DNA of 64,000 nucleotides from [Candidatus Thermochlorobacteriaceae] bacterium GBChlB. Lineage in GTDB: Bacteria; Bacteroidota; Chlorobiia; Chlorobiales; Thermochlorobacteraceae. This document shows, in pieces, positions 1-64,000 of the stretch (its first letter is position 1; every line of letters starts with the position of its first letter). Made by a program: the position numbers and the translations under genes. The DNA is taken from contig JPGV01000009.1 of NCBI GenBank assembly GCA_000724175.1, positions 182,342-246,341 on the forward strand, read 5' to 3'. The notes under the pieces were generated by a model, which was given only the letters and a program-made list of their open reading frames with translations, had not been told where the DNA came from and did no database searches.

Positions 1-59
1 AGCAAGGTAAAAATACTGCATACCTGTTGACTTCTTAATAAACACCCTTTATTTAATCG

Positions 60-2060
60 TTAGGGAACAGCCGGCAATGCTTCACCCGCGATAACGCGGT
101 CGATGTCGGCGGCGTCTAAACTTTCGCGCTCTATGAGCGTTTTGGCGAGCCGATGCAAGACATCGATTTGTTCCGACAAAATTCGGCGGGCGTTTGCCAT
201 GCACTCCGAAACAATATGGCGCACTTCGGAATCAATCGTTTGAGCGGTTTCTTCGCTGTAATCGCGCGTGCGCCCAAAATCGCGTCCCAGAAACACCTCT
301 TGATGTTTTGAGCCGTAGTTGAGCGGGCCCAAACGTTCGCTCATTCCCCATTCGCAGACCATTTTGCGAGCCAGTTCAGTCGCACGCTCAATGTCGTTGC
401 CCGCGCCGGTGCTGATCTCGTTGAAGATGAGTTCCTCTGCGGCTCTGCCGCCAAGCGCGTAGGTGATGGTCGCTAAAATGTATTTGCGTGTGTAGGTGTA
501 TTTATCTTCAAGCGGCAAATAAGATGTCAATCCTAACGCTCGACCGCGCGGAATAATGGTTACTTTATGCACAGGGTCGCTGCCTTCGGTAAACTTAGCG
601 ACAAGCACATGCCCGCATTCGTGATACGACGTAACTTCTTTGTCTTTCGCTGAGATGAGAACACTTTTGCGTTCTGGCCCCATCAAGACTTTGTCTCGGG
701 CGTTTTCCAAGTCGTTCATTTGCACTTCGGTGCGATTGGCACGGGCGGCGAAGAGCGCGGCTTCATTAACCAAATTCGCTAAGTCCGCTCCCGCAAAGCC
801 GGGCGTGCCTTTGGCGACGGTGGTTAAATCCACGTTTTTGGCAAGCGGCACTTTGCGCGTGTGAATTTTCAAGATGGCTTCTCTGCCGCGCACATCGGGT
901 TTATCGACGACGATTTGGCGGTCAAAGCGTCCGGGACGCAAGAGCGCAGAGTCGAGTACGTCGGGACGATTGGTTGCAGCGATGAGAATGACATTGTCCG
1001 TTGTGCCGAAGCCGTCCATTTCGACGAGCAGCTGGTTGAGCGTTTGTTCGCGTTCATCGTGTCCGCCGCCCAAGCCCGCACCGCGAGAACGACCGACTGC
1101 GTCGATTTCATCGATGAACACAATGCAAGGCGAATTGCGTTTGGCTTGCTCGAACAAATCGCGCACACGGCTGGCGCCGACGCCGACGAACATCTCGACG
1201 AAATCCGCGCCCGACATTGAAAAGAACGGCACGCCTGCTTCGCCCGCGACGGCTTTGGCAAGCAAGGTTTTTCCCGTGCCGGGCGAACCTGTAAGCAAAA
1301 CCCCTTTCGGAATTTTTCCGCCCAAACGCTGAAACTTATCCGGCTCTTTCAAAAATTCGACGACTTCCTTCAATTCTTCTTTGGCTTCTTCGCAGCCTGC
1401 CACATCGTTGAAGCCTGTTTTTGTATCGAACTCAGTAATCATTTTCGCGCGACTTCTGCCGAAGTTGAACACATTGCGCGACATGCTGGTTTGTGCCGAT
1501 ACGCGCCGTATTATCACCATGTAAATTAACCCGAGCAAAATCCATGGTCCGAACACAACGAGCAGTTGAAGTATCCCGCCCGAAGACTGTTCGATTTTTA
1601 GGCGGACATTTTTTGCGACGAGGTCATCTGCCGTTGCGCGGTCAAACGCCGGAAGTTTAACGATAAATCGGTCGGTTTTGCGCTCACCTTTTCCATCGGC
1701 AAGTGCCAGTGTTTCATATTTGGAGAGAATTCCGCGAAGTACGGTCGGTTCGCCGGTTTCAACGAGAGCATCTTTGAGCAAATTCGAGTCAAGCAGGCGG
1801 CGATATTCGTTGTAGGAAATTTCGGGTTCAAGTTGTTCGGTCGATGTAAAAAACCGGTGGAGCAAAACGAACAGTCCAAATAACATTGCGCCGTAAAGCA
1901 CAACACGCAGAAAACGCCTTGAACTGTCGTCGGGGTCACTGTCGCCGCCGAATCCGCCGAAGGGTTGGTCGTCCTCGCGGACGGGCTTGAAACGGTTGCG
2001 AATGTCCTGTTTTTTGTTGGGCGCGCCCGCTTTGTTTTTCACATATTCATTTTCAGCCAT
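60..2060 (-). CDS. ftsH: ATP-dependent zinc metalloprotease FtsH
   Basis: Membrane-anchored AAA+ protease that extracts and degrades misfolded membrane and short-lived cytosolic proteins. At 666 residues it has the family's normal length. Two membrane segments (about 51-70 and 162-185) flank the periplasmic region. Walker A GSPGTGKT lies at 258-265, Walker B ends in IDEID near 320, the second region of homology RPGRFDRQI is near 376, and the zinc site HECGH is at 480-484. The N-terminus before the first helix is unusually long and charged (about 50 residues). ATG start at 2060. hpt lies 36 bp upstream on the same strand, so the two are probably co-transcribed, as hpt and ftsH are in many bacteria. 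Confidence 0.97.
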
Positions 2061-2096
2061 ACTGCAATACTACCTTTCTCAATTGTCCGCTCCCAT

Positions 2097-2666
2097 TTAT
2101 CCTCGGAGGCGGTAAATGCTCTTTAAGTTGCGTTTCTTTTCGGCTATATCCAAACCGTAGCCAATGACAAATTGTTTCGGAATTTTAAACCCGATATAGT
2201 CAATCTCAAAATCCAACTGCGCCACACCTTCTTTGTAAAGCAAGGCACAAAAGCGCAGGCTCTTTGGATTGCGTCGTGCCACATCGTCCCGAATATACTT
2301 TACCGACAAGCCCGAATCGATTACATCTTCGACAACAATCACATCTCGCCCGACGAGCGATATATCCACATCTTTGAGTTTTCTAATTTCGCCCGACGAG
2401 ATTTTTTTATCGCCGTAGCTGGACAGCCTGTAAAAATCAAGCTCCATATCGAGCGATTCGGCGGCTCGGATTAAATCCGCCAAGAACACTGCTGCCCCGT
2501 TCAAGACGCCAATAACGACCGGCGTTTTTCCAGCATAGTCTCGTTCCAGTTGTTTTCCCAGTTCATCTACACGCGCGGCGATTTGCGCGCTGGGAATATA
2601 CAGGTCAAAGACTTCGCCGTCAATTGTAACGGCGGGCGCAGGAGGCGGCTCAGGAGAATATAACAC
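2097..2666 (-). CDS. hpt: hypoxanthine phosphoribosyltransferase
   Basis: Purine salvage enzyme converting hypoxanthine or guanine plus PRPP to IMP or GMP. The PRPP-binding signature VIVVEDVIDSGLS is complete and the order of conserved blocks (VVIGVLNGAAVFLADL, then DVIDSG, then PKQFVIGYGLD) matches HPRT. At 189 residues it is slightly longer than usual because of a proline-rich N-terminus. No ATG lies in a suitable place; the open frame begins at a GTG at 2666, and the exact start is uncertain within about 10 codons. It sits just upstream of ftsH. An AT-rich palindrome lies 25 bp before the start. Confidence 0.93.
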   Translation of the reverse strand: MLYSPEPPPAPAVTIDGEVFDLYIPSAQIAARVDELGKQLERDYAGKTPVVIGVLNGAAVFLADLIRAAESLDMELDFYRLSSYGDKKISSGEIRKLKDVDISLVGRDVIVVEDVIDSGLSVKYIRDDVARRNPKSLRFCALLYKEGVAQLDFEIDYIGFKIPKQFVIGYGLDIAEKKRNLKSIYRLRG

Positions 2667-2690
2667 GCTTCGTAAAGTTGATTGAAAAAA

Positions 2691-2710
2691 TTAAATTAAC
2701 AGTAATTTAA
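2691..2710. promoter_or_regulatory. AT-rich inverted repeat upstream of hpt
   Basis: TTAAATTA, a 4-base spacer and TAATTTAA form a perfect 8-bp inverted repeat in the 185-bp gap between the crtQ-like gene and hpt. The position suits an operator or promoter element for hpt-ftsH, but such palindromes arise easily in AT-rich DNA. The rest of the gap shows nothing else recognisable. Confidence 0.3.
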
Positions 2711-2851
2711 CATTTATTCTATCAACTTACTGCGCCTTGCATCAATAGCTCGCCGACGTCGCCTAGCGTATTGCGCCTTCTCTTCGTGCGAGTTATTTCC
2801 ATTGACACCAGAATCAACTGAACTCGATATACCTCGCGTCCATTGTTTTTG

Positions 2852-4246
2852 TCAGACAGTTTCAGCGGGCGTGTGGGCATGGTGCTTTAATTTTGCACTT
2901 AGTTTTTCCGCCACGTGCCTGCCCGAGAGCGCTGCGCCCTCCATTGACGCAAGATATTTTTGATAGGTGTAGTCGCCGCATAAAAAGAAGTTTTCAATTG
3001 GCGACGCTTGGTCGGGACGAAATTTATCGACGCCCGGCACGGCTTTGTAGACCGATTCGGGAATTTTCACGATTGTCGATTTTAACAACTTTGCCTCGCG
3101 TGCTTTTGGAAAAATGGTTTTTAGTTCTTCCATAACGCGCGCCGTGATCACCTCGTTAGGCAGATGCATCAAGTGGTGCGCGGGCGCAAGCACCAAACTC
3201 AATACGCTGCCGCCTGTCGCCGTGCCTTGTCCGGCCTGAAAATCCTGCGGACATGTGATTGAGACATCGGCAAATGTGGCAAATGTCGTTCCGTGCGCGA
3301 ACATCAGGTTGTTCGTATCAGTGATTTTTTTATCGAACCAGAGTTGGCAATTCGCCACAGGGCTGCCCACGAAGTGAAAGAGGTTATAGAAATATTCGTG
3401 CGCGAGCCATGCTTTTGGAATGAGTTTTTTGAGGCTGTGAACTGGCAAGGCAGAAATGTATGCATCTGCTTCAACAAAGCGTCCGTCGCCCAGTGCGATG
3501 CTCTGAATCGTCTCGTTGTCGTTTAAGATAAACTCTTTGAGACGGGCGTTTGTAAAAATTTTTCCGCCGCGTTCTTCAATGTAGGTCTTCATCGGTGCAA
3601 TCATGCTCTCGCCGGGATTTGCCTTGAAGAATCCGAAACGCGCGTCTTCATAGTTGCGACCGAAGTAGTTGAATATCGTTACCATTGGTCGCGCCGAAAT
3701 CACGTTTGGCTCGATGAAATTGAGCGCGAGCGAAATCGGTCGCCAAAGCCGTTGCAGGGAGTTATCGGTGCAGCCGTGTCGGGCGTGCCAATCGGAGTAG
3801 GTGAGGTCATCTTGAGAGCGAAAGTAGCCTTCGTTGCCGAACAACAACAGCGGCAAGAGTCCGCGAACCAGCGAGAGCTTATCGCGCCACGTAATCACAT
3901 TTGTTTTTAATCCGCCGACGAGTTCCGCAACGGGACTTGGCAGTCCTTGAACTTTTTCGAAGCGCGTTTGTCTGCCGCCCTTTTCGGCATAGACAAGCGA
4001 AAGGTCTTTCCACTCGAAGTGCTTTTCTGCGCCGATTTTTTTTAACATCGATTGGAGTTCCTTGTATCCGCCGAAAACGACGTGCAAGCCTGATTCAATC
4101 GAGTCGCCATCGCTGTCTTTCCAAACGGAGACTTTTCCGCCCAAGACGGAACGCTTTTCGTAGAGGTCTACCTCGTAACCTTTATCAAGCAGATGAATCG
4201 CTGCTGTGAGCCCGGCAATGCCGCCGCCGAATATCGCAATTTTCAT
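2852..4246 (-). CDS. crtQ: plant-type carotene desaturase (zeta-carotene desaturase, CrtQ-like)
   Basis: FAD-dependent desaturase-family protein of 464 residues. The N-terminus has the dinucleotide-binding motif GGGIAGLTAA (about 8-17), followed by an LYEKRSVLGGKVSVWKD block and an ESGLHVVFGGY block typical of plant/cyanobacterial CrtP/CrtQ desaturases. The SDWHARHG...LWRPISLALNFIEP...ISARPM region resembles zeta-carotene desaturases more than phytoene desaturases. The C-terminus has the FAD-contacting LCGDYTYQKYLASMEGAALSGR segment. It would act on carotenoid intermediates at the membrane. It stands alone, without other crt genes nearby. Substrate assignment is inference; CrtP or another amine-oxidase-like desaturase is the alternative. 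ATG start. Confidence 0.65.
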   Translation of the reverse strand: MKIAIFGGGIAGLTAAIHLLDKGYEVDLYEKRSVLGGKVSVWKDSDGDSIESGLHVVFGGYKELQSMLKKIGAEKHFEWKDLSLVYAEKGGRQTRFEKVQGLPSPVAELVGGLKTNVITWRDKLSLVRGLLPLLLFGNEGYFRSQDDLTYSDWHARHGCTDNSLQRLWRPISLALNFIEPNVISARPMVTIFNYFGRNYEDARFGFFKANPGESMIAPMKTYIEERGGKIFTNARLKEFILNDNETIQSIALGDGRFVEADAYISALPVHSLKKLIPKAWLAHEYFYNLFHFVGSPVANCQLWFDKKITDTNNLMFAHGTTFATFADVSITCPQDFQAGQGTATGGSVLSLVLAPAHHLMHLPNEVITARVMEELKTIFPKAREAKLLKSTIVKIPESVYKAVPGVDKFRPDQASPIENFFLCGDYTYQKYLASMEGAALSGRHVAEKLSAKLKHHAHTPAETV

Positions 4247-4346
4247 AATGGTGTGCGCTGATGCGTGTGAATGCTAAACAATGTCAATCTCATTAAAGCG
4301 CATTTGCGAGTTGTTGGTTTCCGACGCGGGACGGTGGAGCGGAAAA

Positions 4347-5366
4347 TCATTCTTCTGCTTCGTGGTAAATCGTCAGGTAGCTTTCGTAGCGGTCGAGCGA
4401 AATTTTGCCTTGCTCGACGGCGTGCAGCACAGCGCAGTTCGGCTCGCTCGTGTGGGTGCAGGAGGAAAAGGCGCACTCGGGCGCGAACGTTCTAAACTCG
4501 ACAAATAGGTGTCGCAGCTCTTCGCGTGCAATGCCTTCCAGACCGAACTCTCGAATGCCGGGTGTATCAATGACATAGCCGATGCAGTTGTCGTCAGGGG
4601 CGCAGACAGTTAGCATTACGGCATTGCTGGTGGTATGCGCGCCCTTGCCGGATTTTTCGCTCAGCTCGCCCGTTGGCAGAACACTATTCGTCAGCGCGTT
4701 GATAAGTGTCGATTTACCTACGCCCGAATGCCCGCTAAATACCGACGTCTTACCAAGCAGTTTTTCTTTGAGCGTTGACACGCCTTCGCCCGTAGACGCG
4801 CTTAAAAACAGGGCTTCATAGCCGATGTCTTGATACAGCCTTGCTTGTTCTCTCACTGCGCCATCGCTATCTAAATCCATTTTATTGACGACAAGCAGCG
4901 ATGCAAGCCGTTCAAACTCGGCGTAGGCAAGGTAGCGGTCGATGAGTTTTGGGCGAAACGCCGGCTCAGCGGCAGAGGCAATTATGACAAGTTGGTCGAT
5001 GTTGCTGGCAAGCACATGTTCTGATTCGCCGCTTCGATTGCGCCGACGCTCGCGGCTGCGTTTAAGCGAACTGCGCCGCTCCGCCACCAGTGTAATTACG
5101 CCTTCGGCATACTTGCGTTCGCCTGAATGAAACGGCGCGGTAAACCGAACATGGTCTCCAACCACCACCAGCGTTGAGTCGGGATTTTCTGTATGCGTGC
5201 TGCGATTGGTTCGACAGCCGTAGACGCCACCGGAGTCGGTGCGGACAAAATACACGCCGCTTCGAATCTCGACCACGACGCCGTGCAAATCGTCTTCCGA
5301 GCGCCGCATCAGGCTTCGGGCGCGAATATGTTTGGCGCGTTCCGGCGGCGCGTTTTTTCGTGGCAT
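4347..5366 (-). CDS. rsgA: small ribosomal subunit biogenesis GTPase RsgA
   Basis: Circularly permuted GTPase involved in late 30S maturation. The permuted motif order is visible: NKMD (G4) precedes the P-loop GHSGVGKST, which precedes DTPG (G3). An N-terminal OB-fold region (about 25-110) is followed by the GTPase and a C-terminal zinc knuckle with CAFSSCTHTSEPNC. The length of 339 residues is slightly long, owing to a basic, arginine-rich linker (RSRERRRNRSGES). ATG start at 5366. It lies downstream of recG with a 36-bp gap. Confidence 0.95.
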   Translation of the reverse strand: MPRKNAPPERAKHIRARSLMRRSEDDLHGVVVEIRSGVYFVRTDSGGVYGCRTNRSTHTENPDSTLVVVGDHVRFTAPFHSGERKYAEGVITLVAERRSSLKRSRERRRNRSGESEHVLASNIDQLVIIASAAEPAFRPKLIDRYLAYAEFERLASLLVVNKMDLDSDGAVREQARLYQDIGYEALFLSASTGEGVSTLKEKLLGKTSVFSGHSGVGKSTLINALTNSVLPTGELSEKSGKGAHTTSNAVMLTVCAPDDNCIGYVIDTPGIREFGLEGIAREELRHLFVEFRTFAPECAFSSCTHTSEPNCAVLHAVEQGKISLDRYESYLTIYHEAEE

Positions 5367-5402
5367 TGACCGATGTTTGATGAAAAAATCTAACGGCGGA
5401 GT

Positions 5403-7550
5403 TTATCCGACATCAGCAAGCCCGAATCTATCACGGAAATGCTTCAAATAATAATCGCGCACGACACGGTGTTCGGGCAATCGCAAGTGCGCGTCTTTTG
5501 CAATTAAGTCAAATGCGGCAACGCGGGCGGTCTCTAATATCGGTTGGTCGGTGTTAAGGTCGGCAATTTTTAAGTCGCTCACGACGCCCGACTGCTCCGT
5601 TCCCATAATGTTCCCTGCGCCGCGCAACTTCGCATCGATGTCAGCAATCTTAAATCCATCGGTTGTCGCTTCCATTGCGGCAAGCCGCTCTTTGGCGTCG
5701 GCTGTCAGCTTATGCGAATACACCAAAAAGCAATACGATTGCTCCGAGCCTCTGCCCACTCGACCGCGCAATTGATGCAGCTGCGCCAAGCCGAAGCGCT
5801 CGGCGTGTTCAATCACAATCACCGATGCGTTCGGAACATCGACGCCGACTTCAATCACCGTTGTGCCGACGAGAATCCGCGCCTTGCCCGTTCTGAACGA
5901 TTCCATCGCCGCTTCTTTCTCGTAGGGAAACAGTTTGCCGTGAATGAGTTCAACGCGGCACTCGTCAAAAACTTTTTCTTTGAGATACTCATAACTTTCC
6001 GTCGCCGCCGCCAAATCGACTTTCTCGGATTCCTCGACGAGCGGATAGACGATATACGCCTGTCTGCCTTTGCGAATCTCGGCTTTAACGAACTCGAAGA
6101 CTTGTTCGCGCTCCGATTCGTGCCGCAAATAGGTGATAATTGGTTTTCGATTTTTCGGCATCTCGTCCATAATCGAGACGTTCAAGTCGCCGTAGAGCGT
6201 CATGGTGAGCGTGCGCGGAATCGGCGTTGCGGTCATCAGAAGCACGTGCGGATTGAGTGCCTTGTCTTGCAACGCCTTGCGCTGCATCACACCGAAACGG
6301 TGCTGTTCATCAATGACGACCAAGCCCAGATTCTTAAACCCGACTTTTTCTTCAATGATTGCATGCGTGCCGACGACGATTTGCGCTTCGCCCGAAGCAA
6401 TGCGTTCCAAAATTTCCTCGCGCAGTTTTTTTCGCTGCTTGCCGACAAGAAGTTCAATTTTTACGCCATGTGGCTCGAGCGATTTTTTGAGCGTGATGTA
6501 GTGCTGCGTGGCTAAAATTTCCGTCGGCGCCATAAATGCGCATTGGGCATCGTTATCGAGCGCAATCATCATCGAGAAAATCGCCACCAGCGTTTTTCCG
6601 CTTCCGACATCGCCCTGTAACAATCGATTCATCTGAAAGCCGCTTCGCATATCGTTGCGAATTTCCTTGACGACGCGCTTCTGTGCGCCTGTCATTTCGT
6701 AAGGCAGCGCGGCATAGACCTTATTTGTGTAATCGCCAACTTTTTCAAACGATGCGGCTCGGACGGTCGTTTCGGTCTCGTTTTTGCGAAGCGCGAACAG
6801 CAGTTGAATGTAAAAAAGTTCTGTCCATTTCAATCGCTCTTTTGCCTTCGCAAGGGCGTCGGGCGACGACGGAAAATGAGCTTCCCGATACGCCTCGCGC
6901 AGCCCCAGAAGCCCGTATTCATTGATGATTGCGGGCGGCAGGTTTTCGGCGATGTGCGGCGCGGCTTGCGTGAAAAAAACGCGCATCCATCGCCGAAGCG
7001 ACTTGGTCGTGATGCCCGCTTTTTTCATCGCGTCGGTAACGGTGTAGAGCGCAATAATTTTTCCGGTGTTGAACATCTCGTAGTCGCTTGTGCCGTAATC
7101 GCTCGGCGGAACGTCGCCGTCCTCGCCGGCACTGTCCGCATCGGCGAGTTTGTCAAATTCAGGGTGAAGCAGTTGCGGGCGCGTTCCGAAAAAGCCGACC
7201 TTGCCATAGACCGCGAGCGCGTCGCCTTCGCGGAACGCCTTGACCAAATACTGCGCGCCCTGAAACCATGTCAATTCCAAACGACCGGTCTTATCTGCAA
7301 GCGAAACGACGAGCCGTTTATTTTTGAACGACGTGCCTTCGAGACGAATTTGTTTGACTTCGCCGACGACGGTTGCGGTTTCGCCCTCGCGCAGTGCGGC
7401 GATGCTTTTGATGACGGTGCGGTCTAAGTAGCGTCGCGGGAACGTCGTCAGGAAATCTTCAAAGGTGCGAATGCCAGCCCGATACAACGCCTCGGCGCGT
7501 TGCGGTCCGACGCCCTTGAGAAATTTGATGTCGGTCTGTAAAAACGTCAT
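5403..7550 (-). CDS. recG: ATP-dependent DNA helicase RecG
   Basis: Branch-migrating helicase that remodels stalled forks and recombination intermediates. An N-terminal wedge/OB domain (KFLKGVGPQRAEAL at the start, then GEVKQIRLEG) is followed by a superfamily 2 helicase core with Walker A GDVGSGKT, the DEQH box (VIDEQHRFGV), TATPIPRTL and the C-terminal RLGLAQLHQLRGRVGR-like block. The open frame runs 55 codons further upstream, but that stretch has no RecG similarity, so the ATG at 7550 (MTFLQTDIKF) is preferred, giving 715 residues. The preceding 169 bp hold only a terminator for the upstream remnant gene. Confidence 0.95.
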   Translation of the reverse strand: MTFLQTDIKFLKGVGPQRAEALYRAGIRTFEDFLTTFPRRYLDRTVIKSIAALREGETATVVGEVKQIRLEGTSFKNKRLVVSLADKTGRLELTWFQGAQYLVKAFREGDALAVYGKVGFFGTRPQLLHPEFDKLADADSAGEDGDVPPSDYGTSDYEMFNTGKIIALYTVTDAMKKAGITTKSLRRWMRVFFTQAAPHIAENLPPAIINEYGLLGLREAYREAHFPSSPDALAKAKERLKWTELFYIQLLFALRKNETETTVRAASFEKVGDYTNKVYAALPYEMTGAQKRVVKEIRNDMRSGFQMNRLLQGDVGSGKTLVAIFSMMIALDNDAQCAFMAPTEILATQHYITLKKSLEPHGVKIELLVGKQRKKLREEILERIASGEAQIVVGTHAIIEEKVGFKNLGLVVIDEQHRFGVMQRKALQDKALNPHVLLMTATPIPRTLTMTLYGDLNVSIMDEMPKNRKPIITYLRHESEREQVFEFVKAEIRKGRQAYIVYPLVEESEKVDLAAATESYEYLKEKVFDECRVELIHGKLFPYEKEAAMESFRTGKARILVGTTVIEVGVDVPNASVIVIEHAERFGLAQLHQLRGRVGRGSEQSYCFLVYSHKLTADAKERLAAMEATTDGFKIADIDAKLRGAGNIMGTEQSGVVSDLKIADLNTDQPILETARVAAFDLIAKDAHLRLPEHRVVRDYYLKHFRDRFGLADVG

Positions 7551-7660
7551 TGGTTTGATACGGCTGTGTTTATTGAAGAACATATCAAAAGTTTTACAGA
7601 GTTTCGCTTTTGACCGACCGCCATTTTTACAGATAACTTTAGAACTCAATGCCGGAAAAC

Positions 7661-7692
7661 CAAAAGGGGACGCGGTCGCCCGAATCCCCTTG
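7661..7692 (-). terminator. intrinsic terminator after the subtilase remnant
   Basis: On the minus strand a stem AAGGGGA/TCCCCTT with a 14-base loop is followed by a T-rich tract (TTTTGGTTTTCC). It lies about 30 bp beyond the stop codon of the truncated protease gene and separates it from recG. Confidence 0.55.
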
Positions 7693-7719
7693 TGAAACCG
7701 ATGCGTTACAGACATACGC

Positions 7720-8868
7720 TTACTTCGCTAAAATCATCTTTTTGGTTTGAACAAACTCGCCTGCCTGCAAGCGATAGAAATATGTCCCTGACGAGAGCCT
7801 GCTTGAATTAAACACAGCTTGATAAACGCCCGCTGATTTCGTTTCATTGACCAGCGTTTCAACCTCGCGCCCCAAGACGTCAAAGACCGTCAGTTTCACC
7901 CGTGCGTCTGTCGGCAGAGCGTAGCTGATGGTCGTCGTTGGGTTGAACGGATTGGGATAGTTTTGGTCGAGGCTGAACGCGGTCGGCAATGGTTTGTCGT
8001 TCTCGTCGCGTCGTGCGGAATACGGACCGCCCGAACCGGTGAAATAAATGTTCGTCGCGTCTTGCGCTTGCCGACCTTGTGCGTCGGTAACGGTAACGCG
8101 AAGCGACCAGTAGTTGTTCGGGTCTCCGCCGCCGAAATTAACAGGATTAGTATTACTGACGGAATACCAAGTGCCTGTGCCGTAGTTGCTTTCCCAAGCA
8201 TAGGAGAAGGGCGGCGCGCCGCCGGTAATATTGGCGGTATAGGAGTTGTAAGAATAGGCGGGCGGGTTGCTTTCGCCTGAGATGATAACGGACGGCGGCG
8301 GGATGCCAGGAACGCCCCAAACGGTGTAAGCAAACTGCACCTGCGACGGCTGACATGGATACCACTGGTTAATCGCTTGATCAATCGCGTTATATTTTAT
8401 CTCATACACAAAGGTTCGCAGTGTAATTGAAGTCGGCGTTGTGGAGACGATGTCGCAATACTCAAGTTGGTCATTAGATGAGGTCGCGCCAGACCAACCT
8501 CGTGTCGCGCCAATTTGCCTCGTCCATGCCTGAAACTGTGAAAAATTAGTGATGGGAACGGTTGTTCTAACTTCGTAACGCTTGCCCCAGTAGCTACCGC
8601 CTGAGAGTGCAGAGCCTGAACTACCGGCAAAATTTATCCATTGGTCGCCCAATGTTCCAACGACCGTCCCGCCGTAAGCAAGCTGTTGGCTAAGCGTCCA
8701 GCCGCCAACGCCACTCAGCCGCTCTAACGCACGACCCGCATTGATACGACCGTAGCCCATATTTTCATTGAAACCATTTACGTAAGAGTATCCACCGTTT
8801 TTATCTGCAGTATGACGGATGATTGCTTCAACATCTTGCGGATGCAAGTTCGGATTGACAGAACGTTT
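7720..8868 (-). pseudogene. 5'-truncated subtilisin-family protease with T9SS C-terminal sorting domain
   Basis: The frame opens directly after a stop codon (8869-8871) with SVNPNLHPQDVEAIIRHTA and MGYGRINAGRAL, which are the last helices of an S8 subtilase catalytic domain. The Asp, His and Ser catalytic blocks that should precede them are absent. The remainder is a secreted C-terminal region with an Ig/PKD-like part and a final about 85-residue sorting domain (DQNYPNPFNPTTTISYALP ... VFDVLGREVETLV ... FVQTKKMILAK) of the type recognised by type IX secretion. The only in-frame start is a TTG at 8847 within the remnant of the fold, and no signal peptide is left. Only 43 bp separate it from the upstream lipoprotein gene, so the missing 5' end has been deleted or replaced, unless the assembly is collapsed here. 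Confidence 0.75.
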
Positions 8869-8911
8869 TCAGCAGAGTTCAGAAAAAGCATTGCCATCGA
8901 GGGAGCTATCC

Positions 8912-10021
8912 TCAAAATTCAGTCTTGCCGGACATGAGATTAATAGCGTCATCAACATTGAGCTTTCGTATAGATACATAGCCGTTCACAAATGTTCCTC
9001 TGCCAATCATGCCGGGCGGAGTTCTTTCAATCCTTGTTACGCGCAACTGGTCAAAGACGATATGTTTTCCATCGGGGTGCCACGAAGCAGGCTTGACTAC
9101 TAATCCAACTTGTTCGCCTTCGACAATCGTCTCATTCGGTCGGGAAAGGTATGTGGGCAGAATGCGTTTGAGGTTTGAGCCGTCGTTATTCATCACCCAA
9201 ATGCCTTGTGTATTCCAAAACAAAATACGGCTACCGTCCGGCGAATACTGTGCATATTGATTGTCTTGACCTTCCACGGCGTTGAGAACGCGCTCGGTTT
9301 GGTTAGATTTCAAGTTAAAGACGGGAAAACTCGTGGTAGTGCTCGTTGCAGAAAACCCTCTTATTCCAAGTATGCATTCCCCGCTCGGATGCCAACTCGG
9401 TTGTCTTGCAGTGAATACAAACTTGTGTTCGGAAAAACTGCGTTGAGACCCGTCGGCTTTCATTCGGTATATTCCGCCCTTTCCTGTCCGGAAGTCAACA
9501 CTATACAGGTATGCGATTTCCGTTCCATCAGGACTCCATGTAGGAAAAAACTCGCTACCGTCATACAAGGAAGTTGTATTGATTTCAGGAAAACTGGTTG
9601 GAAAAGTTAATTGAGTCAAGCCTCTGCCGTTTTGTCGGATTTTGAAAATGCGTTGTCCCATATTGAAGACAATCCACTCGCCATCGGGCGACCAGTCATG
9701 ACTTCTTGCCGATACGTCTTGCATGAGCAATTGCTTTTGTCTTGTCGTCAAGTCCATTAAATAAATCCCCGTCGAATCGTGCGGCACATCATCGAATCGT
9801 CTGTAAGCCATCCAATGTCCGTCAGTCGAGACTTTCGGAGTTGCGTTAATACTGCTGAACATTAGCTTGCCTGATATAAAAAACTCTGTGTTAGGAATCA
9901 TCTCGCCTTGTAGAAAGCGGAAGTTGTCCGTTGGGTCGACAGGATTGCGGCACGAGTTAAGTACGAGTCCTGCAAGCAATGAACACAATAGCAGGGGCAA
10001 CGGCTTTGGAGCGGTCTTCAT
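8912..10021 (-). CDS. lipoprotein with PD40/TolB-like beta-propeller repeats
   Basis: Predicted exported lipoprotein of 369 residues. The hydrophobic signal PLPLLLCSLLAGLVLNSC ends in a lipobox-like LNSC; the ATG at 10021 (MKTAPKPL) was chosen because it places this signal at the N-terminus, although the frame is open 41 codons further upstream. The body carries repeated PD40 motifs (WSPDGEWIVFN, WSPDGTEIAYL, SWHPSGECIL, YSPDGSRILFW, SWHPDGKHIVFD), forming a TolB-like propeller that usually mediates protein-protein contacts at the cell envelope. The specific role is unknown. The truncated secreted protease follows 43 bp downstream and may once have been its partner. Confidence 0.75.
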   Translation of the reverse strand: MKTAPKPLPLLLCSLLAGLVLNSCRNPVDPTDNFRFLQGEMIPNTEFFISGKLMFSSINATPKVSTDGHWMAYRRFDDVPHDSTGIYLMDLTTRQKQLLMQDVSARSHDWSPDGEWIVFNMGQRIFKIRQNGRGLTQLTFPTSFPEINTTSLYDGSEFFPTWSPDGTEIAYLYSVDFRTGKGGIYRMKADGSQRSFSEHKFVFTARQPSWHPSGECILGIRGFSATSTTTSFPVFNLKSNQTERVLNAVEGQDNQYAQYSPDGSRILFWNTQGIWVMNNDGSNLKRILPTYLSRPNETIVEGEQVGLVVKPASWHPDGKHIVFDQLRVTRIERTPPGMIGRGTFVNGYVSIRKLNVDDAINLMSGKTEF

Positions 10022-10214
10022 ATTCAGTTTTGTTTTGGCGTTATCCGCACGGCGCGGATTCAGGATAAAGGTAATGTGTGGTTTTTTATTGCACGATGAG
10101 CGGCAGAGAAGCATCGCACAAGTGCAACATAAAAAACTCGGCAAAAAAATTTTGGGTCAAATTTTGTCGTGCAGTTCTGTTCTGAATTTTATGCTGGTTC
10201 GTAACAGGATTACC

Positions 10215-10544
10215 TCACAGCAGCTCGCCGAGGTCGCCGAGAGAAATGTTTAAGTCTTTACGCTCGATGCCGAAGGTCTTGCAGAGGTCGTCGATTTTTG
10301 CATCGAGCTTCATCAACGTCTCGCCCAGGCGCTCAATGTCGCTCTCGGAGAGCGCTCCCGATTCCATTCGACGCAAGGCTTGCTTTTCCATCAATTGACG
10401 CACGAGCTCGACAATCGTCAGCACGAGTTGACCTAAGCCTTGCTCGACGGTCTCGGGGTCGAGGTCGAGCTGTTTGGGGAGAACGCCGCTCGCCTGCAAT
10501 TTTGAAACGGCATTGCGCAAGTCTTGTTCATCGTTGTCGGTCAT
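10215..10544 (-). CDS. gvpK: gas vesicle protein GvpK
   Basis: Small accessory protein of gas vesicle assembly, 109 residues. The sequence matches GvpK along its length (LDLDPETVEQGLGQLVLTIVELVRQLMEKQALRRME ... SDIERLGETLMKLDAKIDDLCKTFGI). It is the last gene of the gvpF-G-L-S-K run and overlaps the preceding gvp gene by 4 bp (ATGA), indicating translational coupling. GvpK is known to be needed for vesicle formation in several hosts, but its exact biochemical role is unsettled. Confidence 0.92.
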   Translation of the reverse strand: MTDNDEQDLRNAVSKLQASGVLPKQLDLDPETVEQGLGQLVLTIVELVRQLMEKQALRRMESGALSESDIERLGETLMKLDAKIDDLCKTFGIERKDLNISLGDLGELL

Positions 10545-10759
10545 GGCGGCAAGAGATTTTTTTCCTCGCCCTCGGGTAAGGGCGGAAGTCCTTTCAAGCG
10601 TCGCATCGTGTCGTAAGAAGACACGAGCACTTTCAAATCGAGGTAAATGAGTTCAATGCCCGCAATGGAAATCATCACATCGCCGCTTACGACAGCGCCC
10701 TTGTCCAAAACACGGTCGAGCAGTTCAACCAGCGAGATATTTTTACGCGTGTTGGTCAT
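10541..10759 (-). CDS. gvpS: GvpA/GvpJ-family gas vesicle protein (GvpS-like)
   Basis: Short protein of the GvpA/J/M/S family, 72 residues from the ATG at 10759 (MTNTRKN); this start gives a 4-bp ATGA overlap with the upstream gvpL stop. The core LVELLDRVLDKGAVVSGDVMISIAGIELIYLDLKVLVSS has the family's two-helix plus strand pattern. The ISIAGIELIYLDLKVLVSS block resembles GvpS/GvpM more than the structural shell protein GvpA. Its place between gvpL and gvpK matches the Bacillus megaterium order L-S-K. It is probably a minor component or nucleation factor, not the main shell. Confidence 0.8.
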   Translation of the reverse strand: MTNTRKNISLVELLDRVLDKGAVVSGDVMISIAGIELIYLDLKVLVSSYDTMRRLKGLPPLPEGEEKNLLPP

Positions 10760-11544
10760 TCTGTTCTTGAAGCAGGTTTCGGTGAAAACGCGCAAAAGTT
10801 ATACGCTGCCCACGCGCCGCTCTCTTCAAGCGTGATGCCCTGCGTCGTGAGCGTTTGTTTGAAGGCATCAACCGTTGTTACAAACTTTTCGCGCGACGCG
10901 GTCTCGATTAAAAACGCCGCGTTGAGAATCATCTCGTCGTCGCGCTCGGTGGCGGCTTTGGGCAACACGGGATTGAGTTTTACATCGACGGCAATCGCAC
11001 GCAATGATTGAACAAGCCCGCCCAGAGCCTCATTTTGTTTCGCTCGTAGCAGCTCGAGAAAAATGTCGTCGCGCCGCTTTCGAAGCAAATAGGCTTTGCC
11101 CGTTGATGCGCTTGCAATTTCCGCATCGAGTTCTTTGATGTGAGGCGTTTGCGCCACAGCATCTCGGAACAAAGCATCGTTGCTGTAAACTTTCACGCCC
11201 CATTCTTCTTTGTGCACAAGAAATGCCAAGATGCCTTGAAGCGACGAGAAATTTTCCCGCAGACATTGTTCAAGCGACTCAATCGAGTGAAACAGCGTCG
11301 GAAACTTGCACGGCACGACGGTCGCGCCAGCCATTGCTTGCTCAATAACGCTTTCATGCTCGCGCACTTGCCGTTCAACCCACTCAAGGTTTGAAAAAGA
11401 ACGGCGAAGCGCGTCTTCGCTGAACTCGTCGGCGGACACATATTTGGTTAACGCAAACAATGAATTGACCTCAATGACCGAAACCGCTTGATTTGACGGG
11501 GGCGTATCGGCGACGGCATAAAGATACACGAGGTCGTTTGGCAT
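10756..11544 (-). CDS. gvpL: gas vesicle protein GvpL/GvpF family (second copy)
   Basis: 262-residue member of the GvpF/GvpL family, assembly factors of gas vesicles. Family features are the opening LVYLYAVAD strand, the EWVERQVREHESVIEQAMAGATVVPCKFPTLF block and the C-terminal MILNAAFLIE...FKQTL region. It is the second GvpF/L paralogue in the cluster, placed after gvpG, and is therefore named by position. It is translationally coupled to the gvpS-like gene downstream through ATGA. Confidence 0.9.
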   Translation of the reverse strand: MPNDLVYLYAVADTPPSNQAVSVIEVNSLFALTKYVSADEFSEDALRRSFSNLEWVERQVREHESVIEQAMAGATVVPCKFPTLFHSIESLEQCLRENFSSLQGILAFLVHKEEWGVKVYSNDALFRDAVAQTPHIKELDAEIASASTGKAYLLRKRRDDIFLELLRAKQNEALGGLVQSLRAIAVDVKLNPVLPKAATERDDEMILNAAFLIETASREKFVTTVDAFKQTLTTQGITLEESGAWAAYNFCAFSPKPASRTE

Positions 11545-11560
11545 AGCGGGCGAATGTTGG

Positions 11561-11785
11561 TTACTGTTGTCGCGCCCGTTCTAATTGGTCGAGCAGTTCT
11601 TTTTCGCGCGCTGCGTAGTCAGCTTCGCTAATTTCGTCCATTTCAAACTTGAATTGCAGTTCCATCAACTTTTCTTGAATCTTGCCGATGTCGCTCGTTT
11701 CTTTTTGAACCTGCTCGTCAAGCGCTTCGGCGATGCTCATCAGCGCGGAGAACGGCGAGAGCAAAATATCGTCAATCAGAAACAT
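11561..11785 (-). CDS. gvpG: gas vesicle protein GvpG
   Basis: 74-residue GvpG: hydrophobic N-terminus MFLIDDILLSPFSALMSIAEALDEQV followed by a charged helical segment (KIQEKLMELQFKFEMDEISEADYAAREKELLDQLE). It sits 5 bp after gvpF and 16 bp before gvpL, the usual F-G-L arrangement. It is an accessory protein thought to interact with GvpF/L during assembly. Confidence 0.9.
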   Translation of the reverse strand: MFLIDDILLSPFSALMSIAEALDEQVQKETSDIGKIQEKLMELQFKFEMDEISEADYAAREKELLDQLERARQQ

Positions 11786-11790
11786 CGCGG

Positions 11791-12573
11791 TTACACAGGT
11801 TGAGAATCGTTTTTAAGCGAGAGTGCAAGCCGCACGAAATTATACGGCGGCACATTGCCCACGTATTTGAACTTCATTTTCTTCGAGTACACCTCGTCGA
11901 GTTCGTTGACCTTTTGGTCAAAGGCATCTTCTTGCGCGGCAGTTACGAGAAACGATACATTGAGCACCATTCGGTCTCCAAACGTTTTATTTATTTTCGT
12001 CTCTTCCGCCAATGGGCTGAGTATCGACAAAATATCATCACGGTATCGATCTCTTTCCGACGCAAGTGCAGCCTCGACCATTTTGCCGATTTCAATTAAC
12101 GCGCTTTGCGACGTGCCAGAGCGTTCAATCTCCGCTTTCTTTTTTTGAATTGCCTGATTCGTAGCGAGAATATCCTGAAAAATCGATTCGTGAAAAATGG
12201 CTTTCAAGCCAAGTTCTTTTCTGCCGCGAAACCGCTCCAACTCGACGACGAGCTTGTCGTATTCGCGCCGCAGCAAGTTCATCACGTCTAATTCACTTTC
12301 GGCAATCATCGAAAATTGCATCGGCAGCAAAATGTAATACTTCATTGCAGCCTCGAGCGCGCGCTCGTGAGCGAGCAAATTTTCGCGCGATGTCTGATAC
12401 GGCGCAACGGGCGACGCGCTGACAAACGCACCAATGTTGTTATGTTGCAACAAATAAATTTCGTCCCCACGTCCGCCGATGCCTGTATTTCCAAGCGATT
12501 TCGGCGGGTCGCCGTATGTTTCATCTGTCGGCGGAATCAAAACGACCGCGTAAATGTATCGTCCGTCAATCAT
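11791..12573 (-). CDS. gvpF: gas vesicle protein GvpF/GvpL family (first copy)
   Basis: 260-residue GvpF/L protein. Visible blocks are RYIYAVVLI at the N-terminus, the FVSASPVAPYQTSRENLLAHERALEAAMKYYILLPMQFSMIA region and the C-terminal RMVLNVSFLV...PPYNFVRLAL. Its ATG overlaps the mtnA stop by 8 bp, so the gas vesicle genes appear to be transcribed as an extension of a methionine-salvage gene. No gvpA or gvpN is present in the window; the structural gene must lie elsewhere if vesicles are made. Confidence 0.9.
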   Translation of the reverse strand: MIDGRYIYAVVLIPPTDETYGDPPKSLGNTGIGGRGDEIYLLQHNNIGAFVSASPVAPYQTSRENLLAHERALEAAMKYYILLPMQFSMIAESELDVMNLLRREYDKLVVELERFRGRKELGLKAIFHESIFQDILATNQAIQKKKAEIERSGTSQSALIEIGKMVEAALASERDRYRDDILSILSPLAEETKINKTFGDRMVLNVSFLVTAAQEDAFDQKVNELDEVYSKKMKFKYVGNVPPYNFVRLALSLKNDSQPV

Positions 12574-13675
12574 ATAGAAGTGCAGGTTGCAGTGGTTTGT
12601 GTCCGTTCATGGGCTTAGCGACGACAGTTGAAATCGAGCGGGTGTAATCTTTTTCGCAAATGCCTTTTTCGGTGATGATCGCCGCGATGAGCGAGGCAGG
12701 CGTTACATCAAACGCGAAATTCAGAGCGAGCGTTTTGACAGGCGCAACGGACTTGCCGTAAATGCTGGTGAGTTCCGTGTTGCCACGTTGCTCAATGGTA
12801 ATTTGATGTCCGCTTGAAACCGCTGAATCAATGGTCGAGACTGGGGCGGCGATGTAAAATTTTCGTCGATGATGCGCGGCATTTACTGCGTGGGAATACG
12901 TGCCAATTTTATTTGCCGTGTCGCCGTTGCGCGCAATTCTGTCCGCGCCCGTGATGACGAAATCAATCATCTCGCGTTGCATCAAAAAGCCGGACGCGCC
13001 ATCGGCAATTGCTTCGTAGGGCAGTTGTTCTTTTTCCAATTCGTATGTTGTAAGCCGCAAGCCTTGTAAGAGCGGGCGCGTTTCCGACACATAGACTTTT
13101 TCAATCAAGCCCTCTTGATACGCCACCTTGATAACGCCTAACGCTGTGCCTAAGCCGCCCGTCGCCAATGTTCCCGTGTTACAATGCGTTAGAACCGTCA
13201 GCCGTTGATGTGGCAGCACGTGCGCAAAGTCGCGTTTCAACAGTTCAAGGCCGTGTCGGGCAATGGCAGCGCAGTTAGCGATTTCTTCATGGTGAATGGC
13301 TTCTGCTTCTGCCTGCAATCGTCGGGCAATTTCAGGAATGTCAAATGTTTCAAATGCGTCGTTGAGTGCGGCTTTCATTCGCGCCGCCGCCCAAAACAAA
13401 TTGACCGCTGTCGGACGCGCGGCTTCAATCTCTGCCAGCGCATGCGCCATGTGCGATTTGAGCGAGCGCTTCTTGCCTTTGAACTGTGCGATTGCCAAGA
13501 CCGCCGCATAGCCTGCCGCAATGCCGATGAGCGGCGCGCCGCGCACGGCAAGCGTTTTAATGGCATCGACCGCACGACGATAATCTTTCGTCTCGACGTA
13601 AATTTCTTTCAGCGGCAAAAACCGTTGATCGAGATAGCGCAACCTGCCGTGTTCAAATGAAATCGCGTGAATCAT
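12566..13675 (-). CDS. mtnA: S-methyl-5-thioribose-1-phosphate isomerase
   Basis: Converts 5-methylthioribose-1-phosphate to 5-methylthioribulose-1-phosphate in methionine salvage. At 369 residues it has the usual length. Conserved blocks are AIKTLAVRGAPLIGIAAGYA near the N-terminus, LTHCNTGTLATGGLGTALG with the catalytic-region cysteine, VSETRPLLQGLRLTTYEL, and VITGADRIARNGDTANKIGTY with the catalytic aspartate. It belongs to the eIF2B-alpha-like family, but the MtnA-specific blocks make that assignment firm. Its stop overlaps gvpF. Confidence 0.94.
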   Translation of the reverse strand: MIHAISFEHGRLRYLDQRFLPLKEIYVETKDYRRAVDAIKTLAVRGAPLIGIAAGYAAVLAIAQFKGKKRSLKSHMAHALAEIEAARPTAVNLFWAAARMKAALNDAFETFDIPEIARRLQAEAEAIHHEEIANCAAIARHGLELLKRDFAHVLPHQRLTVLTHCNTGTLATGGLGTALGVIKVAYQEGLIEKVYVSETRPLLQGLRLTTYELEKEQLPYEAIADGASGFLMQREMIDFVITGADRIARNGDTANKIGTYSHAVNAAHHRRKFYIAAPVSTIDSAVSSGHQITIEQRGNTELTSIYGKSVAPVKTLALNFAFDVTPASLIAAIITEKGICEKDYTRSISTVVAKPMNGHKPLQPALLYD

Positions 13676-13774
13676 AGTTGTTCATTTTTTCAAACGCAAT
13701 GTGCCAAAATATGACGCATTTTACAAGAACGAACACTCACAGACATAGTGTTAGATCTAAAAATTCAAATCAAC

Positions 13775-14530
13775 ATGACGACCGTAATAGTTCAACAGCT
13801 CACCATGCTTCTTGCCGTTGCAACGCTCGCGCTGCTGTGGCTATTGGAGTCCGCTCGTCCATTTTTCAAGCGTGCTAACGACCGATTCGCTCATGCCAGA
13901 ACCAATTTTCTCTACGCCATCGTCGGAATTTCCCTAACGACAATTTTTAGCGCGTTTGGATTGCACGCCTTATCATGTCTTGCGCCATATTGGTCGGGCG
14001 TCAAGTTGCTTGGGTTGCCATTTTGGGCGCAAACGCTGACACTGTTTCTCTCTTTTGATGCGTGGATGTATGTGTGGCATCGCTTGAACCATCACCTTCC
14101 ATTGTTGTGGCGATTCCATCAGGCGCATCATAGCGACCGCGAGATGGACACAACAACGGCGTTTCGTTTTCATCCGTTGGAGTTGGCATTTTCCGAAGTG
14201 GCGCGGTTTCCAGTGATGCTGCTTTTGGGAATGGGCGCGTTTGAACTTGCGCTCTACAACCTTGTTTTAATCCCTGTCATTTTGCTTCATCACAGCAATG
14301 TGGCACTGTCGCCAACCCTTGATGCAGCGTTGAACCGCGTCATCGCCTCGCCTAATATGCACCGCGTTCATCATTCAGAAATTCAAGCGGAAACAGACTC
14401 TAACTTCGGCGCCGTCTTCTCGTGGTGGGATAAACTTTTCGGCACATACCAAACACCTAACGCACCCGAAAAAATTACATTAGGAGTTAAATTTATTGAA
14501 CCTAAATTCAGCGAACCAATCATCAAGTAA
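13775..14530 (+). CDS. fatty acid hydroxylase/sterol desaturase-family membrane di-iron protein
   Basis: Integral membrane oxygenase-family protein, 251 residues from the ATG at 13775 (a GTG 9 codons upstream is less likely). The histidine clusters that bind the di-iron centre are all present: WHRLNHH, FHQAHH and MHRVHH. About four hydrophobic helices surround them ([67 protein letters not shown]). The substrate cannot be read from the sequence; carotenoids, fatty acyl or sphingoid chains, or sterols are possible. The clpB fragment begins 5 bp after its stop. Confidence 0.82.
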
Positions 14531-14534
14531 TCTT

Positions 14535-15863
14535 ATGACCGTCAAAGATTCTGTTCAATCCGACATTGAGAATCGCCTTAGTGACATTGAAAAAGAACTT
14601 GCCGATTTACGCGAGGAGCAAAACCGAATTCAAGCCAAGTGGCAAGCCGAAAAAGAAGTCATTACTAAAATCCGAAAATTAAAATCTGACATTGAGGACG
14701 CGAAAGTTCAAGCAGAAGAATTTGAGCGACAGGGCGATTTGGGAAAGGTTGCCGAAATTCGCTACGGCAAAATTGTCTCGCTGCAAAAGGAGTTGGAGCA
14801 AGCCAAAGCCAAAATGGACGAGATGCAAAAAGAAGGCGCGATGATGAAAGAGGAAATCGGGTCGGAGGAAATTGCCGAAGTTGTCGCCAAGTGGACAGGC
14901 GTGCCAGTTACCAAAATGCTGCAATCGGAGCGACAAAAACTGCTGCACATGGAAGACGAGCTCAGCCGCCGTGTGGTTGGACAAGGCGATGCCGTGCGCG
15001 CTATCAGCGAAGCGGTGCGTCGTGCGCGGGCTGGACTTTCTGACCCGAAGCGTCCGATTGGCTCGTTCATTTTTCTTGGCACAACTGGCGTTGGCAAAAC
15101 CGAACTTGCACGCAGTTTAGCCGAGTATCTCTTCGATGATGAAAACGCGCTTGTCAGAATCGATATGTCGGAGTATATGGAAGCGCATAGCGTTAGCCGA
15201 TTGATTGGCGCGCCACCCGGCTATGTCGGCTACGACGAAGGCGGACAACTTACTGAAGCTGTGCGGCGTCGACCGTTTTCAGTTGTCTTGCTCGATGAAA
15301 TCGAAAAAGCGCATCCCGACGTGTTCAACATTCTGCTGCAAGTTCTGGACGATGGGCGACTGACGGATAACAAAGGCACGGTGGTCAATTTCAAAAACAC
15401 AATCATCATTATGACGAGCAACCTTGGCGCGCAGCTCATTCAAGACCAAATGATGATGCTGAACGACAAGAACCGCGATGAGATTATGTCGCACCTGCGC
15501 TTGGAACTCTTTGAACTTTTGCGAAAAAAAGTACGCCCTGAATTTCTCAATCGAATCGATGAAGTGATTTTGTTTATGCCGCTCTCGCGCGATGAAATCG
15601 GCGCCATTGTCGATATCCAATTTGCAAGAATCGCGGAGACCGCAAAAAAGCAAAACATCACACTTATGCTCTCGCCCGACGCGAAAGATTGGCTGGCGCA
15701 ACTCGGCTACGACCCTACCTTCGGCGCACGCCCGCTCAAGCGCGTGATGCAGAAATACATCGTCAACGGACTCGCTGAACGCATCTTGAAAGGCGAGATT
15801 TCGCCTGACAGCACGGTGAATATCACGCTGGAAAATCGACAGATTCAATTCGTTAAAGCATAG
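14535..15863 (+). pseudogene. clpB: ClpB chaperone lacking the N-domain and first AAA+ domain
   Basis: 442 residues matching only the second half of ClpB (normally about 860). It begins inside the coiled-coil M-domain ([19 protein letters not shown], then [16 protein letters not shown]), then has a full NBD2: [23 protein letters not shown], Walker A GTTGVGKT (usually GPTGVGKT), pore loop GAPPGYVGY, Walker [12 protein letters not shown], and sensor 2 GARPLKRV. The N-domain and NBD1 are absent upstream, where the hydroxylase gene ends 5 bp away. It is either a deletion remnant or a functional half-ClpB; the intact NBD2 keeps the second option open. An ATG at 14535 is the simplest start; a TTG at 14496 after AGGAG is possible. 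Confidence 0.75.
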
Positions 15864-15974
15864 CCCGCGCTACAACCGCTTGCCGCGCCAAAGATGCCCC
15901 AAAAACGGCAGGCGGTTTTACTTGACAGTTTTAGCCGAATTTTTTTTGAAATATGAAACTTTTTTCTTTACTTA

Positions 15975-15989
15975 GTGTAAAAATTACAC
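15975..15989. promoter_or_regulatory. NrtR-type operator upstream of nrtR
   Basis: GTGTAAAAATTACAC: 6-bp arms around AAA. It ends 7 bp before the nrtR ATG. A nearly identical sequence precedes nadV (17747-17761), and the similarity extends on both sides of the palindrome (TTA before, AAACAAAA after). It is assigned to NrtR because the gene is adjacent and both targets are NAD genes; binding is inferred. Confidence 0.7.
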
Positions 15990-15996
15990 AAACAAA

Positions 15997-16686
15997 ATGC
16001 CTTTCTGTTACGATTATGCAAGACCAGCATTGACCGTCGACTGCGTGGTGTTCGGCTACGATGAAACGGAGCTAAAAGCGCTGCTGATTAAACGCGACCT
16101 TCCGCCGTTCAAACGCATGTGGGCATTGCCCGGGGGCTTCGTCAGGATTGATGAAACGGTTGATGACGCCGCCAAGCGCGAACTCTTTGAAGAGACGGGA
16201 CTGGAGAACGTGTATTTGGAGCAACTTTACACCTTTGGCGACCTTCATCGTGACCCAAGAGAGCGCGTGGTAACGGTGGCGTATTTCGCGCTCGTTAAAA
16301 TGTCCGGCCATCGTTTGAGGGCAACGACCGACGCGCAAGACGCTCAATGGTTTCCTGTGCGCCAAACGCCGAAACTTGCGTTCGACCATCAAGAGATTCT
16401 TGACCTTGCCATTACGCGGCTCAAAGGCAAAGTAACTTATCAGCCGATTGGGTTCGAACTTTTGCCGACGAAATTCACGCTTACAGAACTGCAAAAATTA
16501 TATGAGACAATTTTAGAAGCCACGCTCGATAAGCGAAATTTTCGGAAGAAGATACTCGGCATGGGACTGCTCGAGCCGCTTGGTGAATACACCGAAGGCG
16601 GCGCACATCGTCCGGCGGAACTCTATCGGTTCAACAAAAAGAAATACGAGAAACTCTCAAAGTCGGGCTTCTTTTTTGAATTGTAA
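15997..16686 (+). CDS. nrtR: NrtR, Nudix-family transcriptional regulator of NAD metabolism
   Basis: 229-residue regulator: N-terminal Nudix-like domain (1-140) and C-terminal winged helix (about 150-229). NrtR proteins bind ADP-ribose in the Nudix pocket and repress NAD genes. Typical signatures are [16 protein letters not shown] at the start and [15 protein letters not shown]...RNFRKKI in the winged helix. Here the Nudix box is fully canonical (G47, E53, R61, E62, E65, E66, G68), whereas many NrtR proteins have degenerate boxes, so hydrolytic activity is conceivable. There is no room for a normal Shine-Dalgarno between the operator and the ATG, suggesting a very short leader. nadM follows 23 bp downstream. 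Confidence 0.93.
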
Positions 16687-16709
16687 TTGTTTAAGTAGCC
16701 AAAAAAACC

Positions 16710-17651
16710 ATGAGCAACATACCCAAAGACAAAGCTGACATCGGCGTTCTCGTCGGGCGATTTCAAGTCAATCAACTTCACGACGGACACATCGCGCTTA
16801 TTGAAAGCGTGTTGAAGCATCATAAAAAGGTCGTTGTTTTCTTGGGCGTCGCGCCCGGCTTGGTTACGCGAAACAACCCGCTTGATTTCGTCGCTCGCAA
16901 AGAAATGATCCTGCAAAGCTTTCCGCAGGTAACCGTCTTGTCTATTCCTGATATGCCGTCGGACAAGGAGTGGAGTAAAACGCTCGATGAGCGCATCAAA
17001 GAAGTTGCGGGCGTTTCAAGCGTTTTGCTTTACGGCGGGCGTGGCGGGTTTATTGAGCGATATTTTGGCGTGTTTCCGACCAAAGAACTCGGCGACTTCG
17101 GCGGCTCGAGCGGCACGGAAGTGCGAAAAGAAGTCAGCGCCGAAGTTAAAGCCAGCGCGGATTTCAGAGCGGGCGTCATTTATGCTGCCTACAATCAATA
17201 CCCAAAAGTATTTCCAACCGTCGATGTGGCGATTTTCAAAGGCGATGACCTCTTGCTTGGGCGCAAAGCGCACCAAGATAAATTTCGCTTCCTCGGCGGA
17301 TTCACTGACCCGACCGACGATTCCTACGAACAAGCAGCGCGGCGCGAGACCATGGAAGAAGTCGGGATTGAAATCGACGGCATTACCTACATCGGCAGTG
17401 CGAAAATCGACGATTGGCGATACCGCAGCGAAGTAGATAAAATCATCACCCTCTTTTTCAAAGCAGAGTATCAGTTCGGCAACATTGTGCCGCAAGACGA
17501 CATCACCGAAGCGCGGTTTTTTAAGTTTAACACACTAACCAGAGACGATGTGGTGTCGGAACATCAACCGCTTTTTGACATGCTTGTCTCCTACATGAAT
17601 CGCAAAGAACAAACGCAACCGGGCAAAGACACACGAGCAACAACGAGGTAG
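16710..17651 (+). CDS. nadM: bifunctional NMN adenylyltransferase / Nudix hydrolase (NadM-Nudix)
   Basis: 313 residues with two domains. The N-terminal NMN adenylyltransferase (1-170) has VGRFQVNQLHDGH, a variant of the (H/T)xGH motif, and the SSGTEVR block equivalent to ISxTxxR. The C-terminal Nudix domain (about 180-300) has GGFTDPTDDSYEQAARRETM followed by EEVG, with one extra residue and D in place of the first E of the box. It would make NAD from NMN and hydrolyse ADP-ribose or a related nucleotide. It forms the middle step of the island: NadV makes NMN and NadM makes NAD. Confidence 0.92.
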   Translation: MSNIPKDKADIGVLVGRFQVNQLHDGHIALIESVLKHHKKVVVFLGVAPGLVTRNNPLDFVARKEMILQSFPQVTVLSIPDMPSDKEWSKTLDERIKEVAGVSSVLLYGGRGGFIERYFGVFPTKELGDFGGSSGTEVRKEVSAEVKASADFRAGVIYAAYNQYPKVFPTVDVAIFKGDDLLLGRKAHQDKFRFLGGFTDPTDDSYEQAARRETMEEVGIEIDGITYIGSAKIDDWRYRSEVDKIITLFFKAEYQFGNIVPQDDITEARFFKFNTLTRDDVVSEHQPLFDMLVSYMNRKEQTQPGKDTRATTR

Positions 17652-17746
17652 CAACGGCACCTACAACTGCAATTGCGCTCAAACAAAGCTAAAAGAAACT
17701 TCACTAAACTTTTTTGATACATCACTGAAACTTTCTAAATTAGTTA

Positions 17747-17761
17747 GTGTAAAAAATACAC
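17747..17761. promoter_or_regulatory. NrtR-type operator upstream of nadV
   Basis: GTGTAAAAAATACAC, one mismatch from a perfect 15-bp palindrome and nearly identical to the site before nrtR. It lies 20 bp upstream of the nadV ATG, just before a strong GGAGG ribosome binding site (17772-17776). Upstream, TTTG at 17713-17716 and TAAATTAG at 17736-17743 could be -33 and -7 elements with a 19-bp spacer, which would put the operator at the transcription start. Confidence 0.7.
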
Positions 17762-17781
17762 AAACAAAAACGGAGGAAATT

Positions 17782-19176
17782 ATGACGAATCGAAACTTGA
17801 TTTTGCTGACCGACAGCTACAAAGCCAGCCACTACAAGCAATATCCGCCGAAAACGGAGCGCATCTATTCTTACTTCGAGTCGCGCGGCGGCGTATTTTC
17901 CGATGTCGTGTTTTTCGGGCTTCAATACTATCTGAAAGAGTATCTCGAGGGCGAAGTAATCACAAAAGCGATGGTCGATGAAGCAGAAGAGCTTTACGCC
18001 GCACACTTCGGCAATAAGTTTATCTTCAACCGCGCGGCTTGGGAATACATTATTGATGCACACAGAGGAAGGCTGCCGCTTTGCATTAAAGCTGTTCCCG
18101 AAGGTCTCGCTGTGCCGACGCACAATGTTTTAATGACAGTTGAAAATACCGACCTCAACTGCTATTGGCTCACGAATTATGTCGAGACGCTGCTTGTCCA
18201 AGTGTGGTATGGCTGCACAGTGGCGACGCAATCGCGCGAAATTAAAAAGCTCATGTTGCGATACCTCGATGAGACTGGTTCTCCTGAACAGGTAAATTTC
18301 AAGTTGCACGATTTTGGCTTCCGTGGCGTCTCATCGGTCGAGTCGGCGTCCATCGGCGGCGCAGCGCACCTTGTCAATTTTATGGGAACGGACACCGTTG
18401 CAGGACTGACCTTCATTCAAAAGTATTACAAGACGACAGAGATGTTTGGCTTTTCTATTCCGGCGGCAGAACACAGCACGATTACATCGTGGGGCAGAGA
18501 CAATGAAGCCGAAGCATATCGAAATATGCTGCGTCAGTATCCGACCGGGCTGGTCGCCGTCGTCAGCGATTCTTACGACATCTACAACGCCTGCGATAAA
18601 ATTTGGGGAGAGCAACTCAGAAACGATGTCTTGGAACGCGACGGCACATTGGTCGTGCGCCCCGACTCTGGCAATCCAAAAGACGTGGTCTTAAAAGTTG
18701 TCTCGATTCTCGGAGAAAAATTCGGGTATGAAACCAATCACAAGCAGTTCAAAGTGTTGAACCCAAAAGTGCGCGTGATTCAAGGCGACGGCGTCAATTA
18801 CGATTCCATCGGCGACATTTTAGAAACCCTTAAACAGCATGGCTGGTCGAGCGATAATGTGGCGTTTGGAATGGGCGGCGCGCTGCTGCAAAAGTTGGAC
18901 AGAGACACACAAAAGTTCGCGTTCAAGTGCAGCAGCGCCACCGTGCAAGGCGAGGAGCTCGACGTGTTCAAAAGCCCTGTAACAGACAACGGTAAACTGT
19001 CCAAACGTGGTCGCTTGAAACTCGTGCGGGACGGCAACCGCTACCAAACCGTTTCAGCTAACAGCGCAGGCGACGACGTGATGCAGACCGTTTTTGAAAA
19101 CGGCGTAACGCTGAAGGAGTACACATTTTCAGATGTAAAAACTAACGCTGACATTCAGGCGCACGTGGTTGCCTAA
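17782..19176 (+). CDS. nadV: nicotinamide phosphoribosyltransferase
   Basis: NAMPT-type enzyme making NMN from nicotinamide and PRPP, 464 residues, close to the family's usual length. Conserved blocks: LTDSYKASHYKQYPP at the N-terminus, FHFGFRGVSS-like DFGFRGVSSVESA, SIPAAEHSTITSWGRDNE, VSDSYDIYNACD, VVRPDSGNPKDVV with the phosphoribosyl-binding residues, and GMGGALLQKLDRDTQKFAFKCS near the C-terminus. Preceded by GGAGG and an NrtR-type operator. With NadM it gives a two-step nicotinamide-to-NAD route. Confidence 0.95.
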   Translation: MTNRNLILLTDSYKASHYKQYPPKTERIYSYFESRGGVFSDVVFFGLQYYLKEYLEGEVITKAMVDEAEELYAAHFGNKFIFNRAAWEYIIDAHRGRLPLCIKAVPEGLAVPTHNVLMTVENTDLNCYWLTNYVETLLVQVWYGCTVATQSREIKKLMLRYLDETGSPEQVNFKLHDFGFRGVSSVESASIGGAAHLVNFMGTDTVAGLTFIQKYYKTTEMFGFSIPAAEHSTITSWGRDNEAEAYRNMLRQYPTGLVAVVSDSYDIYNACDKIWGEQLRNDVLERDGTLVVRPDSGNPKDVVLKVVSILGEKFGYETNHKQFKVLNPKVRVIQGDGVNYDSIGDILETLKQHGWSSDNVAFGMGGALLQKLDRDTQKFAFKCSSATVQGEELDVFKSPVTDNGKLSKRGRLKLVRDGNRYQTVSANSAGDDVMQTVFENGVTLKEYTFSDVKTNADIQAHVVA

Positions 19177-19222
19177 CTATACGCAACCTAAAATTTCAAC
19201 CATCTATAACCGACGACGCATT

Positions 19223-19567
19223 ATGACCAGAGCAGAAATTGAATCTATCGTTGCCGACATCGTCTATAAAGATTGGACGTTTTACATCGGCGAAAAAAAT
19301 GAGACGCTGTATCTACAAGTGCAATTCGACGTGCGCGACAGCCTAACGAAAGAGCTTATGTCGCATCGTGGGCGCAAGTGGCTGCTCTCGGAGTTTATGG
19401 TCAAAAGCGAAGTTGTGCAGACGGCGTTTCTGGCAGCACTGACGGCAGAGGAACACGAGTGCCGCGAGCATTTCGCTTACAAAGGCGAGCGCGTTTTTTC
19501 GCCGCACTTCGATGTTGAGGCACTGCGCGAACTTTCCGCAGCCAAACGATTTGAAACCAGAGGGTAG
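19223..19567 (+). CDS. conserved small protein of the NAD island, function unknown
   Basis: 114 residues from the ATG at 19223 (MTRAEIESIV). An open frame extends 18 codons upstream, overlapping the nadV end, but has no start with a ribosome site. Distinct blocks are SHRGRKWLLSEFMVKSEVVQTAF, AALTAEEHECREHFAYKGERVFSPHFDVEAL. I recall similar small proteins beside nadV in other bacteria, but know no function. The many conserved H, E and D residues could bind a metal or nucleotide; this is speculation. It is cytosolic, with no signal or membrane segment, and lies between nadV and the SPFH gene. Confidence 0.6.
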   Translation: MTRAEIESIVADIVYKDWTFYIGEKNETLYLQVQFDVRDSLTKELMSHRGRKWLLSEFMVKSEVVQTAFLAALTAEEHECREHFAYKGERVFSPHFDVEALRELSAAKRFETRG

Positions 19568-19594
19568 CTTTTTCAACTCTAAACGATACTGACG

Positions 19595-20773
19595 ATGCTG
19601 GGACTCAACTTTGTCAAATTTCAGCCGACGACCTATGCGCTGGTGTATCAGAACGGCAAAATCGTCCGAGAGGGCATCGGATTGTCGTTCTTTTACTATG
19701 CCCCAACCACGTCGCTTGTAGCCGTTCCAACAAGCAGCGTTGAAGCGCCGTTTATGTTCGAGGAGTCAACCGCCGATTACCAAAAGGTAACGATTCAAGG
19801 GCAGCTGACCTACCGAATCAGCGATGCAAAAAAGACATCACAGCTCTTGAACTACACGCTTGACAGCAAGACACAGAAATATCTTTCCGACGACCCGCAA
19901 AAACTTTCGCCGCGCGTCATCAACGCCGTTCAGGTATTGACGAAGAAAGAACTCGCTGCGCTGAGTTTGCGCGAGGCGCTTAAAGCCAGCGACACCATTG
20001 CAAAAAATGTCGGCGAAGGGATTCGGTTGAATTCCGAAATTACCTCACTTGGCTTGGAAATACTGGGCTTCTCGGTGCTTGCCATTAAACCCAATCAAGA
20101 CACGTCGCGCGCCTTGGAGGCTGAAGCCCGTGAGCAAATTTTGAAGGAATCCGATAACGCGATTTATGCTCGACGCAACGCTGCGCTCGAGCAAGAGCGT
20201 AAAATCAAGGAAAACGAACTCAGCACAGAGCTCGCCGTTGAGCAAAAAAAGCGTCAGATTCGAGAGACACAAATGGACGCCGAGCTTTCGGTGCAACAAA
20301 AGCAGCAAGAGCTGCAACGCCGAAATGCGCTGGCGCAAATTGAACTCAACGAGAAGAACACCGACGCCAGCAACGCGCTCTTGGCGAAAAACACAGAAGC
20401 AGCGATTGCCAATGCCGCTCGAAACGTCGATGCGACCATCGTAACGCAAAACAAAACACAAGCGGCAGAATTGGAACGACGCGACAAAGAGCTTATCTCT
20501 CAAATCGCGCTCGAGGAAAAGAAAAAAACGCTGGCGCTGCTTGCCTCCGAAAATGTCAGAACCGACGCCGACGCGCGCGCTTACGCCATTACCGCCATGA
20601 TGAAAGCCTACGCCAGCGTCGATGCGAAAACGCTGCAAACGCTTGCCAGCGCAGGTATGGACGCCCATCGGCTCATCGCGCAAGCCTTCCGCGACCTTGC
20701 CGACGGCTCAGGAAAAATCGGGCAACTCAACATCTCGCCCGACCTATTGAGCGAACTCTTAAACAGAAACTAA
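19595..20773 (+). CDS. SPFH/band 7 domain protein with long coiled coil
   Basis: 392 residues. The N-terminal SPFH domain (about 10-190) shows GIGLSFFYYAPTTSLVAVPTSS, VTIQGQLTYRISDAKK and LGLEILGFSVLAIKP. It is followed by a long charged helical region (about 195-330, rich in E, K, R, Q and A) of the type that oligomerises in flotillin-like proteins. No clear transmembrane helix is present, so membrane contact would have to be peripheral. It is the fifth gene of the NAD island and lies 27 bp after the small conserved gene. A scaffolding role for NAD enzymes is only an inference from position. Confidence 0.75.
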   Translation: MLGLNFVKFQPTTYALVYQNGKIVREGIGLSFFYYAPTTSLVAVPTSSVEAPFMFEESTADYQKVTIQGQLTYRISDAKKTSQLLNYTLDSKTQKYLSDDPQKLSPRVINAVQVLTKKELAALSLREALKASDTIAKNVGEGIRLNSEITSLGLEILGFSVLAIKPNQDTSRALEAEAREQILKESDNAIYARRNAALEQERKIKENELSTELAVEQKKRQIRETQMDAELSVQQKQQELQRRNALAQIELNEKNTDASNALLAKNTEAAIANAARNVDATIVTQNKTQAAELERRDKELISQIALEEKKKTLALLASENVRTDADARAYAITAMMKAYASVDAKTLQTLASAGMDAHRLIAQAFRDLADGSGKIGQLNISPDLLSELLNRN

Positions 20774-20866
20774 GGCGAACACATCGACGCCGCTCGTTGC
20801 TTGATTTTACAGGTCTCGACGGGCGGCGCGATTTAAAGGCGAAACAGCAGCCACTCGGAGAACACG

Positions 20867-21802
20867 ATGCAACGCGCAACGGATAGGAAATTTGTCGTCG
20901 TGCGGCGCAAAACGCGGCTCGAAGAACTCATCGTGCGATACAATACCGTGTCGCAGGCTCAATTTTACATCGAGCATCTCGGCGCAGATTTTTCCGATTA
21001 CCTGCGCGAACATGACACTTACAAAAGTGCCGTGCAAGCAGCCGTTGCCACTCTGGAGTTGATTGGACGCGTGCAAGTTGTCGAGTGGTCGTTTCTGCCC
21101 AATTTTATTTTTGACCCCGATGCTGTCGTCATCGCCATTGGTCGAGATGGGCTGGTGGCAAACACGCTCAAATACTTATCGGGGCAACCTGTTGTCGGTG
21201 TTAATCCTGATGTCAAACGTTGGGACGGAATTTTGCTGCCGTTTGAAGTCAAGGACTTAGAGAAGATTATTCCCGATGTGTGCAAAGCTAAGCGCCCGAT
21301 GAAAGAAGTAACGATGGCGAAAGCACGCCTGACCGACGGACAGGAGCTTTACGCGGTGAATGATTTTTACATTGGTCAAAAAACGCATATCTCGTCGCGC
21401 TATGAAATTTGTGTTGGCAGCGAGCGCGAACCGCAATCATCGAGTGGCATTGTTGTCTCGACAGGCTTAGGCTCGACGGGGTGGATGAAATCGATTGTAA
21501 CGGGCGCGGCGGGCATTGTCAGTCGCGTCGCCGACACATCGATTCCGCCGTCGCTGCCCACGATGGCGTGGGATTCAGACCACCTGTATTTTTCGGTGCG
21601 CGAACCGTTTGTGAGCAAAGCATCGGGGGCGACCATTGTGTTTGGAAAAGTTACCGCTGATGCACCGCTTAAAATTCTCTCGCAGATGTCGGAGAACGGC
21701 GTCATTTTCAGCGACGGCGTCGAGAGCGATTTTCTCACGTTCAATTCGGGCGTCGAAGCCTCTATTACGCTTGCCGAAAAGCGCGGGCGGCTGGTGGTCT
21801 GA
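20867..21802 (+). CDS. divergent NAD kinase-like protein
   Basis: 311 residues resembling the NAD kinase/ATP-NAD kinase fold. The nucleotide-binding motif GGDGT appears as IGRDGLVANTLKYL, keeping the catalytic aspartate; the NE/ND motif appears as AVNDFYIG; the GSTAY-like motif appears as STGLGSTGWMKS. The C-terminal part carries ENGVIFSDGV, matching the second half of the fold. ATG at 20867 preceded by GGAG. Likely product is NADP from NAD, but the altered motifs leave another nucleotide or lipid substrate possible. It closes the NAD island; a terminator hairpin follows. Confidence 0.72.
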   Translation: MQRATDRKFVVVRRKTRLEELIVRYNTVSQAQFYIEHLGADFSDYLREHDTYKSAVQAAVATLELIGRVQVVEWSFLPNFIFDPDAVVIAIGRDGLVANTLKYLSGQPVVGVNPDVKRWDGILLPFEVKDLEKIIPDVCKAKRPMKEVTMAKARLTDGQELYAVNDFYIGQKTHISSRYEICVGSEREPQSSSGIVVSTGLGSTGWMKSIVTGAAGIVSRVADTSIPPSLPTMAWDSDHLYFSVREPFVSKASGATIVFGKVTADAPLKILSQMSENGVIFSDGVESDFLTFNSGVEASITLAEKRGRLVV

Positions 21803-21835
21803 CCGGCAAATGCTCCGAGAGCATAAAAAAAACAA

Positions 21836-21875
21836 ACGGCGCCTTGTGTGTTGCAAGACGCCGTGCTCCTTTTTC
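21836..21875. terminator. bidirectional terminator between NAD island and respiratory operon
   Basis: ACGGCGCCTTG and CAAGACGCCGT (one mismatch) form an 11-bp stem with a short loop. Plus strand continues into CTCCTTTTTC; on the minus strand the stem is followed by TTTGTTTTTTTT. It sits between two convergent genes. Confidence 0.75.
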
Positions 21876-21898
21876 AATGGGCCTTTTTCAACAACCAA

Positions 21899-23323
21899 TC
21901 ATTTAAGTTCGACCACTTCTTGCTTGTGTGTCGGCATCAGTTGTGCGATGCGGCTCTTTTCTTTATTGACGGAATAGTCGAGATAATCGACCAACGCGGC
22001 GATTTCGTCCTCTTTGCCAGCCAGTTGCGGCATATATTTTCGATACGGCGAATCTTCCGCGTATTCGTGAAGTGTGGTTACCAGCATTTTGATGGAGGCG
22101 TACTCGCGTCCTTTCAAATACTTGTTGATGGCGCGGTAGCCGGTCGCTGTGTGGCACGCCAGACACTGTCCGCGAAACATGGCTTCGCCCTTGGCTAAGA
22201 CCACGTCGGGAGAGGTTTCGCTGCCCGTTGCAGGTCTTGTCCAATGCGATTTTGTCAAATATCCGTCTTGGTTAATCTTAGCAACGGAGGCTTGACGAAT
22301 GCCGTTGGAATACATGTGTCGCGCGATGCTGTATGGCTTGCGCATCATTTCGCGGACATACTCGGCACTGGCATTGGCAAGGAACGCCAACATCAAGACA
22401 GCGACGCCGTGGCTAAATGAAAAATCTTGCGGCGATTTGCGCGCAAAGAAATAAACGACGCCGACGATGGTCGCTGTTGTCATCACCATCACGAGCGAGA
22501 TGCGCGTTACTTGGGTGAATGCGCCCGACCCAATCGTCGAGATGCCAAGTTGCAGGAGTCCGCGATTGACTTCGGGAATACTGAAGAGATACCACACAAA
22601 GAAAAACGGCATTAACACGAAGGCCGGAATAAGCCACTTTGAACTCCATGTAATGAGTTCAGCTTTGGTTTCTTTGTCAGTATGCTCATCGATACGGCTA
22701 TACGACACCAACGCCCACACGCCCGCAAGCGAAATACAAATCAAGATGCGCAAGAAGAGGCTTGGGAAGTAGGTTGGATTGAAAAATGCCTCCCAGAATC
22801 GGCTCGATTCATTGCCTGTGCCAGCGACTTCAATCCATGCGTCGCCCGGCGTGAGCATAAAGGTCAAAATTCCATTGATGATAACCAGCGTGCAGAACGA
22901 TGCAATCGCGTAGAGCCAGCCGACCTGCACATGCAACTTGCGCGGAATTCTGTCCCAAGTGTAGTAATAGACTGCCGCCGCCGTCAGTTCAACGATGAAG
23001 AACACCCACTCCATCGCCCATCCAAAGACGAAATTATGAATGAGCGTGCTGGTGGATTCAGGGTTTGCTAAGCCGATGGCAAACCAAATGCCTACCCCAG
23101 AGACCGCGCCGAACACGCCTGTAACAATCAGAAAAAACTTGGAGTGCTGTTTCAATCTCGGCAACCAATCGGCTCTGCCTTCACGAAGGGCTTTTTGCTC
23201 AACCAGCACCAAATACAATCCGCCGCCGACGGCGAACTGCGAAATCAGCGTATGGTAAATAGCGATGATGCCAATGACCCAACCACTTCCGATGACGGGA
23301 ACGTCCCAAACTGGATAATTCAT
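21899..23323 (-). CDS. CydA-like membrane protein fused to a cytochrome c domain
   Basis: 474 residues. The first about 345 resemble subunit I of the cytochrome bd superfamily: H24 in AIYHTLISQFAVGGG (equivalent to the high-spin haem ligand), FGWAMEWVFFIVELTAAAVYYYTWDRIP in helix III, NGILTFMLTPGDAW, and REMMRKPYSI (matching the RQPW-type block). About eight to nine helices are visible. The C-terminal about 110 residues are a mono-haem cytochrome c with C387-L-A-C390-H391 and a likely distal Met in YMPQLAG. The quinol-binding Q-loop expected in CydA is not apparent. It is the last gene of a four-gene operon with cytochrome b and Rieske protein; it probably accepts electrons from them through the fused haem. 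Confidence 0.8.
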   Translation of the reverse strand: MNYPVWDVPVIGSGWVIGIIAIYHTLISQFAVGGGLYLVLVEQKALREGRADWLPRLKQHSKFFLIVTGVFGAVSGVGIWFAIGLANPESTSTLIHNFVFGWAMEWVFFIVELTAAAVYYYTWDRIPRKLHVQVGWLYAIASFCTLVIINGILTFMLTPGDAWIEVAGTGNESSRFWEAFFNPTYFPSLFLRILICISLAGVWALVSYSRIDEHTDKETKAELITWSSKWLIPAFVLMPFFFVWYLFSIPEVNRGLLQLGISTIGSGAFTQVTRISLVMVMTTATIVGVVYFFARKSPQDFSFSHGVAVLMLAFLANASAEYVREMMRKPYSIARHMYSNGIRQASVAKINQDGYLTKSHWTRPATGSETSPDVVLAKGEAMFRGQCLACHTATGYRAINKYLKGREYASIKMLVTTLHEYAEDSPYRKYMPQLAGKEDEIAALVDYLDYSVNKEKSRIAQLMPTHKQEVVELK

Positions 23324-23361
23324 ACTGCTTAAAAAATTTAGTTAATCGACTCTGTTTTTTA

Positions 23362-24441
23362 TCATAATACCATGTATCCCCACGCGGTGGTGGCGATGAG
23401 AATGAAGAGAGCCAGCAATCCGAAATATGTGGCATTTCGGGCTTTGACGCCGTTCTCATGCTTGCCATCGTAGAGCGGAATGAAGAACCACAAAATCAAG
23501 CCAAGCGTAAAAATGGTGATGCCAAGTCCTTCGCCGAGCGCGCCCGGAAAAACATTTCCCAAGACCTTGAGCATTTGAAACGCGCTCATGTAGTACCATT
23601 CGGGGTGGATGCCCGTCGGCGCAGGTTTGAGCGCATCGGCAGGTTCGCCAATTTCCCAAGGAAAGATGGACGCCAAGAGCGACATCACATTGAGCGCGAT
23701 GAGCCAGAGTGCCAAATCTTTCATCAAGAAGTTCGGGAAGAACGGTATCGAGCGACGCAGATATTCGGGCTTTTCCATTTCGCTCGGAATTGTCGCGTTG
23801 CCATGTTTTTGCACCAGCCAGAGGTGAATGAACAAAAACGGAATGAAGAGCATCGGCAACAGCACCACGTGTAAGGCAAAGAAGCGCTGCACGGTCTGTT
23901 CGCTTACTTCCAAGCCGCCGCGAAAGAGATTGGCAATCCACGGTCCGACTGCTGGAAGCGCGGCGGGAATTTCCAACCCAACTTTCGTTGCAAAGTAAGA
24001 CAGCTCGTCCATCGGCAGTAAGTAGCCGCTAAACCCGAACAACAGGCAGAGGACAAGCAAGACCATGCCCGTCCACCAGCCGAACTCGCGCGGGTAGCGA
24101 TAGGCTTTCATAAAGTAGACGGAGAACATGTGGATAAAGACGGCTGCGACCATCAGGTTCGCCGACCAAGCGTGCGCCGAGCGTATCAGCCAGCCGAATT
24201 GAATTTCGTAGGTGATTTGACGCACCGATTCGTAGGCATCTGGACCCGGACGATAATACACCAAGAGCAAGAGTCCGGTCAGCGATTGAACAATGAAGAA
24301 GAACAGCGAGATGCCGCCCCAATAATACCAGAACGAATGCTGATGCTGCGGAACGGTTTTCTTCTTGGCGAACTTCACGAGCTCTTCCAAGCCTAACCGT
24401 TCATCAACCCAACCGTAAAGCGAGGACATGAGTTTTGACAT
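23362..24441 (-). CDS. petB: cytochrome b of a Rieske/cytochrome b complex
   Basis: 359 residues with about eight transmembrane helices, so subunit b and much of the subunit IV part are fused. Haem ligands are H90/H104 and H191/H206; the 15-residue spacing of the second pair is the b6f-like value. The quinol-site motif PEWY is present at 280-283 (HPEWYYMSAF). Together with the Rieske protein encoded just upstream it would oxidise quinol at the membrane. Good ribosome site AAGGAG before the ATG. There is no separate cytochrome c1 or f gene; the c-type haem is supplied by the next gene. Confidence 0.93.
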   Translation of the reverse strand: MSKLMSSLYGWVDERLGLEELVKFAKKKTVPQHQHSFWYYWGGISLFFFIVQSLTGLLLLVYYRPGPDAYESVRQITYEIQFGWLIRSAHAWSANLMVAAVFIHMFSVYFMKAYRYPREFGWWTGMVLLVLCLLFGFSGYLLPMDELSYFATKVGLEIPAALPAVGPWIANLFRGGLEVSEQTVQRFFALHVVLLPMLFIPFLFIHLWLVQKHGNATIPSEMEKPEYLRRSIPFFPNFLMKDLALWLIALNVMSLLASIFPWEIGEPADALKPAPTGIHPEWYYMSAFQMLKVLGNVFPGALGEGLGITIFTLGLILWFFIPLYDGKHENGVKARNATYFGLLALFILIATTAWGYMVL

Positions 24442-24456
24442 GGTTATACTCCTTCG

Positions 24457-24945
24457 TTAAACTTTTGACACGACAACGCTTGTAGGTTCGACCGTAACTT
24501 TATATGCCTGCAACGGCTTCGGCGGCGGGCCTGCGACATTTGCGCCCGTGCGCGTATCATAGACGCCGCCATGACAGGCACAAAACAGCCGATTTTGTTC
24601 TGCTTGATATTGCACCGTGCAAGCCAAGTGCGTGCAGACGGCTTCCATCGCCACCCACGTGTCGTCGGCATGATGAATCAATATGCCGGGCTTGGCGCCG
24701 AACTTGAACATCATCGCCGACCCTTTCTCGAGCTTATTCGCGTCGGGCAAAGAGACTTGATTAACTGCAACCGCTTCAGAGGCTCTCGAAATCGGCGACG
24801 CCAAGTATTGATACACCGGATAGCCGATGGCGGCGGCATAACACATCCCTACGCCTGTAAAAAGCACCTGCGAGAATGCACGGCGCGACATCAGTGGCTC
24901 TTGCCCTTCAATTTTCTCTGCCGAGTGTTCTGCTGAATGGTTCAT
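24457..24945 (-). CDS. petC: Rieske iron-sulfur protein
   Basis: 162 residues. The [2Fe-2S] ligands are in CTHLAC (C104, H106) and CACH (C122, H125), with C109 and C124 able to form the usual disulfide. A twin-arginine-like SRRAF precedes an N-terminal transmembrane helix, as in other Rieske proteins. CTHLAC and CACHGG replace the more common CTHLGC and CPCHGS. Its ATG overlaps the stop of the upstream CydA-like gene by 4 bp (ATGA) and it has an AAGGAG ribosome site. Confidence 0.94.
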   Translation of the reverse strand: MNHSAEHSAEKIEGQEPLMSRRAFSQVLFTGVGMCYAAAIGYPVYQYLASPISRASEAVAVNQVSLPDANKLEKGSAMMFKFGAKPGILIHHADDTWVAMEAVCTHLACTVQYQAEQNRLFCACHGGVYDTRTGANVAGPPPKPLQAYKVTVEPTSVVVSKV

Positions 24946-26120
24946 TGGTTTACTCCTTCGATAGCGGTTTTAGAAACGGTCTCACGGGTCATATCCTCCA
25001 CTTGTGGCGCATTGTCTTTGGCGCGGACGGCGACCGAAATCAGCCAGCCAACCACCCCCAACCCCACGACGAAGAGCGCCAGAAATAATCCGACCACTGA
25101 CCAGTTCGTTACAATTTGTCTGTTCCACACGTCAAAGCCCTTGCTGAAAAGGGTAATGTCGCGGATACCATCGCGGTAGGCGACCATTGCCAGCATGGTC
25201 AGCAAGACGCCTGCGGCAGCGCCCCACCCCACCACAAGATTGGCTTGTGCCTTTTGAAACGCGCTGTATGCGGCAATGCCGAGCAGTCCCGCCGTCAATG
25301 CCAGCCATGCGTATCCGTAAATTTGATACAGCGTGTCTGTTGTCAGTCCAGTTTTAACGACATCGGGCTGCACAGCAAATACCCACATCGCCAGCCCGAG
25401 TTGTGCAGCAATCGCCACAACGGCAATCTGCCCGCCGAGCCGATTGAAAAACGCGCGCAGGTCTTGCGAGAAGCTCGAGGTCGTTGCCGAAATCCAAATC
25501 ATCCAAAGACCCGACACGGCAAAGCCGCTTATCAGCATAAAAAGCCAGCGTGGATTCGTGGTTGGATCGTTGGTTGGAATGTAGACGCCGAGCGCAGAAT
25601 TGGCATACATCTGTGTCCAATCTTCGGGACGAAGCATCAGCGTCATGTTCGCCGAGTAGATTCTGCCGATGAGCGCGGCAATGCCATAGGCGACCAGCGC
25701 CAGCGTCCATGCAGATTGATGTGCGGCGGTGCGGTCAGCCACTTTGTAAAGCAGCCAATAACACACCGTTAGGAGCGCAATGACCGCCATCCACCAAAAG
25801 CCAATGAGAACGCTGCTGGTGTAAAGTGCCTGACCGTAGAGAACTTGCGTAAAAAGCAACGGCGGCACACCGAAGTTGATGACATAGGTCATCACAATCG
25901 GCAACCGCTTTGCCAGCGCGGCAGCAGCTTGATGACGCATATCGGATAGCGTATTGCTTTGCAGGCGTGCTAAAAAGTTCAACCCGATGACGCCAAGCAA
26001 GCCACCTAAGAGCATTTGCAATGCCACAAAATGCAAGCCCAGCGTAACAATGTTGAGAACTTTGAAGAGCCACACAGGAGCGGGAAGCGGAATCGGGTCC
26101 GCAACGGGAAATGGAAACAT
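24942..26120 (-). CDS. second CydA-like membrane subunit without cytochrome c domain
   Basis: 392 residues, about ten hydrophobic helices. H30 in VTLGLHFVALQMLLGG occupies the position of the haem ligand His in CydA, and NFGVPPLLFTQVLYGQALYTSSVLIGFWW looks like the second helical pair of bd-family subunits. No CxxCH and no quinol-loop signature. As first gene of the operon, with a strong GGAAGGAAGGAAG ribosome site, it is probably the partner of the CydA-cytochrome c protein, in place of CydB. The relation to CydA is my reading of the helix pattern and His position; another membrane anchor protein remains possible. Confidence 0.6.
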   Translation of the reverse strand: MFPFPVADPIPLPAPVWLFKVLNIVTLGLHFVALQMLLGGLLGVIGLNFLARLQSNTLSDMRHQAAAALAKRLPIVMTYVINFGVPPLLFTQVLYGQALYTSSVLIGFWWMAVIALLTVCYWLLYKVADRTAAHQSAWTLALVAYGIAALIGRIYSANMTLMLRPEDWTQMYANSALGVYIPTNDPTTNPRWLFMLISGFAVSGLWMIWISATTSSFSQDLRAFFNRLGGQIAVVAIAAQLGLAMWVFAVQPDVVKTGLTTDTLYQIYGYAWLALTAGLLGIAAYSAFQKAQANLVVGWGAAAGVLLTMLAMVAYRDGIRDITLFSKGFDVWNRQIVTNWSVVGLFLALFVVGLGVVGWLISVAVRAKDNAPQVEDMTRETVSKTAIEGVNQ

Positions 26121-26398
26121 ACTACTTCCTTCCTTCCTTTACTGCTTTAAGGTTGTAAAACTACCTACTACTTCACCTTATCTGTGTGTATTGTCCAAGT
26201 CAAAGCATGAGGGCAACACACACATTCAAAGTGCAACACTCGCGCCGAATTTCATTTCCACGATTCGCCAAAAAGACCGTTTTTTCAAAAAAAATAACTT
26301 TCGTTTTTATCAATAGTTACAGCTTAAATCGTCCAAATCGTCCGCAGGATATACAGGTATCAGGGTCATGAGAGGAACTTTGGGGGGATTTTTTGGCA

Positions 26399-27388
26399 TT
26401 AGAGCCACTTATGTTCCCGATACCACGCGACGGTTTGGCGGAACCCCTCGTCCAGACTGGTTTGCGGGTCGAAGCCCAAGTCCCGGCGGGCTTTTTCGGT
26501 TGAGAAAATCCAATAGGTTTGCTCGCCGTCGCGCGCACGGTCGCGGTTGAGAATGGAGATTTTTCCTCGTGCTTTTCCGATGTCCTCTGCCAGCGCAGCA
26601 ACCGCGTAAACGACCGAATCGGGCAACCGCACTTTTATCGCAAATGATTTTCCTAAGGCTTTCTTCGCCGCCTCGCCGACTTCTTCCCACGAGTGCGCAG
26701 CGCCCGATAAAAAATACACCTCGCCCCTTGCCTTCGGCGATTCTGCCGCCGCAATTATGCCTACAACTAAGTCATGCACATACAAGTAGTCGTAACGCTT
26801 CTCGACGTCCCAACCGAACACTGGCACAATGCCGCTCTTGACCGCCTTGAAGTGTTCCAATAAATCTTTATCGCGCGGACCGTAAATAATCGACGGGCGG
26901 ACAATCGTGAGCGGCAACCTCAATGCAAATTTTTTGCAGACCTCTTCTGCCATATACTTTGTGCGACCATACAGCGTAATCGGTTTGCACGGCGCCGTTT
27001 CATCGACAGGTTTATCAAGTGCGGGCGATGGACCGACGGCGGCGCCCGACGACACATGGAGAAATCGTTTAAGCGTTGGCGCCGCATCGCAAGCGGCTTG
27101 CAGCAAATTTTCCGTTGCCGTTACATTGCCCGCGATATACGTTTTCTCGTCAAGCGCTTTGGTAACGCCCGCAACATGGTAGATATACTCGACGCCCTCG
27201 ACGGCTTTTCGGAGCGATTGAATATCGGCGTAATCGCCTTTGACGAGCTCGACATCAAGTCCATTCAAGTTATCGGCTGAACTGCTTGAACGCACCAACG
27301 CACGCACATGCAGTCCTCTATACAGCAAGGCTTCGGTGAGCCAACTGCCAATGAAGCCTGTCGCGCCCGTAATGAGAACAGAAGACAT
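26399..27388 (-). CDS. NAD-dependent epimerase/reductase (extended SDR), possible ketoceramide reductase
   Basis: 329-residue extended short-chain dehydrogenase. Rossmann motif TGATGFIGSWL at the N-terminus, catalytic YGRTK (YxxxK), VSSGAAVGP preceding it, and a RPSIIYGPRD block. It resembles dihydroflavonol-4-reductase-like proteins. It is divergently oriented to a serine palmitoyltransferase-like gene 188 bp away. In Caulobacter a protein of this family (CerR) reduces a 3-keto intermediate of ceramide synthesis, so that role is suggested by position; a nucleotide-sugar or hopanoid-related reductase is the alternative. A TATCTTTG element sits upstream (27429-27436). Confidence 0.75.
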   Translation of the reverse strand: MSSVLITGATGFIGSWLTEALLYRGLHVRALVRSSSSADNLNGLDVELVKGDYADIQSLRKAVEGVEYIYHVAGVTKALDEKTYIAGNVTATENLLQAACDAAPTLKRFLHVSSGAAVGPSPALDKPVDETAPCKPITLYGRTKYMAEEVCKKFALRLPLTIVRPSIIYGPRDKDLLEHFKAVKSGIVPVFGWDVEKRYDYLYVHDLVVGIIAAAESPKARGEVYFLSGAAHSWEEVGEAAKKALGKSFAIKVRLPDSVVYAVAALAEDIGKARGKISILNRDRARDGEQTYWIFSTEKARRDLGFDPQTSLDEGFRQTVAWYREHKWL

Positions 27389-27428
27389 AATTCAGATTTT
27401 CAGGATTGCAACTGCTAGTTGAAAACGG

Positions 27429-27436
27429 CAAAGATA
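27429..27436 (-). promoter_or_regulatory. Bacteroidota-type -7 element before the epimerase gene
   Basis: TATCTTTG on the minus strand, 40 bp upstream of the ATG, fits the TAnnTTTG consensus. No good -33 TTTG is seen at the normal distance, so the call rests on the -7 match and on the same octamer recurring at 32762, 33007 and 42862. Confidence 0.4.
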
Positions 27437-27576
27437 GAACGCGCCGCCAATTTGAGCGCGAGATTTTTTGTTTCGGGAATTTTCACGTGAAGTGCTATTT
27501 TCAAATTTCTATATCCAAACCGTTTAGGGATTCACACATTTTTAAGTTTTTTTAAGCAATCCAAATTTCTTACGCA

Positions 27577-28869
27577 ATGGAAAGCCGCCAAACCGACGAC
27601 ACCGTGGTCAATGGTGTTCATGACAACGACATTGAAGCGAGCGACAATGCTGCGCCTGCCTCCGCGAAACCGCGAGATTTATTCCAAAAGTGTTACGACT
27701 TCACCATCGCCGACGAAGTGAAAGCCAAAGGACTTTACCCGTATTTTCGTCCGCTCGAAGAAAACGAAGGTCCGGTCGTTACCATTGAGGGACGCAAAGT
27801 CATCATGGCGGGGTCGAACAACTACTTGGGGCTGACTGCCGACCCTCGCGTCAAGGAAGCGGCTCAAAAAGCCATTGCGAAATACGGCACCAGTTGCTCT
27901 GGCTCGCGGTATTTGACCGGCACCGTGAAATTGCACGTCGAGCTCGAAGAAAAACTCGCGCAGTATTTCGGCTCGGAAGACTGCATGATTATCAGCACCG
28001 GCTATCAAGCTGGACAGGCTATTGTGCCAACGCTCGTGCAAGGGCGCGGCGAATATGTCATCAGCGATAAAGACAACCATGCCTGCATTGTGGTCGCAAA
28101 CTTAATGGCGCGCGGCGCGACCGCCAATGTCGAGCGCTACAAACACAACGATATGGCTGACCTTGAACGCGTGCTTCAAAAACTTCCGCTTGACGCGCCG
28201 AAACTCATCGCCACCGACGGGGTCTTTTCCGTCTCGGGCGCCATCGTCAATCTTCCCGACATCGTCAAGCTCGGCAAAAAATACAACGCCAGAATTATGG
28301 TCGACGACGCGCACGCGGTCGGTGTCATCGGCAAAGGCGGACGCGGCACAGCCTCAGAGTTCAATTTGGAAAAAGAGGTCGATATCACCATGGGCACGTT
28401 CTCAAAGAGTTTTGCCTCGCTCGGCGGGTTCATTACAGGCGAGCGCGCCGTGATTAACTACATCAAGCATCAAGCGCCCGCGCTCATTTTTAGCGCATCA
28501 CCGACGGCAGCCAGTGTCGCAGCAGCATTGAAGGCACTCGAGATTATGCAGCAAGAACCAGAACGCATTGAGCGTCTGATTAAAAACGCCACGCGCGTGC
28601 GTAACGGCTTGAAGTCGTTGGGCTTTCGATTGATGGACGCCCGCACGGCGATTGTTTCGGTCATCATTGGCGACCAAGATAAAACGCTCGTGTTTTGGCG
28701 CAAACTGTATGACGCAGGCATTTTCGTCAATGCGTTTGTGCGTCCGGGGGTTATGCCGGGCTACGAAATGCTCCGCACCAGCTATATGTCCACACACGAA
28801 GAGTGGCAGTTAGATAAAATCGTAACCGAATTCGGCAAAATTGGCAAGGAACTCGGCGTGATTGAATAA
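27577..28869 (+). CDS. spt: serine palmitoyltransferase-like alpha-oxoamine synthase
   Basis: 430-residue PLP enzyme of the alpha-oxoamine synthase family (AONS, KBL, SPT, ALAS). Blocks: [77 protein letters not shown] with the PLP-contacting Asp and His, and [12 protein letters not shown] with the Schiff-base Lys. [11 protein letters not shown] near the N-terminus is typical of bacterial serine palmitoyltransferases. It would condense serine with an acyl-thioester to start sphingolipid synthesis. An extra 35-residue acidic N-terminus is unusual. 8-amino-7-oxononanoate synthase is the main alternative. Confidence 0.8.
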
Positions 28870-28934
28870 CGACGACGGGGACATAGTGCTACGACAAACG
28901 AACCAATGGACGACCTATTCTGCACGGAATAAGT

Positions 28935-29549
28935 CTATCCAAACACTTTTTGGTAAAATGTCGGAATCGCATCGTTGTTCAACACAGCGGTAAGAACTGC
29001 GCCCGCAAGTGCGCCCCAAAAATGCGCTTCGTGGTTGACATTATCGAACTGACGTTTCGCTGCAACATAGCTGCCCACTAAATACAGCACGCCGAAAATC
29101 GCTGCCGGAATCCCAATAGGAATAATGAAGAGGTAAATGCGCGAGAGCGGTTCATACAAAATGTATCCGAACATCACGCCAGAGACTGCGCCGCTTGCGC
29201 CCAGCGTTTTGTAATTTACATCATTTTTGTATTTGAAGAGCGCCGGAAGGTCGGCGGCGACAAGGCTGCCAAAGTAAATCAAAAGAAAGTTGATGCTGCC
29301 GACCGTGGCTTCCAATGCAAAGCCGAAGAAGTAAAACGAAATCATATTGAACAGCAAATGCCCCCAGTCGGCATGAATAAACCCACTGGTGATAATCGTG
29401 TAAGGACGCTCGTTGCGATAGACTTTGAATGGCTCGAACCAGAGCTGTTCATACACCGCTCGCCCTTGTGCAAACGCCATGAGCGAGAGTATCACATTCG
29501 CTGCCAGCAGCACAAACGCCACCAGCGAGTCATCGGGCATTATCACCAT
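28935..29549 (-). CDS. rhomboid family intramembrane serine protease
   Basis: 204 residues with about six transmembrane helices. Catalytic serine in TLGASGAVSGVMFGY, catalytic histidine in EAHFWGALAGA on a late helix, and the conserved FIHADWGHLLFNMISFYFFG block in an early helix (HxxxN type). It would cleave single-pass membrane proteins. It is the last gene of a minus-strand run with the LMW phosphatase and isochorismatase-family genes (5-bp gap). Confidence 0.92.
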   Translation of the reverse strand: MVIMPDDSLVAFVLLAANVILSLMAFAQGRAVYEQLWFEPFKVYRNERPYTIITSGFIHADWGHLLFNMISFYFFGFALEATVGSINFLLIYFGSLVAADLPALFKYKNDVNYKTLGASGAVSGVMFGYILYEPLSRIYLFIIPIGIPAAIFGVLYLVGSYVAAKRQFDNVNHEAHFWGALAGAVLTAVLNNDAIPTFYQKVFG

Positions 29550-29554
29550 CTTGC

Positions 29555-30070
29555 TTATGCTTTGAGTGAAGAGAGCAACTGCTTCTCAACGATATGCGTT
29601 AGAAAATTGCGACAGGCCTTTTCGAGCATATCCAAGACGTTTTCAAACGCCGCACTGTCGCCGTAATACGGGTCTGGAACTTCATCGCCGAACGTGGGCG
29701 CAAAACTCATCATCAAGGCAAGTTTATGTCGATGTGCTGCGGGACAGAGTCGTTCAAGGTTGGCAAGATTGCTTTTGTCCATCGCCAGAATGTAGTCGTA
29801 GCGTTCAAAGTCGAGTGGTTCAATTTGGCGGGCGCGATGTTTTGAAATGTCAATTCCGCGTCGCTGTGCGGCGTGTTCGGAGCGTCGGTCGGCGCGCTCG
29901 CCTGCGTGATAGTCTAACGTTCCCGCCGAATCAATCTCGAAGCGGCTCTCGAGTCCAGCATCGACAACATATTTTCGGAACATGCCCTCGGCGGAAGGCG
30001 AGCGGCAAATGTTGCCAAGACAGACGAATAACACTTTGACCGTTGAGACAGTCGAATCGGGCGCAGTCAT
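29555..30070 (-). CDS. low molecular weight protein-tyrosine phosphatase
   Basis: 171 residues. Active-site loop VCLGNICRSPSAEG near the N-terminus and general acid DPYYG near the C-terminus are intact. It overlaps the upstream isochorismatase-family gene by 4 bp (ATGA). It may act on phosphotyrosine proteins or as an arsenate-reductase-type paralogue; the DPYYG loop favours phosphatase. Confidence 0.93.
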   Translation of the reverse strand: MTAPDSTVSTVKVLFVCLGNICRSPSAEGMFRKYVVDAGLESRFEIDSAGTLDYHAGERADRRSEHAAQRRGIDISKHRARQIEPLDFERYDYILAMDKSNLANLERLCPAAHRHKLALMMSFAPTFGDEVPDPYYGDSAAFENVLDMLEKACRNFLTHIVEKQLLSSLKA

Positions 30071-30606
30071 TTGACGAGTTTTGAAATTTCTTTGAAGACA
30101 GGCGTGCCTGCTTGGCGCAAGAGCTCGAAGAGCGCCATTTCTGTGCTGGTCAGCGTTGCGCCTTCTTCCCTCAATCGCTCTAAACCCAACCGTTTGTTTT
30201 CCGCCGTCCTCGATGAGACAGCGTCGGCGACGATATGCACATCGAAGTCTTCATCGAGCAAATCCATTGCCGTTTGGTAGACGCAGACATGCGTCTCAAT
30301 GCCGCAGAGAATCAACTGCTCGCAGTCGAGTTCCTCGATTGCATACATAAACGCATCTTCGCCGCAGCAACTAAAGCTCATCTTGGTTATCGGATTAGTA
30401 TCAGGCAAAAGCGATTTCAGCTCTGGAATTGTCTCGCCCAAGCCTTGCGGATATTGCTCGGTCAGGAGAATTGGAATGTCCAAGAGCTGCGCGCCCCTGA
30501 CGAGACGATGAAGGTTGGCGAACAGTTGTTCTTTTTCGTGCATCGTCTGCGCGAGCTTGCCCTGCACATCAATCACGACCAGCGCAGTATTATCTTGTTC
30601 GAGCAT
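30067..30606 (-). CDS. isochorismatase-family hydrolase (YcaC-like)
   Basis: 179-residue cysteine hydrolase. The catalytic Asp is in LVVIDVQGKL, and the nucleophile Cys in LCGIETHVCVYQTAMDL. It resembles the YcaC/hydrolase group rather than nicotinamidases, but since this genome salvages nicotinamide through NadV, a role on amide substrates cannot be excluded. It starts the three-gene minus-strand operon. Confidence 0.88.
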   Translation of the reverse strand: MLEQDNTALVVIDVQGKLAQTMHEKEQLFANLHRLVRGAQLLDIPILLTEQYPQGLGETIPELKSLLPDTNPITKMSFSCCGEDAFMYAIEELDCEQLILCGIETHVCVYQTAMDLLDEDFDVHIVADAVSSRTAENKRLGLERLREEGATLTSTEMALFELLRQAGTPVFKEISKLVK

Positions 30607-30720
30607 AAAAAACGAGATACAGTTTGAGACGATGGGCGAATATACGTGTTCAGCAGCGATTCGGCATTAGGTAAAAAAATGCCTAAATTTGAGTTGAACC
30701 TTTTAGCTGATACTTGCCTG

Positions 30721-31320
30721 ATGTTGAAGACACAAGCCGTTTTTCGTCGGGTCGCGCTATGGAGTGCGGTCGCCGTATGGACGATGCAAACCGTCGGATG
30801 CCTCGAGACCGAGTCGGAGGCAGAAGAGTGGCGACGACTTGAAAAGCAACTGCAAAAAGCCGCCACGACCGACGAGTTTGTTCAGAACGCTGGCGCGTAT
30901 TACCGATTTTACGAATCTCGCCCGAACTCCCCTTTGGCAAGCGAAGCCCTGTTCAAATCCGCGCAGCAACTTCTTTCGGCGCAGAAGCCGCAACACGCCT
31001 TGCAGCGCTTTGAACAACTGCGCACCCGCTACCCAAAAAGTAAAGAAGCCGAAGCCGCGCTGTTTATGACGGGATACATTTACAACAATTATATTAGCGA
31101 CAAAGACAAAGCCCGCGCTGCCTTTGAGGCGTTCATCGCACAGTATCCCGCCAATGAACTTGCAGCGTCGGCGCAATTTGAATTGCAATATCTTGGCGTT
31201 GCGGCTGGCGATATTTTCCCCGAAAAGCCCGCTCAAAAATCCGCTGCCGAGACTGCCACCGCCGATTCTTCTGTAAAAAAATCCAAACGTAAATCTTCAC
31301 GCGCACCGTCGGCGCAATAA
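30721..31320 (+). CDS. TPR-repeat lipoprotein (outer-membrane type)
   Basis: 199 residues from the ATG at 30721; an ATG 42 bp upstream is possible. The N-terminus MLKTQAVFRRVALWSAVAVW ends in TVGC, a weak lipobox. The body has tetratricopeptide-type helices (SPLASEALFKSAQQLLSAQKPQHALQRFEQLRTRYPKSKEAEAALFMTGYIY ... ARAAFEAFIAQYPANELA), as in BamD/YbgF-like proteins. The C-terminus is a lysine- and serine-rich tail. It is followed closely by an SDR gene and lptE. Confidence 0.75.
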   Translation: MLKTQAVFRRVALWSAVAVWTMQTVGCLETESEAEEWRRLEKQLQKAATTDEFVQNAGAYYRFYESRPNSPLASEALFKSAQQLLSAQKPQHALQRFEQLRTRYPKSKEAEAALFMTGYIYNNYISDKDKARAAFEAFIAQYPANELAASAQFELQYLGVAAGDIFPEKPAQKSAAETATADSSVKKSKRKSSRAPSAQ

Positions 31321-31333
31321 CCGCCTCTTTCTA

Positions 31334-32161
31334 ATGACACGGTTGGAACATAAAGTTGCTATTGTTACGGGTGGGTCGCGCGGCATCGGCAAAGCTATTG
31401 CAAAAGCATTTCTCGACGAGGGCGCAAGTGTTGTTGTTACCTCGCGCCGTCAAACGGCAGCCGATGCCGCCGTTGCATCGTTTCAACATTCAAACGCGGT
31501 TGCAATGGCGTGCGATGTCTCCGAGTATGCCGCCGTCGAGCGCGTTGTTCTGGAAACGATTGAGCGGTTCGGACGATTAGATGTGCTTGTCAATAACGCA
31601 GGCGTTGCGGAAGCCTATCAACGCATTATCGACGCACCGCTCGAGGCGTGGTATGAACCAATTGATGTCAATTTGAAAGGCACGTATCATGGCTGCCGGG
31701 CTGTTTTACCGCATTTCTTAAGACAAGGCAAGGGCAAGATTATCAATATGGCTGGCGCGGGGTCGGGTGACTCAAAGTCCGACAACACAGCGTGCATCAG
31801 CGGCTACGCGGCTTCGAAGGCGGCAATTAAGCGCCTCACATTTAGCTTATCGCAAGAGTATAAAAATTCGGGCGTTGAAATTATGTTGCTCAACCCGGGT
31901 TTAGTGCGCACGGAAATTTTAGGCTTGCACAAACCGACCGACGAACTTCGACAGCGCGCCGACGCCTTTGAAATTATCCGCGATATTTTCGCGCAACCGC
32001 CCAGTGTCGCCGCCGAACTCGCCGTGAAAATGGCAAGCGATTGGAGCAATGGAAAAAGCGGCGTATATCTTTCCGCGCTCTCAAAGTGGCGGGCGCAACA
32101 ACTTTTGTGGAGCTATCCAATTCGACGATGGCTCCGAAAAATTGATAAAACCGAATACTGA
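31334..32161 (+). CDS. short-chain dehydrogenase/reductase
   Basis: 275-residue classical SDR: cofactor motif TGGSRGIGKA, NNAG motif, catalytic Ser region AGAGSGD, and YAASK with catalytic Tyr and Lys. Substrate cannot be read; a lipid or polyketide-type keto-reduction is typical. It sits between the TPR lipoprotein (13 bp) and lptE (8 bp), so it is probably in one envelope-related operon. Confidence 0.85.
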   Translation: MTRLEHKVAIVTGGSRGIGKAIAKAFLDEGASVVVTSRRQTAADAAVASFQHSNAVAMACDVSEYAAVERVVLETIERFGRLDVLVNNAGVAEAYQRIIDAPLEAWYEPIDVNLKGTYHGCRAVLPHFLRQGKGKIINMAGAGSGDSKSDNTACISGYAASKAAIKRLTFSLSQEYKNSGVEIMLLNPGLVRTEILGLHKPTDELRQRADAFEIIRDIFAQPPSVAAELAVKMASDWSNGKSGVYLSALSKWRAQQLLWSYPIRRWLRKIDKTEY

Positions 32162-32169
32162 ACAACTTG

Positions 32170-32709
32170 ATGGCACAGACACGAATAACAAAGAAAATGC
32201 AGAAAAGAGGCAGGCTTGCGTCGTTGATGATTGGTTATTGGTCGCTGCTGGTTATTTCAGGGTGTTATAGTTTTACGGGCGCGGCGTTGCCTTCGCACAT
32301 CAGGACGATTTCTATACCGATTTTCGGCGACGAATCGCGGAGCGGTGTGCCGCAGTTGCGCGAGAGATTATCGCAGCGACTTGCCGACCGAATTCAGACG
32401 CAAAGCCCGCTTGTCATTGAGCAGTCGCGCACCGACGCAAACGCGATTGTCGAGGGCGTGGTAACGGCGTTTACCGAGCAGCCGAGCGTTATTGGCGGCG
32501 CAACGGAGCGGGCAACCCAGAACCGTATTACAATCACTGTCAGCGCAACCTATCGAGACCTCGTCAAAAAGAAAACGCTCTTCAAAGAAAACTTCAGCGC
32601 GTTCAAAGATTACCCCATTGGCAACAACAGCGCCCGCTTGCAAGCAATTGACGAAACGCTCACGCTGCTTTCGGAGAATATGCTGAACAAAATTCTATCG
32701 GGCTGGTAA
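32170..32709 (+). CDS. lptE: LPS assembly lipoprotein LptE family
   Basis: 179 residues. The signal sequence ends in a lipobox-like VISGC, followed by YSFTGAALPSHIRTISIPIFGDESRSGVPQLRERLSQRLADRIQTQ, the pattern of the LptE-like family in Bacteroidota. Such proteins plug the LptD barrel that inserts LPS in the outer membrane. The ATG at 32170 is preferred over a TTG 3 bp upstream. Confidence 0.82.
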   Translation: MAQTRITKKMQKRGRLASLMIGYWSLLVISGCYSFTGAALPSHIRTISIPIFGDESRSGVPQLRERLSQRLADRIQTQSPLVIEQSRTDANAIVEGVVTAFTEQPSVIGGATERATQNRITITVSATYRDLVKKKTLFKENFSAFKDYPIGNNSARLQAIDETLTLLSENMLNKILSGW

Positions 32710-32761
32710 GCAACGAGTTAAAAAACTCTTGTGTTTTCTTGCATCTTTCTTTGAATCGCCG

Positions 32762-32769
32762 TATCTTTG
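32762..32769 (+). promoter_or_regulatory. Bacteroidota-type -7 element before the bS22-like gene
   Basis: TATCTTTG, matching TAnnTTTG, 38 bp before the ATG at 32807, with a TTG about 20 bp upstream (32739-32741) as a weak -33. The sequence CGTATCTTTG is repeated before the tRNA-Lys gene and the caspase gene. Confidence 0.5.
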
Positions 32770-32806
32770 CAGCCCAATTTTTTGAATTGTAAAAAAGCAG
32801 AACGAA

Positions 32807-32914
32807 ATGCCGTCAGGAAAAAAGCGTAAGCGTCATAAAATGGCGACGCACAAACGCAAGAAACGTCGTCGTAAGAACCGCCACAAGAAACGCCAGCGTT
32901 ACGCTAATAAATAA
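32807..32914 (+). CDS. 35-residue basic ribosomal peptide (bS22/AURKAIP1-COX24-like)
   Basis: A 35-residue peptide starting MPSGKKRKRHKMATHKRKK and made almost entirely of Lys, Arg and His, ending RQRYANK. This matches the short bacterial AURKAIP1/COX24-domain protein, whose mycobacterial homologue is bS22, located near the decoding centre. The gene was read directly from the sequence since it is very short. It lies 97 bp after lptE with its own TATCTTTG promoter element. Confidence comes from the near-perfect match to the family pattern. Confidence 0.88.
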   Translation: MPSGKKRKRHKMATHKRKKRRRKNRHKKRQRYANK

Positions 32915-33006
32915 CGCCCAGAACAACCGAGTGCTGTCGCTGCAAAAGATTTTCGGAATTCTTCGGAACATTTTTTGAAACTCTTTTAGGAGTTCGCGGC
33001 GTTTCG

Positions 33007-33014
33007 TATCTTTG
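33007..33014 (+). promoter_or_regulatory. Bacteroidota-type -7 element before the tRNA-Lys/tRNA-Leu genes
   Basis: TATCTTTG, 41 bp before the 5' end of tRNA-Lys, is the third example of this octamer. The stretch CGTATCTTTG is shared with the sites at 32762 and 42862. The nearest TTTG is at 32974-32977, too far for a standard -33. Confidence 0.45.
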
Positions 33015-33055
33015 AAGCCGTCTCGCATCTTTTGAATGATGCAGAGGCAAAGGTC

Positions 33056-33128
33056 GAGCATATAGCTCAGTCGGTAGAGCATCTCACTTTTAATGAGAGG
33101 GTCGATGGTTCGAGTCCATCTATGCTCA
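33056..33128 (+). tRNA. tRNA-Lys (UUU)
   Basis: Acceptor arms GAGCATA/TATGCTC, D-arm AGCTCAGTCGGTAGAGC, anticodon stem-loop TCTCA-CTTTTAA-TGAGA with anticodon TTT, T-arm GATGGTTCGAGTCCATC, discriminator A. CCA is not encoded. A hairpin with 8-bp arms CAGGCGAC/GTCGCCTG follows at 33137-33159, before tRNA-Leu. Confidence 0.97.
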
Positions 33129-33136
33129 CGGATAAG

Positions 33137-33159
33137 CAGGCGACGGTTCTCGTCGCCTG
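33137..33159 (+). other. hairpin between tRNA-Lys and tRNA-Leu
   Basis: Perfect 8-bp stem CAGGCGAC/GTCGCCTG with a 7-base loop, followed by only TTTG. It may be a weak terminator or a processing signal in the tRNA transcript. Confidence 0.5.
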
Positions 33160-33184
33160 TTTGCTCTCTAAACAAGCTAAACAA

Positions 33185-33266
33185 GCCCAGGTGGCGGAAT
33201 TGGTAGACGCACTACTTTGAGGTGGTAGCGCCGCGAGGTGTAGGAGTTCGAGTCTCCTCCTGGGCA
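33185..33266 (+). tRNA. tRNA-Leu (GAG)
   Basis: Class II tRNA: acceptor GCCCAGG/CCTGGGC, D-arm with TGGTAGACGC, anticodon loop TTGAGGT (anticodon GAG), long variable arm (GCGCCGCGAGGTGT), T-arm AGGAGTTCGAGTCTCCT. CCA is not encoded. A terminator follows 17 bp downstream. Confidence 0.96.
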
Positions 33267-33282
33267 CACAGTCCGCTCCAAG

Positions 33283-33307
33283 AAGCCGCCAACACCGCGG
33301 CTTTTTT
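33283..33307 (+). terminator. intrinsic terminator after tRNA-Leu
   Basis: Stem AAGCCGC/GCGGCTT with a 7-base loop and a run of six T. Confidence 0.8.
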
Positions 33308-33338
33308 GATTTAGTTGTCTTCAACATCTCTGACGATT

Positions 33339-34700
33339 ATGCTCGACCGTTCCAAACCACCGATTCCCGACGCCGCCGCGACGCTGCCATTTCCAACTTG
33401 GCAGACCGCCATGCTCTCCAACGGGTTAAAAATCATTGTCTATGAACATCATCAAACACCGATGGCGACGCTGCGGCTTTATGTGAAAGCAGGTTCAGCC
33501 AACGAGGGCGCGGCGCAAAAAGCAGCCTCATTTGCCTTTGCACTGCTGACACAAGGAACCGCGTCGCGCACCGCAGACCAAATTGCCGACGAGACCGAAT
33601 TTTTAGGCGCAGACCTCAGTGCAGGCGCAGGCATCGACCACAGCACGGTCTCGCTCTCTATCATGACAAAATTTTTAGACAAAGGCTTGGACTTATTCGC
33701 CGACGTCATCTTGCAACCATCATTTCCCGATAAAGAAATTGAGTTCGTGCGCCGACAAAGCTTAAATCGACTGAAGTTTTCCAAAGCCGACGCTGTTCGA
33801 CTCGGAACTGATGCGTTTCTGAAAGCTGTCTATCAATCTCACCCTTATGCTCAGCCGCCGCTTGGCACGGAACCGTCGCTGAAAAACCTTACGCGGTTGC
33901 AGTTGGAGACATTTTATTTTTCAAACGCTGCGCCAAACAATGCATTCATCACTGTTGCAGGCGATGTCGATACAGCGGACATTGTTAAAAAATTGGAACA
34001 ACGCTTCAGCACATGGCCGCCGAAACCCCTTGAAACCACACACTTCGAGCCGCCGTTGCCTTACGAAGAGCCACAAGTGATTTTAATTCAAAAAGACGGT
34101 GCGGTGCAATCATCGCTGCACATTGGGCATTTGGGCGTCCCGCGCGCGCATCCGGATTACATTAAAATTTATGTTATGAATATGATTTTGGGCGGCTACT
34201 TCGGCTCGCGGCTCAACTTGAACTTGCGCGAAAAGCAAGGCTTTACTTACAGCATCCGAAGCGCATTTGAAGCCAAAAAACTTTTAGGCGATTTCAGCAT
34301 CAGCGCGCAAGTACGCACCGATGTTACCGCTGACGCCGTAAAAGAAATCGTTAGGGAAGTTCGCCGGCTCATTCAAGACGATATTATGCCCGACGAACTG
34401 CAAGCAGTGAAAAATTACATCTCAGGCAATTTCGTCATTCAGAACGAGCAACCTGATGCTATCGCCGGGCGCATTGCCACCATGGAACTTTACGGCTTGC
34501 CGCCGTCGTATTTCGATAGCTATCGTGATGCCATAAACGCAGTCTCGCTGGCCGATGTTCGTGACGCGGCAAACGCCTATATTCACTTGGGTAACCTGTT
34601 GTTTGTTGCGTCAGGCAATGCGCTCTCGATTCGAAAAAGCATGGCGGAGTTCGGCGAGACGTCAATTTTGGACGCAGACGGCAACGAACTGACGATTTAA
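33339..34700 (+). CDS. M16-family peptidase-like subunit lacking the zinc motif
   Basis: 453 residues from the ATG at 33339 (MLDRSKPP). The fold matches an M16 insulinase-family half: SNGLKIIVYEHHQTPMATLRLYVKAGSANE, two domain repeats, and the glycine-rich GGYFGSRLNLNLREKQGFTYSI block of the partner subunit. The HxxEH zinc site, which should follow the SANE block, reads KAASFAFALLTQGT, so no metal ligands are present. In bacteria such inactive subunits pair with an active M16 protein, often encoded next door; no active partner lies in this window. The tRNA terminator precedes it; a frameshifted moxR follows after 78 bp. Confidence 0.85.
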   Translation: MLDRSKPPIPDAAATLPFPTWQTAMLSNGLKIIVYEHHQTPMATLRLYVKAGSANEGAAQKAASFAFALLTQGTASRTADQIADETEFLGADLSAGAGIDHSTVSLSIMTKFLDKGLDLFADVILQPSFPDKEIEFVRRQSLNRLKFSKADAVRLGTDAFLKAVYQSHPYAQPPLGTEPSLKNLTRLQLETFYFSNAAPNNAFITVAGDVDTADIVKKLEQRFSTWPPKPLETTHFEPPLPYEEPQVILIQKDGAVQSSLHIGHLGVPRAHPDYIKIYVMNMILGGYFGSRLNLNLREKQGFTYSIRSAFEAKKLLGDFSISAQVRTDVTADAVKEIVREVRRLIQDDIMPDELQAVKNYISGNFVIQNEQPDAIAGRIATMELYGLPPSYFDSYRDAINAVSLADVRDAANAYIHLGNLLFVASGNALSIRKSMAEFGETSILDADGNELTI

Positions 34701-34778
34701 ACACGCGACCCAAACTTTAGCAACACCGCGACTTACGACAGACAAGACAAAACCTTGTAACACAGACACCGTCAAATA

Positions 34779-35763
34779 ATGCAATCGCAACACAAAGACC
34801 TGCAACTTGCAGAAGAACTCGCTGCGTCCTTCGCCGCGCTCAAGACTGAACTTCACAAAGTCATCATCGGTCAAGACGAAATTATCGAGCAATTGATGAT
34901 GACAATTCTGGCGCGCGGGCATTGCCTCATGGTCGGCGTTCCCGGACTTGCGAAAACGCTTTTGGTCTCGACCTTTGCCAAAGTATTGGATTTGCAGTTC
35001 AGCCGCATTCAATTTACGCCCGACTTGATGCCGTCCGACATCACAGGCACGGAAATTTTGGAAGAAGACCACGAGACAGGCAGAAAGTTTTTCAAGTTCA
35101 TTCAAGGTGCGATTTTCGCAAATGTCGTGCTTGCTGATGAAATCAACCGCACACCGCCGAAAACCCAAGCCGCACTGCTTGAAGCCATGCAAGAGCATCA
35201 AGTAACTTCGGGCGGCAAACGCTACCAACTGCCTGAACCCTTCTTCGTCTTAGCCACGCAAAACCCCGTCGAGCAAGAAGGCACATATCCTCTGCCCGAA
35301 GCACAACTCGACCGCTTTATGTTCAACCTGTGGATTGATTACCCAACGATTGAAGAAGAAATCGCAATTGTTAAATCCACGACTTCCGCCTACAAACCAG
35401 AGCTGAAACAAGTGATGTAACGCAGAAAAAATTTTAGCCTATCAACAATTGGTGCGCGACGTGCCTGTGTCGGACAATGTGATTGACTACGCCGTGCGCT
35501 TGGTCGGCAAAACGCGCCCAATGACAACTGCCGACGCCAGCGTCAAAAAATTCATCAGTTGGGGCGCAGGACCGCGCGCCTCGCAATACCTTGTGCTTGG
35601 CGCGAAGACGCGGTGCTTGCTCTACGGTCGATACACGCCCGATGTCGCTGACGTGCAAGCCGTTGCGCTGCCTGTCTTGCGCCATCGATTGATTACAAAT
35701 TTCAGCGCTGAAGCCGAGGGCGTGAGAGCCGAAACCATTGTCGCCGCGCTTGCCAAAGGATAA
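34779..35763 (+). pseudogene. moxR: MoxR-family AAA+ ATPase with a +1 frameshift
   Basis: Two frames give one MoxR protein. The first (34779-35420, 213 residues) has [12 protein letters not shown]-like [14 protein letters not shown], Walker A GVPGLAKT, Walker [23 protein letters not shown] and sensor 1 [23 protein letters not shown], then ends VM-stop. Removing one T near 35418 restores VMNAEKILAYQQLVRDVPVS and reading continues to the stop at 35763 with the C-terminal lid (KTRPMTTADASVKKFISWGAGPRASQYL). Thus a single extra base breaks an otherwise intact gene of about 327 residues. It may be a real mutation or a sequencing error. Confidence 0.85.
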
Positions 35764-35796
35764 TACATCATCGATAGATTAACCCGTTTGGATAAC

Positions 35797-36435
35797 ATGT
35801 TGAGAATCAACGAAATTTTTTATTCGATTCAAGGTGAATCGTCGCGCATGGGATTGCCGTGTGTGTTTGTGCGCCTGACCGAATGCAACCTGCGCTGCAC
35901 CTATTGCGACACAGAATACGCTTTCTATGAAGGCACTGACCGCTCGCTTGAAAGCATCATCGACGAAGTGCGCGCCTACAACTGCAACTTGGTTGAAATC
36001 ACGGGCGGCGAGCCGTTGCTGCAAGCGCCTGTCTACGAACTCATGACACGCCTGTGCGACTTGGGCTATGAGGTCATGCTCGAAACATCGGGACATATTT
36101 TGGTCGATAAAGTAGACCCGCGCGTAAAAAAAATTATCGATATGAAATCGCCGACATCAGGCATGCTCAAAAAGAACGATTATCGAAATTTGGAAATCGC
36201 TTCTCCAAACGATGAAATCAAATTCGTCTTGGGGTCTCGGCTTGATTACGATTGGGCGAAAAAAGTCATTGAAGAATATCAGCTTACCGAGAAACTAACC
36301 GTGCTAATGTCAGTCGTCTTTGGCGACCTCGCGCCGCAGGAACTTGCCGAGTGGATTTTGGCAGACCGCTTGAAGGTTCGTTTCCAATTGCAGATGCACA
36401 AGTTTATCTGGAGTCCCGAAACAAGAGGCGTTTAG
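35797..36435 (+). CDS. queE: 7-carboxy-7-deazaguanine synthase
   Basis: Radical SAM enzyme of queuosine synthesis, 212 residues. The SIQGES block near the N-terminus, iron-sulfur motif CNLRCTYCD and the GGEPLLQ loop are typical of QueE. The ATG at 35797 (MLRINEIFYS) is preferred to a TTG three codons upstream. queF lies about 0.7 kb away; queC and queD are not in this window. Confidence 0.93.
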   Translation: MLRINEIFYSIQGESSRMGLPCVFVRLTECNLRCTYCDTEYAFYEGTDRSLESIIDEVRAYNCNLVEITGGEPLLQAPVYELMTRLCDLGYEVMLETSGHILVDKVDPRVKKIIDMKSPTSGMLKKNDYRNLEIASPNDEIKFVLGSRLDYDWAKKVIEEYQLTEKLTVLMSVVFGDLAPQELAEWILADRLKVRFQLQMHKFIWSPETRGV

Positions 36436-36453
36436 CTGACCGCGAAGCGGCAC

Positions 36454-36489
36454 AAAAAGAAAAACCCGCGCTTGACTGCAAACGCGGGT
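36454..36489 (-). terminator. intrinsic terminator after the minus-strand secreted protein gene
   Basis: On the minus strand, a 7-bp stem ACCCGCG/CGCGGGT is followed by TTTTTCTTTTTG. It lies 24 bp past the stop of the gene at 36513 and also separates it from the convergent queE. Confidence 0.8.
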
Positions 36490-36512
36490 CTGAAGAGTTG
36501 CAAGGGTGGCTG

Positions 36513-36935
36513 TTACAACGCCGCCGACCTTAGGGCTTTGTCGTAGAGCGACCGCGCGTATCCGTAAAGTTCTGCGCCAATGCTCTTAAGCGCAGGCGTC
36601 TGCCAGTTTAGTTGGTCGTCGCTGATAACGCGGTGATAGACGACAATGCCAGCTTCATCGTAGCCAATGTCTTCTTTGAGTGCAAATCGTTCTGTTTTGA
36701 AATCGAACCGCCAGAGAGCTGTTTGCGAGATAGCGCCACACGACTGCGCTTTCTGATATGTTGCTTTCAAGCAGATGTCAATCGTCTGCTTGTCCCGTTG
36801 AATCGCTTGTGCAACAGGCTTGGCATAAAATCTCGTCGCAGACGATTCCGTTACATATTGCCACTCCGCTTCCTGCGAAAATCCGACGGTGAACATTGTC
36901 AACACCACCGCCAGCGTTAGCAACATTGTTCTCAT
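36513..36935 (-). CDS. small secreted protein, function unknown
   Basis: 140 residues with a clear signal peptide (MRTMLLTLAVVLTMFTVGFS, cleavage near SQ) and a small beta-rich body beginning EWQYVTESSATRFYAK. Two cysteines (ICLKATYQKAQSC) may form a disulfide. It resembles the surface-adhesin-E-like family in its opening and W-x-Y-x-Y pattern, but no function can be assigned. It ends at its own terminator, between queE and queF, on the opposite strand. Confidence 0.7.
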   Translation of the reverse strand: MRTMLLTLAVVLTMFTVGFSQEAEWQYVTESSATRFYAKPVAQAIQRDKQTIDICLKATYQKAQSCGAISQTALWRFDFKTERFALKEDIGYDEAGIVVYHRVISDDQLNWQTPALKSIGAELYGYARSLYDKALRSAAL

Positions 36936-37148
36936 TTCAAAATCCTCCTACTTGTTTAATTGTTGCTAAAAACCCACGAGTTCTTTTCTCGTGGCGTGCA
37001 TCATACGCGGATATTGGCAAATTGTTAACACATTTTTTTTCAACGAGACCATTTTCCTGTCGGCAAATGGCATCACGATACGCGCGAAACATTTAGCGTA
37101 AGTTTTTTATTTTGAGAGCATCTGAAACTGTTCAAACCATCAAACCAC

Positions 37149-37535
37149 ATGAAACCCGAACTGCTCGAAGTTTTTGAGAATCAATTTCCGAACCGAGATT
37201 ACACGATTGAAATTGTCAATCCCGAATTCACGTCGGTCTGTCCGAAGACAGGCTTGCCTGACTTCGGCACCGTTACCATGCGATACATCCCCGACAAGGT
37301 GTGCGTTGAACTGAAATCGCTCAAATACTACTTTTTGGAATTTCGAAACGCGGGCATTTTTTACGAGAATGTTACGAACACGATTCTCGACCACTTGATT
37401 GACAAATTGAAGCCGCGTGAAATCGTCGTGAAAAGCGAGTGGAAAGCGCGCGGCGGGATTACTGAAACTGTAACGGCGGAATACAAAGGAAAGTCGCAGA
37501 AGTCGCGCATCGGCTTTGCGTCCGCAGAGCAGTAG
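37149..37535 (+). CDS. queF: NADPH-dependent 7-cyano-7-deazaguanine reductase (short type)
   Basis: Reduces preQ0 to preQ1 in queuosine synthesis. 128 residues is the unimodular form. The QueF motif ELKSLKYYFLEFRN (E-x-K-S-x-K) is intact, and the nucleophilic Cys is in TSVCPKTGLPDF. The 213-bp gap before it shows no clear regulatory sequence apart from AT-rich DNA. Confidence 0.94.
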   Translation: MKPELLEVFENQFPNRDYTIEIVNPEFTSVCPKTGLPDFGTVTMRYIPDKVCVELKSLKYYFLEFRNAGIFYENVTNTILDHLIDKLKPREIVVKSEWKARGGITETVTAEYKGKSQKSRIGFASAEQ

Positions 37536-37549
37536 GAGTTGCTTGCGCC

Positions 37550-37984
37550 TTATGCAGCCACGTCGGGCAAATGCTTGGTGAGAATCAAGCGGTTTTTTGC
37601 GGGCGTGGTTTGGTAATCGACTTCGTCCATCACCATTTGGATAATTTTAATTCCCAAACCGCCTTTTCGGTGTTCGGCAAAATAGTCCTTCATTTCAGGA
37701 AGCGGGTGCGCGCGAAGGTCATAGCTTTTGCCGTTGTCGTCGAGCGTTACAGTAAATTTGCGCCCGTTGGTAACGATGCTAATGTCAATGGCATGTGTGG
37801 GTTCGGAGTCGTAGCCATGCCGCATAATGTTGGAGCAGGCTTCATCGGTGGCAAGAACGATTTTTTCAATATCGAGCCGCGAGAAGCCGAACTGTCGCGC
37901 GGCGGTCTCGACGAACTCTCGGACGGTTTTAAGTTCGTCGGGGCTGCTTTTAACGGTGAGCTGCAGGTTCAACTTTTCAGGCAT
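37550..37984 (-). CDS. RsbW-like anti-sigma factor / serine kinase
   Basis: GHKL ATPase of the anti-sigma family, 144 residues from the ATG at 37984 (MPEKLNLQLTVKSS). An ATG 63 bp upstream would overlap the preceding gene and is less likely. N-box IVLATDEACSNIMRHGY, G1 box TLDDNGKSYD and G2 box RKGGLGIKIIQMVMD are present. It would bind and phosphorylate the STAS partner encoded just upstream (19-bp gap). No sigma factor gene is nearby, so the target is unknown. Confidence 0.88.
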   Translation of the reverse strand: MPEKLNLQLTVKSSPDELKTVREFVETAARQFGFSRLDIEKIVLATDEACSNIMRHGYDSEPTHAIDISIVTNGRKFTVTLDDNGKSYDLRAHPLPEMKDYFAEHRKGGLGIKIIQMVMDEVDYQTTPAKNRLILTKHLPDVAA

Positions 37985-38003
37985 ATCCAGTGGACTCACG
38001 AGT

Positions 38004-38360
38004 TTAAGCGGCGGAGGCGTTAAATTTTTCAACAGCTTCTTTTTCATCGGTGTAAATCTCGTAAAGCATCGGAAAGCCAAGAAGGTCAAACACTTGGAAA
38101 ATTTTATCGGGCATATTCGAGAACTTAATATCGCCGCCTTTCGAGCGCACGTCGTCGATGAACGCCATAAACACGCCCAAGCCGGCGCTTGAGATATAGT
38201 TTAGTTTTGAGAAGTTGATAATCAGGTTGTGTTGCTTTTTATCAATCAAATCTTGAATGGCGCGCTCTAATTGAACAGACGTGTGGGCGTCGAGGTCGCC
38301 GACAAGGTCAATGACAGCGCTTTTTTCTAATGTTCTGATGTTGCTCACGAAAGTTGCCAT
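38004..38360 (-). CDS. STAS-domain anti-sigma factor antagonist (RsbV-like)
   Basis: 118 residues forming one STAS domain (AVIDLVGDLDAHTSVQLERAIQDLI ... NLIINFSKLNYISSAGLGVFMAF). The phosphorylatable serine is in YISSAGLGV. It would release a target by binding the RsbW-like kinase when dephosphorylated by the PP2C protein encoded upstream. Confidence 0.9.
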   Translation of the reverse strand: MATFVSNIRTLEKSAVIDLVGDLDAHTSVQLERAIQDLIDKKQHNLIINFSKLNYISSAGLGVFMAFIDDVRSKGGDIKFSNMPDKIFQVFDLLGFPMLYEIYTDEKEAVEKFNASAA

Positions 38361-38398
38361 GGTGCTGAAAACAAGTTTGATATGAATTTATGCGATGT

Positions 38399-38450
38399 TT
38401 CACCGACGGTGTTTCAAAATACTTGTTTTTGCGCTTGAAACGGCGGTGAA
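38399..38450 (-). other. imperfect stem-loop between the PP2C and STAS genes
   Basis: TTCACCG and CGGTGAA form the outer pair and GTTTCAA/TTGAAAC an inner pair around an 17-base loop, with a short bulge between. It lies in the 120-bp gap between two co-oriented genes of one module. It could limit expression of the downstream gene, protect the mRNA or be a promoter-linked palindrome. Confidence 0.5.
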
Positions 38451-38480
38451 TGTAAAAAAAACTGCGCTTAAAATCTATTC

Positions 38481-40715
38481 TCAGCAGCGTTTGAGCACGA
38501 CGATGGTCAGGTCGTCGCGCACAGCACCGCCGTTTCCCGTAAAGGCATTGACCGCGTTGAATATCGCCGTTTTGATGTCCGACGCCGATTGGTGTTTAAC
38601 CGATGCCACTGTTTCTATCAAGCGTTCTATGCCGAACTGCTCGTCTTGCGCATTGACCGCCTCAATGACGCCATCGGTATAGAAGACAACGGTGTCGCCA
38701 GATTCAAATGGTAATGTCTCTTCGGAAACCACTCGGTTGAATCGCGGGCCTTTATCCAAACCCAACGCCAACCCTTTAAGCCGTATAATTTTTTGCTCGC
38801 TTCTCGAGACGAATACCATTGGGCAATGACCGGCGTTGGAGACCGTGAGCGTGCTTTTATCGGTATCGATGACGGCGTAAATCGCGCTAATGAACGACGA
38901 CCTCTCCATACTTCGCGCGAGCGTTTCATTGGCCTTGATGAGCAACTCTTTCGGCGCGTCGGGATAAATTCTGCATAGCGATTGCAAGACGCCCTTTAAC
39001 TCAGCCATATAAAATGCCGCCGATGTGCCTTTGCCAGAGACGTCCGCCACCATCACGCCGAACTTCGAGATGCGTCCGTCGCCGCTCAAATCGCAGAAGT
39101 CGTAAAAGTCGCCGCCGACTTCGTAAGCTGGATACGAGACACCGTCCATGTCGTATCCCTTGACGATAAGCGGCGACTGCGGCAGAAGTCGCAACTGAAT
39201 TTTTTGCGCGACGAGCAGTTCCTGTTGCAACCGTTCTTTATCAATGACCTCACGGATGAGCCGAGAGTTTTGAATCGCAATGGCCGCTTGTTCAGCGAAG
39301 GTGGTGATGAGTTCTAGATCATCTTTGACGATGCCGTATTCGACATCTTTGGCGACGAGTAAAATACCCAAGAGTTGCGTCCGCGCCATGAGCGGCACCG
39401 CTACAAGCGAGGAGACCAATGAATTTCCGCGCCCAACTTTGGTGCCGAGCCGCTTAATGAACGCCTTGACGGGCGAACTTGATTTTGTTAGCCGTGTATC
39501 TGTCTCGACATCGTCGATACGAATGATCTGCGGATGCGCCAGCATCTCTTGCCAAATAAACGCGGCTTTCTCGGAAAAAAGATGAATGGCGTCTTCGCTG
39601 ATGTTTTGCTGCGCTACCGTTTTGAAGTATCCGCGTTTATCGTTCCATTGCACATTGGGCATACGCGCAGCGGCATTGGAATCGACCGCTTTGCCATTGT
39701 TGGTGCGCGGCTGATAGACATCGAACCATGCTACGGTCGATGAACCAACGCTTTCGCACGCATAGCCGACGAGCGATTCGTAAATTTTTTCTTCGTCGAA
39801 CATATCGGCAACGAATCGGCTCATCGCATAGAGGTTGCGAATTTCGGACGATTTTTTCTCTAAGGCTTCCGACGTTGGCAAGTAGGAGAGGATACTGAAA
39901 AAGGTTGTGAGCAAATAGAGCAACAAGAAGGCCGAAACGCCAGCGAAGAATGTGCCCACAACGCTGCTATAGGCAATGAAGTGTTGCTCACCGTTTTGAG
40001 CTCCCAACAACACGCCGATTTCAATGAACAATCCCAGCACGAGAAAGAGCGAGCGCACTTTATCGTTGCGGCTCATCGGCAGCACCCACGACAATCGGAA
40101 CGCATTGATGATCATCATTACGCCTGCGAGTGCGAAAAATAAAATCGTCGGCACGCTCATCGTCTCGCCGGGCTGCCCGCCAATCATCGTGGCAGCAGAA
40201 ATACCAATGAACCCGATGGTCGCTAAAAAATTCGATTGCGTATTTCGCACGCGCCGAAAGAACACCAGACGCTCCAAGACGACCAATGCCGCAAGCATCA
40301 AACTGCCGCCAAAGACTGTCGCCAAATGCGTCTTAAAAATTGTGTAAATGCTTTGCGCTGTCCAGATGCCATTTGATGGGTTGATGTCAAACTCTGTTTT
40401 TGCGAAGAGCAGCGAAAAGAGTCCCAGCCCAGCGATAACTGAGCCGAAGAACACAAATCCGCGCCAGAAGGCATCGACGGGTTCAATCCAGAGTTGGGAA
40501 TCAGGCAGTGCAGCGCGTTGAAGGCGACGGCGAATGAGCAAGTAAAGCGCAACGAGCGCGGCAACGGCGAGCAAATCTTTAATAAAAAAAAGCGCGGGCG
40601 ATACCAAAAAGCGCGCACGCTGCGCATAGAACAGACCGACATCGAAAAACAGCAGCAGGGCTTCGCATACCAGCGCAAGTGCAAAAAGAAAATATGTGAT
40701 GCGCGTTTGCTGCAT
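38481..40715 (-). CDS. membrane SpoIIE/PP2C-type phosphatase with GAF domain (RsbU-like)
   Basis: 744 residues. About eight transmembrane helices fill residues 1-290, followed by a GAF domain (about 305-480, MFDEEKIYESLVGYACESVGSS to AEQAAIAIQNSRL) and a C-terminal SpoIIE phosphatase (about 500-744) with SYPAYEVGGDFYD, MVADVSGKGTSAAFYMAELKG, NAGHCPMVFVS and GDTVVFYTDGVIEA. A membrane-sensing phosphatase that dephosphorylates the STAS protein encoded next. First gene of the RsbU-RsbV-RsbW-type partner-switching operon. Confidence 0.92.
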   Translation of the reverse strand: MQQTRITYFLFALALVCEALLLFFDVGLFYAQRARFLVSPALFFIKDLLAVAALVALYLLIRRRLQRAALPDSQLWIEPVDAFWRGFVFFGSVIAGLGLFSLLFAKTEFDINPSNGIWTAQSIYTIFKTHLATVFGGSLMLAALVVLERLVFFRRVRNTQSNFLATIGFIGISAATMIGGQPGETMSVPTILFFALAGVMMIINAFRLSWVLPMSRNDKVRSLFLVLGLFIEIGVLLGAQNGEQHFIAYSSVVGTFFAGVSAFLLLYLLTTFFSILSYLPTSEALEKKSSEIRNLYAMSRFVADMFDEEKIYESLVGYACESVGSSTVAWFDVYQPRTNNGKAVDSNAAARMPNVQWNDKRGYFKTVAQQNISEDAIHLFSEKAAFIWQEMLAHPQIIRIDDVETDTRLTKSSSPVKAFIKRLGTKVGRGNSLVSSLVAVPLMARTQLLGILLVAKDVEYGIVKDDLELITTFAEQAAIAIQNSRLIREVIDKERLQQELLVAQKIQLRLLPQSPLIVKGYDMDGVSYPAYEVGGDFYDFCDLSGDGRISKFGVMVADVSGKGTSAAFYMAELKGVLQSLCRIYPDAPKELLIKANETLARSMERSSFISAIYAVIDTDKSTLTVSNAGHCPMVFVSRSEQKIIRLKGLALGLDKGPRFNRVVSEETLPFESGDTVVFYTDGVIEAVNAQDEQFGIERLIETVASVKHQSASDIKTAIFNAVNAFTGNGGAVRDDLTIVVLKRC

Positions 40716-40844
40716 GGCGTGATACGACGCCGAATAAAGTTAAGAGTTGATGTTGCCGGCGCATTGACCGCTCAATGCAACCGATTAGACTTTCGTAAGG
40801 TTAACATCGCTAAATTCAATGTTCAACACAAACTTTTCATAACC

Positions 40845-41159
40845 ATGACCTTGCTAAAGCTAAAACGACACAACGACACAGAACTGCTTTTAACATGGAG
40901 CGACGGCGCGACGACGACGCTCTCGCTGCAACATATGCGCAACGAATGCCCATGTGCCAACTGCAAAGGCGAAACCGTTTTGTTCGAGCGCTACGAACCG
41001 CCGAAACTCCCCGTCTTTACGCCCGGTATGTATGACCTCAAAAAAATCGATATTGTCGGCAACTATTCTCTTCAACCGCTCTGGGGAGATGGACATCACA
41101 CAGGACTTTACACTTACGATTATCTGCGCCAAATTTCTACGCCAATCGCCGCCGAGTAA
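40845..41159 (+). CDS. DUF971 family protein
   Basis: 104 residues from the ATG at 40845 (MTLLKLKRHNDTEL); a longer open frame upstream overlaps the PP2C gene on the other strand and has no family match. Family features are the LLLTWSDGATTTLSLQHMRNECPCANCKGE block with CxxC and the WGDGHHTGLYTYDYLR ending. DUF971 proteins are found alone or in gamma-butyrobetaine hydroxylases, where they bind zinc. Cellular role unknown. serA lies 95 bp downstream. Confidence 0.88.
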   Translation: MTLLKLKRHNDTELLLTWSDGATTTLSLQHMRNECPCANCKGETVLFERYEPPKLPVFTPGMYDLKKIDIVGNYSLQPLWGDGHHTGLYTYDYLRQISTPIAAE

Positions 41160-41177
41160 TACACTGAACTTTGGCAA

Positions 41178-41190
41178 ACGAATAATTCGT
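41178..41190. promoter_or_regulatory. short palindrome upstream of serA
   Basis: ACGAATAATTCGT, 6-bp arms around one A, centrally placed in the 95-bp gap between the DUF971 gene and serA. It could be an operator, but nothing else supports this. Confidence 0.25.
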
Positions 41191-41254
41191 AACTTAGTTG
41201 CTTTGACAGCAGCGCTTTGAACATCTTAACTACTTTTCAAAAAACCATCAATAA

Positions 41255-42835
41255 ATGAAAGCACTGATTTTAGATAATATTGAAAAAACCTGCGGCGCGC
41301 TCTTGACGCAACATGGCTTCGAGGTTACAGAAAAGGCAAAACTCTCCAAAGATGACCTGAAAGCCGACATCAAACATTACGATGTAGTGCTTGTGCGCAG
41401 CGCAACGAAACTGACCGCAGACATTCTCGACCACGCTGATAGGCTCAAACTCGTCGGTAGGGCAGGCGCGGGCGTCGATAACATCGACCTTGATGCTGCA
41501 ACGCGCAAAGGTGTGATTGTGATGAACACGCCGGGCGGCAACACGATTTCGGCGGCAGAGCATACATGCGGCTTGATTCTTTCCGTCGCGCGGCTGATTC
41601 CACAAGCGCACGGCGAAGTAAAACAAGGCGTTTGGGACAAAAAGAAATGGCTTGGACGCGAACTCGACGGCAAAACACTCGCGGTCATTGGGCTTGGCAA
41701 AATCGGACGCGAAGTCGCTGCTCGCATGCAGGCATTTGGAATGAGAATCATTGCCTTCGACCCGATGCTGCCGAGCGAAGTTGCACACAAACTCGGCATT
41801 GAGTTGATGCCGATTGAAGATAATTTTCGTCAGGCAGATTTCATCACGGTTCATACGCCGTATAACGACGCGACGCGACATCTGCTCTCGAGAAAAACAT
41901 TCGAGTTAATGAAAGACGGCGTGCGGATTGTCAATTGCGCGCGCGGCGGAATCATTCACGAAGGCGATTTGGCAGAAGCGATTCTCGCAGGGAAGGTCGC
42001 TGCCGCCGCGCTCGATGTGTTCGAGACAGAGCCGATAGCTGCCGATAATCCGTTGTTGAAATTGGACAATGTGGTTGTTACGCCGCACATCGCGGCCTCG
42101 ACCGTCGAGGCGCAGGAAAAGGTAGCGGTTCAAATTGCCGAGCAAATCGTCGATTGGAAACACACAGGCAAGCTCGTCGGCGCGGTCAATGCAAGCGCGG
42201 TGGAACTTGCACAAAATTCGGAGGTCAAATCGTATCTGACGCTGTCAGAAAAGCTCGGCGCAATGCAAGCACAGTTGGTGACGGGAAAGCCACGCTCGAT
42301 TACGATAACCATTTCGGGCGACTTTTTACGGAAGTTCTCTGAAGCCATCGCCGCCGCCGCGCTCAAAGGCTTGCTCGATGAGATTCAGCACAAGGAGACG
42401 AACTACATCAACGTGTTTTCAATGGCAGCGGATTTGGGAATTGCTGTGCATCAACGCCGCGAAAAAGAACATATCGATTACACCAGCCTCATCAGGATTG
42501 ATTACGAAACCGACGAGGCGAAGAGAGTTTTGGGCGGCGTTGTGCTTGGCGCGAAAGATTTGCGCGTCGTGATGTTCGATCAGTTCGTTTGTGAGTTCAA
42601 ACCGGAAGGCAACATTCTCATTTACGAAAACGACGATAAGCCGGGCGTCGTCGCCCGTGTCGGCGCGCGCTTGCTGCGCAGCAACATTAACATTGCCAAC
42701 CTCTCGCTCTCGCGCAATGAGGAAAAAACTAAAGCCTTGACGATTATTTCCATTGACGGCGAGATGGACGATGCCGCGCTGCGGCGCGTTGAAAAAGTCG
42801 ACGGCGTTTACCACCCGCGCCTGATTCGCCTCTAA
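41255..42835 (+). CDS. serA: D-3-phosphoglycerate dehydrogenase
   Basis: First step of serine synthesis, 526 residues (the long type). NAD domain with GLGKIGREVAARM and GRAGAGVDNID; the catalytic region has NCARGGIIHEGDL, LDVFETEP and HIAASTVEAQEKV. The C-terminus (about 320-526) has an allosteric substrate-binding domain and an ACT domain ending in NIANLSLSRNEEKTKALTIISID. A 13-bp palindrome (41178-41190) lies 65 bp upstream. Its stop is followed by an inverted repeat shared with the caspase promoter. Confidence 0.95.
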   Translation: MKALILDNIEKTCGALLTQHGFEVTEKAKLSKDDLKADIKHYDVVLVRSATKLTADILDHADRLKLVGRAGAGVDNIDLDAATRKGVIVMNTPGGNTISAAEHTCGLILSVARLIPQAHGEVKQGVWDKKKWLGRELDGKTLAVIGLGKIGREVAARMQAFGMRIIAFDPMLPSEVAHKLGIELMPIEDNFRQADFITVHTPYNDATRHLLSRKTFELMKDGVRIVNCARGGIIHEGDLAEAILAGKVAAAALDVFETEPIAADNPLLKLDNVVVTPHIAASTVEAQEKVAVQIAEQIVDWKHTGKLVGAVNASAVELAQNSEVKSYLTLSEKLGAMQAQLVTGKPRSITITISGDFLRKFSEAIAAAALKGLLDEIQHKETNYINVFSMAADLGIAVHQRREKEHIDYTSLIRIDYETDEAKRVLGGVVLGAKDLRVVMFDQFVCEFKPEGNILIYENDDKPGVVARVGARLLRSNINIANLSLSRNEEKTKALTIISIDGEMDDAALRRVEKVDGVYHPRLIRL

Positions 42836-42838
42836 TTT

Positions 42839-42874
42839 TTTGCGGCAAAGAGACTCCGCCGTATCTTTGCCGCA
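42839..42874 (+). promoter_or_regulatory. promoter overlapping a perfect inverted repeat, upstream of the WD40-caspase gene
   Basis: TTTG (42839-42842), 19 bp, then TATCTTTG (42862-42869) fits the Bacteroidota -33/-7 promoter. TGCGGCAAAGA (42841-42851) and TCTTTGCCGCA (42864-42874) form an exact 11-bp inverted repeat with a 12-base spacer that covers the -7 element and spacer. It may be an operator, or a hairpin serving serA; no T-run follows on the plus strand. Confidence 0.6.
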
Positions 42875-42969
42875 CAACTCCTTTAAGCACATTTCTACAC
42901 ATTTTCATTACTTCGTCATACCAAATCTTGAACTGGCAAAAAGCATCACAACATAATTTTCTTCGCCAA

Positions 42970-45906
42970 ATGACCTTGCCTTGCAGAAAACATCGATTGC
43001 TCCGCCCGCTCACGTTGAATGTTTTTTTGATATGGGTATGGCTTGCACAAGCCACGCCGATGCTTTCACAGGAAACAGCGATTCGCAACGGCCCCTCGAC
43101 AGAACCGATGCTGCGCATTGAGACGGGCATGCACACCGCGATTATCCGACGCATCAGCAGCGACGACGCGAATCGTTTTTTAGTAACGGCTTCAGAAGAT
43201 AAAACCGTGCGGGTGTGGGACGCGACAAGCCAGCGCTTGCTTCGGATTTTGCGTCTGCCCATCGGAGAGGGCAACGAAGGAAAAGTTTATTCGGTGTCAA
43301 TGTCGCCCGACGGAAAAACAATCGCGTGCGGCGGCTGGACGGCTTACGAGTGGGAAAAGAGCAATTCGGTCTACCTCTTCGACCGAGAAAGCGGCACGAT
43401 GCTGCGGCGACTTGCCCGACACAACGGCGTCATCAACCACCTCGCGTATTCGAGAGACGGAAGATTTCTCGCCGTTTGTATGGGGGGCAACTACGGCGTG
43501 CGCGTGTATCGCACGTCGGATTACAGCGTCGCCTTTGAAGACAAGTCCTACAAAGGTGCAAGCTACGGTGCGGATTTTGACGAGCAAGGTCGGTTGGTTA
43601 CATCGTCCGACGATGGCTTTGTTTATCTCTATGACGCGCAGTTCAAGCAAGTTGCCAAAGTGCGCTCGCCAGCGGGCAACGACCCATTTCAAGTGCGTTT
43701 TTCACCCAACGGCTCAAAAGTTGCGCTGGGACATAGCGATACAAGCAGCGTTTGCATCTTTTCGGGGAGCGATTTGCAATGGCTCTACAATGCAAGCGTG
43801 GCGGGCGTCGGCAAAAAAAGTTTCAGCAGCGTTTGTTGGTCGAGCGATGGCAGAACGCTTTACGGCGCCGGCACGCACTCCAACACACCCAACAAAAAAT
43901 ACATTCGCGCTTGGGCGGACGAGGGCAGGGGGAAATTCACCGATATGCTAACCGACGCGGGCGATTTGCTCTCGCATCTCATTCCAAGAAAACAAGGCGG
44001 CGTCTTTTTTGCGGCTGCCGACCCGGGCTTTGGTGCCTTTGACGCCAACGGACGATTGATATTCTACCTTGCCTCCGCCACAGGCGATTTCAGAGACAGC
44101 AAAAACAATTTCCGCATCTCCGATGACGGGACGATTATTGAATTTCCTTACGAATACGGCGGCAAGAACTTAGCCCGCATTTCCATTCTCGACCGATTGA
44201 TTGAAAATATTTCTACCCACAGCTCCGATGTGCACGCGCCAAAAATGTCTGGATTGAACGTGACGAATTGGCGTAACTATCCTGACCCAAAACTCAATGG
44301 CAAGCCGATTAAACTCAAACAGTATGAACTTGCGCGCAGTCTTGCTATTGCCGACGACAACGGCTCGTTCTTGCTTGGATGCAGTTTCTCACTGCGCCGC
44401 ATCGACGCAGATGGAACAGAGTCGTGGCAAAACGACGCGCCGGGTTCAGCGTGGTCGGTGAATTTATCGAAGGATGGGAATTTGGCTGTTGCTGCGTTCG
44501 CCGACGGCTCAATTCGGTGGTATCGATATTCCGACGGCACGGAACTACTCGCGCTATTTCCGCACAACGACAAGCGGCGCTGGGTGATTAGCACGCCAAA
44601 CGGATACTACGATGCTTCGTCGGGCGGCGAGAATTTGATGGGCTGGTCGCTCAATCAAGGCAAAGACCGCGCTGCGCTGTTTTTTCCGGCGGCGAAATTT
44701 CACGCGACGTATTATCGCCCTGACGTCATCACCAAAACGCTCGAACTCTACGACGTCGCCGATGCGGTCAATGCAGCAAACAGCGACATCGGCGAGAAGA
44801 AAGCGCAAGCATCGATTACATCGCTTCTGCCGCCTGTCGTCTCCCTTCTCTCGCCCGCCGACGGTTCGGAAATTTCATCGACGCAACTCGTGGTGCGCTA
44901 CAGCGTGCGCTCGCCGTCGGGCGAACCCATCACGGGCGTGAAAGTTCTCATCGACGGTCGCCCGATTCAAAACACACGCGGACTGAAAAAAGTCGCTGAC
45001 GGGAGCGGCGAAAGCCTGACGATAACCGTGCCTGAGCGCGATTGCGAAATTGCCGTCATCGCTGAAAATCAATTCGCGTCGTCCGAACCTGCCACCGCGC
45101 GCGTGGTCTGGAAAAGCAACCAACTCCAGTCGCAACCCAAAGATGAATTTGTCATCAAGCCGAAGCTCTATGTGCTGTCCGTTGGCGTCAGTCAGTATCA
45201 AAACAAAGATCTCACGCTCGGACTTGCGTCCAAAGACGCGAAAGATTTTGCCAAATCGCTTCAAGCACAAAACGGGCTGCTCTATCGAGACGTCGTAATA
45301 AAAGTCTTGACTGACGCGGAGGCGACGAAAGACAACATTTTGGACGCGCTCGAGTGGCTGCAAAAAGAAGTTACAAGCAAAGACATTGCGATGATTTTCT
45401 TCGCGGGTCATGGCATGAACGACAACGCGGGCTTGTTTTATATTTTACCCGTCGGTGCCGACGTTGAAAAACTCAAACGAACCTGCCTGCCGTTTTCAGA
45501 TATGAAAAACACAGTCTCGTCGCTCGCTGGAAAGGTGATTGTCTTTTTAGACGCTTGTCATAGCGGCAATGCGATGGACGGAACAAAACGCCGCAGCGCG
45601 ACCGCCGACGTTGTTGCTGTGGTCAACGAACTCTCGAGCGCGGAAAACGGCGCAGTGGTGTTCTCGTCATCGACGGGAAAACAGTTTTCGTTAGAAGATG
45701 CCAAGTGGGGCAACGGCGCCTTTACAAAAGCGCTGGTCGAGGGCATTTCAGGCAAAGCCGATTTGACGGGCAGGGGAAGAATTACGGTCAATATGCTCGA
45801 TGTCTATCTTTCCGACCGCGTCAAGGAACTGACGAGCGGCAAACAAACACCAACGACCAATAAGCCGCCGAACATTCCCGATTTTCCGATTGCAATTAAA
45901 CGATGA
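42970..45906 (+). CDS. secreted WD40-repeat protein with C-terminal caspase (C14) domain
   Basis: 978 residues from the ATG at 42970; a TTG lies 14 codons upstream. The N-terminus has a signal (LTLNVFLIWVWLAQATPMLS). Residues about 60-560 form WD40/PD40 propellers (FLVTASEDKTVRVWDATSQ, VSMSPDGKTIACGG, ADGSIRWYRYSDG). An Ig-like region (PVVSLLSPADGSEI ... VKVLIDGRPIQ) precedes a C14 caspase domain starting LYVLSVGVSQYQ with catalytic His814 (FFAGHG) and Cys863 (FLDACHSG). Bacterial orthocaspases usually cleave after Arg or Lys; WD40 parts would recruit substrates. Extracytoplasmic location and promoter architecture make it notable. Function is unknown. Confidence 0.9.
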   Translation: MTLPCRKHRLLRPLTLNVFLIWVWLAQATPMLSQETAIRNGPSTEPMLRIETGMHTAIIRRISSDDANRFLVTASEDKTVRVWDATSQRLLRILRLPIGEGNEGKVYSVSMSPDGKTIACGGWTAYEWEKSNSVYLFDRESGTMLRRLARHNGVINHLAYSRDGRFLAVCMGGNYGVRVYRTSDYSVAFEDKSYKGASYGADFDEQGRLVTSSDDGFVYLYDAQFKQVAKVRSPAGNDPFQVRFSPNGSKVALGHSDTSSVCIFSGSDLQWLYNASVAGVGKKSFSSVCWSSDGRTLYGAGTHSNTPNKKYIRAWADEGRGKFTDMLTDAGDLLSHLIPRKQGGVFFAAADPGFGAFDANGRLIFYLASATGDFRDSKNNFRISDDGTIIEFPYEYGGKNLARISILDRLIENISTHSSDVHAPKMSGLNVTNWRNYPDPKLNGKPIKLKQYELARSLAIADDNGSFLLGCSFSLRRIDADGTESWQNDAPGSAWSVNLSKDGNLAVAAFADGSIRWYRYSDGTELLALFPHNDKRRWVISTPNGYYDASSGGENLMGWSLNQGKDRAALFFPAAKFHATYYRPDVITKTLELYDVADAVNAANSDIGEKKAQASITSLLPPVVSLLSPADGSEISSTQLVVRYSVRSPSGEPITGVKVLIDGRPIQNTRGLKKVADGSGESLTITVPERDCEIAVIAENQFASSEPATARVVWKSNQLQSQPKDEFVIKPKLYVLSVGVSQYQNKDLTLGLASKDAKDFAKSLQAQNGLLYRDVVIKVLTDAEATKDNILDALEWLQKEVTSKDIAMIFFAGHGMNDNAGLFYILPVGADVEKLKRTCLPFSDMKNTVSSLAGKVIVFLDACHSGNAMDGTKRRSATADVVAVVNELSSAENGAVVFSSSTGKQFSLEDAKWGNGAFTKALVEGISGKADLTGRGRITVNMLDVYLSDRVKELTSGKQTPTTNKPPNIPDFPIAIKR

Positions 45907-45921
45907 CCGCATCGTCGCCTG

Positions 45922-45948
45922 AAAACCCTTGTAAAAGCAGGGGTTTTT
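45922..45948. terminator. bidirectional terminator between the caspase gene and cobT
   Basis: A 10-bp stem AAAACCCTTG/CAGGGGTTTT (one G-T pair) with a 6-base loop is followed by T on both strands. It separates two convergent genes and touches the last base of cobT. Confidence 0.75.
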
Positions 45949-46990
45949 AGGTTTGTGGGGATTCCGAAACGCCCGCCGATTCAAAGGTCGCCATCTCGCA
46001 CAAGAGCCTTGCGGCGGCGTCTAAGATGTGCATCGCGAGTGCTGCGCCTGTGCCTTCACCGAGACGCATCTCGAGTGCAAGTATCGGCGTAACATTGAGA
46101 CGTTTCAACACAAGGGCGTGCGCTTTTTCCGCCGAACTGTGCGCAAAAAAACACGTTTGTTTTGAACTCGGGTCGATTGCAAACGCCACCGCGGCGGCCG
46201 CCGTTGCGACAAATCCGTCCACGACTATCGGCAGACGCAATCGGTGCGCTTCTAAGATTGAGCCACACATTGCTGCAATTTCAAACCCGCCGACCGCTTG
46301 CATCCACTCCTCCGCGCTACGACAGGTTGCCCGATGCCACGTTACTGCCTGATGAACAACGCGCGCTTTTCGTTGCACACCAGCGTCGTCCAACCCTGTC
46401 CCTCGTCCCACCGATTCTTCCGCAGAGACACCCAGCAACGCTGAAAAGAGTGCAGCGGCGGACGTCGTATTGCCAATACCCATTTCGCCGATGCCAAGCA
46501 ATTCTACGCCCGACTCTTTTGCTGCCTGCGTATGCTCTCGGCCAATGTTCATCGCTCGTTGCAGTTCACCTAACGACATTGCTTGCTCACGAAGAAAATT
46601 TCGTGTGCCGCGCTGAATCGGCTGGTTTGAAAAATTGGGAAAAGCAACGTTCGTTAGATCTCTGTCGACGCCCACATTGACGATGTTTAGCTCAATGCTG
46701 CCGTGCCGCGCCAGCACGTTAATCGCCGCACCGCCGTTCAAAAAGTTCAACACCATTTGCGCGGTAACTTCAGCAGGATATGCGCTCACGCCTTCGGCAA
46801 CAATGCCGTGACTGGCGGCATAGACATTCAATCGTTTGCGATGAACGGTTGGAGACAGGGTTTGCTGAATTGCCGCAAGCCGCGCCGCAAGCTCTTCTAA
46901 ATGTCCAAGCGAGCCGAGCGGCTTTGTTTTGCGGTCAAATTTTTCTTGTGCTGAACGTTTCCACTCATCAAACGAGCGCGATGTCGACAT
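45947..46990 (-). CDS. cobT: nicotinate-nucleotide-dimethylbenzimidazole phosphoribosyltransferase
   Basis: Activates dimethylbenzimidazole for the lower ligand of cobalamin. 347 residues. Conserved blocks: KPLGSLGHLEELAARLAAIQ, YAASHGIVAEGVSAYPAEVTAQMV, the GEMGIGNTTSAAAL loop and the catalytic-glutamate block EMRLGEGTGAALAM near the C-terminus. Its start overlaps by one base the stop of the upstream dienelactone hydrolase gene. Confidence 0.95.
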   Translation of the reverse strand: MSTSRSFDEWKRSAQEKFDRKTKPLGSLGHLEELAARLAAIQQTLSPTVHRKRLNVYAASHGIVAEGVSAYPAEVTAQMVLNFLNGGAAINVLARHGSIELNIVNVGVDRDLTNVAFPNFSNQPIQRGTRNFLREQAMSLGELQRAMNIGREHTQAAKESGVELLGIGEMGIGNTTSAAALFSALLGVSAEESVGRGTGLDDAGVQRKARVVHQAVTWHRATCRSAEEWMQAVGGFEIAAMCGSILEAHRLRLPIVVDGFVATAAAAVAFAIDPSSKQTCFFAHSSAEKAHALVLKRLNVTPILALEMRLGEGTGAALAMHILDAAARLLCEMATFESAGVSESPQT

Positions 46991-47754
46991 CAGCCTTTCA
47001 ATGTTTTTTTGAAGAATGCGAGCGTGCGCGCCCAGGCGTCCTTCGCGTCGGCTTCAATGTAGCCTGCTTTGTTGTTCGGGTTCATAAAGGCATGACCAGC
47101 GTTCTCATAAATTTTGAGCTCGACATCTCGACCGGCAGCTTTGAGTTCCTTCTCGAAGGCTTGAACGCCCTCGACTGGAATGCCTCGGTCTTTGCCGCCG
47201 AAGATGCCCAGCACCGACGCTTTGACGCTCGAAAGCTCTGCTTTGTCTTGCGAGACTCTGCCGTAGCAAATCACCGATGCACTAATTTTCTCACCAAGCT
47301 CTCTCGCCGCAAGCAGCGAATAACTGCCGCCCATGCACCATCCAACTGAACCGACTTTTTGTCCCTTCGCTTCTTCAAGCGTTTCAAGATAAGCGTATGC
47401 GCTTTTCAGGTCAGTAGCGACGCGGTCTTTTGGCGTGCCGTTCATCAAGGCTTGTGCGTCTTGCGGCGATGTGGTGACCTTGCCACGATAGAGATCAACA
47501 GCGAGAACTACATAACCTTCAGCCGCAAGTGCGTCCGCCATTTGCTTCACCCAATCGTTCAATCCCCACCATTCATGAATCATAATTACGGCGGGATACT
47601 TGCCTTTGGCTTCGGGCATCGCGAGATACGCTGAGACATCTTCGCCACCCGATTTGTAGGTTACAGTTCTCGAGACAGTTTTCGAGGCAGGCTTTGCATC
47701 GAGCGTTGTTGCAAACAGCCCAAGTGCCAAGAATAAAGACAGTGATGTTTTCAT
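46990..47754 (-). CDS. secreted dienelactone hydrolase-family protein (active form)
   Basis: 254 residues with a signal peptide (MKTSLSLFLALGLFATTLDA). Alpha/beta hydrolase with nucleophile Cys in GWCMGGS, acid in GGKDRGIP and histidine in ENAGHAFMNP. HEWWGLNDW is the oxyanion-side block of the family. Catalyses ester or lactone cleavage; natural substrate unknown. It is followed by cobT and preceded at 18 bp by a related gene. Confidence 0.88.
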   Translation of the reverse strand: MKTSLSLFLALGLFATTLDAKPASKTVSRTVTYKSGGEDVSAYLAMPEAKGKYPAVIMIHEWWGLNDWVKQMADALAAEGYVVLAVDLYRGKVTTSPQDAQALMNGTPKDRVATDLKSAYAYLETLEEAKGQKVGSVGWCMGGSYSLLAARELGEKISASVICYGRVSQDKAELSSVKASVLGIFGGKDRGIPVEGVQAFEKELKAAGRDVELKIYENAGHAFMNPNNKAGYIEADAKDAWARTLAFFKKTLKG

Positions 47755-47772
47755 AGCAAAAAAGAATTGAGT

Positions 47773-48504
47773 TTAAGAATTGAGAAATGTGCTTAGAAAC
47801 TGAATCAATCGACGCCACGCATCGGATGCCGCCGCGCCGTTGAACGTATCGCTAAAGTTTTCCCTTGATGGGCGCATAAAATCGTGTTTGAGCGACGGAT
47901 AAATTTTCACATCAGCTGTTCTGCCCAATGTTTTCAAGCGTTCACGGAATTTGACGACGCGCGCCGAATCAATGCCGATGTCGCTTCCAGCAAAACTGCC
48001 GAAGAGCGGCGCAGTGATTTTTTGAACCAATTCTTCGGATTCAACAATCGGCGCGTAAGTTATGCCGACGGCGGAAATATCTCGTCGTCTTAGCGCAGTT
48101 TCAAGCGCATAGCCGCCGCCCATGCCTAAGCCAACAATCGCCGTCTTTTTTATCATCAGAAAGTTTTTTGCAAGGTATGAGAACGCTGCGTCAATATCTG
48201 CTCTGACTTGTGCGTCGGGCAAGGCACGTTCAATTTCATGCGCTTCCATAACATCTTCGGGAACTTTGCCGCGATACAAATCGACCGCGAGCACACAAAA
48301 TCCCTCACGCGCCAGAGAGTCGCAAAGTGAGCGCGTCCATGCGTCCAACCCATAACGGTCGTGCAGAAAGACCACCGCGGACGGCACCAGACCGTTTGCT
48401 TTGACATACGCTGTGCCGCCGCTCGACAGCGAGACCACTGTTTGAGCAGGCAGGGGCGATGCGCAGAACGACACAGAGACGATGACAACGAAAAGCTGTC
48501 GCAT
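47773..48504 (-). CDS. dienelactone hydrolase paralogue lacking the nucleophile
   Basis: 243 residues from the ATG at 48504 (MRQLFVVIVSVSFCASPLPAQ, a signal peptide); the open frame extends 45 codons upstream without similarity. The fold follows the neighbouring hydrolase: FLHDRYGLDAWTRSL, LAVDLYRGKVP, DIGID as acid, and PSLKHDFMRPS. The nucleophile position GxCxGG reads GLGMGGG, so Cys is replaced by Gly. Either it is a pseudoenzyme, for instance a regulatory or binding partner, or it uses another residue. Tandem with the active paralogue, suggesting duplication. Confidence 0.8.
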   Translation of the reverse strand: MRQLFVVIVSVSFCASPLPAQTVVSLSSGGTAYVKANGLVPSAVVFLHDRYGLDAWTRSLCDSLAREGFCVLAVDLYRGKVPEDVMEAHEIERALPDAQVRADIDAAFSYLAKNFLMIKKTAIVGLGMGGGYALETALRRRDISAVGITYAPIVESEELVQKITAPLFGSFAGSDIGIDSARVVKFRERLKTLGRTADVKIYPSLKHDFMRPSRENFSDTFNGAAASDAWRRLIQFLSTFLNS

Positions 48505-48650
48505 AGCAGTCAGTTCAGTTGCGCCAAATTTACAGCGCAGAACTGTTTTTTCGACGTTGCGCAATGTAAGCAGACTTGCATGCTTACTTTTTCTGTTTGC
48601 CAATCGGCGTTGCCCAAATTTAAAGCGCGGTTCTTGCATTGGATAGAAAC

Positions 48651-48679
48651 AAAAAAGTCCCGGCGGGAACGGGACTTTT
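48651..48679 (-). terminator. terminator of the ribosomal operon
   Basis: On the minus strand a 10-bp stem AAAAGTCCCG/CGGGACTTTT with a 7-base loop runs into TTTTTTG, 20 bp after the rplQ stop. Confidence 0.9.
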
Positions 48680-48698
48680 GCATTCAGAAATGATTTTG

Positions 48699-49172
48699 TT
48701 ACGCGCTGGCGGTAGCTTCTTTTTGCTCACCAGATTGCTTGGTTTGGGCTTCTTTTGAGCCGCGAACACGTTTGGCACGGTCTTGTTTCTGACGGCGTTT
48801 CTCGGTAGGTGCTTCGCTGTAATCGACGAGTTCAATCATCGCCATTTTTGCCGCATCGCCAAAGCGCGGGGGCAACTTTACGACGCGCGTGTAGCCACCG
48901 TTGCGGGCTGCAACTTTATTGGCTATGTCGCTAAAGAGTTCTTTAATCGCCGCTTTGTCTTTGATGACCTTAAAGACTTCTCGTTGGGCGTGCTGCGTGC
49001 CTTCTTTGGCGCGGGTAATGAGCGGCTCGACCACGCGGCGCAGTTCTTTTGCTTTGGCTTCGGTGGTTCGAATCCGTTTATGCAGGATAAGTGCCGTCGA
49101 GAGGTTCGCCAGCGTGGCGTGGCGGTGGCTCGCGGTGCGTCCTAATTTTCTTGCCGAAATTACTTTTCGCAT
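48699..49172 (-). CDS. rplQ: 50S ribosomal protein L17
   Basis: 157 residues. The opening [45 protein letters not shown] is diagnostic of L17, which sits at the tunnel exit. The C-terminal about 40 residues are a K/R/E/Q-rich tail beyond the conserved core. Last gene of the superoperon, 33 bp after rpoA. Confidence 0.97.
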
Positions 49173-49204
49173 CGTTGTTCAATTTCAAATTTTCGCCTGT
49201 TCGA

Positions 49205-50197
49205 TTAGGCTTCTTTCAAACGGTATTTTGAGACATCCATGCCGAAGTGCAATCCTTTGCTCTCGACCAATTCTTTGAGTTCTGCCAAAGATTTTTTGCC
49301 GAAATTTTTAAAGCCCAGCAATTCTTCTTCGCGCTTGCTCACGAGCTGACCAAGCGTCTCGATTTCGGCGGAGCGCAGGCAGTTGTGCGAACGGACGGAG
49401 AGTTCAATATCTTCCATGCGCGTCATCAAGATGTTGCGAATACGCTCAAACTCCGCGTCGGTTTGCGTATCGCTCTCAGGCACTTCCTCTTCTTCAATGG
49501 TGGGGGAGAACTGCGAGAACAACTTGATGTGGTCGCTAATGATTCTTCCTGCCATGCTTGCGGCTTCGTCGGGCTGAACCGAGCCGTCGGTTTCGACTTC
49601 CAGAATCAATTTTTCGTAATCGGTGCGCTGCCCGACGCGTGTGTTCTCGACGCTGTATTTCACATTGCGAATCGGCGTGTAAATTGAGTCAATCGGAATA
49701 AAGCCGATTGGCATGCCGTCGGGCTTATTTTCTTCGGCAGGAACGTAGCCGCGCCCGCGCCCGATGTATAAATCTATTTTCAGCGTAATCCCTTTCGTAA
49801 TCGTCGCAATGTGTAAATCGGTATTCAAAATCTCGAAATCGCCTTCGGAGCTGGTAATATCTCCAGCCGTGAAATCTTTTGGACCTTTGAGCGCCAGCGA
49901 GACGACGGCATTGCGCTTGCTGATGGAGCGGAATCGCACCTGTTTGAGATTCAGAATGATGTCGGGCACATCTTCCTTCACACCGTCGATGGTGGAGAAC
50001 TCATGCAACACACCGTCAATTTTAATACCCGTGATTGCCGTGCCAGGCAGCGACGACAGAAGAACGCGGCGCATCATATTGCCGATGGTAACGCCGTAGC
50101 CACGTTCAAGCGGCTGGGCGATGAACTTGCCATAAAAATTGGAATACGAGTTCTCGTCTAATTCCAACTTCTCTGGCATTTGCATTGGCTGAATCAT
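49205..50197 (-). CDS. rpoA: DNA-directed RNA polymerase subunit alpha
   Basis: 330 residues: N-terminal assembly domain ([34 protein letters not shown]) and C-terminal domain ([47 protein letters not shown]), joined by an acidic linker. Standard position between rpsD and rplQ. Confidence 0.98.
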
Positions 50198-50254
50198 ATC
50201 GGTGGTGTTCTCCTCTCTTGCGAAATTTGATGAACTTGTAAGGCGGCTTACAAA

Positions 50255-50866
50255 TTACTTCGAGTAAAGCTCGACGACGAGCTGTTCATTGAACGGCTCT
50301 TGTACGTCGCTGCGTTCCGGCGCATTGACGAATATGGCTTTTAAGTTCGCCTTATCGACTTGAATCCATTGTGGAATTTGCGAGTCAGGCTTTTTGTTGA
50401 GCGCACTTCGGACAGCGTCCATGTTTTTGCTCTTTTGGCGGAACTCAATCACATCGCCAGAGCGCAGTTGATACGACGGAATGTTTGTTTTTTTGCCGTT
50501 GACGAGCAAGTGGCAATGCGACACTAATTGCCTTGCGGCGCGGCGCGAGACAGCGAATCCCGAACGATAGACCACATTGTCCAATCGGCTCTCCAACATT
50601 TTGACGAGGTTGTCACCCGTTACGCCGCGCATGGCGGAGGCTTTCGCGTAGTATGTTCTGAACTGACGCTCCAATACGCCGTAGATGTATTTCATCTTCT
50701 GCTTTTCACGAAGCTGGACTGCGTATTCGGAAATTTTACTTTTCTTGTTCTGACCGTGCTGACCAGGCGCGTAGGGACGACGCTCCAAGAACTTCTCTGC
50801 TTTTGGAGCGATTGCGACGCCTAATCGACGCGAGACTTTCGAAACTGAACCCGTGTATCTTGCCAT
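50255..50866 (-). CDS. rpsD: 30S ribosomal protein S4
   Basis: 203 residues. [10 protein letters not shown] and the S4 RNA-binding core ([45 protein letters not shown]) are present. No zinc-binding cysteine cluster is visible at the N-terminus. The gap of 57 bp to rpoA is the largest in this part of the operon. Confidence 0.97.
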
Positions 50867-50893
50867 TGTGTTAAAAAACGCGGTTGATTTGAA

Positions 50894-51289
50894 TTAGACT
50901 CTGCGACGTTTTGGCGGACGGCAGCCGTTGTGCGGGAGCGGCGTAATATCTCGAATTGAGCGCACTTCCAAACCAGCAACTTGCAGCGAGCGAATCGCGG
51001 CGTCGCGTCCCGAGCCGGGACCTTTAATCAGCACATCTACTTTCCGCATACCAAGTTCGGCGGCTTCGCGGGCGGCGGCTTCAGCGGTTACTTGCGCTGC
51101 GTAGGGCGTGTTTTTTTTCGAGCCTTTGAATCCGTTTTTGCCAGCGGTCGACCAAGCGACGGTGTTTCCGAACAGGTCGGTGATTGTTATCAGCACATTG
51201 TTGAACGTGGCTTTAATGTGCGCAATGCCTTCCACAGGCACGTTGATTTTTTTCTTTTTCTTCGCGGCAGTCGTTGTTGCTGTTGCCAT
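50894..51289 (-). CDS. rpsK: 30S ribosomal protein S11
   Basis: 131 residues. [40 protein letters not shown] and the C-terminal [18 protein letters not shown] are diagnostic. The N-terminal lysine-rich stretch ([11 protein letters not shown]) is a typical disordered tail. Confidence 0.98.
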
Positions 51290-51318
51290 TGGTGTTTCCA
51301 GTTAATCTCTCGAGTTAA

Positions 51319-51699
51319 TTACTTCTTCGCGGCAGCTTTTTTCTTACCTGCGACGGTCTTGCGCTTGCCTTTGCGGGTTCGTGCGTTGGTGCGCGTGCGC
51401 TGTCCTCTGACCGGCAAACCGCGACGGTGTCGTAAGCCGCGATAGCAACCGATGTCCATCAAGCGCTTAATCGCCAACTGTTGTTCGCTGCGGGCTTGCC
51501 CTTCGACTTTGTATTCGCCCGTGATGATTTGGCGCACCGCGTTGGCTTCGTCGTCGGTGAACTCAGCGATCTTTTTGTCCTCGCTGATGCCCGCCTTCGC
51601 TAAAATCTTCGAGGCAGAAGTTCTACCGATGCCGTAGATATATGTCAGCCCAATGACGGCGCGTTTATTTCTTGGAAGATCAACTCCCGCGATTCTCAT
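51319..51699 (-). CDS. rpsM: 30S ribosomal protein S13
   Basis: 126 residues: [33 protein letters not shown] at the N-terminus and [24 protein letters not shown] at the C-terminus, both diagnostic. Lysine- and alanine-rich tail. Confidence 0.98.
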
Positions 51700-51729
51700 A
51701 GTCTTGCCTTGGAATTAAATCTTAATAAA

Positions 51730-51846
51730 TTACCCTTGGCGCTGTTTGTGATTCGGGTTCTTTTTGCAAATCACCAGCACTTTTCCTTTGCGGCGAATGA
51801 TTTTGCACGATTCGCAGCGCTTCTTGATGGACGAATAGACTTTCAT
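51730..51846 (-). CDS. rpmJ: 50S ribosomal protein L36
   Basis: 38 residues, [22 protein letters not shown] at the N-terminus and ending [10 protein letters not shown]. The zinc ligands C11, C14, C27 and H33 are all kept, so it is the C+ form. Read directly from the sequence because it is short. It lies between infA and rpsM; a gap of 184 bp before it holds no recognised element. Confidence 0.95.
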
Positions 51847-52030
51847 GGCTCTTTCAACCCTTCAATTTTTTCCTTGAACAACTTATGTTGAGCGGCTTAT
51901 GTCAGCAGCATTTTGCTCTTCTGTTGCTTGTTTTACCGCACTGTTAAAACTCTTCTTAAAAACGAAAGGGCGCAAAAATACGAAACCCGCGCCGTATTCA
52001 CAAATTATTTTTTGATTTTTCGCTGCAATG

Positions 52031-52249
52031 TTACTTAAAGCGGTAGGTGATTCGCCCCTTGCTGAGATCGTAGGGCGAGACCTGCACACGCACACGGTCG
52101 CCGGGCAGAATCTTGATGAAGTTCATCCGCATCTTGCCCGATACGTGCGCCAGCACTTCAAGGTTATTCTCCAACTTCACTTTGAAGTTCGCATTAGGCA
52201 GCGCTTCCAAAATGACACCATCTATTTCAAGAGCATCTTCTTTCGACAC
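52031..52249 (-). CDS. infA: translation initiation factor IF-1
   Basis: 72 residues: [71 protein letters not shown]. The start is a GTG at 52247-52249, giving M-SKEDALEI as in other IF-1 proteins; the open frame continues upstream but only into non-homologous sequence. The gap to map is 61 bp. Confidence 0.93.
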
Positions 52250-52310
52250 AGCTTTGCGTTTTAGTTCTCTTTGATGAGTTTGCGTTCCAGAACAAATCTT
52301 TGGGTGACGC

Positions 52311-53138
52311 CTATTTGGCTTCTGCGCCTTCGGCGACGACACTGGGTTGGTCTTTTTTTAGGCGCGAGAGCGTCAGAACCTCTGCCTTGCCTTTTCGCAC
52401 AATGACAGTATGCTCGAAATGCGCCGATGGTTTTTTATCTGCCGTAATCGCCGTCCATGTGTCGCTTGCGATGACGGCTTTTCTCGACCGACCTAAATTT
52501 ATCATCGGCTCAATCGCCAGTGCCATGCCTTCGCGCAGAAAGACTCCGGTGCCACGCTTACCAAGATTCGGGACGGGCGGCTCTTCGTGCATTTTTGTGC
52601 CGATGCCATGTCCGACCATATTTTCAATCACGCCGAAACCAAAACTTTCCGCATACTGCTGAACGGCGGCAGAGATGTCGAAGAGCCTTTTTCCGACGAC
52701 CGCTTCCTTAATAGCGAGCGTCAGGCACATCTCGGTTACTTTGACCAAATGAACAATGTCGGGCGCGACATTGCCAATCATAAAGGTGCGCGCCGCATCG
52801 CCGTGATAGCCGCCTTTGAATGCGCCGCAATCGACCGAGACGATATCGCCGTCTTTGATGAGGCGTTTTGCGCTTGGAATCCCATGAACGACTTCTTCGT
52901 TGATGGAGACGCAAATCGTTGCAGGATATGGCCTAATGCCTCTTGCGCCTTTGGGCACGTAGTTCAAAAAACTTGGAGTCGCACCTTGACTGCGAATATA
53001 CTCGTTGGCGAGGTCGTCAAGCCGTTTGGTTGTGATGCCTTCGCGAATTTCGGATTCAATAAGGTCAAGCGTTTCGGCGACAATTCGCCCTGACTCACGC
53101 ATCACCTCGATTTCCTTTTCGCTTCTGGCGGTTACCAT
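52311..53138 (-). CDS. map: methionine aminopeptidase (type I)
   Basis: Removes N-terminal methionine. 275 residues, slightly longer than the usual about 250 through a C-terminal tail. Metal ligands appear in [38 protein letters not shown] and [13 protein letters not shown]. Encoded between secY and infA, a frequent arrangement. Confidence 0.96.
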
Positions 53139-53143
53139 AGTGT

Positions 53144-54475
53144 TTATGCCGTAACACGACTTCTGATTTTGCCTGATTTCATAAAGCCGTCGTAATGGCG
53201 CATCAAGAGATGGCTCTCAATTTGTTGCAGCGTATCGAGCGCGACGCCAACGATAATGAGCAAACTTGTTCCGCCGAAAAACTGCGCAAAGCCCGGCGTT
53301 ACATTGCCGAACTTGGTGAGAATCGTGGGCAGAATGGCAATCACGGCGAGTGCAATGGCACCGGGCAGCGTGATGCGCGTCAAGATATTATCAATGAAAT
53401 CCGATGTGCTTTTGCCCGGCCTGACGCCCGGGATAAACCCGCCTTGCTTTTGCATTGTGTCCGCAACATCTTTCGGATTGAAGGCAATCGCCGTGTAGAA
53501 ATACGTGAAAAAGATAATCAACGCGCCGAAGATAAGCGCATATCCCCATGAGTCGTAGGAAATAAACGCGCTGATACTTTGCATTGCTTCGCTTTCAGGG
53601 AAGAACGAGACAATCGTGCTGGGAATAAACATAATCGACTGCGCAAAGATAATCGGCATCACGCCAGCGGTAATGACGCGCATCGGAATGTACTGCGTGG
53701 TGCCGCCGTATACTTTTCTGCCGACGACGCGCTTAGCGTATTGCACGGGAATGCGGCGCGTGCCGACCGTCATCAGCACTACACCTGCCACAATCAACCC
53801 CATAATGCCGAGAATCACGATTTCAATAATCAGGTTCTTTTGTCCTGATGACACCATTTGGAATTCGGCGACAAGCGACTGTGGGAATCGCGCTAAGATG
53901 CCAATCATGATGATGAGCGAGATGCCGTTGCCGATGCCGCGTTCTGTAATGCGTTCGCCGAGCCACATTGTAAAAACCGTCGCGGCGGTGAGCGTAATAA
54001 CCGTTGAGAGCGTGAACAGCACGCCTGGGTCGGGAACGATGGGCTGACCGAAAGAGGACGGGCTTGCTAAACTCACGCTGACGCCCCATGCTTGCAGCAA
54101 TGCAACGACGACCGTGCCGTAGCGCGTGAGTTGCGTAATTTTTTTCCGTCCTTCTTCGCCCTCCTTTTGCAATTTTTGGAAATACGGCGTAACGGCGGTG
54201 AGAAGTTGAATGATAATCGAGGCGGAGATATAGGGCATAATGCCGAGCGCAAAGACCGAGGCGCGTTTGAACGCACCGCCAACGAACAGGTCGAAGAGTC
54301 CGAACAGGTCGTTTGACGCACCTTGCGCCGCATCGGCGACTGCGCTGGCATCGACGCCCGGAATGGTTACATGCGACCCGATTCGATAGACGATAAGCAG
54401 CCCAATCGTGTATAGGATTCGGTCTTTGAGTTCGGGAATCTTGCCGATATTTCTGACGCTGTCTATGAGATTCAT
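53144..54475 (-). CDS. secY: protein translocase subunit SecY
   Basis: 443 residues with ten transmembrane helices. LLIVYRIGSHVTIPGVD, GIMPYISASIIIQLL, GERITERGIGNGISLIIMIGI, RRIPVQYAKRV and the pore-ring region are recognisable. Channel of the Sec system. The map gene follows 5 bp downstream. Confidence 0.98.
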   Translation of the reverse strand: MNLIDSVRNIGKIPELKDRILYTIGLLIVYRIGSHVTIPGVDASAVADAAQGASNDLFGLFDLFVGGAFKRASVFALGIMPYISASIIIQLLTAVTPYFQKLQKEGEEGRKKITQLTRYGTVVVALLQAWGVSVSLASPSSFGQPIVPDPGVLFTLSTVITLTAATVFTMWLGERITERGIGNGISLIIMIGILARFPQSLVAEFQMVSSGQKNLIIEIVILGIMGLIVAGVVLMTVGTRRIPVQYAKRVVGRKVYGGTTQYIPMRVITAGVMPIIFAQSIMFIPSTIVSFFPESEAMQSISAFISYDSWGYALIFGALIIFFTYFYTAIAFNPKDVADTMQKQGGFIPGVRPGKSTSDFIDNILTRITLPGAIALAVIAILPTILTKFGNVTPGFAQFFGGTSLLIIVGVALDTLQQIESHLLMRHYDGFMKSGKIRSRVTA

Positions 54476-54497
54476 CGTTCTCCTTGTTTAGAGTCTA

Positions 54498-55085
54498 TCA
54501 CCGTTTTGCTTTCTTAGCGGCGGCTTTACGCGCAGCTTTGGCGGCTTTTCTTTCCTCTTCCAAATTTTTCTTCGGCGTTACGAGTGCTTTTTCGGGCGGG
54601 AGCGACTTCATCATCGCTGCCTCCTCGAGTGTTCTTTCGGCGATGATAATTTTTCCGCCTGCCTTCTCGATTTTTTCCTTTGCCGATTCGCTGAACGCAT
54701 GCGCGGTTACCGTTACAGTTTCTGTAAGGTCGCCGTCGCCCAAAATTTTAACCAGATTACGTTTGGCGGAGACCCCTGCTTTTGCGAGTGCCTCGAGCGA
54801 GACGTCGTTGCCGACGAGTTTGCCTTTTTTCAGCCACTCAGAAATTTGTCCGACGCTCACGGTGCGCGGCTCGACGGCATTCGGCTTGGTAAATCCGAAC
54901 TTCGGCAGGCGACGATAAATAGGCATTTGTCCGCCTTCTTTGAACGACGACGTGTAGCCGCTTCGCGCTTGATGCCCTTTGTTGCCTGCGCCGGCAGTGG
55001 TGCCGTTGCCCGAGCCGGGTCCGCGACCCACGCGTTTTTTTTGTTTTCGTGAACCCTTTGCGGGTTTGAGCGTGCTTAAATTCAT
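54498..55085 (-). CDS. rplO: 50S ribosomal protein L15
   Basis: 195 residues from the ATG at 55085 (MNLSTLKPAKGSRKQKKRVGRGPGSGNGTTAGAGNKGHQAR). An upstream start adds nine unrelated residues. The C-terminal about 50 residues (EERKAAKAARKAAAKKAKR ending) are an extra basic tail compared with the usual 150-residue L15. Confidence 0.96.
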   Translation of the reverse strand: MNLSTLKPAKGSRKQKKRVGRGPGSGNGTTAGAGNKGHQARSGYTSSFKEGGQMPIYRRLPKFGFTKPNAVEPRTVSVGQISEWLKKGKLVGNDVSLEALAKAGVSAKRNLVKILGDGDLTETVTVTAHAFSESAKEKIEKAGGKIIIAERTLEEAAMMKSLPPEKALVTPKKNLEEERKAAKAARKAAAKKAKR

Positions 55086-55139
55086 GTTTTCTAAAACCCT
55101 GTTAGTGAACAATCGGTTTCTTCGGTTTTTCTGCCGAAT

Positions 55140-55364
55140 TTACTTGACTTCCTCGACTCTGACCAAGTGATTAACAACGCGCAGTTGTCCTTGCAAGCGC
55201 GGGTCGTCGTAGAGCTCGACCGAGTAGTTTGGCCGTCCCAACTTCAAGGCTTCGAGCGTGGCTTTTTGATTTTTTGATGCGCCAATCATGCTCTTGACTT
55301 GGGTGATTTTGAGTTTCTTGCCGGATTTTCCTTTCTTTATCGGCGCAGGTTTCGTCTCTGACAT
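55140..55364 (-). CDS. rpmD: 50S ribosomal protein L30
   Basis: 74 residues from the ATG at 55364 (MSETKPAPIK); the longer frame would overlap rpsE. Core LKITQVKSMIGASKNQKATLEALKLGRPNYSVELYDDPRLQGQLRVVNHLVRVEEV is L30. A short Lys-rich N-terminal extension precedes it. Confidence 0.94.
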   Translation of the reverse strand: MSETKPAPIKKGKSGKKLKITQVKSMIGASKNQKATLEALKLGRPNYSVELYDDPRLQGQLRVVNHLVRVEEVK

Positions 55365-55386
55365 AATCGTTTCCCTTGTGCAAAAA

Positions 55387-55902
55387 TTATCCTTCAAAAA
55401 CTTCTTTCAGTGCTTTGCCACGGCGCTCAGCGACGTCTCTGGCGTCGGTCAGGCTTTGCAAACCGTGGACGGTGGCTTTAACGACATTGTGCGGATTTGA
55501 TGAGCCAAGCGATTTGGTCAAGACGTCTTTCACGCCAGCGCTTTCCAAAACAGCGCGCACTGCGCCGCCTGCGATGAGCCCTGTGCCGGGCGTTGCTGGA
55601 CGCATCAAGACTTTCGCCGCGCCGAACTTCGAGTAGACTTCGTGCGGAATCGTGCCTTTGACGATGGGAACCTCGATGACATTTTTCTTGGCGTCCTCGA
55701 TACCCTTGGCGATGGCGTCTTGCACTTCGTTTGCCTTGCCGAGTCCGTAACCGACATGTCCCTCCCCGTCGCCGACGACGACGATGGCGTTGAACCCGAA
55801 GCGTTTGCCGCCCTTCACAACTTTTGCGGTGCGGTTGACCTGAACGAGTTTTTCTTTTAGGTTCAGGTCGCCGGGGCGAAGTCTTTTTGCTTGTCTTGCC
55901 AT
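55387..55902 (-). CDS. rpsE: 30S ribosomal protein S5
   Basis: 171 residues. [43 protein letters not shown] and the C-terminal [40 protein letters not shown] are diagnostic. Confidence 0.98.
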
Positions 55903-55924
55903 TATTACTATGCGTTATGAAAAA

Positions 55925-56290
55925 TTAAAATTGTAATCCACCTTCGCGCGCGCCTTCGGCAAATGCCTGAACACGACCGTGATAGCGGTAGCCGTTGCGG
56001 TCGAAGACGACGCTGGTAATGCCGCTGGCTTTAGCTTTTTCAGCCATCATTTTGCCCATTTCTTTGCTCACGTCGCTTTTCTTTTTGCCTTTGAGCATCG
56101 GCTCGATGCTCTTGCCGACGCTGGAGACAGCGGCGAGCGTTTTGCCGTTGTCGTCGTCAATAATCTGTGCGTAGATATGGCTCAAGCTGCGAAATACAGA
56201 CAGACGCGGCTTTTCAGCTGTGCCGTACACTTTTTTGCGCACGCGCGCTTTCACTTTCGCGCGACGCTTCGATTTGACAATCGGGTTCAT
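55925..56290 (-). CDS. rplR: 50S ribosomal protein L18
   Basis: 121 residues. [13 protein letters not shown]-like start ([34 protein letters not shown]) and C-terminal [28 protein letters not shown], which binds 5S rRNA. Spacing to rpsE is 22 bp. Confidence 0.97.
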
Positions 56291-56364
56291 CTTTCTCTTT
56301 GGTTTATGAAAGCGATAGTTGCCGCTTTCAGTTCAACGAAATCCACAGCAATAAGAACGCGCGG

Positions 56365-56904
56365 TTACTTGCCGGCGGTCTTACCTTCTTTACGACGAAT
56401 CACTTCGCCTTCATATTTGACGCCTTTGCCTTTGTAAGGTTCAGGTTTGCGGAACGACCGAATTTTCGCCGCAACGCCGCCGACGAGTTCTTTATCGATG
56501 CCGCTGATGGTGATGTTCGTCGGAGATGGCACTTCGATTTTCACGCCTTCCGGCGGTCTGAAATAAATCGGGTGCGAATAGCCCAGCGAGAGAATCACGT
56601 AGTTCGATTTCAGTTCCGCTTTGTAGCCGACACCGACGAGCTCGAGCTTTCTTGAAAAGCCTTGCGAGACGCCCGTAATCATATTGTTCATCAACGCGCG
56701 GTAGAGTCCGTGCAAGGCGCGGGTTTGTTTTTCGTCGTTGCCGCGCTCAACTTTGACCGCATCGCCCTCGACTTTAATGGCAATGTCGCCGCGCAATTTC
56801 TGTTCTAATTTTCCTTTCGGACCCTCGACTTTAATCACGCCGTCTTTGACATCGATTTTAACGCCTTTGGCAAGCGCGACGGGTTTCTTTCCGATTCTTG
56901 ACAT
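56365..56904 (-). CDS. rplF: 50S ribosomal protein L6
   Basis: 179 residues. SRIGKKPVALAKGVKI at the N-terminus and the C-terminal EPYKGKGVKYEGEVIRRKEGKT are diagnostic. Normal length. Confidence 0.98.
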   Translation of the reverse strand: MSRIGKKPVALAKGVKIDVKDGVIKVEGPKGKLEQKLRGDIAIKVEGDAVKVERGNDEKQTRALHGLYRALMNNMITGVSQGFSRKLELVGVGYKAELKSNYVILSLGYSHPIYFRPPEGVKIEVPSPTNITISGIDKELVGGVAAKIRSFRKPEPYKGKGVKYEGEVIRRKEGKTAGK

Positions 56905-56924
56905 GGTTTCGTCTCCTGAAATTT

Positions 56925-57320
56925 TTAATGAATGCGGAACAAGACTTCTCCGCCGACGCCAGCGGCGCGGGCTTCTTTATCGGTCATCAATCCGCGAGAG
57001 GTAGTTAGGACTTGCAATCCCAAGCCGCCAAGATATTTTCTGATGTTTTTGCCCTCGTAGGTGCGTCGACCGGGCGTGCTGACGCGCTGGAGATCCCTAA
57101 TCGCATGGCGTCCGTCAACGTTATACTTGAGTTGGATACGCAGAACAGGATAAGACTCTGTTTCAATCACCGTGAAGTCTTTGATGTAGCCCTTTTCCTT
57201 CAAGAGTTGAGAGATATTGACTTTCAACTTTGATGACGGCACATCAACGGTTTTGTGTTTAGCTTTCGCGGCGTTGCGAATGCGCGTCAGGTAGTCTGCG
57301 ATTGGGTCTGTAACTGGCAT
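56925..57320 (-). CDS. rpsH: 30S ribosomal protein S8
   Basis: 131 residues from the ATG at 57320 ([17 protein letters not shown]); the open frame begins two codons earlier at a TTG. C-terminal [32 protein letters not shown] is diagnostic of S8, which binds helix 21 of 16S rRNA. Confidence 0.96.
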
Positions 57321-57413
57321 AGTCAATTAAAATTGCTTTGTGCGTCCCGCAAGCGTAGCCATCTCGCTGCGGCAGCCACAAAGATTAAGTAAATATCGTC
57401 GTTTGTTTTTTTG

Positions 57414-57683
57414 TTACCAACTTGCTTTTTTCATTCCCGGAATTTTGCCTTCGTGGGCGAACTTGCGCAGAATGTGTCGACAGATGCCAAACTTGCGATA
57501 GACACCTCTGGCTCTTCCTGTAATGCTGCATCGATTTTTGAAGCGCGTCGGCGAGCTATCTCGCGGCAGGTCGCGCAGTTTCTCCATGTTGCCTTCGGCT
57601 TTCAATTTCGCGCGGAGTTCGGCGTAGTGAGCGACTTTTTTTCTACGCTTTTCGTTGCGAACAATAACGCTGGTCTTTGCCAT
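57414..57683 (-). CDS. rpsN: 30S ribosomal protein S14
   Basis: 89 residues, the long type. [29 protein letters not shown] and [49 protein letters not shown] are present. The zinc-binding CxxC pairs of the short type are not present. Confidence 0.97.
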
Positions 57684-57701
57684 AGTTGCTGCTGAATTCG
57701 G

Positions 57702-58349
57702 TTAATTTTTTTTGCGGAACGGAATTCCGAGTTCTTTCAAAAGCGCGTAGGCTTCTTCATCGTTCTTCGCAGTTGTTACAAATGTTACATCCATGCCTGA
57801 AATGCGCGTTACTTTATCAATATCGATTTCGGGAAAAATAATCTGCTCTTTAACGCCGAGCGTATAATTTCCGCGCCCGTCAAAGCTGCTATCGCTGACG
57901 CCTTTGAAGTCCCGAATGCGTGGAATGGCAAGCGAAATGAGCCTGTCCATAAACTCATACATTTTAGCGCGGCGCAGTGTAACGCGGCAACCAATCGGTT
58001 GGTTTTCGCGCAGCTTGAAGTTCGAGATAGCGTTCTTCGATTTGCGAATCTCCGGCTTTTGTCCCGTGATTTGACCAAGTTCTTTCACGGCGGCTTCTAA
58101 GAGTTTCGGGTCTTGTGCTGCTTCGCCAACACCAATGTTGATGCTGATTTTTTCTAATCGCGGCACCATCATCACGCTTTTGTATTTGAACTGCTCCATG
58201 AGTTTCTTGACGACTTCTTCGCGGTATTTCACGAAGAGACGCGGCGGCGGCGCAGGTTCGTTTGAGAGCGGCACAACCGGAGCCTGTGCTTCCTCTTTCT
58301 TGCCTTTTTGTTTTTTCGGCTCTTGCTTCTTTTGTTCTTTTTCTGCCAT
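57702..58349 (-). CDS. rplE: 50S ribosomal protein L5 with N-terminal extension
   Basis: 215 residues against the usual about 180. The first about 35 residues ([19 protein letters not shown]... ending PPPRLF) are a charged, proline-containing extension. The core has [55 protein letters not shown] and [42 protein letters not shown]. Binds 5S rRNA. Confidence 0.95.
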
Positions 58350-58403
58350 TGCGGTTGCTCGGTTTTGGGAACGGTCTTTGTCGTTCCCGTCGCGTTTGAT
58401 TTA

Positions 58404-58694
58404 CTATCCTCTTCTTAAAATCACGGTTTGTTTTTTACTCGTGCCTTTGATGATTTCCATATTGACGACTTTATCAAAGTGCGGCACGTCGGCTTCGAGC
58501 ATCTCAATAATTTTCATCAAGTCCCGCGTATGCTGCGAAAGCAGCGCATTTGTTTTCGCCTGTTGTTCCTCGAGTTTTTCAACCCTGTTGCTCAAGCCGT
58601 CGGCGCGGTTATTCAGAGTCTTTAGCTCGGTTTTGATGCCGCGCAACTCCTCAACCATAATCGCAAAGTGTTCTAAATACCTGTCGTCTATCAT
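58404..58694 (-). CDS. coiled-coil protein inserted in the spc operon, function unknown
   Basis: 96 residues. The central part (about 15-65) is a heptad-like coiled coil (ELRGIKTELKTLNNRADGLSNRVEKLEEQQAKTNALLSQHTRDLMKII), flanked by MIDDRYLEHFAIM at the N-terminus and the basic KGTSKKQTVILRRG ending. It resembles no ribosomal protein. It sits between rplX and rplE, which are normally adjacent, on the operon's strand (21-bp gap after rplX, 54 bp before rplE). ATG at 58694. It has no signal or membrane segment. Confidence 0.7.
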   Translation of the reverse strand: MIDDRYLEHFAIMVEELRGIKTELKTLNNRADGLSNRVEKLEEQQAKTNALLSQHTRDLMKIIEMLEADVPHFDKVVNMEIIKGTSKKQTVILRRG

Positions 58695-58715
58695 TCGCTC
58701 CTGAAACTCAGGAGG

Positions 58716-58991
58716 TTAGCTCACTCGCTTCACGTTCGAGGCGTGAATGGGAAACTCGCGCTCGATAATTGCGCCTTGCGGCTGATTTTTGTTTGGGCGC
58801 ATGTGTCGCTTGCGAATGTTGACGCCCTCGACGATGACGCGGTTCGTTTCCGGAAAGACGCGCAGCACCTTGCCTTGATAGCCCTTTTCGCGGTCGACAT
58901 TAAGATTTTTTGCTGCCGTAATGTTCTTCAGCAGCACAACTGTGTCGCCTTTCTTGACATGGACTTTTGCTTTTTTAGTTCCCAGTTTCAT
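58716..58991 (-). CDS. rplX: 50S ribosomal protein L24
   Basis: 91 residues, shorter than the usual about 105. VHVKKGDTVVLLKNITAAKN, EKGYQGKVLRVFPETNRVIVEGVNIRKRHMRPN and GAIIEREFPIHASNVKRVS are diagnostic. Preceded on its strand by tRNA-Gly (30 bp) instead of rplN. Confidence 0.96.
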   Translation of the reverse strand: MKLGTKKAKVHVKKGDTVVLLKNITAAKNLNVDREKGYQGKVLRVFPETNRVIVEGVNIRKRHMRPNKNQPQGAIIEREFPIHASNVKRVS

Positions 58992-59021
58992 CGTTCTCGT
59001 TCTGTTTTCTTTTTCCGTTTG

Positions 59022-59094
59022 AGCGGGAGACGGGACTCGAACCCGCGACCAACAGCTTGGAAGGCTGTGACTCTACCAACTGAGTTACTCCCGC
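59022..59094 (-). tRNA. tRNA-Gly (UCC)
   Basis: Minus-strand tRNA: acceptor GCGGGAG/CTCCCGC, D-arm AACTCAGTTGGTAGAGT, anticodon stem-loop ACAGC-CTTCCAA-GCTGT (anticodon TCC), T-arm GCGGGTTCGAGTCCCGT, discriminator T. It lies between rplN and rplX inside the ribosomal operon, in the operon's direction, which is unusual. Confidence 0.97.
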
Positions 59095-59147
59095 TTATCT
59101 GGTTAATTCCATTTTTGAAAAGAACAGTGTTGACACTTTTGCCTGCA

Positions 59148-59195
59148 ACCAACAGCTTGGAAGGCGGTGACTCTACCAGCTCTGGTTACTCCCGC
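59148..59195 (-). pseudogene. degenerate partial copy of the tRNA-Gly
   Basis: Positions 59148-59224 repeat 59048-59123 almost base for base (offset 100-101), including the flank TTATCTGGTTAATTCCATTT. On the minus strand the copy keeps the 5' acceptor GCGGGAG and the CTTCCAA anticodon loop, but the T-arm and 3' acceptor are missing, the D-arm is altered and the anticodon stem has a mismatch (ACCGC against GCTGT). It cannot fold as a tRNA. Confidence 0.88.
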
Positions 59196-59257
59196 TTATC
59201 TGGTTAATTCCATTTTTGAAAAGAGCAATCTGCTTGCGGCGTTCAGTGTTCTATTGC

Positions 59258-59626
59258 TTAGAGCACTTCGGGCGCGAGCGAGATAATTTTCGTGTATTGG
59301 CGGTCGCGCAGTTCTCTGGCAACTGGCCCGAAGATACGAGTGCCGCGCGGTTCGCCGACGGCGTTGATAAGCACAACCGCGTTTTCATCGAAGCGAATAT
59401 ACGACCCGTCTTTACGGCGAAATTCTTTTTTCGTTCTCACGACGACGGCGCGCGAGACTTCTTTTTTCTTGACCGTGCCACCCGGAATTGCCGACTTAAC
59501 AGAGACAACAACGACGTCGCCGATGCGGGCGTAGCGTCGGTGCGTGCCGCCCGGCACATGAATCACGCGAACTTTTTTTGCGCCGCTGTTGTCGGCAACC
59601 ACTAAATTTGTTTCGTTTTGAAGCAT
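59258..59626 (-). CDS. rplN: 50S ribosomal protein L14
   Basis: 122 residues: [50 protein letters not shown] and the C-terminal [24 protein letters not shown] are diagnostic. Normal length. Followed on its strand by the tRNA-Gly copies. Confidence 0.98.
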
Positions 59627-59652
59627 TGTTCTATGTCTCCCGACAAAAAATT

Positions 59653-60012
59653 TTACTTAGCGCGTTCTACGACTTCGACCAAACGCCAACTTTTGCGTTT
59701 GCTCAGCGGGCGCGTTTCCATAATTCGAACCACATCGCCGATTTTGGCGTCGTTTTTTTCATCGTGCGCCATGAGTTTCGTCGTCTTTTTGAAATACTTT
59801 TTGTAAATCGGGTGTTGCACACGGCGTTCAATCGCAACGACGATGCTTTTTTGCATTTTATTGCTGACGACTTTTCCGATTTTTTCTTTGCGTGCGTTTC
59901 GTCCTGCTTTGTCAGCGACAGGCGCGACGGCTTCGGTTGCGCTTTCCGCAGGTGCAGGCGTTTCCAGCGATTCTACCTTTTGCTCTTCAGGCATTTTTTG
60001 CTCTTCGGACAT
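59653..60012 (-). CDS. rpsQ: 30S ribosomal protein S17 with N-terminal extension
   Basis: 119 residues against the usual about 85. An acidic, proline/alanine-rich N-terminal extension of about 35 residues ([17 protein letters not shown]...) precedes the core [77 protein letters not shown]. Such extensions of S17 occur in related phyla. Confidence 0.95.
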
Positions 60013-60054
60013 GATTCTCGTTGAATAGCTTTCTCTAAAATTTCGTTGAGTGCT

Positions 60055-60276
60055 CTATTTTTTTGTGCCTTTGGCTTCTTTTTCCTTTGCGAGTTCGGCT
60101 TGGCGCAAGCGCGTTTTCATGCGTGCAACGTCGCGTCGCAGATTGCGCACCGCCATTGGATTTTGCGGCGGCTCAATCGCTTTGTTGAAGACAATCTCGG
60201 CGATTTGCCGCTTAGCGTCCTTGATGCGTTCTGGCATTTCGCTCTCGGCGAGTGCAGCAATTTCATGCTTCTTCAT
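60055..60276 (-). CDS. rpmC: 50S ribosomal protein L29
   Basis: 73 residues forming a helical hairpin (HEIAALAESEMPERIKDAKRQIAEI ... NPMAVRNLRRDVARMKTRLRQAEL). Position between rplP and rpsQ confirms the identification. Confidence 0.94.
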   Translation of the reverse strand: MKKHEIAALAESEMPERIKDAKRQIAEIVFNKAIEPPQNPMAVRNLRRDVARMKTRLRQAELAKEKEAKGTKK

Positions 60277-60310
60277 AATCTCGTAATCAGTTTGTAAGCG
60301 TTTCGCAAAT

Positions 60311-60745
60311 TTATTTTTTCACTGCTGGCGCTTCGTAATCTGGGCGCACGACGAATTTGGTTTTAATTGGTAATTTTGACGCCGCCAGTCGGAATGCTTC
60401 TTCGGCGGTGGCTTGCGGCACGCCATCGGCTTCGAACATCACGCAGCCCGGACGCACGGGCGCCACCCAAAATTCCGGTGCGCCTTTTCCAGAGCCCATA
60501 CGCGTTTCAGCCGGTTTTTTCGTTACTGGCTTATCGGGAAAAATACGAATCCAGATTTTGCCGTCGCGCTTCATAAAGCGTGTCATCGCCACACGAGCCG
60601 CCTCGATTTGTCGGCTGGTAATCCAAGCCGTATCCAATGCTTTTAAGCCAAACGAACCGAAACTGACTTCGGTGCCGCGTGTGGCATTGCCTTTCATTTT
60701 GCCGCGTTGCGTTTTGCGATATTTCACGCGCTTGGGCATCATCAT
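60311..60745 (-). CDS. rplP: 50S ribosomal protein L16
   Basis: 144 residues. [24 protein letters not shown] at the start (three ATG codons in a row; the first is kept because L16 usually starts with an extra two residues before PKR), [25 protein letters not shown], and [25 protein letters not shown] are diagnostic. Confidence 0.97.
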
Positions 60746-60784
60746 AACTCAACTCTCCGAATTGTAATTTCTGTTCTAAGTTTT

Positions 60785-61621
60785 TCAACCTTCCGACGAG
60801 GCTTCTGTTGTGCCGCCGCCTTGCTGACCGCCGCCGCGTCTGCGTCTGCGACGACCGCCTTCGCGTCCGCCGCCTTGACCATCTCGCCGACCGCCGCCTT
60901 GACCGTCGCGTCTATTGCGTTGTTTGGCGTTGTCGCGTCGGTCTTTGACCTTTTGGCGTTCTTCCTCCTCGAGCGCCTCGATGCGTTGACCAAGCACTTC
61001 GCCTTTGTAAATCCAGACTTTAATTCCGACCGTGCCAGTGATTGTGAATGCGGTCGATTGCGCGTAGTCGATGTTTGCTCGAAGCGTGTGAAGCGGCACT
61101 TTGCCTTCTTTGTATTGCTCCATACGGGCGATTTCCGCGCCGCCAAGCCGTCCGCTCACTTGAACGCGAATGCCCTCTGCGCCAGCGCGATTGGCTTGTT
61201 GCAATGCTTGTTTCATCGCTCTGCGGAACGCCACGCGCCCTTCGAGCTGCGCAGCGATGTTGTCGCCGACCAGTTGCGCGTCCAATTCTGGACGCTTGAT
61301 TTCAATGACGTCGATTTTGACGTCTTTCTTGGTCAGCTTGCCGAGTTCTTGACCGAGCGTGTTGATTTCTTCGCCGCTTCTGCCGACGACTGCGCCCGGA
61401 CGCGCCGCGTAGATATACAACTTCACGTTTTTCGACGTGCGCTCGATAACGACCTTTGATACGCCAGCCTTTTGGCGTTTGAGGCGCGTGATGACGTAGT
61501 TCCGAATCACTTGGTCTTCTTTGAGCTTTTCGGCAATCATCGGCGTGTTGTCGTACCAACGCGAATCCCAATCTTTGATGATGCCGAGTCTGAACCCGTT
61601 CGGATTAACTTTCTGACCCAA
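60785..61621 (-). CDS. rpsC: 30S ribosomal protein S3 with Gly/Arg-rich C-terminal tail
   Basis: 278 residues against the usual about 230. [23 protein letters not shown], the KH domain ([16 protein letters not shown]) and [39 protein letters not shown] are diagnostic. The last about 60 residues are a low-complexity Gly/Arg/Gln tail ([21 protein letters not shown] ending), probably disordered and RNA-binding. Confidence 0.96.
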
Positions 61622-61638
61622 GATGTTCTCCGTTTCGT

Positions 61639-62055
61639 TTAATTGGTTGCTGCTGTTTCTTTTTTGCGGTCGACGACGATGGTCAAATGGTTCGACCGTT
61701 TTCTCAGTCGATACGCTCGGCCCATCGGTGCTGGAAGCATGCGTTTGACCGTAACGCCTTGATTGACAAACGCTTCGGTAACAATCAAATCGCGCTCGCT
61801 GACGCCGTCTTGATTTTTCTGCATATAGTTCGACACGGCCGATTTCAGCGTTTGAAGCACATTTCTTGCCGCGTGTTTTGTGGCATTTTGCAGAATTGCC
61901 GTTGCGGTCTCAACATCTTTGCCGCGCACCAAATCGACGACCAGTCGCATTTTTCTTGGCGATGTCGGAATATGGTTCAACTTCGCCATTGATTTTGATT
62001 CGGCGGCGCGTCGTTCTTTTTTCGCGTCGGCGGCGGCTCGTTTTCTGACCCCCAT
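61639..62055 (-). CDS. rplV: 50S ribosomal protein L22
   Basis: 138 residues. The L22 core ([50 protein letters not shown] ... [26 protein letters not shown]) is complete. An N-terminal extension of about 25 basic residues ([19 protein letters not shown]) precedes it; a start at the ATG before AKLNH is possible. Confidence 0.95.
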
Positions 62056-62086
62056 CTTTCGTTCTCCTGTCTTGATTCAGTCCGGT

Positions 62087-62386
62087 TTATTTTTTGCCCG
62101 GCGCGGAAGCGCCTTTTTCGCCTTTGCCGCCCGCTGTATGCCCTTTGAATGTGCGCGTTGGCGCAAATTCACCGAACTTGTGTCCCACCATGTTCTCAGT
62201 TACATACACAGGCACATGCGTTTTGCCGTTATGCACCGCAATCGTGTGTCCGACGAAGTCCGGCGAAATTGTCGAGGAACGCGACCATGTTTTCAGGACT
62301 TTTTTCTGTCCTGTCTTGTTGAGGTCTTCAACCCGTTTGAGCAATCGGTCTTGAATGAACGGACCTTTTTTAAGCGAGCGTGGCAT
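62087..62386 (-). CDS. rpsS: 30S ribosomal protein S19
   Basis: 99 residues. [73 protein letters not shown] are diagnostic. Confidence 0.98.
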
Positions 62387-62406
62387 AAGTGTTCTACAAA
62401 TTTGGA

Positions 62407-63246
62407 TTAACTCTTGCGTCTATCTCTGACGATTAACTTGCTCGATGCTTTTTTGCCGCGTCGAGTTTTCAAGCCTTTTGCTTTTTGTCCCCAAGGCGAT
62501 TCGGGGTGTTGGCGTCCGCCGCCCGATTTGGATTTGCCTGCGCCGCCGCCCATCGGGTGGTCGACCGGGTTTCTCGCCATGCCGCGCGTGAGCGGACGAA
62601 TGCCAAGCCAGCGCGAGCGTCCCGCTTTGCCGAGCGAAATGTTTTCGTGTTCCAAATTTCCAACGACGCCGATGGTCGCTTTGCACTCGACGCGCACTTT
62701 GCGCAGTTCGCCCGACGGCATTTTGAGCGTGGCATAATTTCCTTCTTTGGCAAGCAAGGTCGCAAACGCGCCAGCGCTGCGTGCGAGTTGCCCGCCTTTA
62801 CCCATTTTCATTTCAATGTTATGCACTTCTGTGCCGACCGGAATGTTTTTAAGCGGCAGCGCATTGCCGATTTTAATGTCCGCGCCCTCGCCCGTCTCGA
62901 TGTTATCGCCGACTTTTGTGCCGTTGGGCGCAAGGATGTATCGCTTTTCGCCATCGGTGTATTCCAAGAGTGCAATGCGCGCCGAGCGATTTGGGTCATA
63001 CTCAATGGCTGCTACGGTTGCGTTCACGCCGTCTTTATTGCGCTTGAAATCGATGATGCGGTAATGGCGCTTGTGTCCGCCGCCCATGGCTCGGCTGGTG
63101 ATGCGACCGAGGTTATTGCGTCCGCCCGTCTTTTTGAGCGGCTCAATCAAGCTCTTTTCCGGTGTCGACTTTGTGATTTCGTCAAACGCGGAATACGAGA
63201 AAAATCTCGTTCCGGCGGTTCTTGGTTTTAGATTTCTAACGGGCAT
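62407..63246 (-). CDS. rplB: 50S ribosomal protein L2
   Basis: 279 residues, near the usual length. Opening [33 protein letters not shown] and the conserved C-terminal block [31 protein letters not shown], which contains the peptidyl-transferase-proximal histidine, are diagnostic. Confidence 0.98.
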
Positions 63247-63289
63247 AATTGTTTCCTATTCGTCGTCAAAAAATTTTGTGGCGTCTGCG

Positions 63290-63652
63290 TTACGATTTCG
63301 GCATTTGAACCGCATTGGCGTAGTAATCGATTTTGTCGTCTTTTTCCAGCGTTACAAACGCTTTCTTGATGTCGGACGATTTCCCTGCTCTGACGCCTTT
63401 GCGCGTGAATTGCACTTTGCGTTTGCCGCCGATAGTCGCGGTTCTGACCGACTGGACTTTCACGCCGAATTTTTCTTCAACGGCTTTTTTAATTTCCTCT
63501 TTGTCGGCGTCCAAGCGCACTTCGAAGGCGTATTGATTTTTCTCTTCCGTAAGCTTCAACACTTTTTCCGTCAAGAGCGGACGAATGAGCGGGCTAATCG
63601 CTTTTGCGGTTGCTTGCTCTGCCGTCGCGGCTGTTTTTGTTTCGGTCGCCAT
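63290..63652 (-). CDS. rplW: 50S ribosomal protein L23
   Basis: 120 residues. [60 protein letters not shown] is diagnostic; the first about 20 residues are a short Ala/Thr-rich N-terminal extension. Confidence 0.95.
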
Positions 63653-63695
63653 TGTCGTTCTTATTATTCCTCTGTTCTAAAAATTGATTCTGCGA

Positions 63696-64000
63696 TTAGT
63701 CTTGTTTCGTCAGCGTTTCTTCCAGCATCTTGACCGCACTTTTTTGAAACAAGAGCACTTTGCTGTTCAAAATGTCATACGTTGCCGCTTTGTTTGCTTC
63801 CAAGATGTGCAAGCGGTCGATGTTTCTGCCCGATTTGTAGAGCATCTCATTTTTGCCCGCAGTCAGCATCAATGTTTTTTTACCGTCTAAGCCCAAATTC
63901 TTCAGCACGGCAGCGACCTCTTTCGTTTTAATTGCCGCAGGCGCAAAGTCTTCGACGACGACAATTGCCGATTCTTTTGCCTTGTATGAGAGCGCCGATT
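63696..64000 (-). CDS. rplD: 50S ribosomal protein L4 (3' part, cut by the window edge)
   Basis: The reading frame runs out of the window at base 64000 and ends at 63696. The visible about 100 residues include the L4 C-terminal block AIVVVEDFAPAAIKTKEVAAVLKNLGLDGKKTLML, then GRNIDRLHILEANKAATYDILNSKVLLFQKSAVKMLEETL. Its 5' part and rplC/rpsJ presumably lie beyond the edge. Confidence 0.93.
   Translation of the reverse strand, partial: SALSYKAKESAIVVVEDFAPAAIKTKEVAAVLKNLGLDGKKTLMLTAGKNEMLYKSGRNIDRLHILEANKAATYDILNSKVLLFQKSAVKMLEETLTKQD

Follow-up and report, generated by a model that had tools for sequence, protein, structure and literature searches.

The question raised by this locus is what an additional gene is doing between rplX and rplE. 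In the window (the whole stretch of DNA that was analysed, 64,000 nucleotides) this part of the spc operon contains the following frames:

58716..58991, minus strand: rplX (uL24), an open reading frame (ORF) located in 59 of the 61 genomes searched
58404..58694, minus strand: gene for a small coiled-coil protein of 96 amino acids, recognised from its ORF, purifying selection relative to the ES-bin-17 copy, its heptad period and an AlphaFold model
57702..58349, minus strand: rplE (uL5), an ORF named from the established L5 sequence and by tblastn to relatives

The middle frame (96 codons, ATG start) shares its strand with rplX, which lies upstream at a distance of 21 nt, and with rplE, which lies downstream at a distance of 54 nt; the operon-like spacing and direction claimed in an earlier note on this DNA therefore hold. 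Its synonymous codon choice scored 0.017, where the base-composition null gave -0.27 ± 0.09, and none of 2,000 simulations scored as high. The score was lower than those of all 18 neighbouring ribosomal-operon genes (0.099-0.281, leave-one-out) and of 28 of the 29 other long ORFs in the window, a shortfall which is only suggestive because the gene is short and the standard deviation of the null is 0.09. The frame was confirmed to be a genuine gene and no chance frame; it is coding-like and looks native, yet lacks codon adaptation of the ribosomal-protein type. Production at ribosomal-protein levels, which the earlier note had expected, is inferred only, and every one of these neighbours shows better-adapted codon usage.

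The rplX-rplE spacers of relatives were read at 30 loci, and in all of them (30/30) a hairpin was seen, which in the window lies between the additional gene and rplE:

58367..58388, minus strand: conserved RNA hairpin 5' of rplE, with stem GGGAACG/CGUUCCC and loop ACAAAGAC, recognised from covariation, position and folding energy

The window copy has a folding energy of -12 kcal/mol (z -2.69), and a near-invariant core, GACMAAGACC, spans the closing pair. In an alignment of 25 sequences 91.5% of cells were paired and two-sided changes were found in 7 of 8 pairs. The covariation score was 0.667 compared to 0.297 ± 0.028 in shuffles (0 of 500 as high) and 0.222 in the best slid version, while the count of further pair types showed no excess (14 versus 15.0 in shuffles). 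A covariance model built from the aligned sequences found one good site in the window genome and matched 85 of the 98 members of the order Chlorobiales and 21 of 296 other Bacteroidota. Position relative to rplX was scored in the 59 genomes in which rplX had been located, a count which includes the sequences that built the model and lies apart from the other 26 order members with a match; the hairpin was 3' of rplX on the same strand in all 59. It started 1-24 nt after rplX in 57 of these, 284 nt after it in the metagenome-assembled genome (MAG) 'Chlorobiales bacterium ES-bin-17' and 322 nt after it in the window genome. Displacement from rplX was thus confined to the two genomes which bear an insert, and proximity to rplE was kept in both. 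The distance to the rplE start was 13-20 nt in 29 of the 30 loci read, the exception being a locus (L030) where the rplE match is split between two frames. At the 28 loci free of an insert the spacer is too short for a gene, in agreement with the earlier statement that rplX and rplE are otherwise adjacent.

Twenty stretches outside this slot, namely matches beyond the order (15 of the 21 genomes) and 5 second-site matches within it, were tested by tblastn with the rplX, rplE and rplN proteins of the window; none of the three genes was near, and the matches were put down to chance. Two of the twenty fall at the start of genes beginning MTKTI (short-chain-dehydrogenase-like, by eye) and others are terminator-like. 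The hairpin was also considered as an upstream peptide (ATGACMAAGACCATY, read as MTKTI), which was rejected because ACG or GTG stands at this place in several genomes, in most cases along with a matching change on the other arm. Separately, a near-identical second hairpin (GGGUGACCAAGAUCACCC and kin) recurs in five genomes of one family (f4; L127-L131), each time between the same pair of genes, radical-SAM-like and oxidoreductase-like by eye, where it is perhaps a terminator.

There was no Rfam match in the window or in six relatives, and no recognised description of either the hairpin or the coiled-coil gene was found in the open-licence PMC literature on rplE leaders, Chlorobi and spc. Many ribosomal-protein leaders, though not all, imitate an rRNA site. 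The core GACMAAGACC is absent from the E. coli rrnB rRNAs, which served as a stand-in as Chlorobiales rRNA was not found in the genomes tried. Two features expected of a leader, a covarying conserved structure and a fixed position 5' of a ribosomal-protein gene, were both observed, and on sequence grounds the hairpin looks like an order-specific ribosomal-protein leader, as a candidate. The E. coli spc operon is repressed by uS8, which acts at the rplE initiation region, and spc regulation in B. subtilis or other species that are not E. coli-like is described as unknown, both according to the sections of PMC10931766 used here. The uS8 operator and the Chlorobiales hairpin are alike in being structured RNA at the rplX-rplE junction or rplE initiation region. 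The uS8 site, as outlined in the part of PMC4176348 drawn upon, has an asymmetric internal loop with seven conserved nucleotides and resembles 16S helix 21, whereas that of Chlorobiales has a plain stem, about 7-8 bp long, closed by an 8-nt terminal loop that hardly varies; no conserved internal loop of the E. coli operator type was found in the 25 aligned sequences. A nearer precedent is the Chlorobi S6:S18 leader candidate, which the excerpted text of PMC7247131 gives as restricted to the phylum, located on a ribosomal-protein mRNA and unlike rRNA. That leader precedes rpsF, whereas the present hairpin precedes rplE, and the main text of PMC7247131 contains no occurrence of rplE, uL5, uS8, uL24 or uL14. 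As a Chlorobi-specific leader without rRNA mimicry is already known, a further, order-specific one is plausible.

The insertion amounts to a natural displacement experiment in two lineages, in which the hairpin was parted from rplX and not from rplE. This points to rplE as the partner and suggests that the hairpin regulates rplE and the genes downstream in cis, in which case the additional gene would have entered on the side that leaves the control intact. The same displacement argues against a reading which we consider possible if doubtful, namely that the hairpin serves solely in the processing or stability of the mRNA, for instance as a site of cleavage or pausing between rplX and rplE. It is a simple hairpin, as such a site might be, and RNA nearby may need processing in any case, around the following gene:

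59021..59094, minus strand: tRNA-Gly(UCC) between rplN and rplX, called by ARAGORN

Of 30 Chlorobiales loci (L029-L058), 29 have this tRNA gene between rplN and rplX, the exception being ES-bin-17, and its place inside a ribosomal-protein operon implies that the transcript is presumably cut there. The nearly invariant loop is suggestive of a specific ligand, however, and the constant distance to the rplE start likewise speaks against a pure processing site. As a putative leader the order-wide covarying hairpin offers a concrete, short and testable candidate for spc control in Chlorobiales.

With regard to the protein encoded by the inserted gene, a hydrophobic period of 3.50 residues, that of a heptad repeat, was found in residues 4-69, and none of 2,000 shuffles was as strong. 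An AlphaFold model (m9224c96d1eb8), built from 3 sequences, gave a single helix over the same residues (block means 82-97 as far as residue 70), followed by a C-terminal beta-hairpin (77-82/90-95) of low confidence (pLDDT about 50-59). The coiled coil of the earlier note is therefore upheld, as is its description of the gene as unfamiliar: no Pfam or NCBIfam family scored above cut-off, and NCBIfam and PHROGs gave weak coil-like matches only. The best Pfam match, Haemolysin XhlA (PF10779), reached 23.3 bits compared to a cut-off of 34.7 and was rejected. A profile search of the PDB returned no sequence relative at E ≤ 0.3, and the best hit of a PDB fold search had an E-value of 4.3, a result which is meaningless because the query is a lone helix. 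The product would most likely be an accessory oligomeric coiled-coil adaptor, any partner being assigned with low confidence.

Homologues were sought in 98 genomes of the order (the class search, E ≤ 0.01), and matches were obtained in three: the window genome, ES-bin-17 and a third (G078), which was marginal (E 0.006, within a 903-aa frame, coil-type), leaving true relatives in 2/98. The window genome has a single copy, its next match (E 0.295) being chance, and the gene is absent from the sister genus of the window's genus. When 394 Bacteroidota genomes were searched at E 1e-3, 7 gave matches; five of these, from one genus (g9, family f4; E 1.5e-4 to 6.8e-4), lie within frames of 572-607 aa and were judged to be chance coils. 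A pattern scan of GTDB genomes with the single protein found no homologue, and with a three-row alignment it found only ES-bin-17 (two loci) and one weak locus in Ignavibacteria. The latter, in MAG CoA_1_bin.73, consists of tandem small coiled-coil genes; the protein has the string KLEEQQAKTN in common with the window protein and is 35% identical to it over 46 residues only, with no common C-terminal part, a likeness for which coil composition could be the explanation. It was tried as a bridge to a wide family and rejected, having a relative at E 1e-5 in just 1 of the 394 genomes. The earlier note had proposed looking for homologues and for conservation of the position in related genomes: homologues do exist and the slot is kept in ES-bin-17, in a set of carriers that comprises only two of the 98 genomes. 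It had also held that a lack of homologues combined with codon usage unlike the neighbours would speak against its reading; the codon usage is indeed somewhat low, and the homologues are there.

ES-bin-17 contains two relatives of the gene. Copy A occupies the same slot between rplX and rplE, on the strand of both. It is shorter by 14 coil residues, exactly two heptads, in frame, and a 10-nt shortening after the residues LEA produces a frameshift, beyond which the conserved C-terminal part is readable in another frame; with a single assembly to go by, the copy may be a young pseudogene or the shift may be an error of assembly. Copy B (L080, 4018-4338) is intact, is 36-37% identical to the window protein and has a heptad period which 3 of 2,000 shuffles equalled. 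It is tightly spaced between a gene similar to methionine-gamma-lyase (a name given by resemblance) and a DUF3467 gene. Conservation across the three sequences is strongest in the motif QxKTNxLLxxHxRDLxxIxxxL.

Comparison of the window gene with copy A over 76 codons in three aligned segments gave a pN of 0.23 and a pS of 0.85, which is saturated. In the same pair of genomes the values were 0.16 and 0.67 for rplE and 0.20 and 0.60 for rplX. Saturated synonymous sites together with a divergence like that of its neighbours indicate that the insertion is old and inherited and that purifying selection has acted on the gene over a time similar to theirs, although the evidence of selection is one pairwise comparison, as there are only two carriers and one is frameshifted. 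The suggestion of a recent insertion is thus not supported, the more so as the same-slot relative belongs to a different family-level lineage. A FastTree phylogeny of five ribosomal proteins from 25 genomes gave the topology (G010,(G000,(G004,(G006,G001)))), where G000 is the window genome and G010 is ES-bin-17; support was modest (0.834) for the clade including ES-bin-17 and 0.999 for that excluding it. On this topology one gain and one loss suffice. The GTDB family labels disagree with the tree, as they place the window genome in f1 with genera g2-g4 and ES-bin-17 in f3, and these labels would call for two losses or a transfer.

The gene is real, old and an orphan, and the neighbouring hairpin is the better lead. 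We think it probable that a lineage-restricted gene entered the spc operon in a common ancestor of the window's genus and the lineage of ES-bin-17, landing between the rplX stop codon and the conserved hairpin 5' of rplE. Vertical inheritance under purifying selection would have followed, with loss in the sister genus and a breakdown now under way in ES-bin-17. Its frameshifted copy there and its absence from the sister genus suggest that it is dispensable. The product would be a homo-oligomeric coiled coil with a small C-terminal beta-hairpin, most likely acting as an accessory adaptor and not as a core component of the ribosome, and the putative leader would have continued to control rplE and the genes after it. 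Such a history would make it a modest case of an orphan small protein gained within a bacterial operon that is among the most conserved.

An unlikely alternative is that the small gene is mobile or a hitch-hiker, an element which duplicates and lands in tightly spaced operons and whose job is unlinked to its neighbours. The two ES-bin-17 copies do lie in unrelated tight operons, between which there is no functional link, and the low codon score would also fit. DUF3467 was present in 12 of 21 genomes searched and the 12 loci were read; in three relatives (G001, G004 and G006) the lyase-like and DUF3467 genes are adjacent with no space for the coiled-coil gene, as expected if copy B had been added there. 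Against mobility, no relative of the protein was found in the phages, plasmids and viral contigs searched, purifying selection is strong, and an identity of only 36-37% between the window gene and copy B implies no recent spread.

Less probable again is a lineage-specific ribosomal protein or assembly factor, which would be produced along with uL24 and uL5 and would attach to the 50S subunit by its basic C-terminal hairpin, a role of the kind proposed in the earlier note. It would suit the tight spacing within the spc operon, the net charge of +4 in the C-terminal 27 residues and an amino-acid divergence like that of rplX, and there is precedent for unannotated lineage-specific ribosomal proteins such as bL38, which is small and lineage-restricted and escaped recognition by sequence until ribosomes themselves were looked at (PMC10618245, as far as the portion cited here describes it). 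That portion gives bL38 beta-strands plus one short helix and places it on 23S H95, whereas the window protein has a 66-residue helix. The retention in a lineage expected of a ribosomal protein was not observed, as the sister genus lacks the gene and the one other class member that has it carries a frameshifted same-slot copy. Copy B adjoins a DUF3467 gene and its tail has a net charge of 0; neither Pfam, NCBIfam nor the PDB profile search linked the window protein to any known ribosomal protein, the best PDB match, archaeal uL29 (E 0.32), being at chance level; and the codon usage is the least adapted in the ribosomal operon. A ribosomal role is possible, weakly supported and unproven, and on balance unlikely.

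It is very unlikely that spc control in Chlorobiales runs through a leader not of the uS8 type and that, in the lineage of the window genome, the protein encoded just upstream has joined this circuit, for example with its basic C-terminal part binding the hairpin and tuning rplE translation. That no gene exists here, only a chance frame within a long untranslated spacer, is scarcely credible, for although a same-slot copy occurs in only one other genome and its frame is broken there, the pS and pN values, the codon null, the heptad shuffles and the intact second paralogue in ES-bin-17 all oppose it.

With respect to expression, no terminator-like site was found on the minus (coding) strand of the rplX-rplE stretch, so that co-transcription of the gene with rplX and rplE is likely. 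A short stem was noted at its 5' junction:

58698..58714, minus strand: hairpin CUCCUGA-GUU-UCAGGAG between the rplX stop and the start codon of the coiled-coil gene, -9.2 kcal/mol, z only -1.15

The z-score of this stem is not significant, and no similar stem was apparent by eye at the corresponding junction of ES-bin-17. Its 3' arm contains the Shine-Dalgarno-like AGGAG of the gene, directly after the rplX stop, so that terminating ribosomes may open the stem and couple translation of the two genes. The AGGAG may matter little, since most Chlorobia mRNAs are SD-less according to the part of PMC9976891 used here. Upstream of rplX, the flank of the tRNA-Gly gene and part of the gene itself are duplicated in tandem (59042-59126 and 59142-59227), the second copy being a degenerate tRNA fragment which ARAGORN left uncalled.
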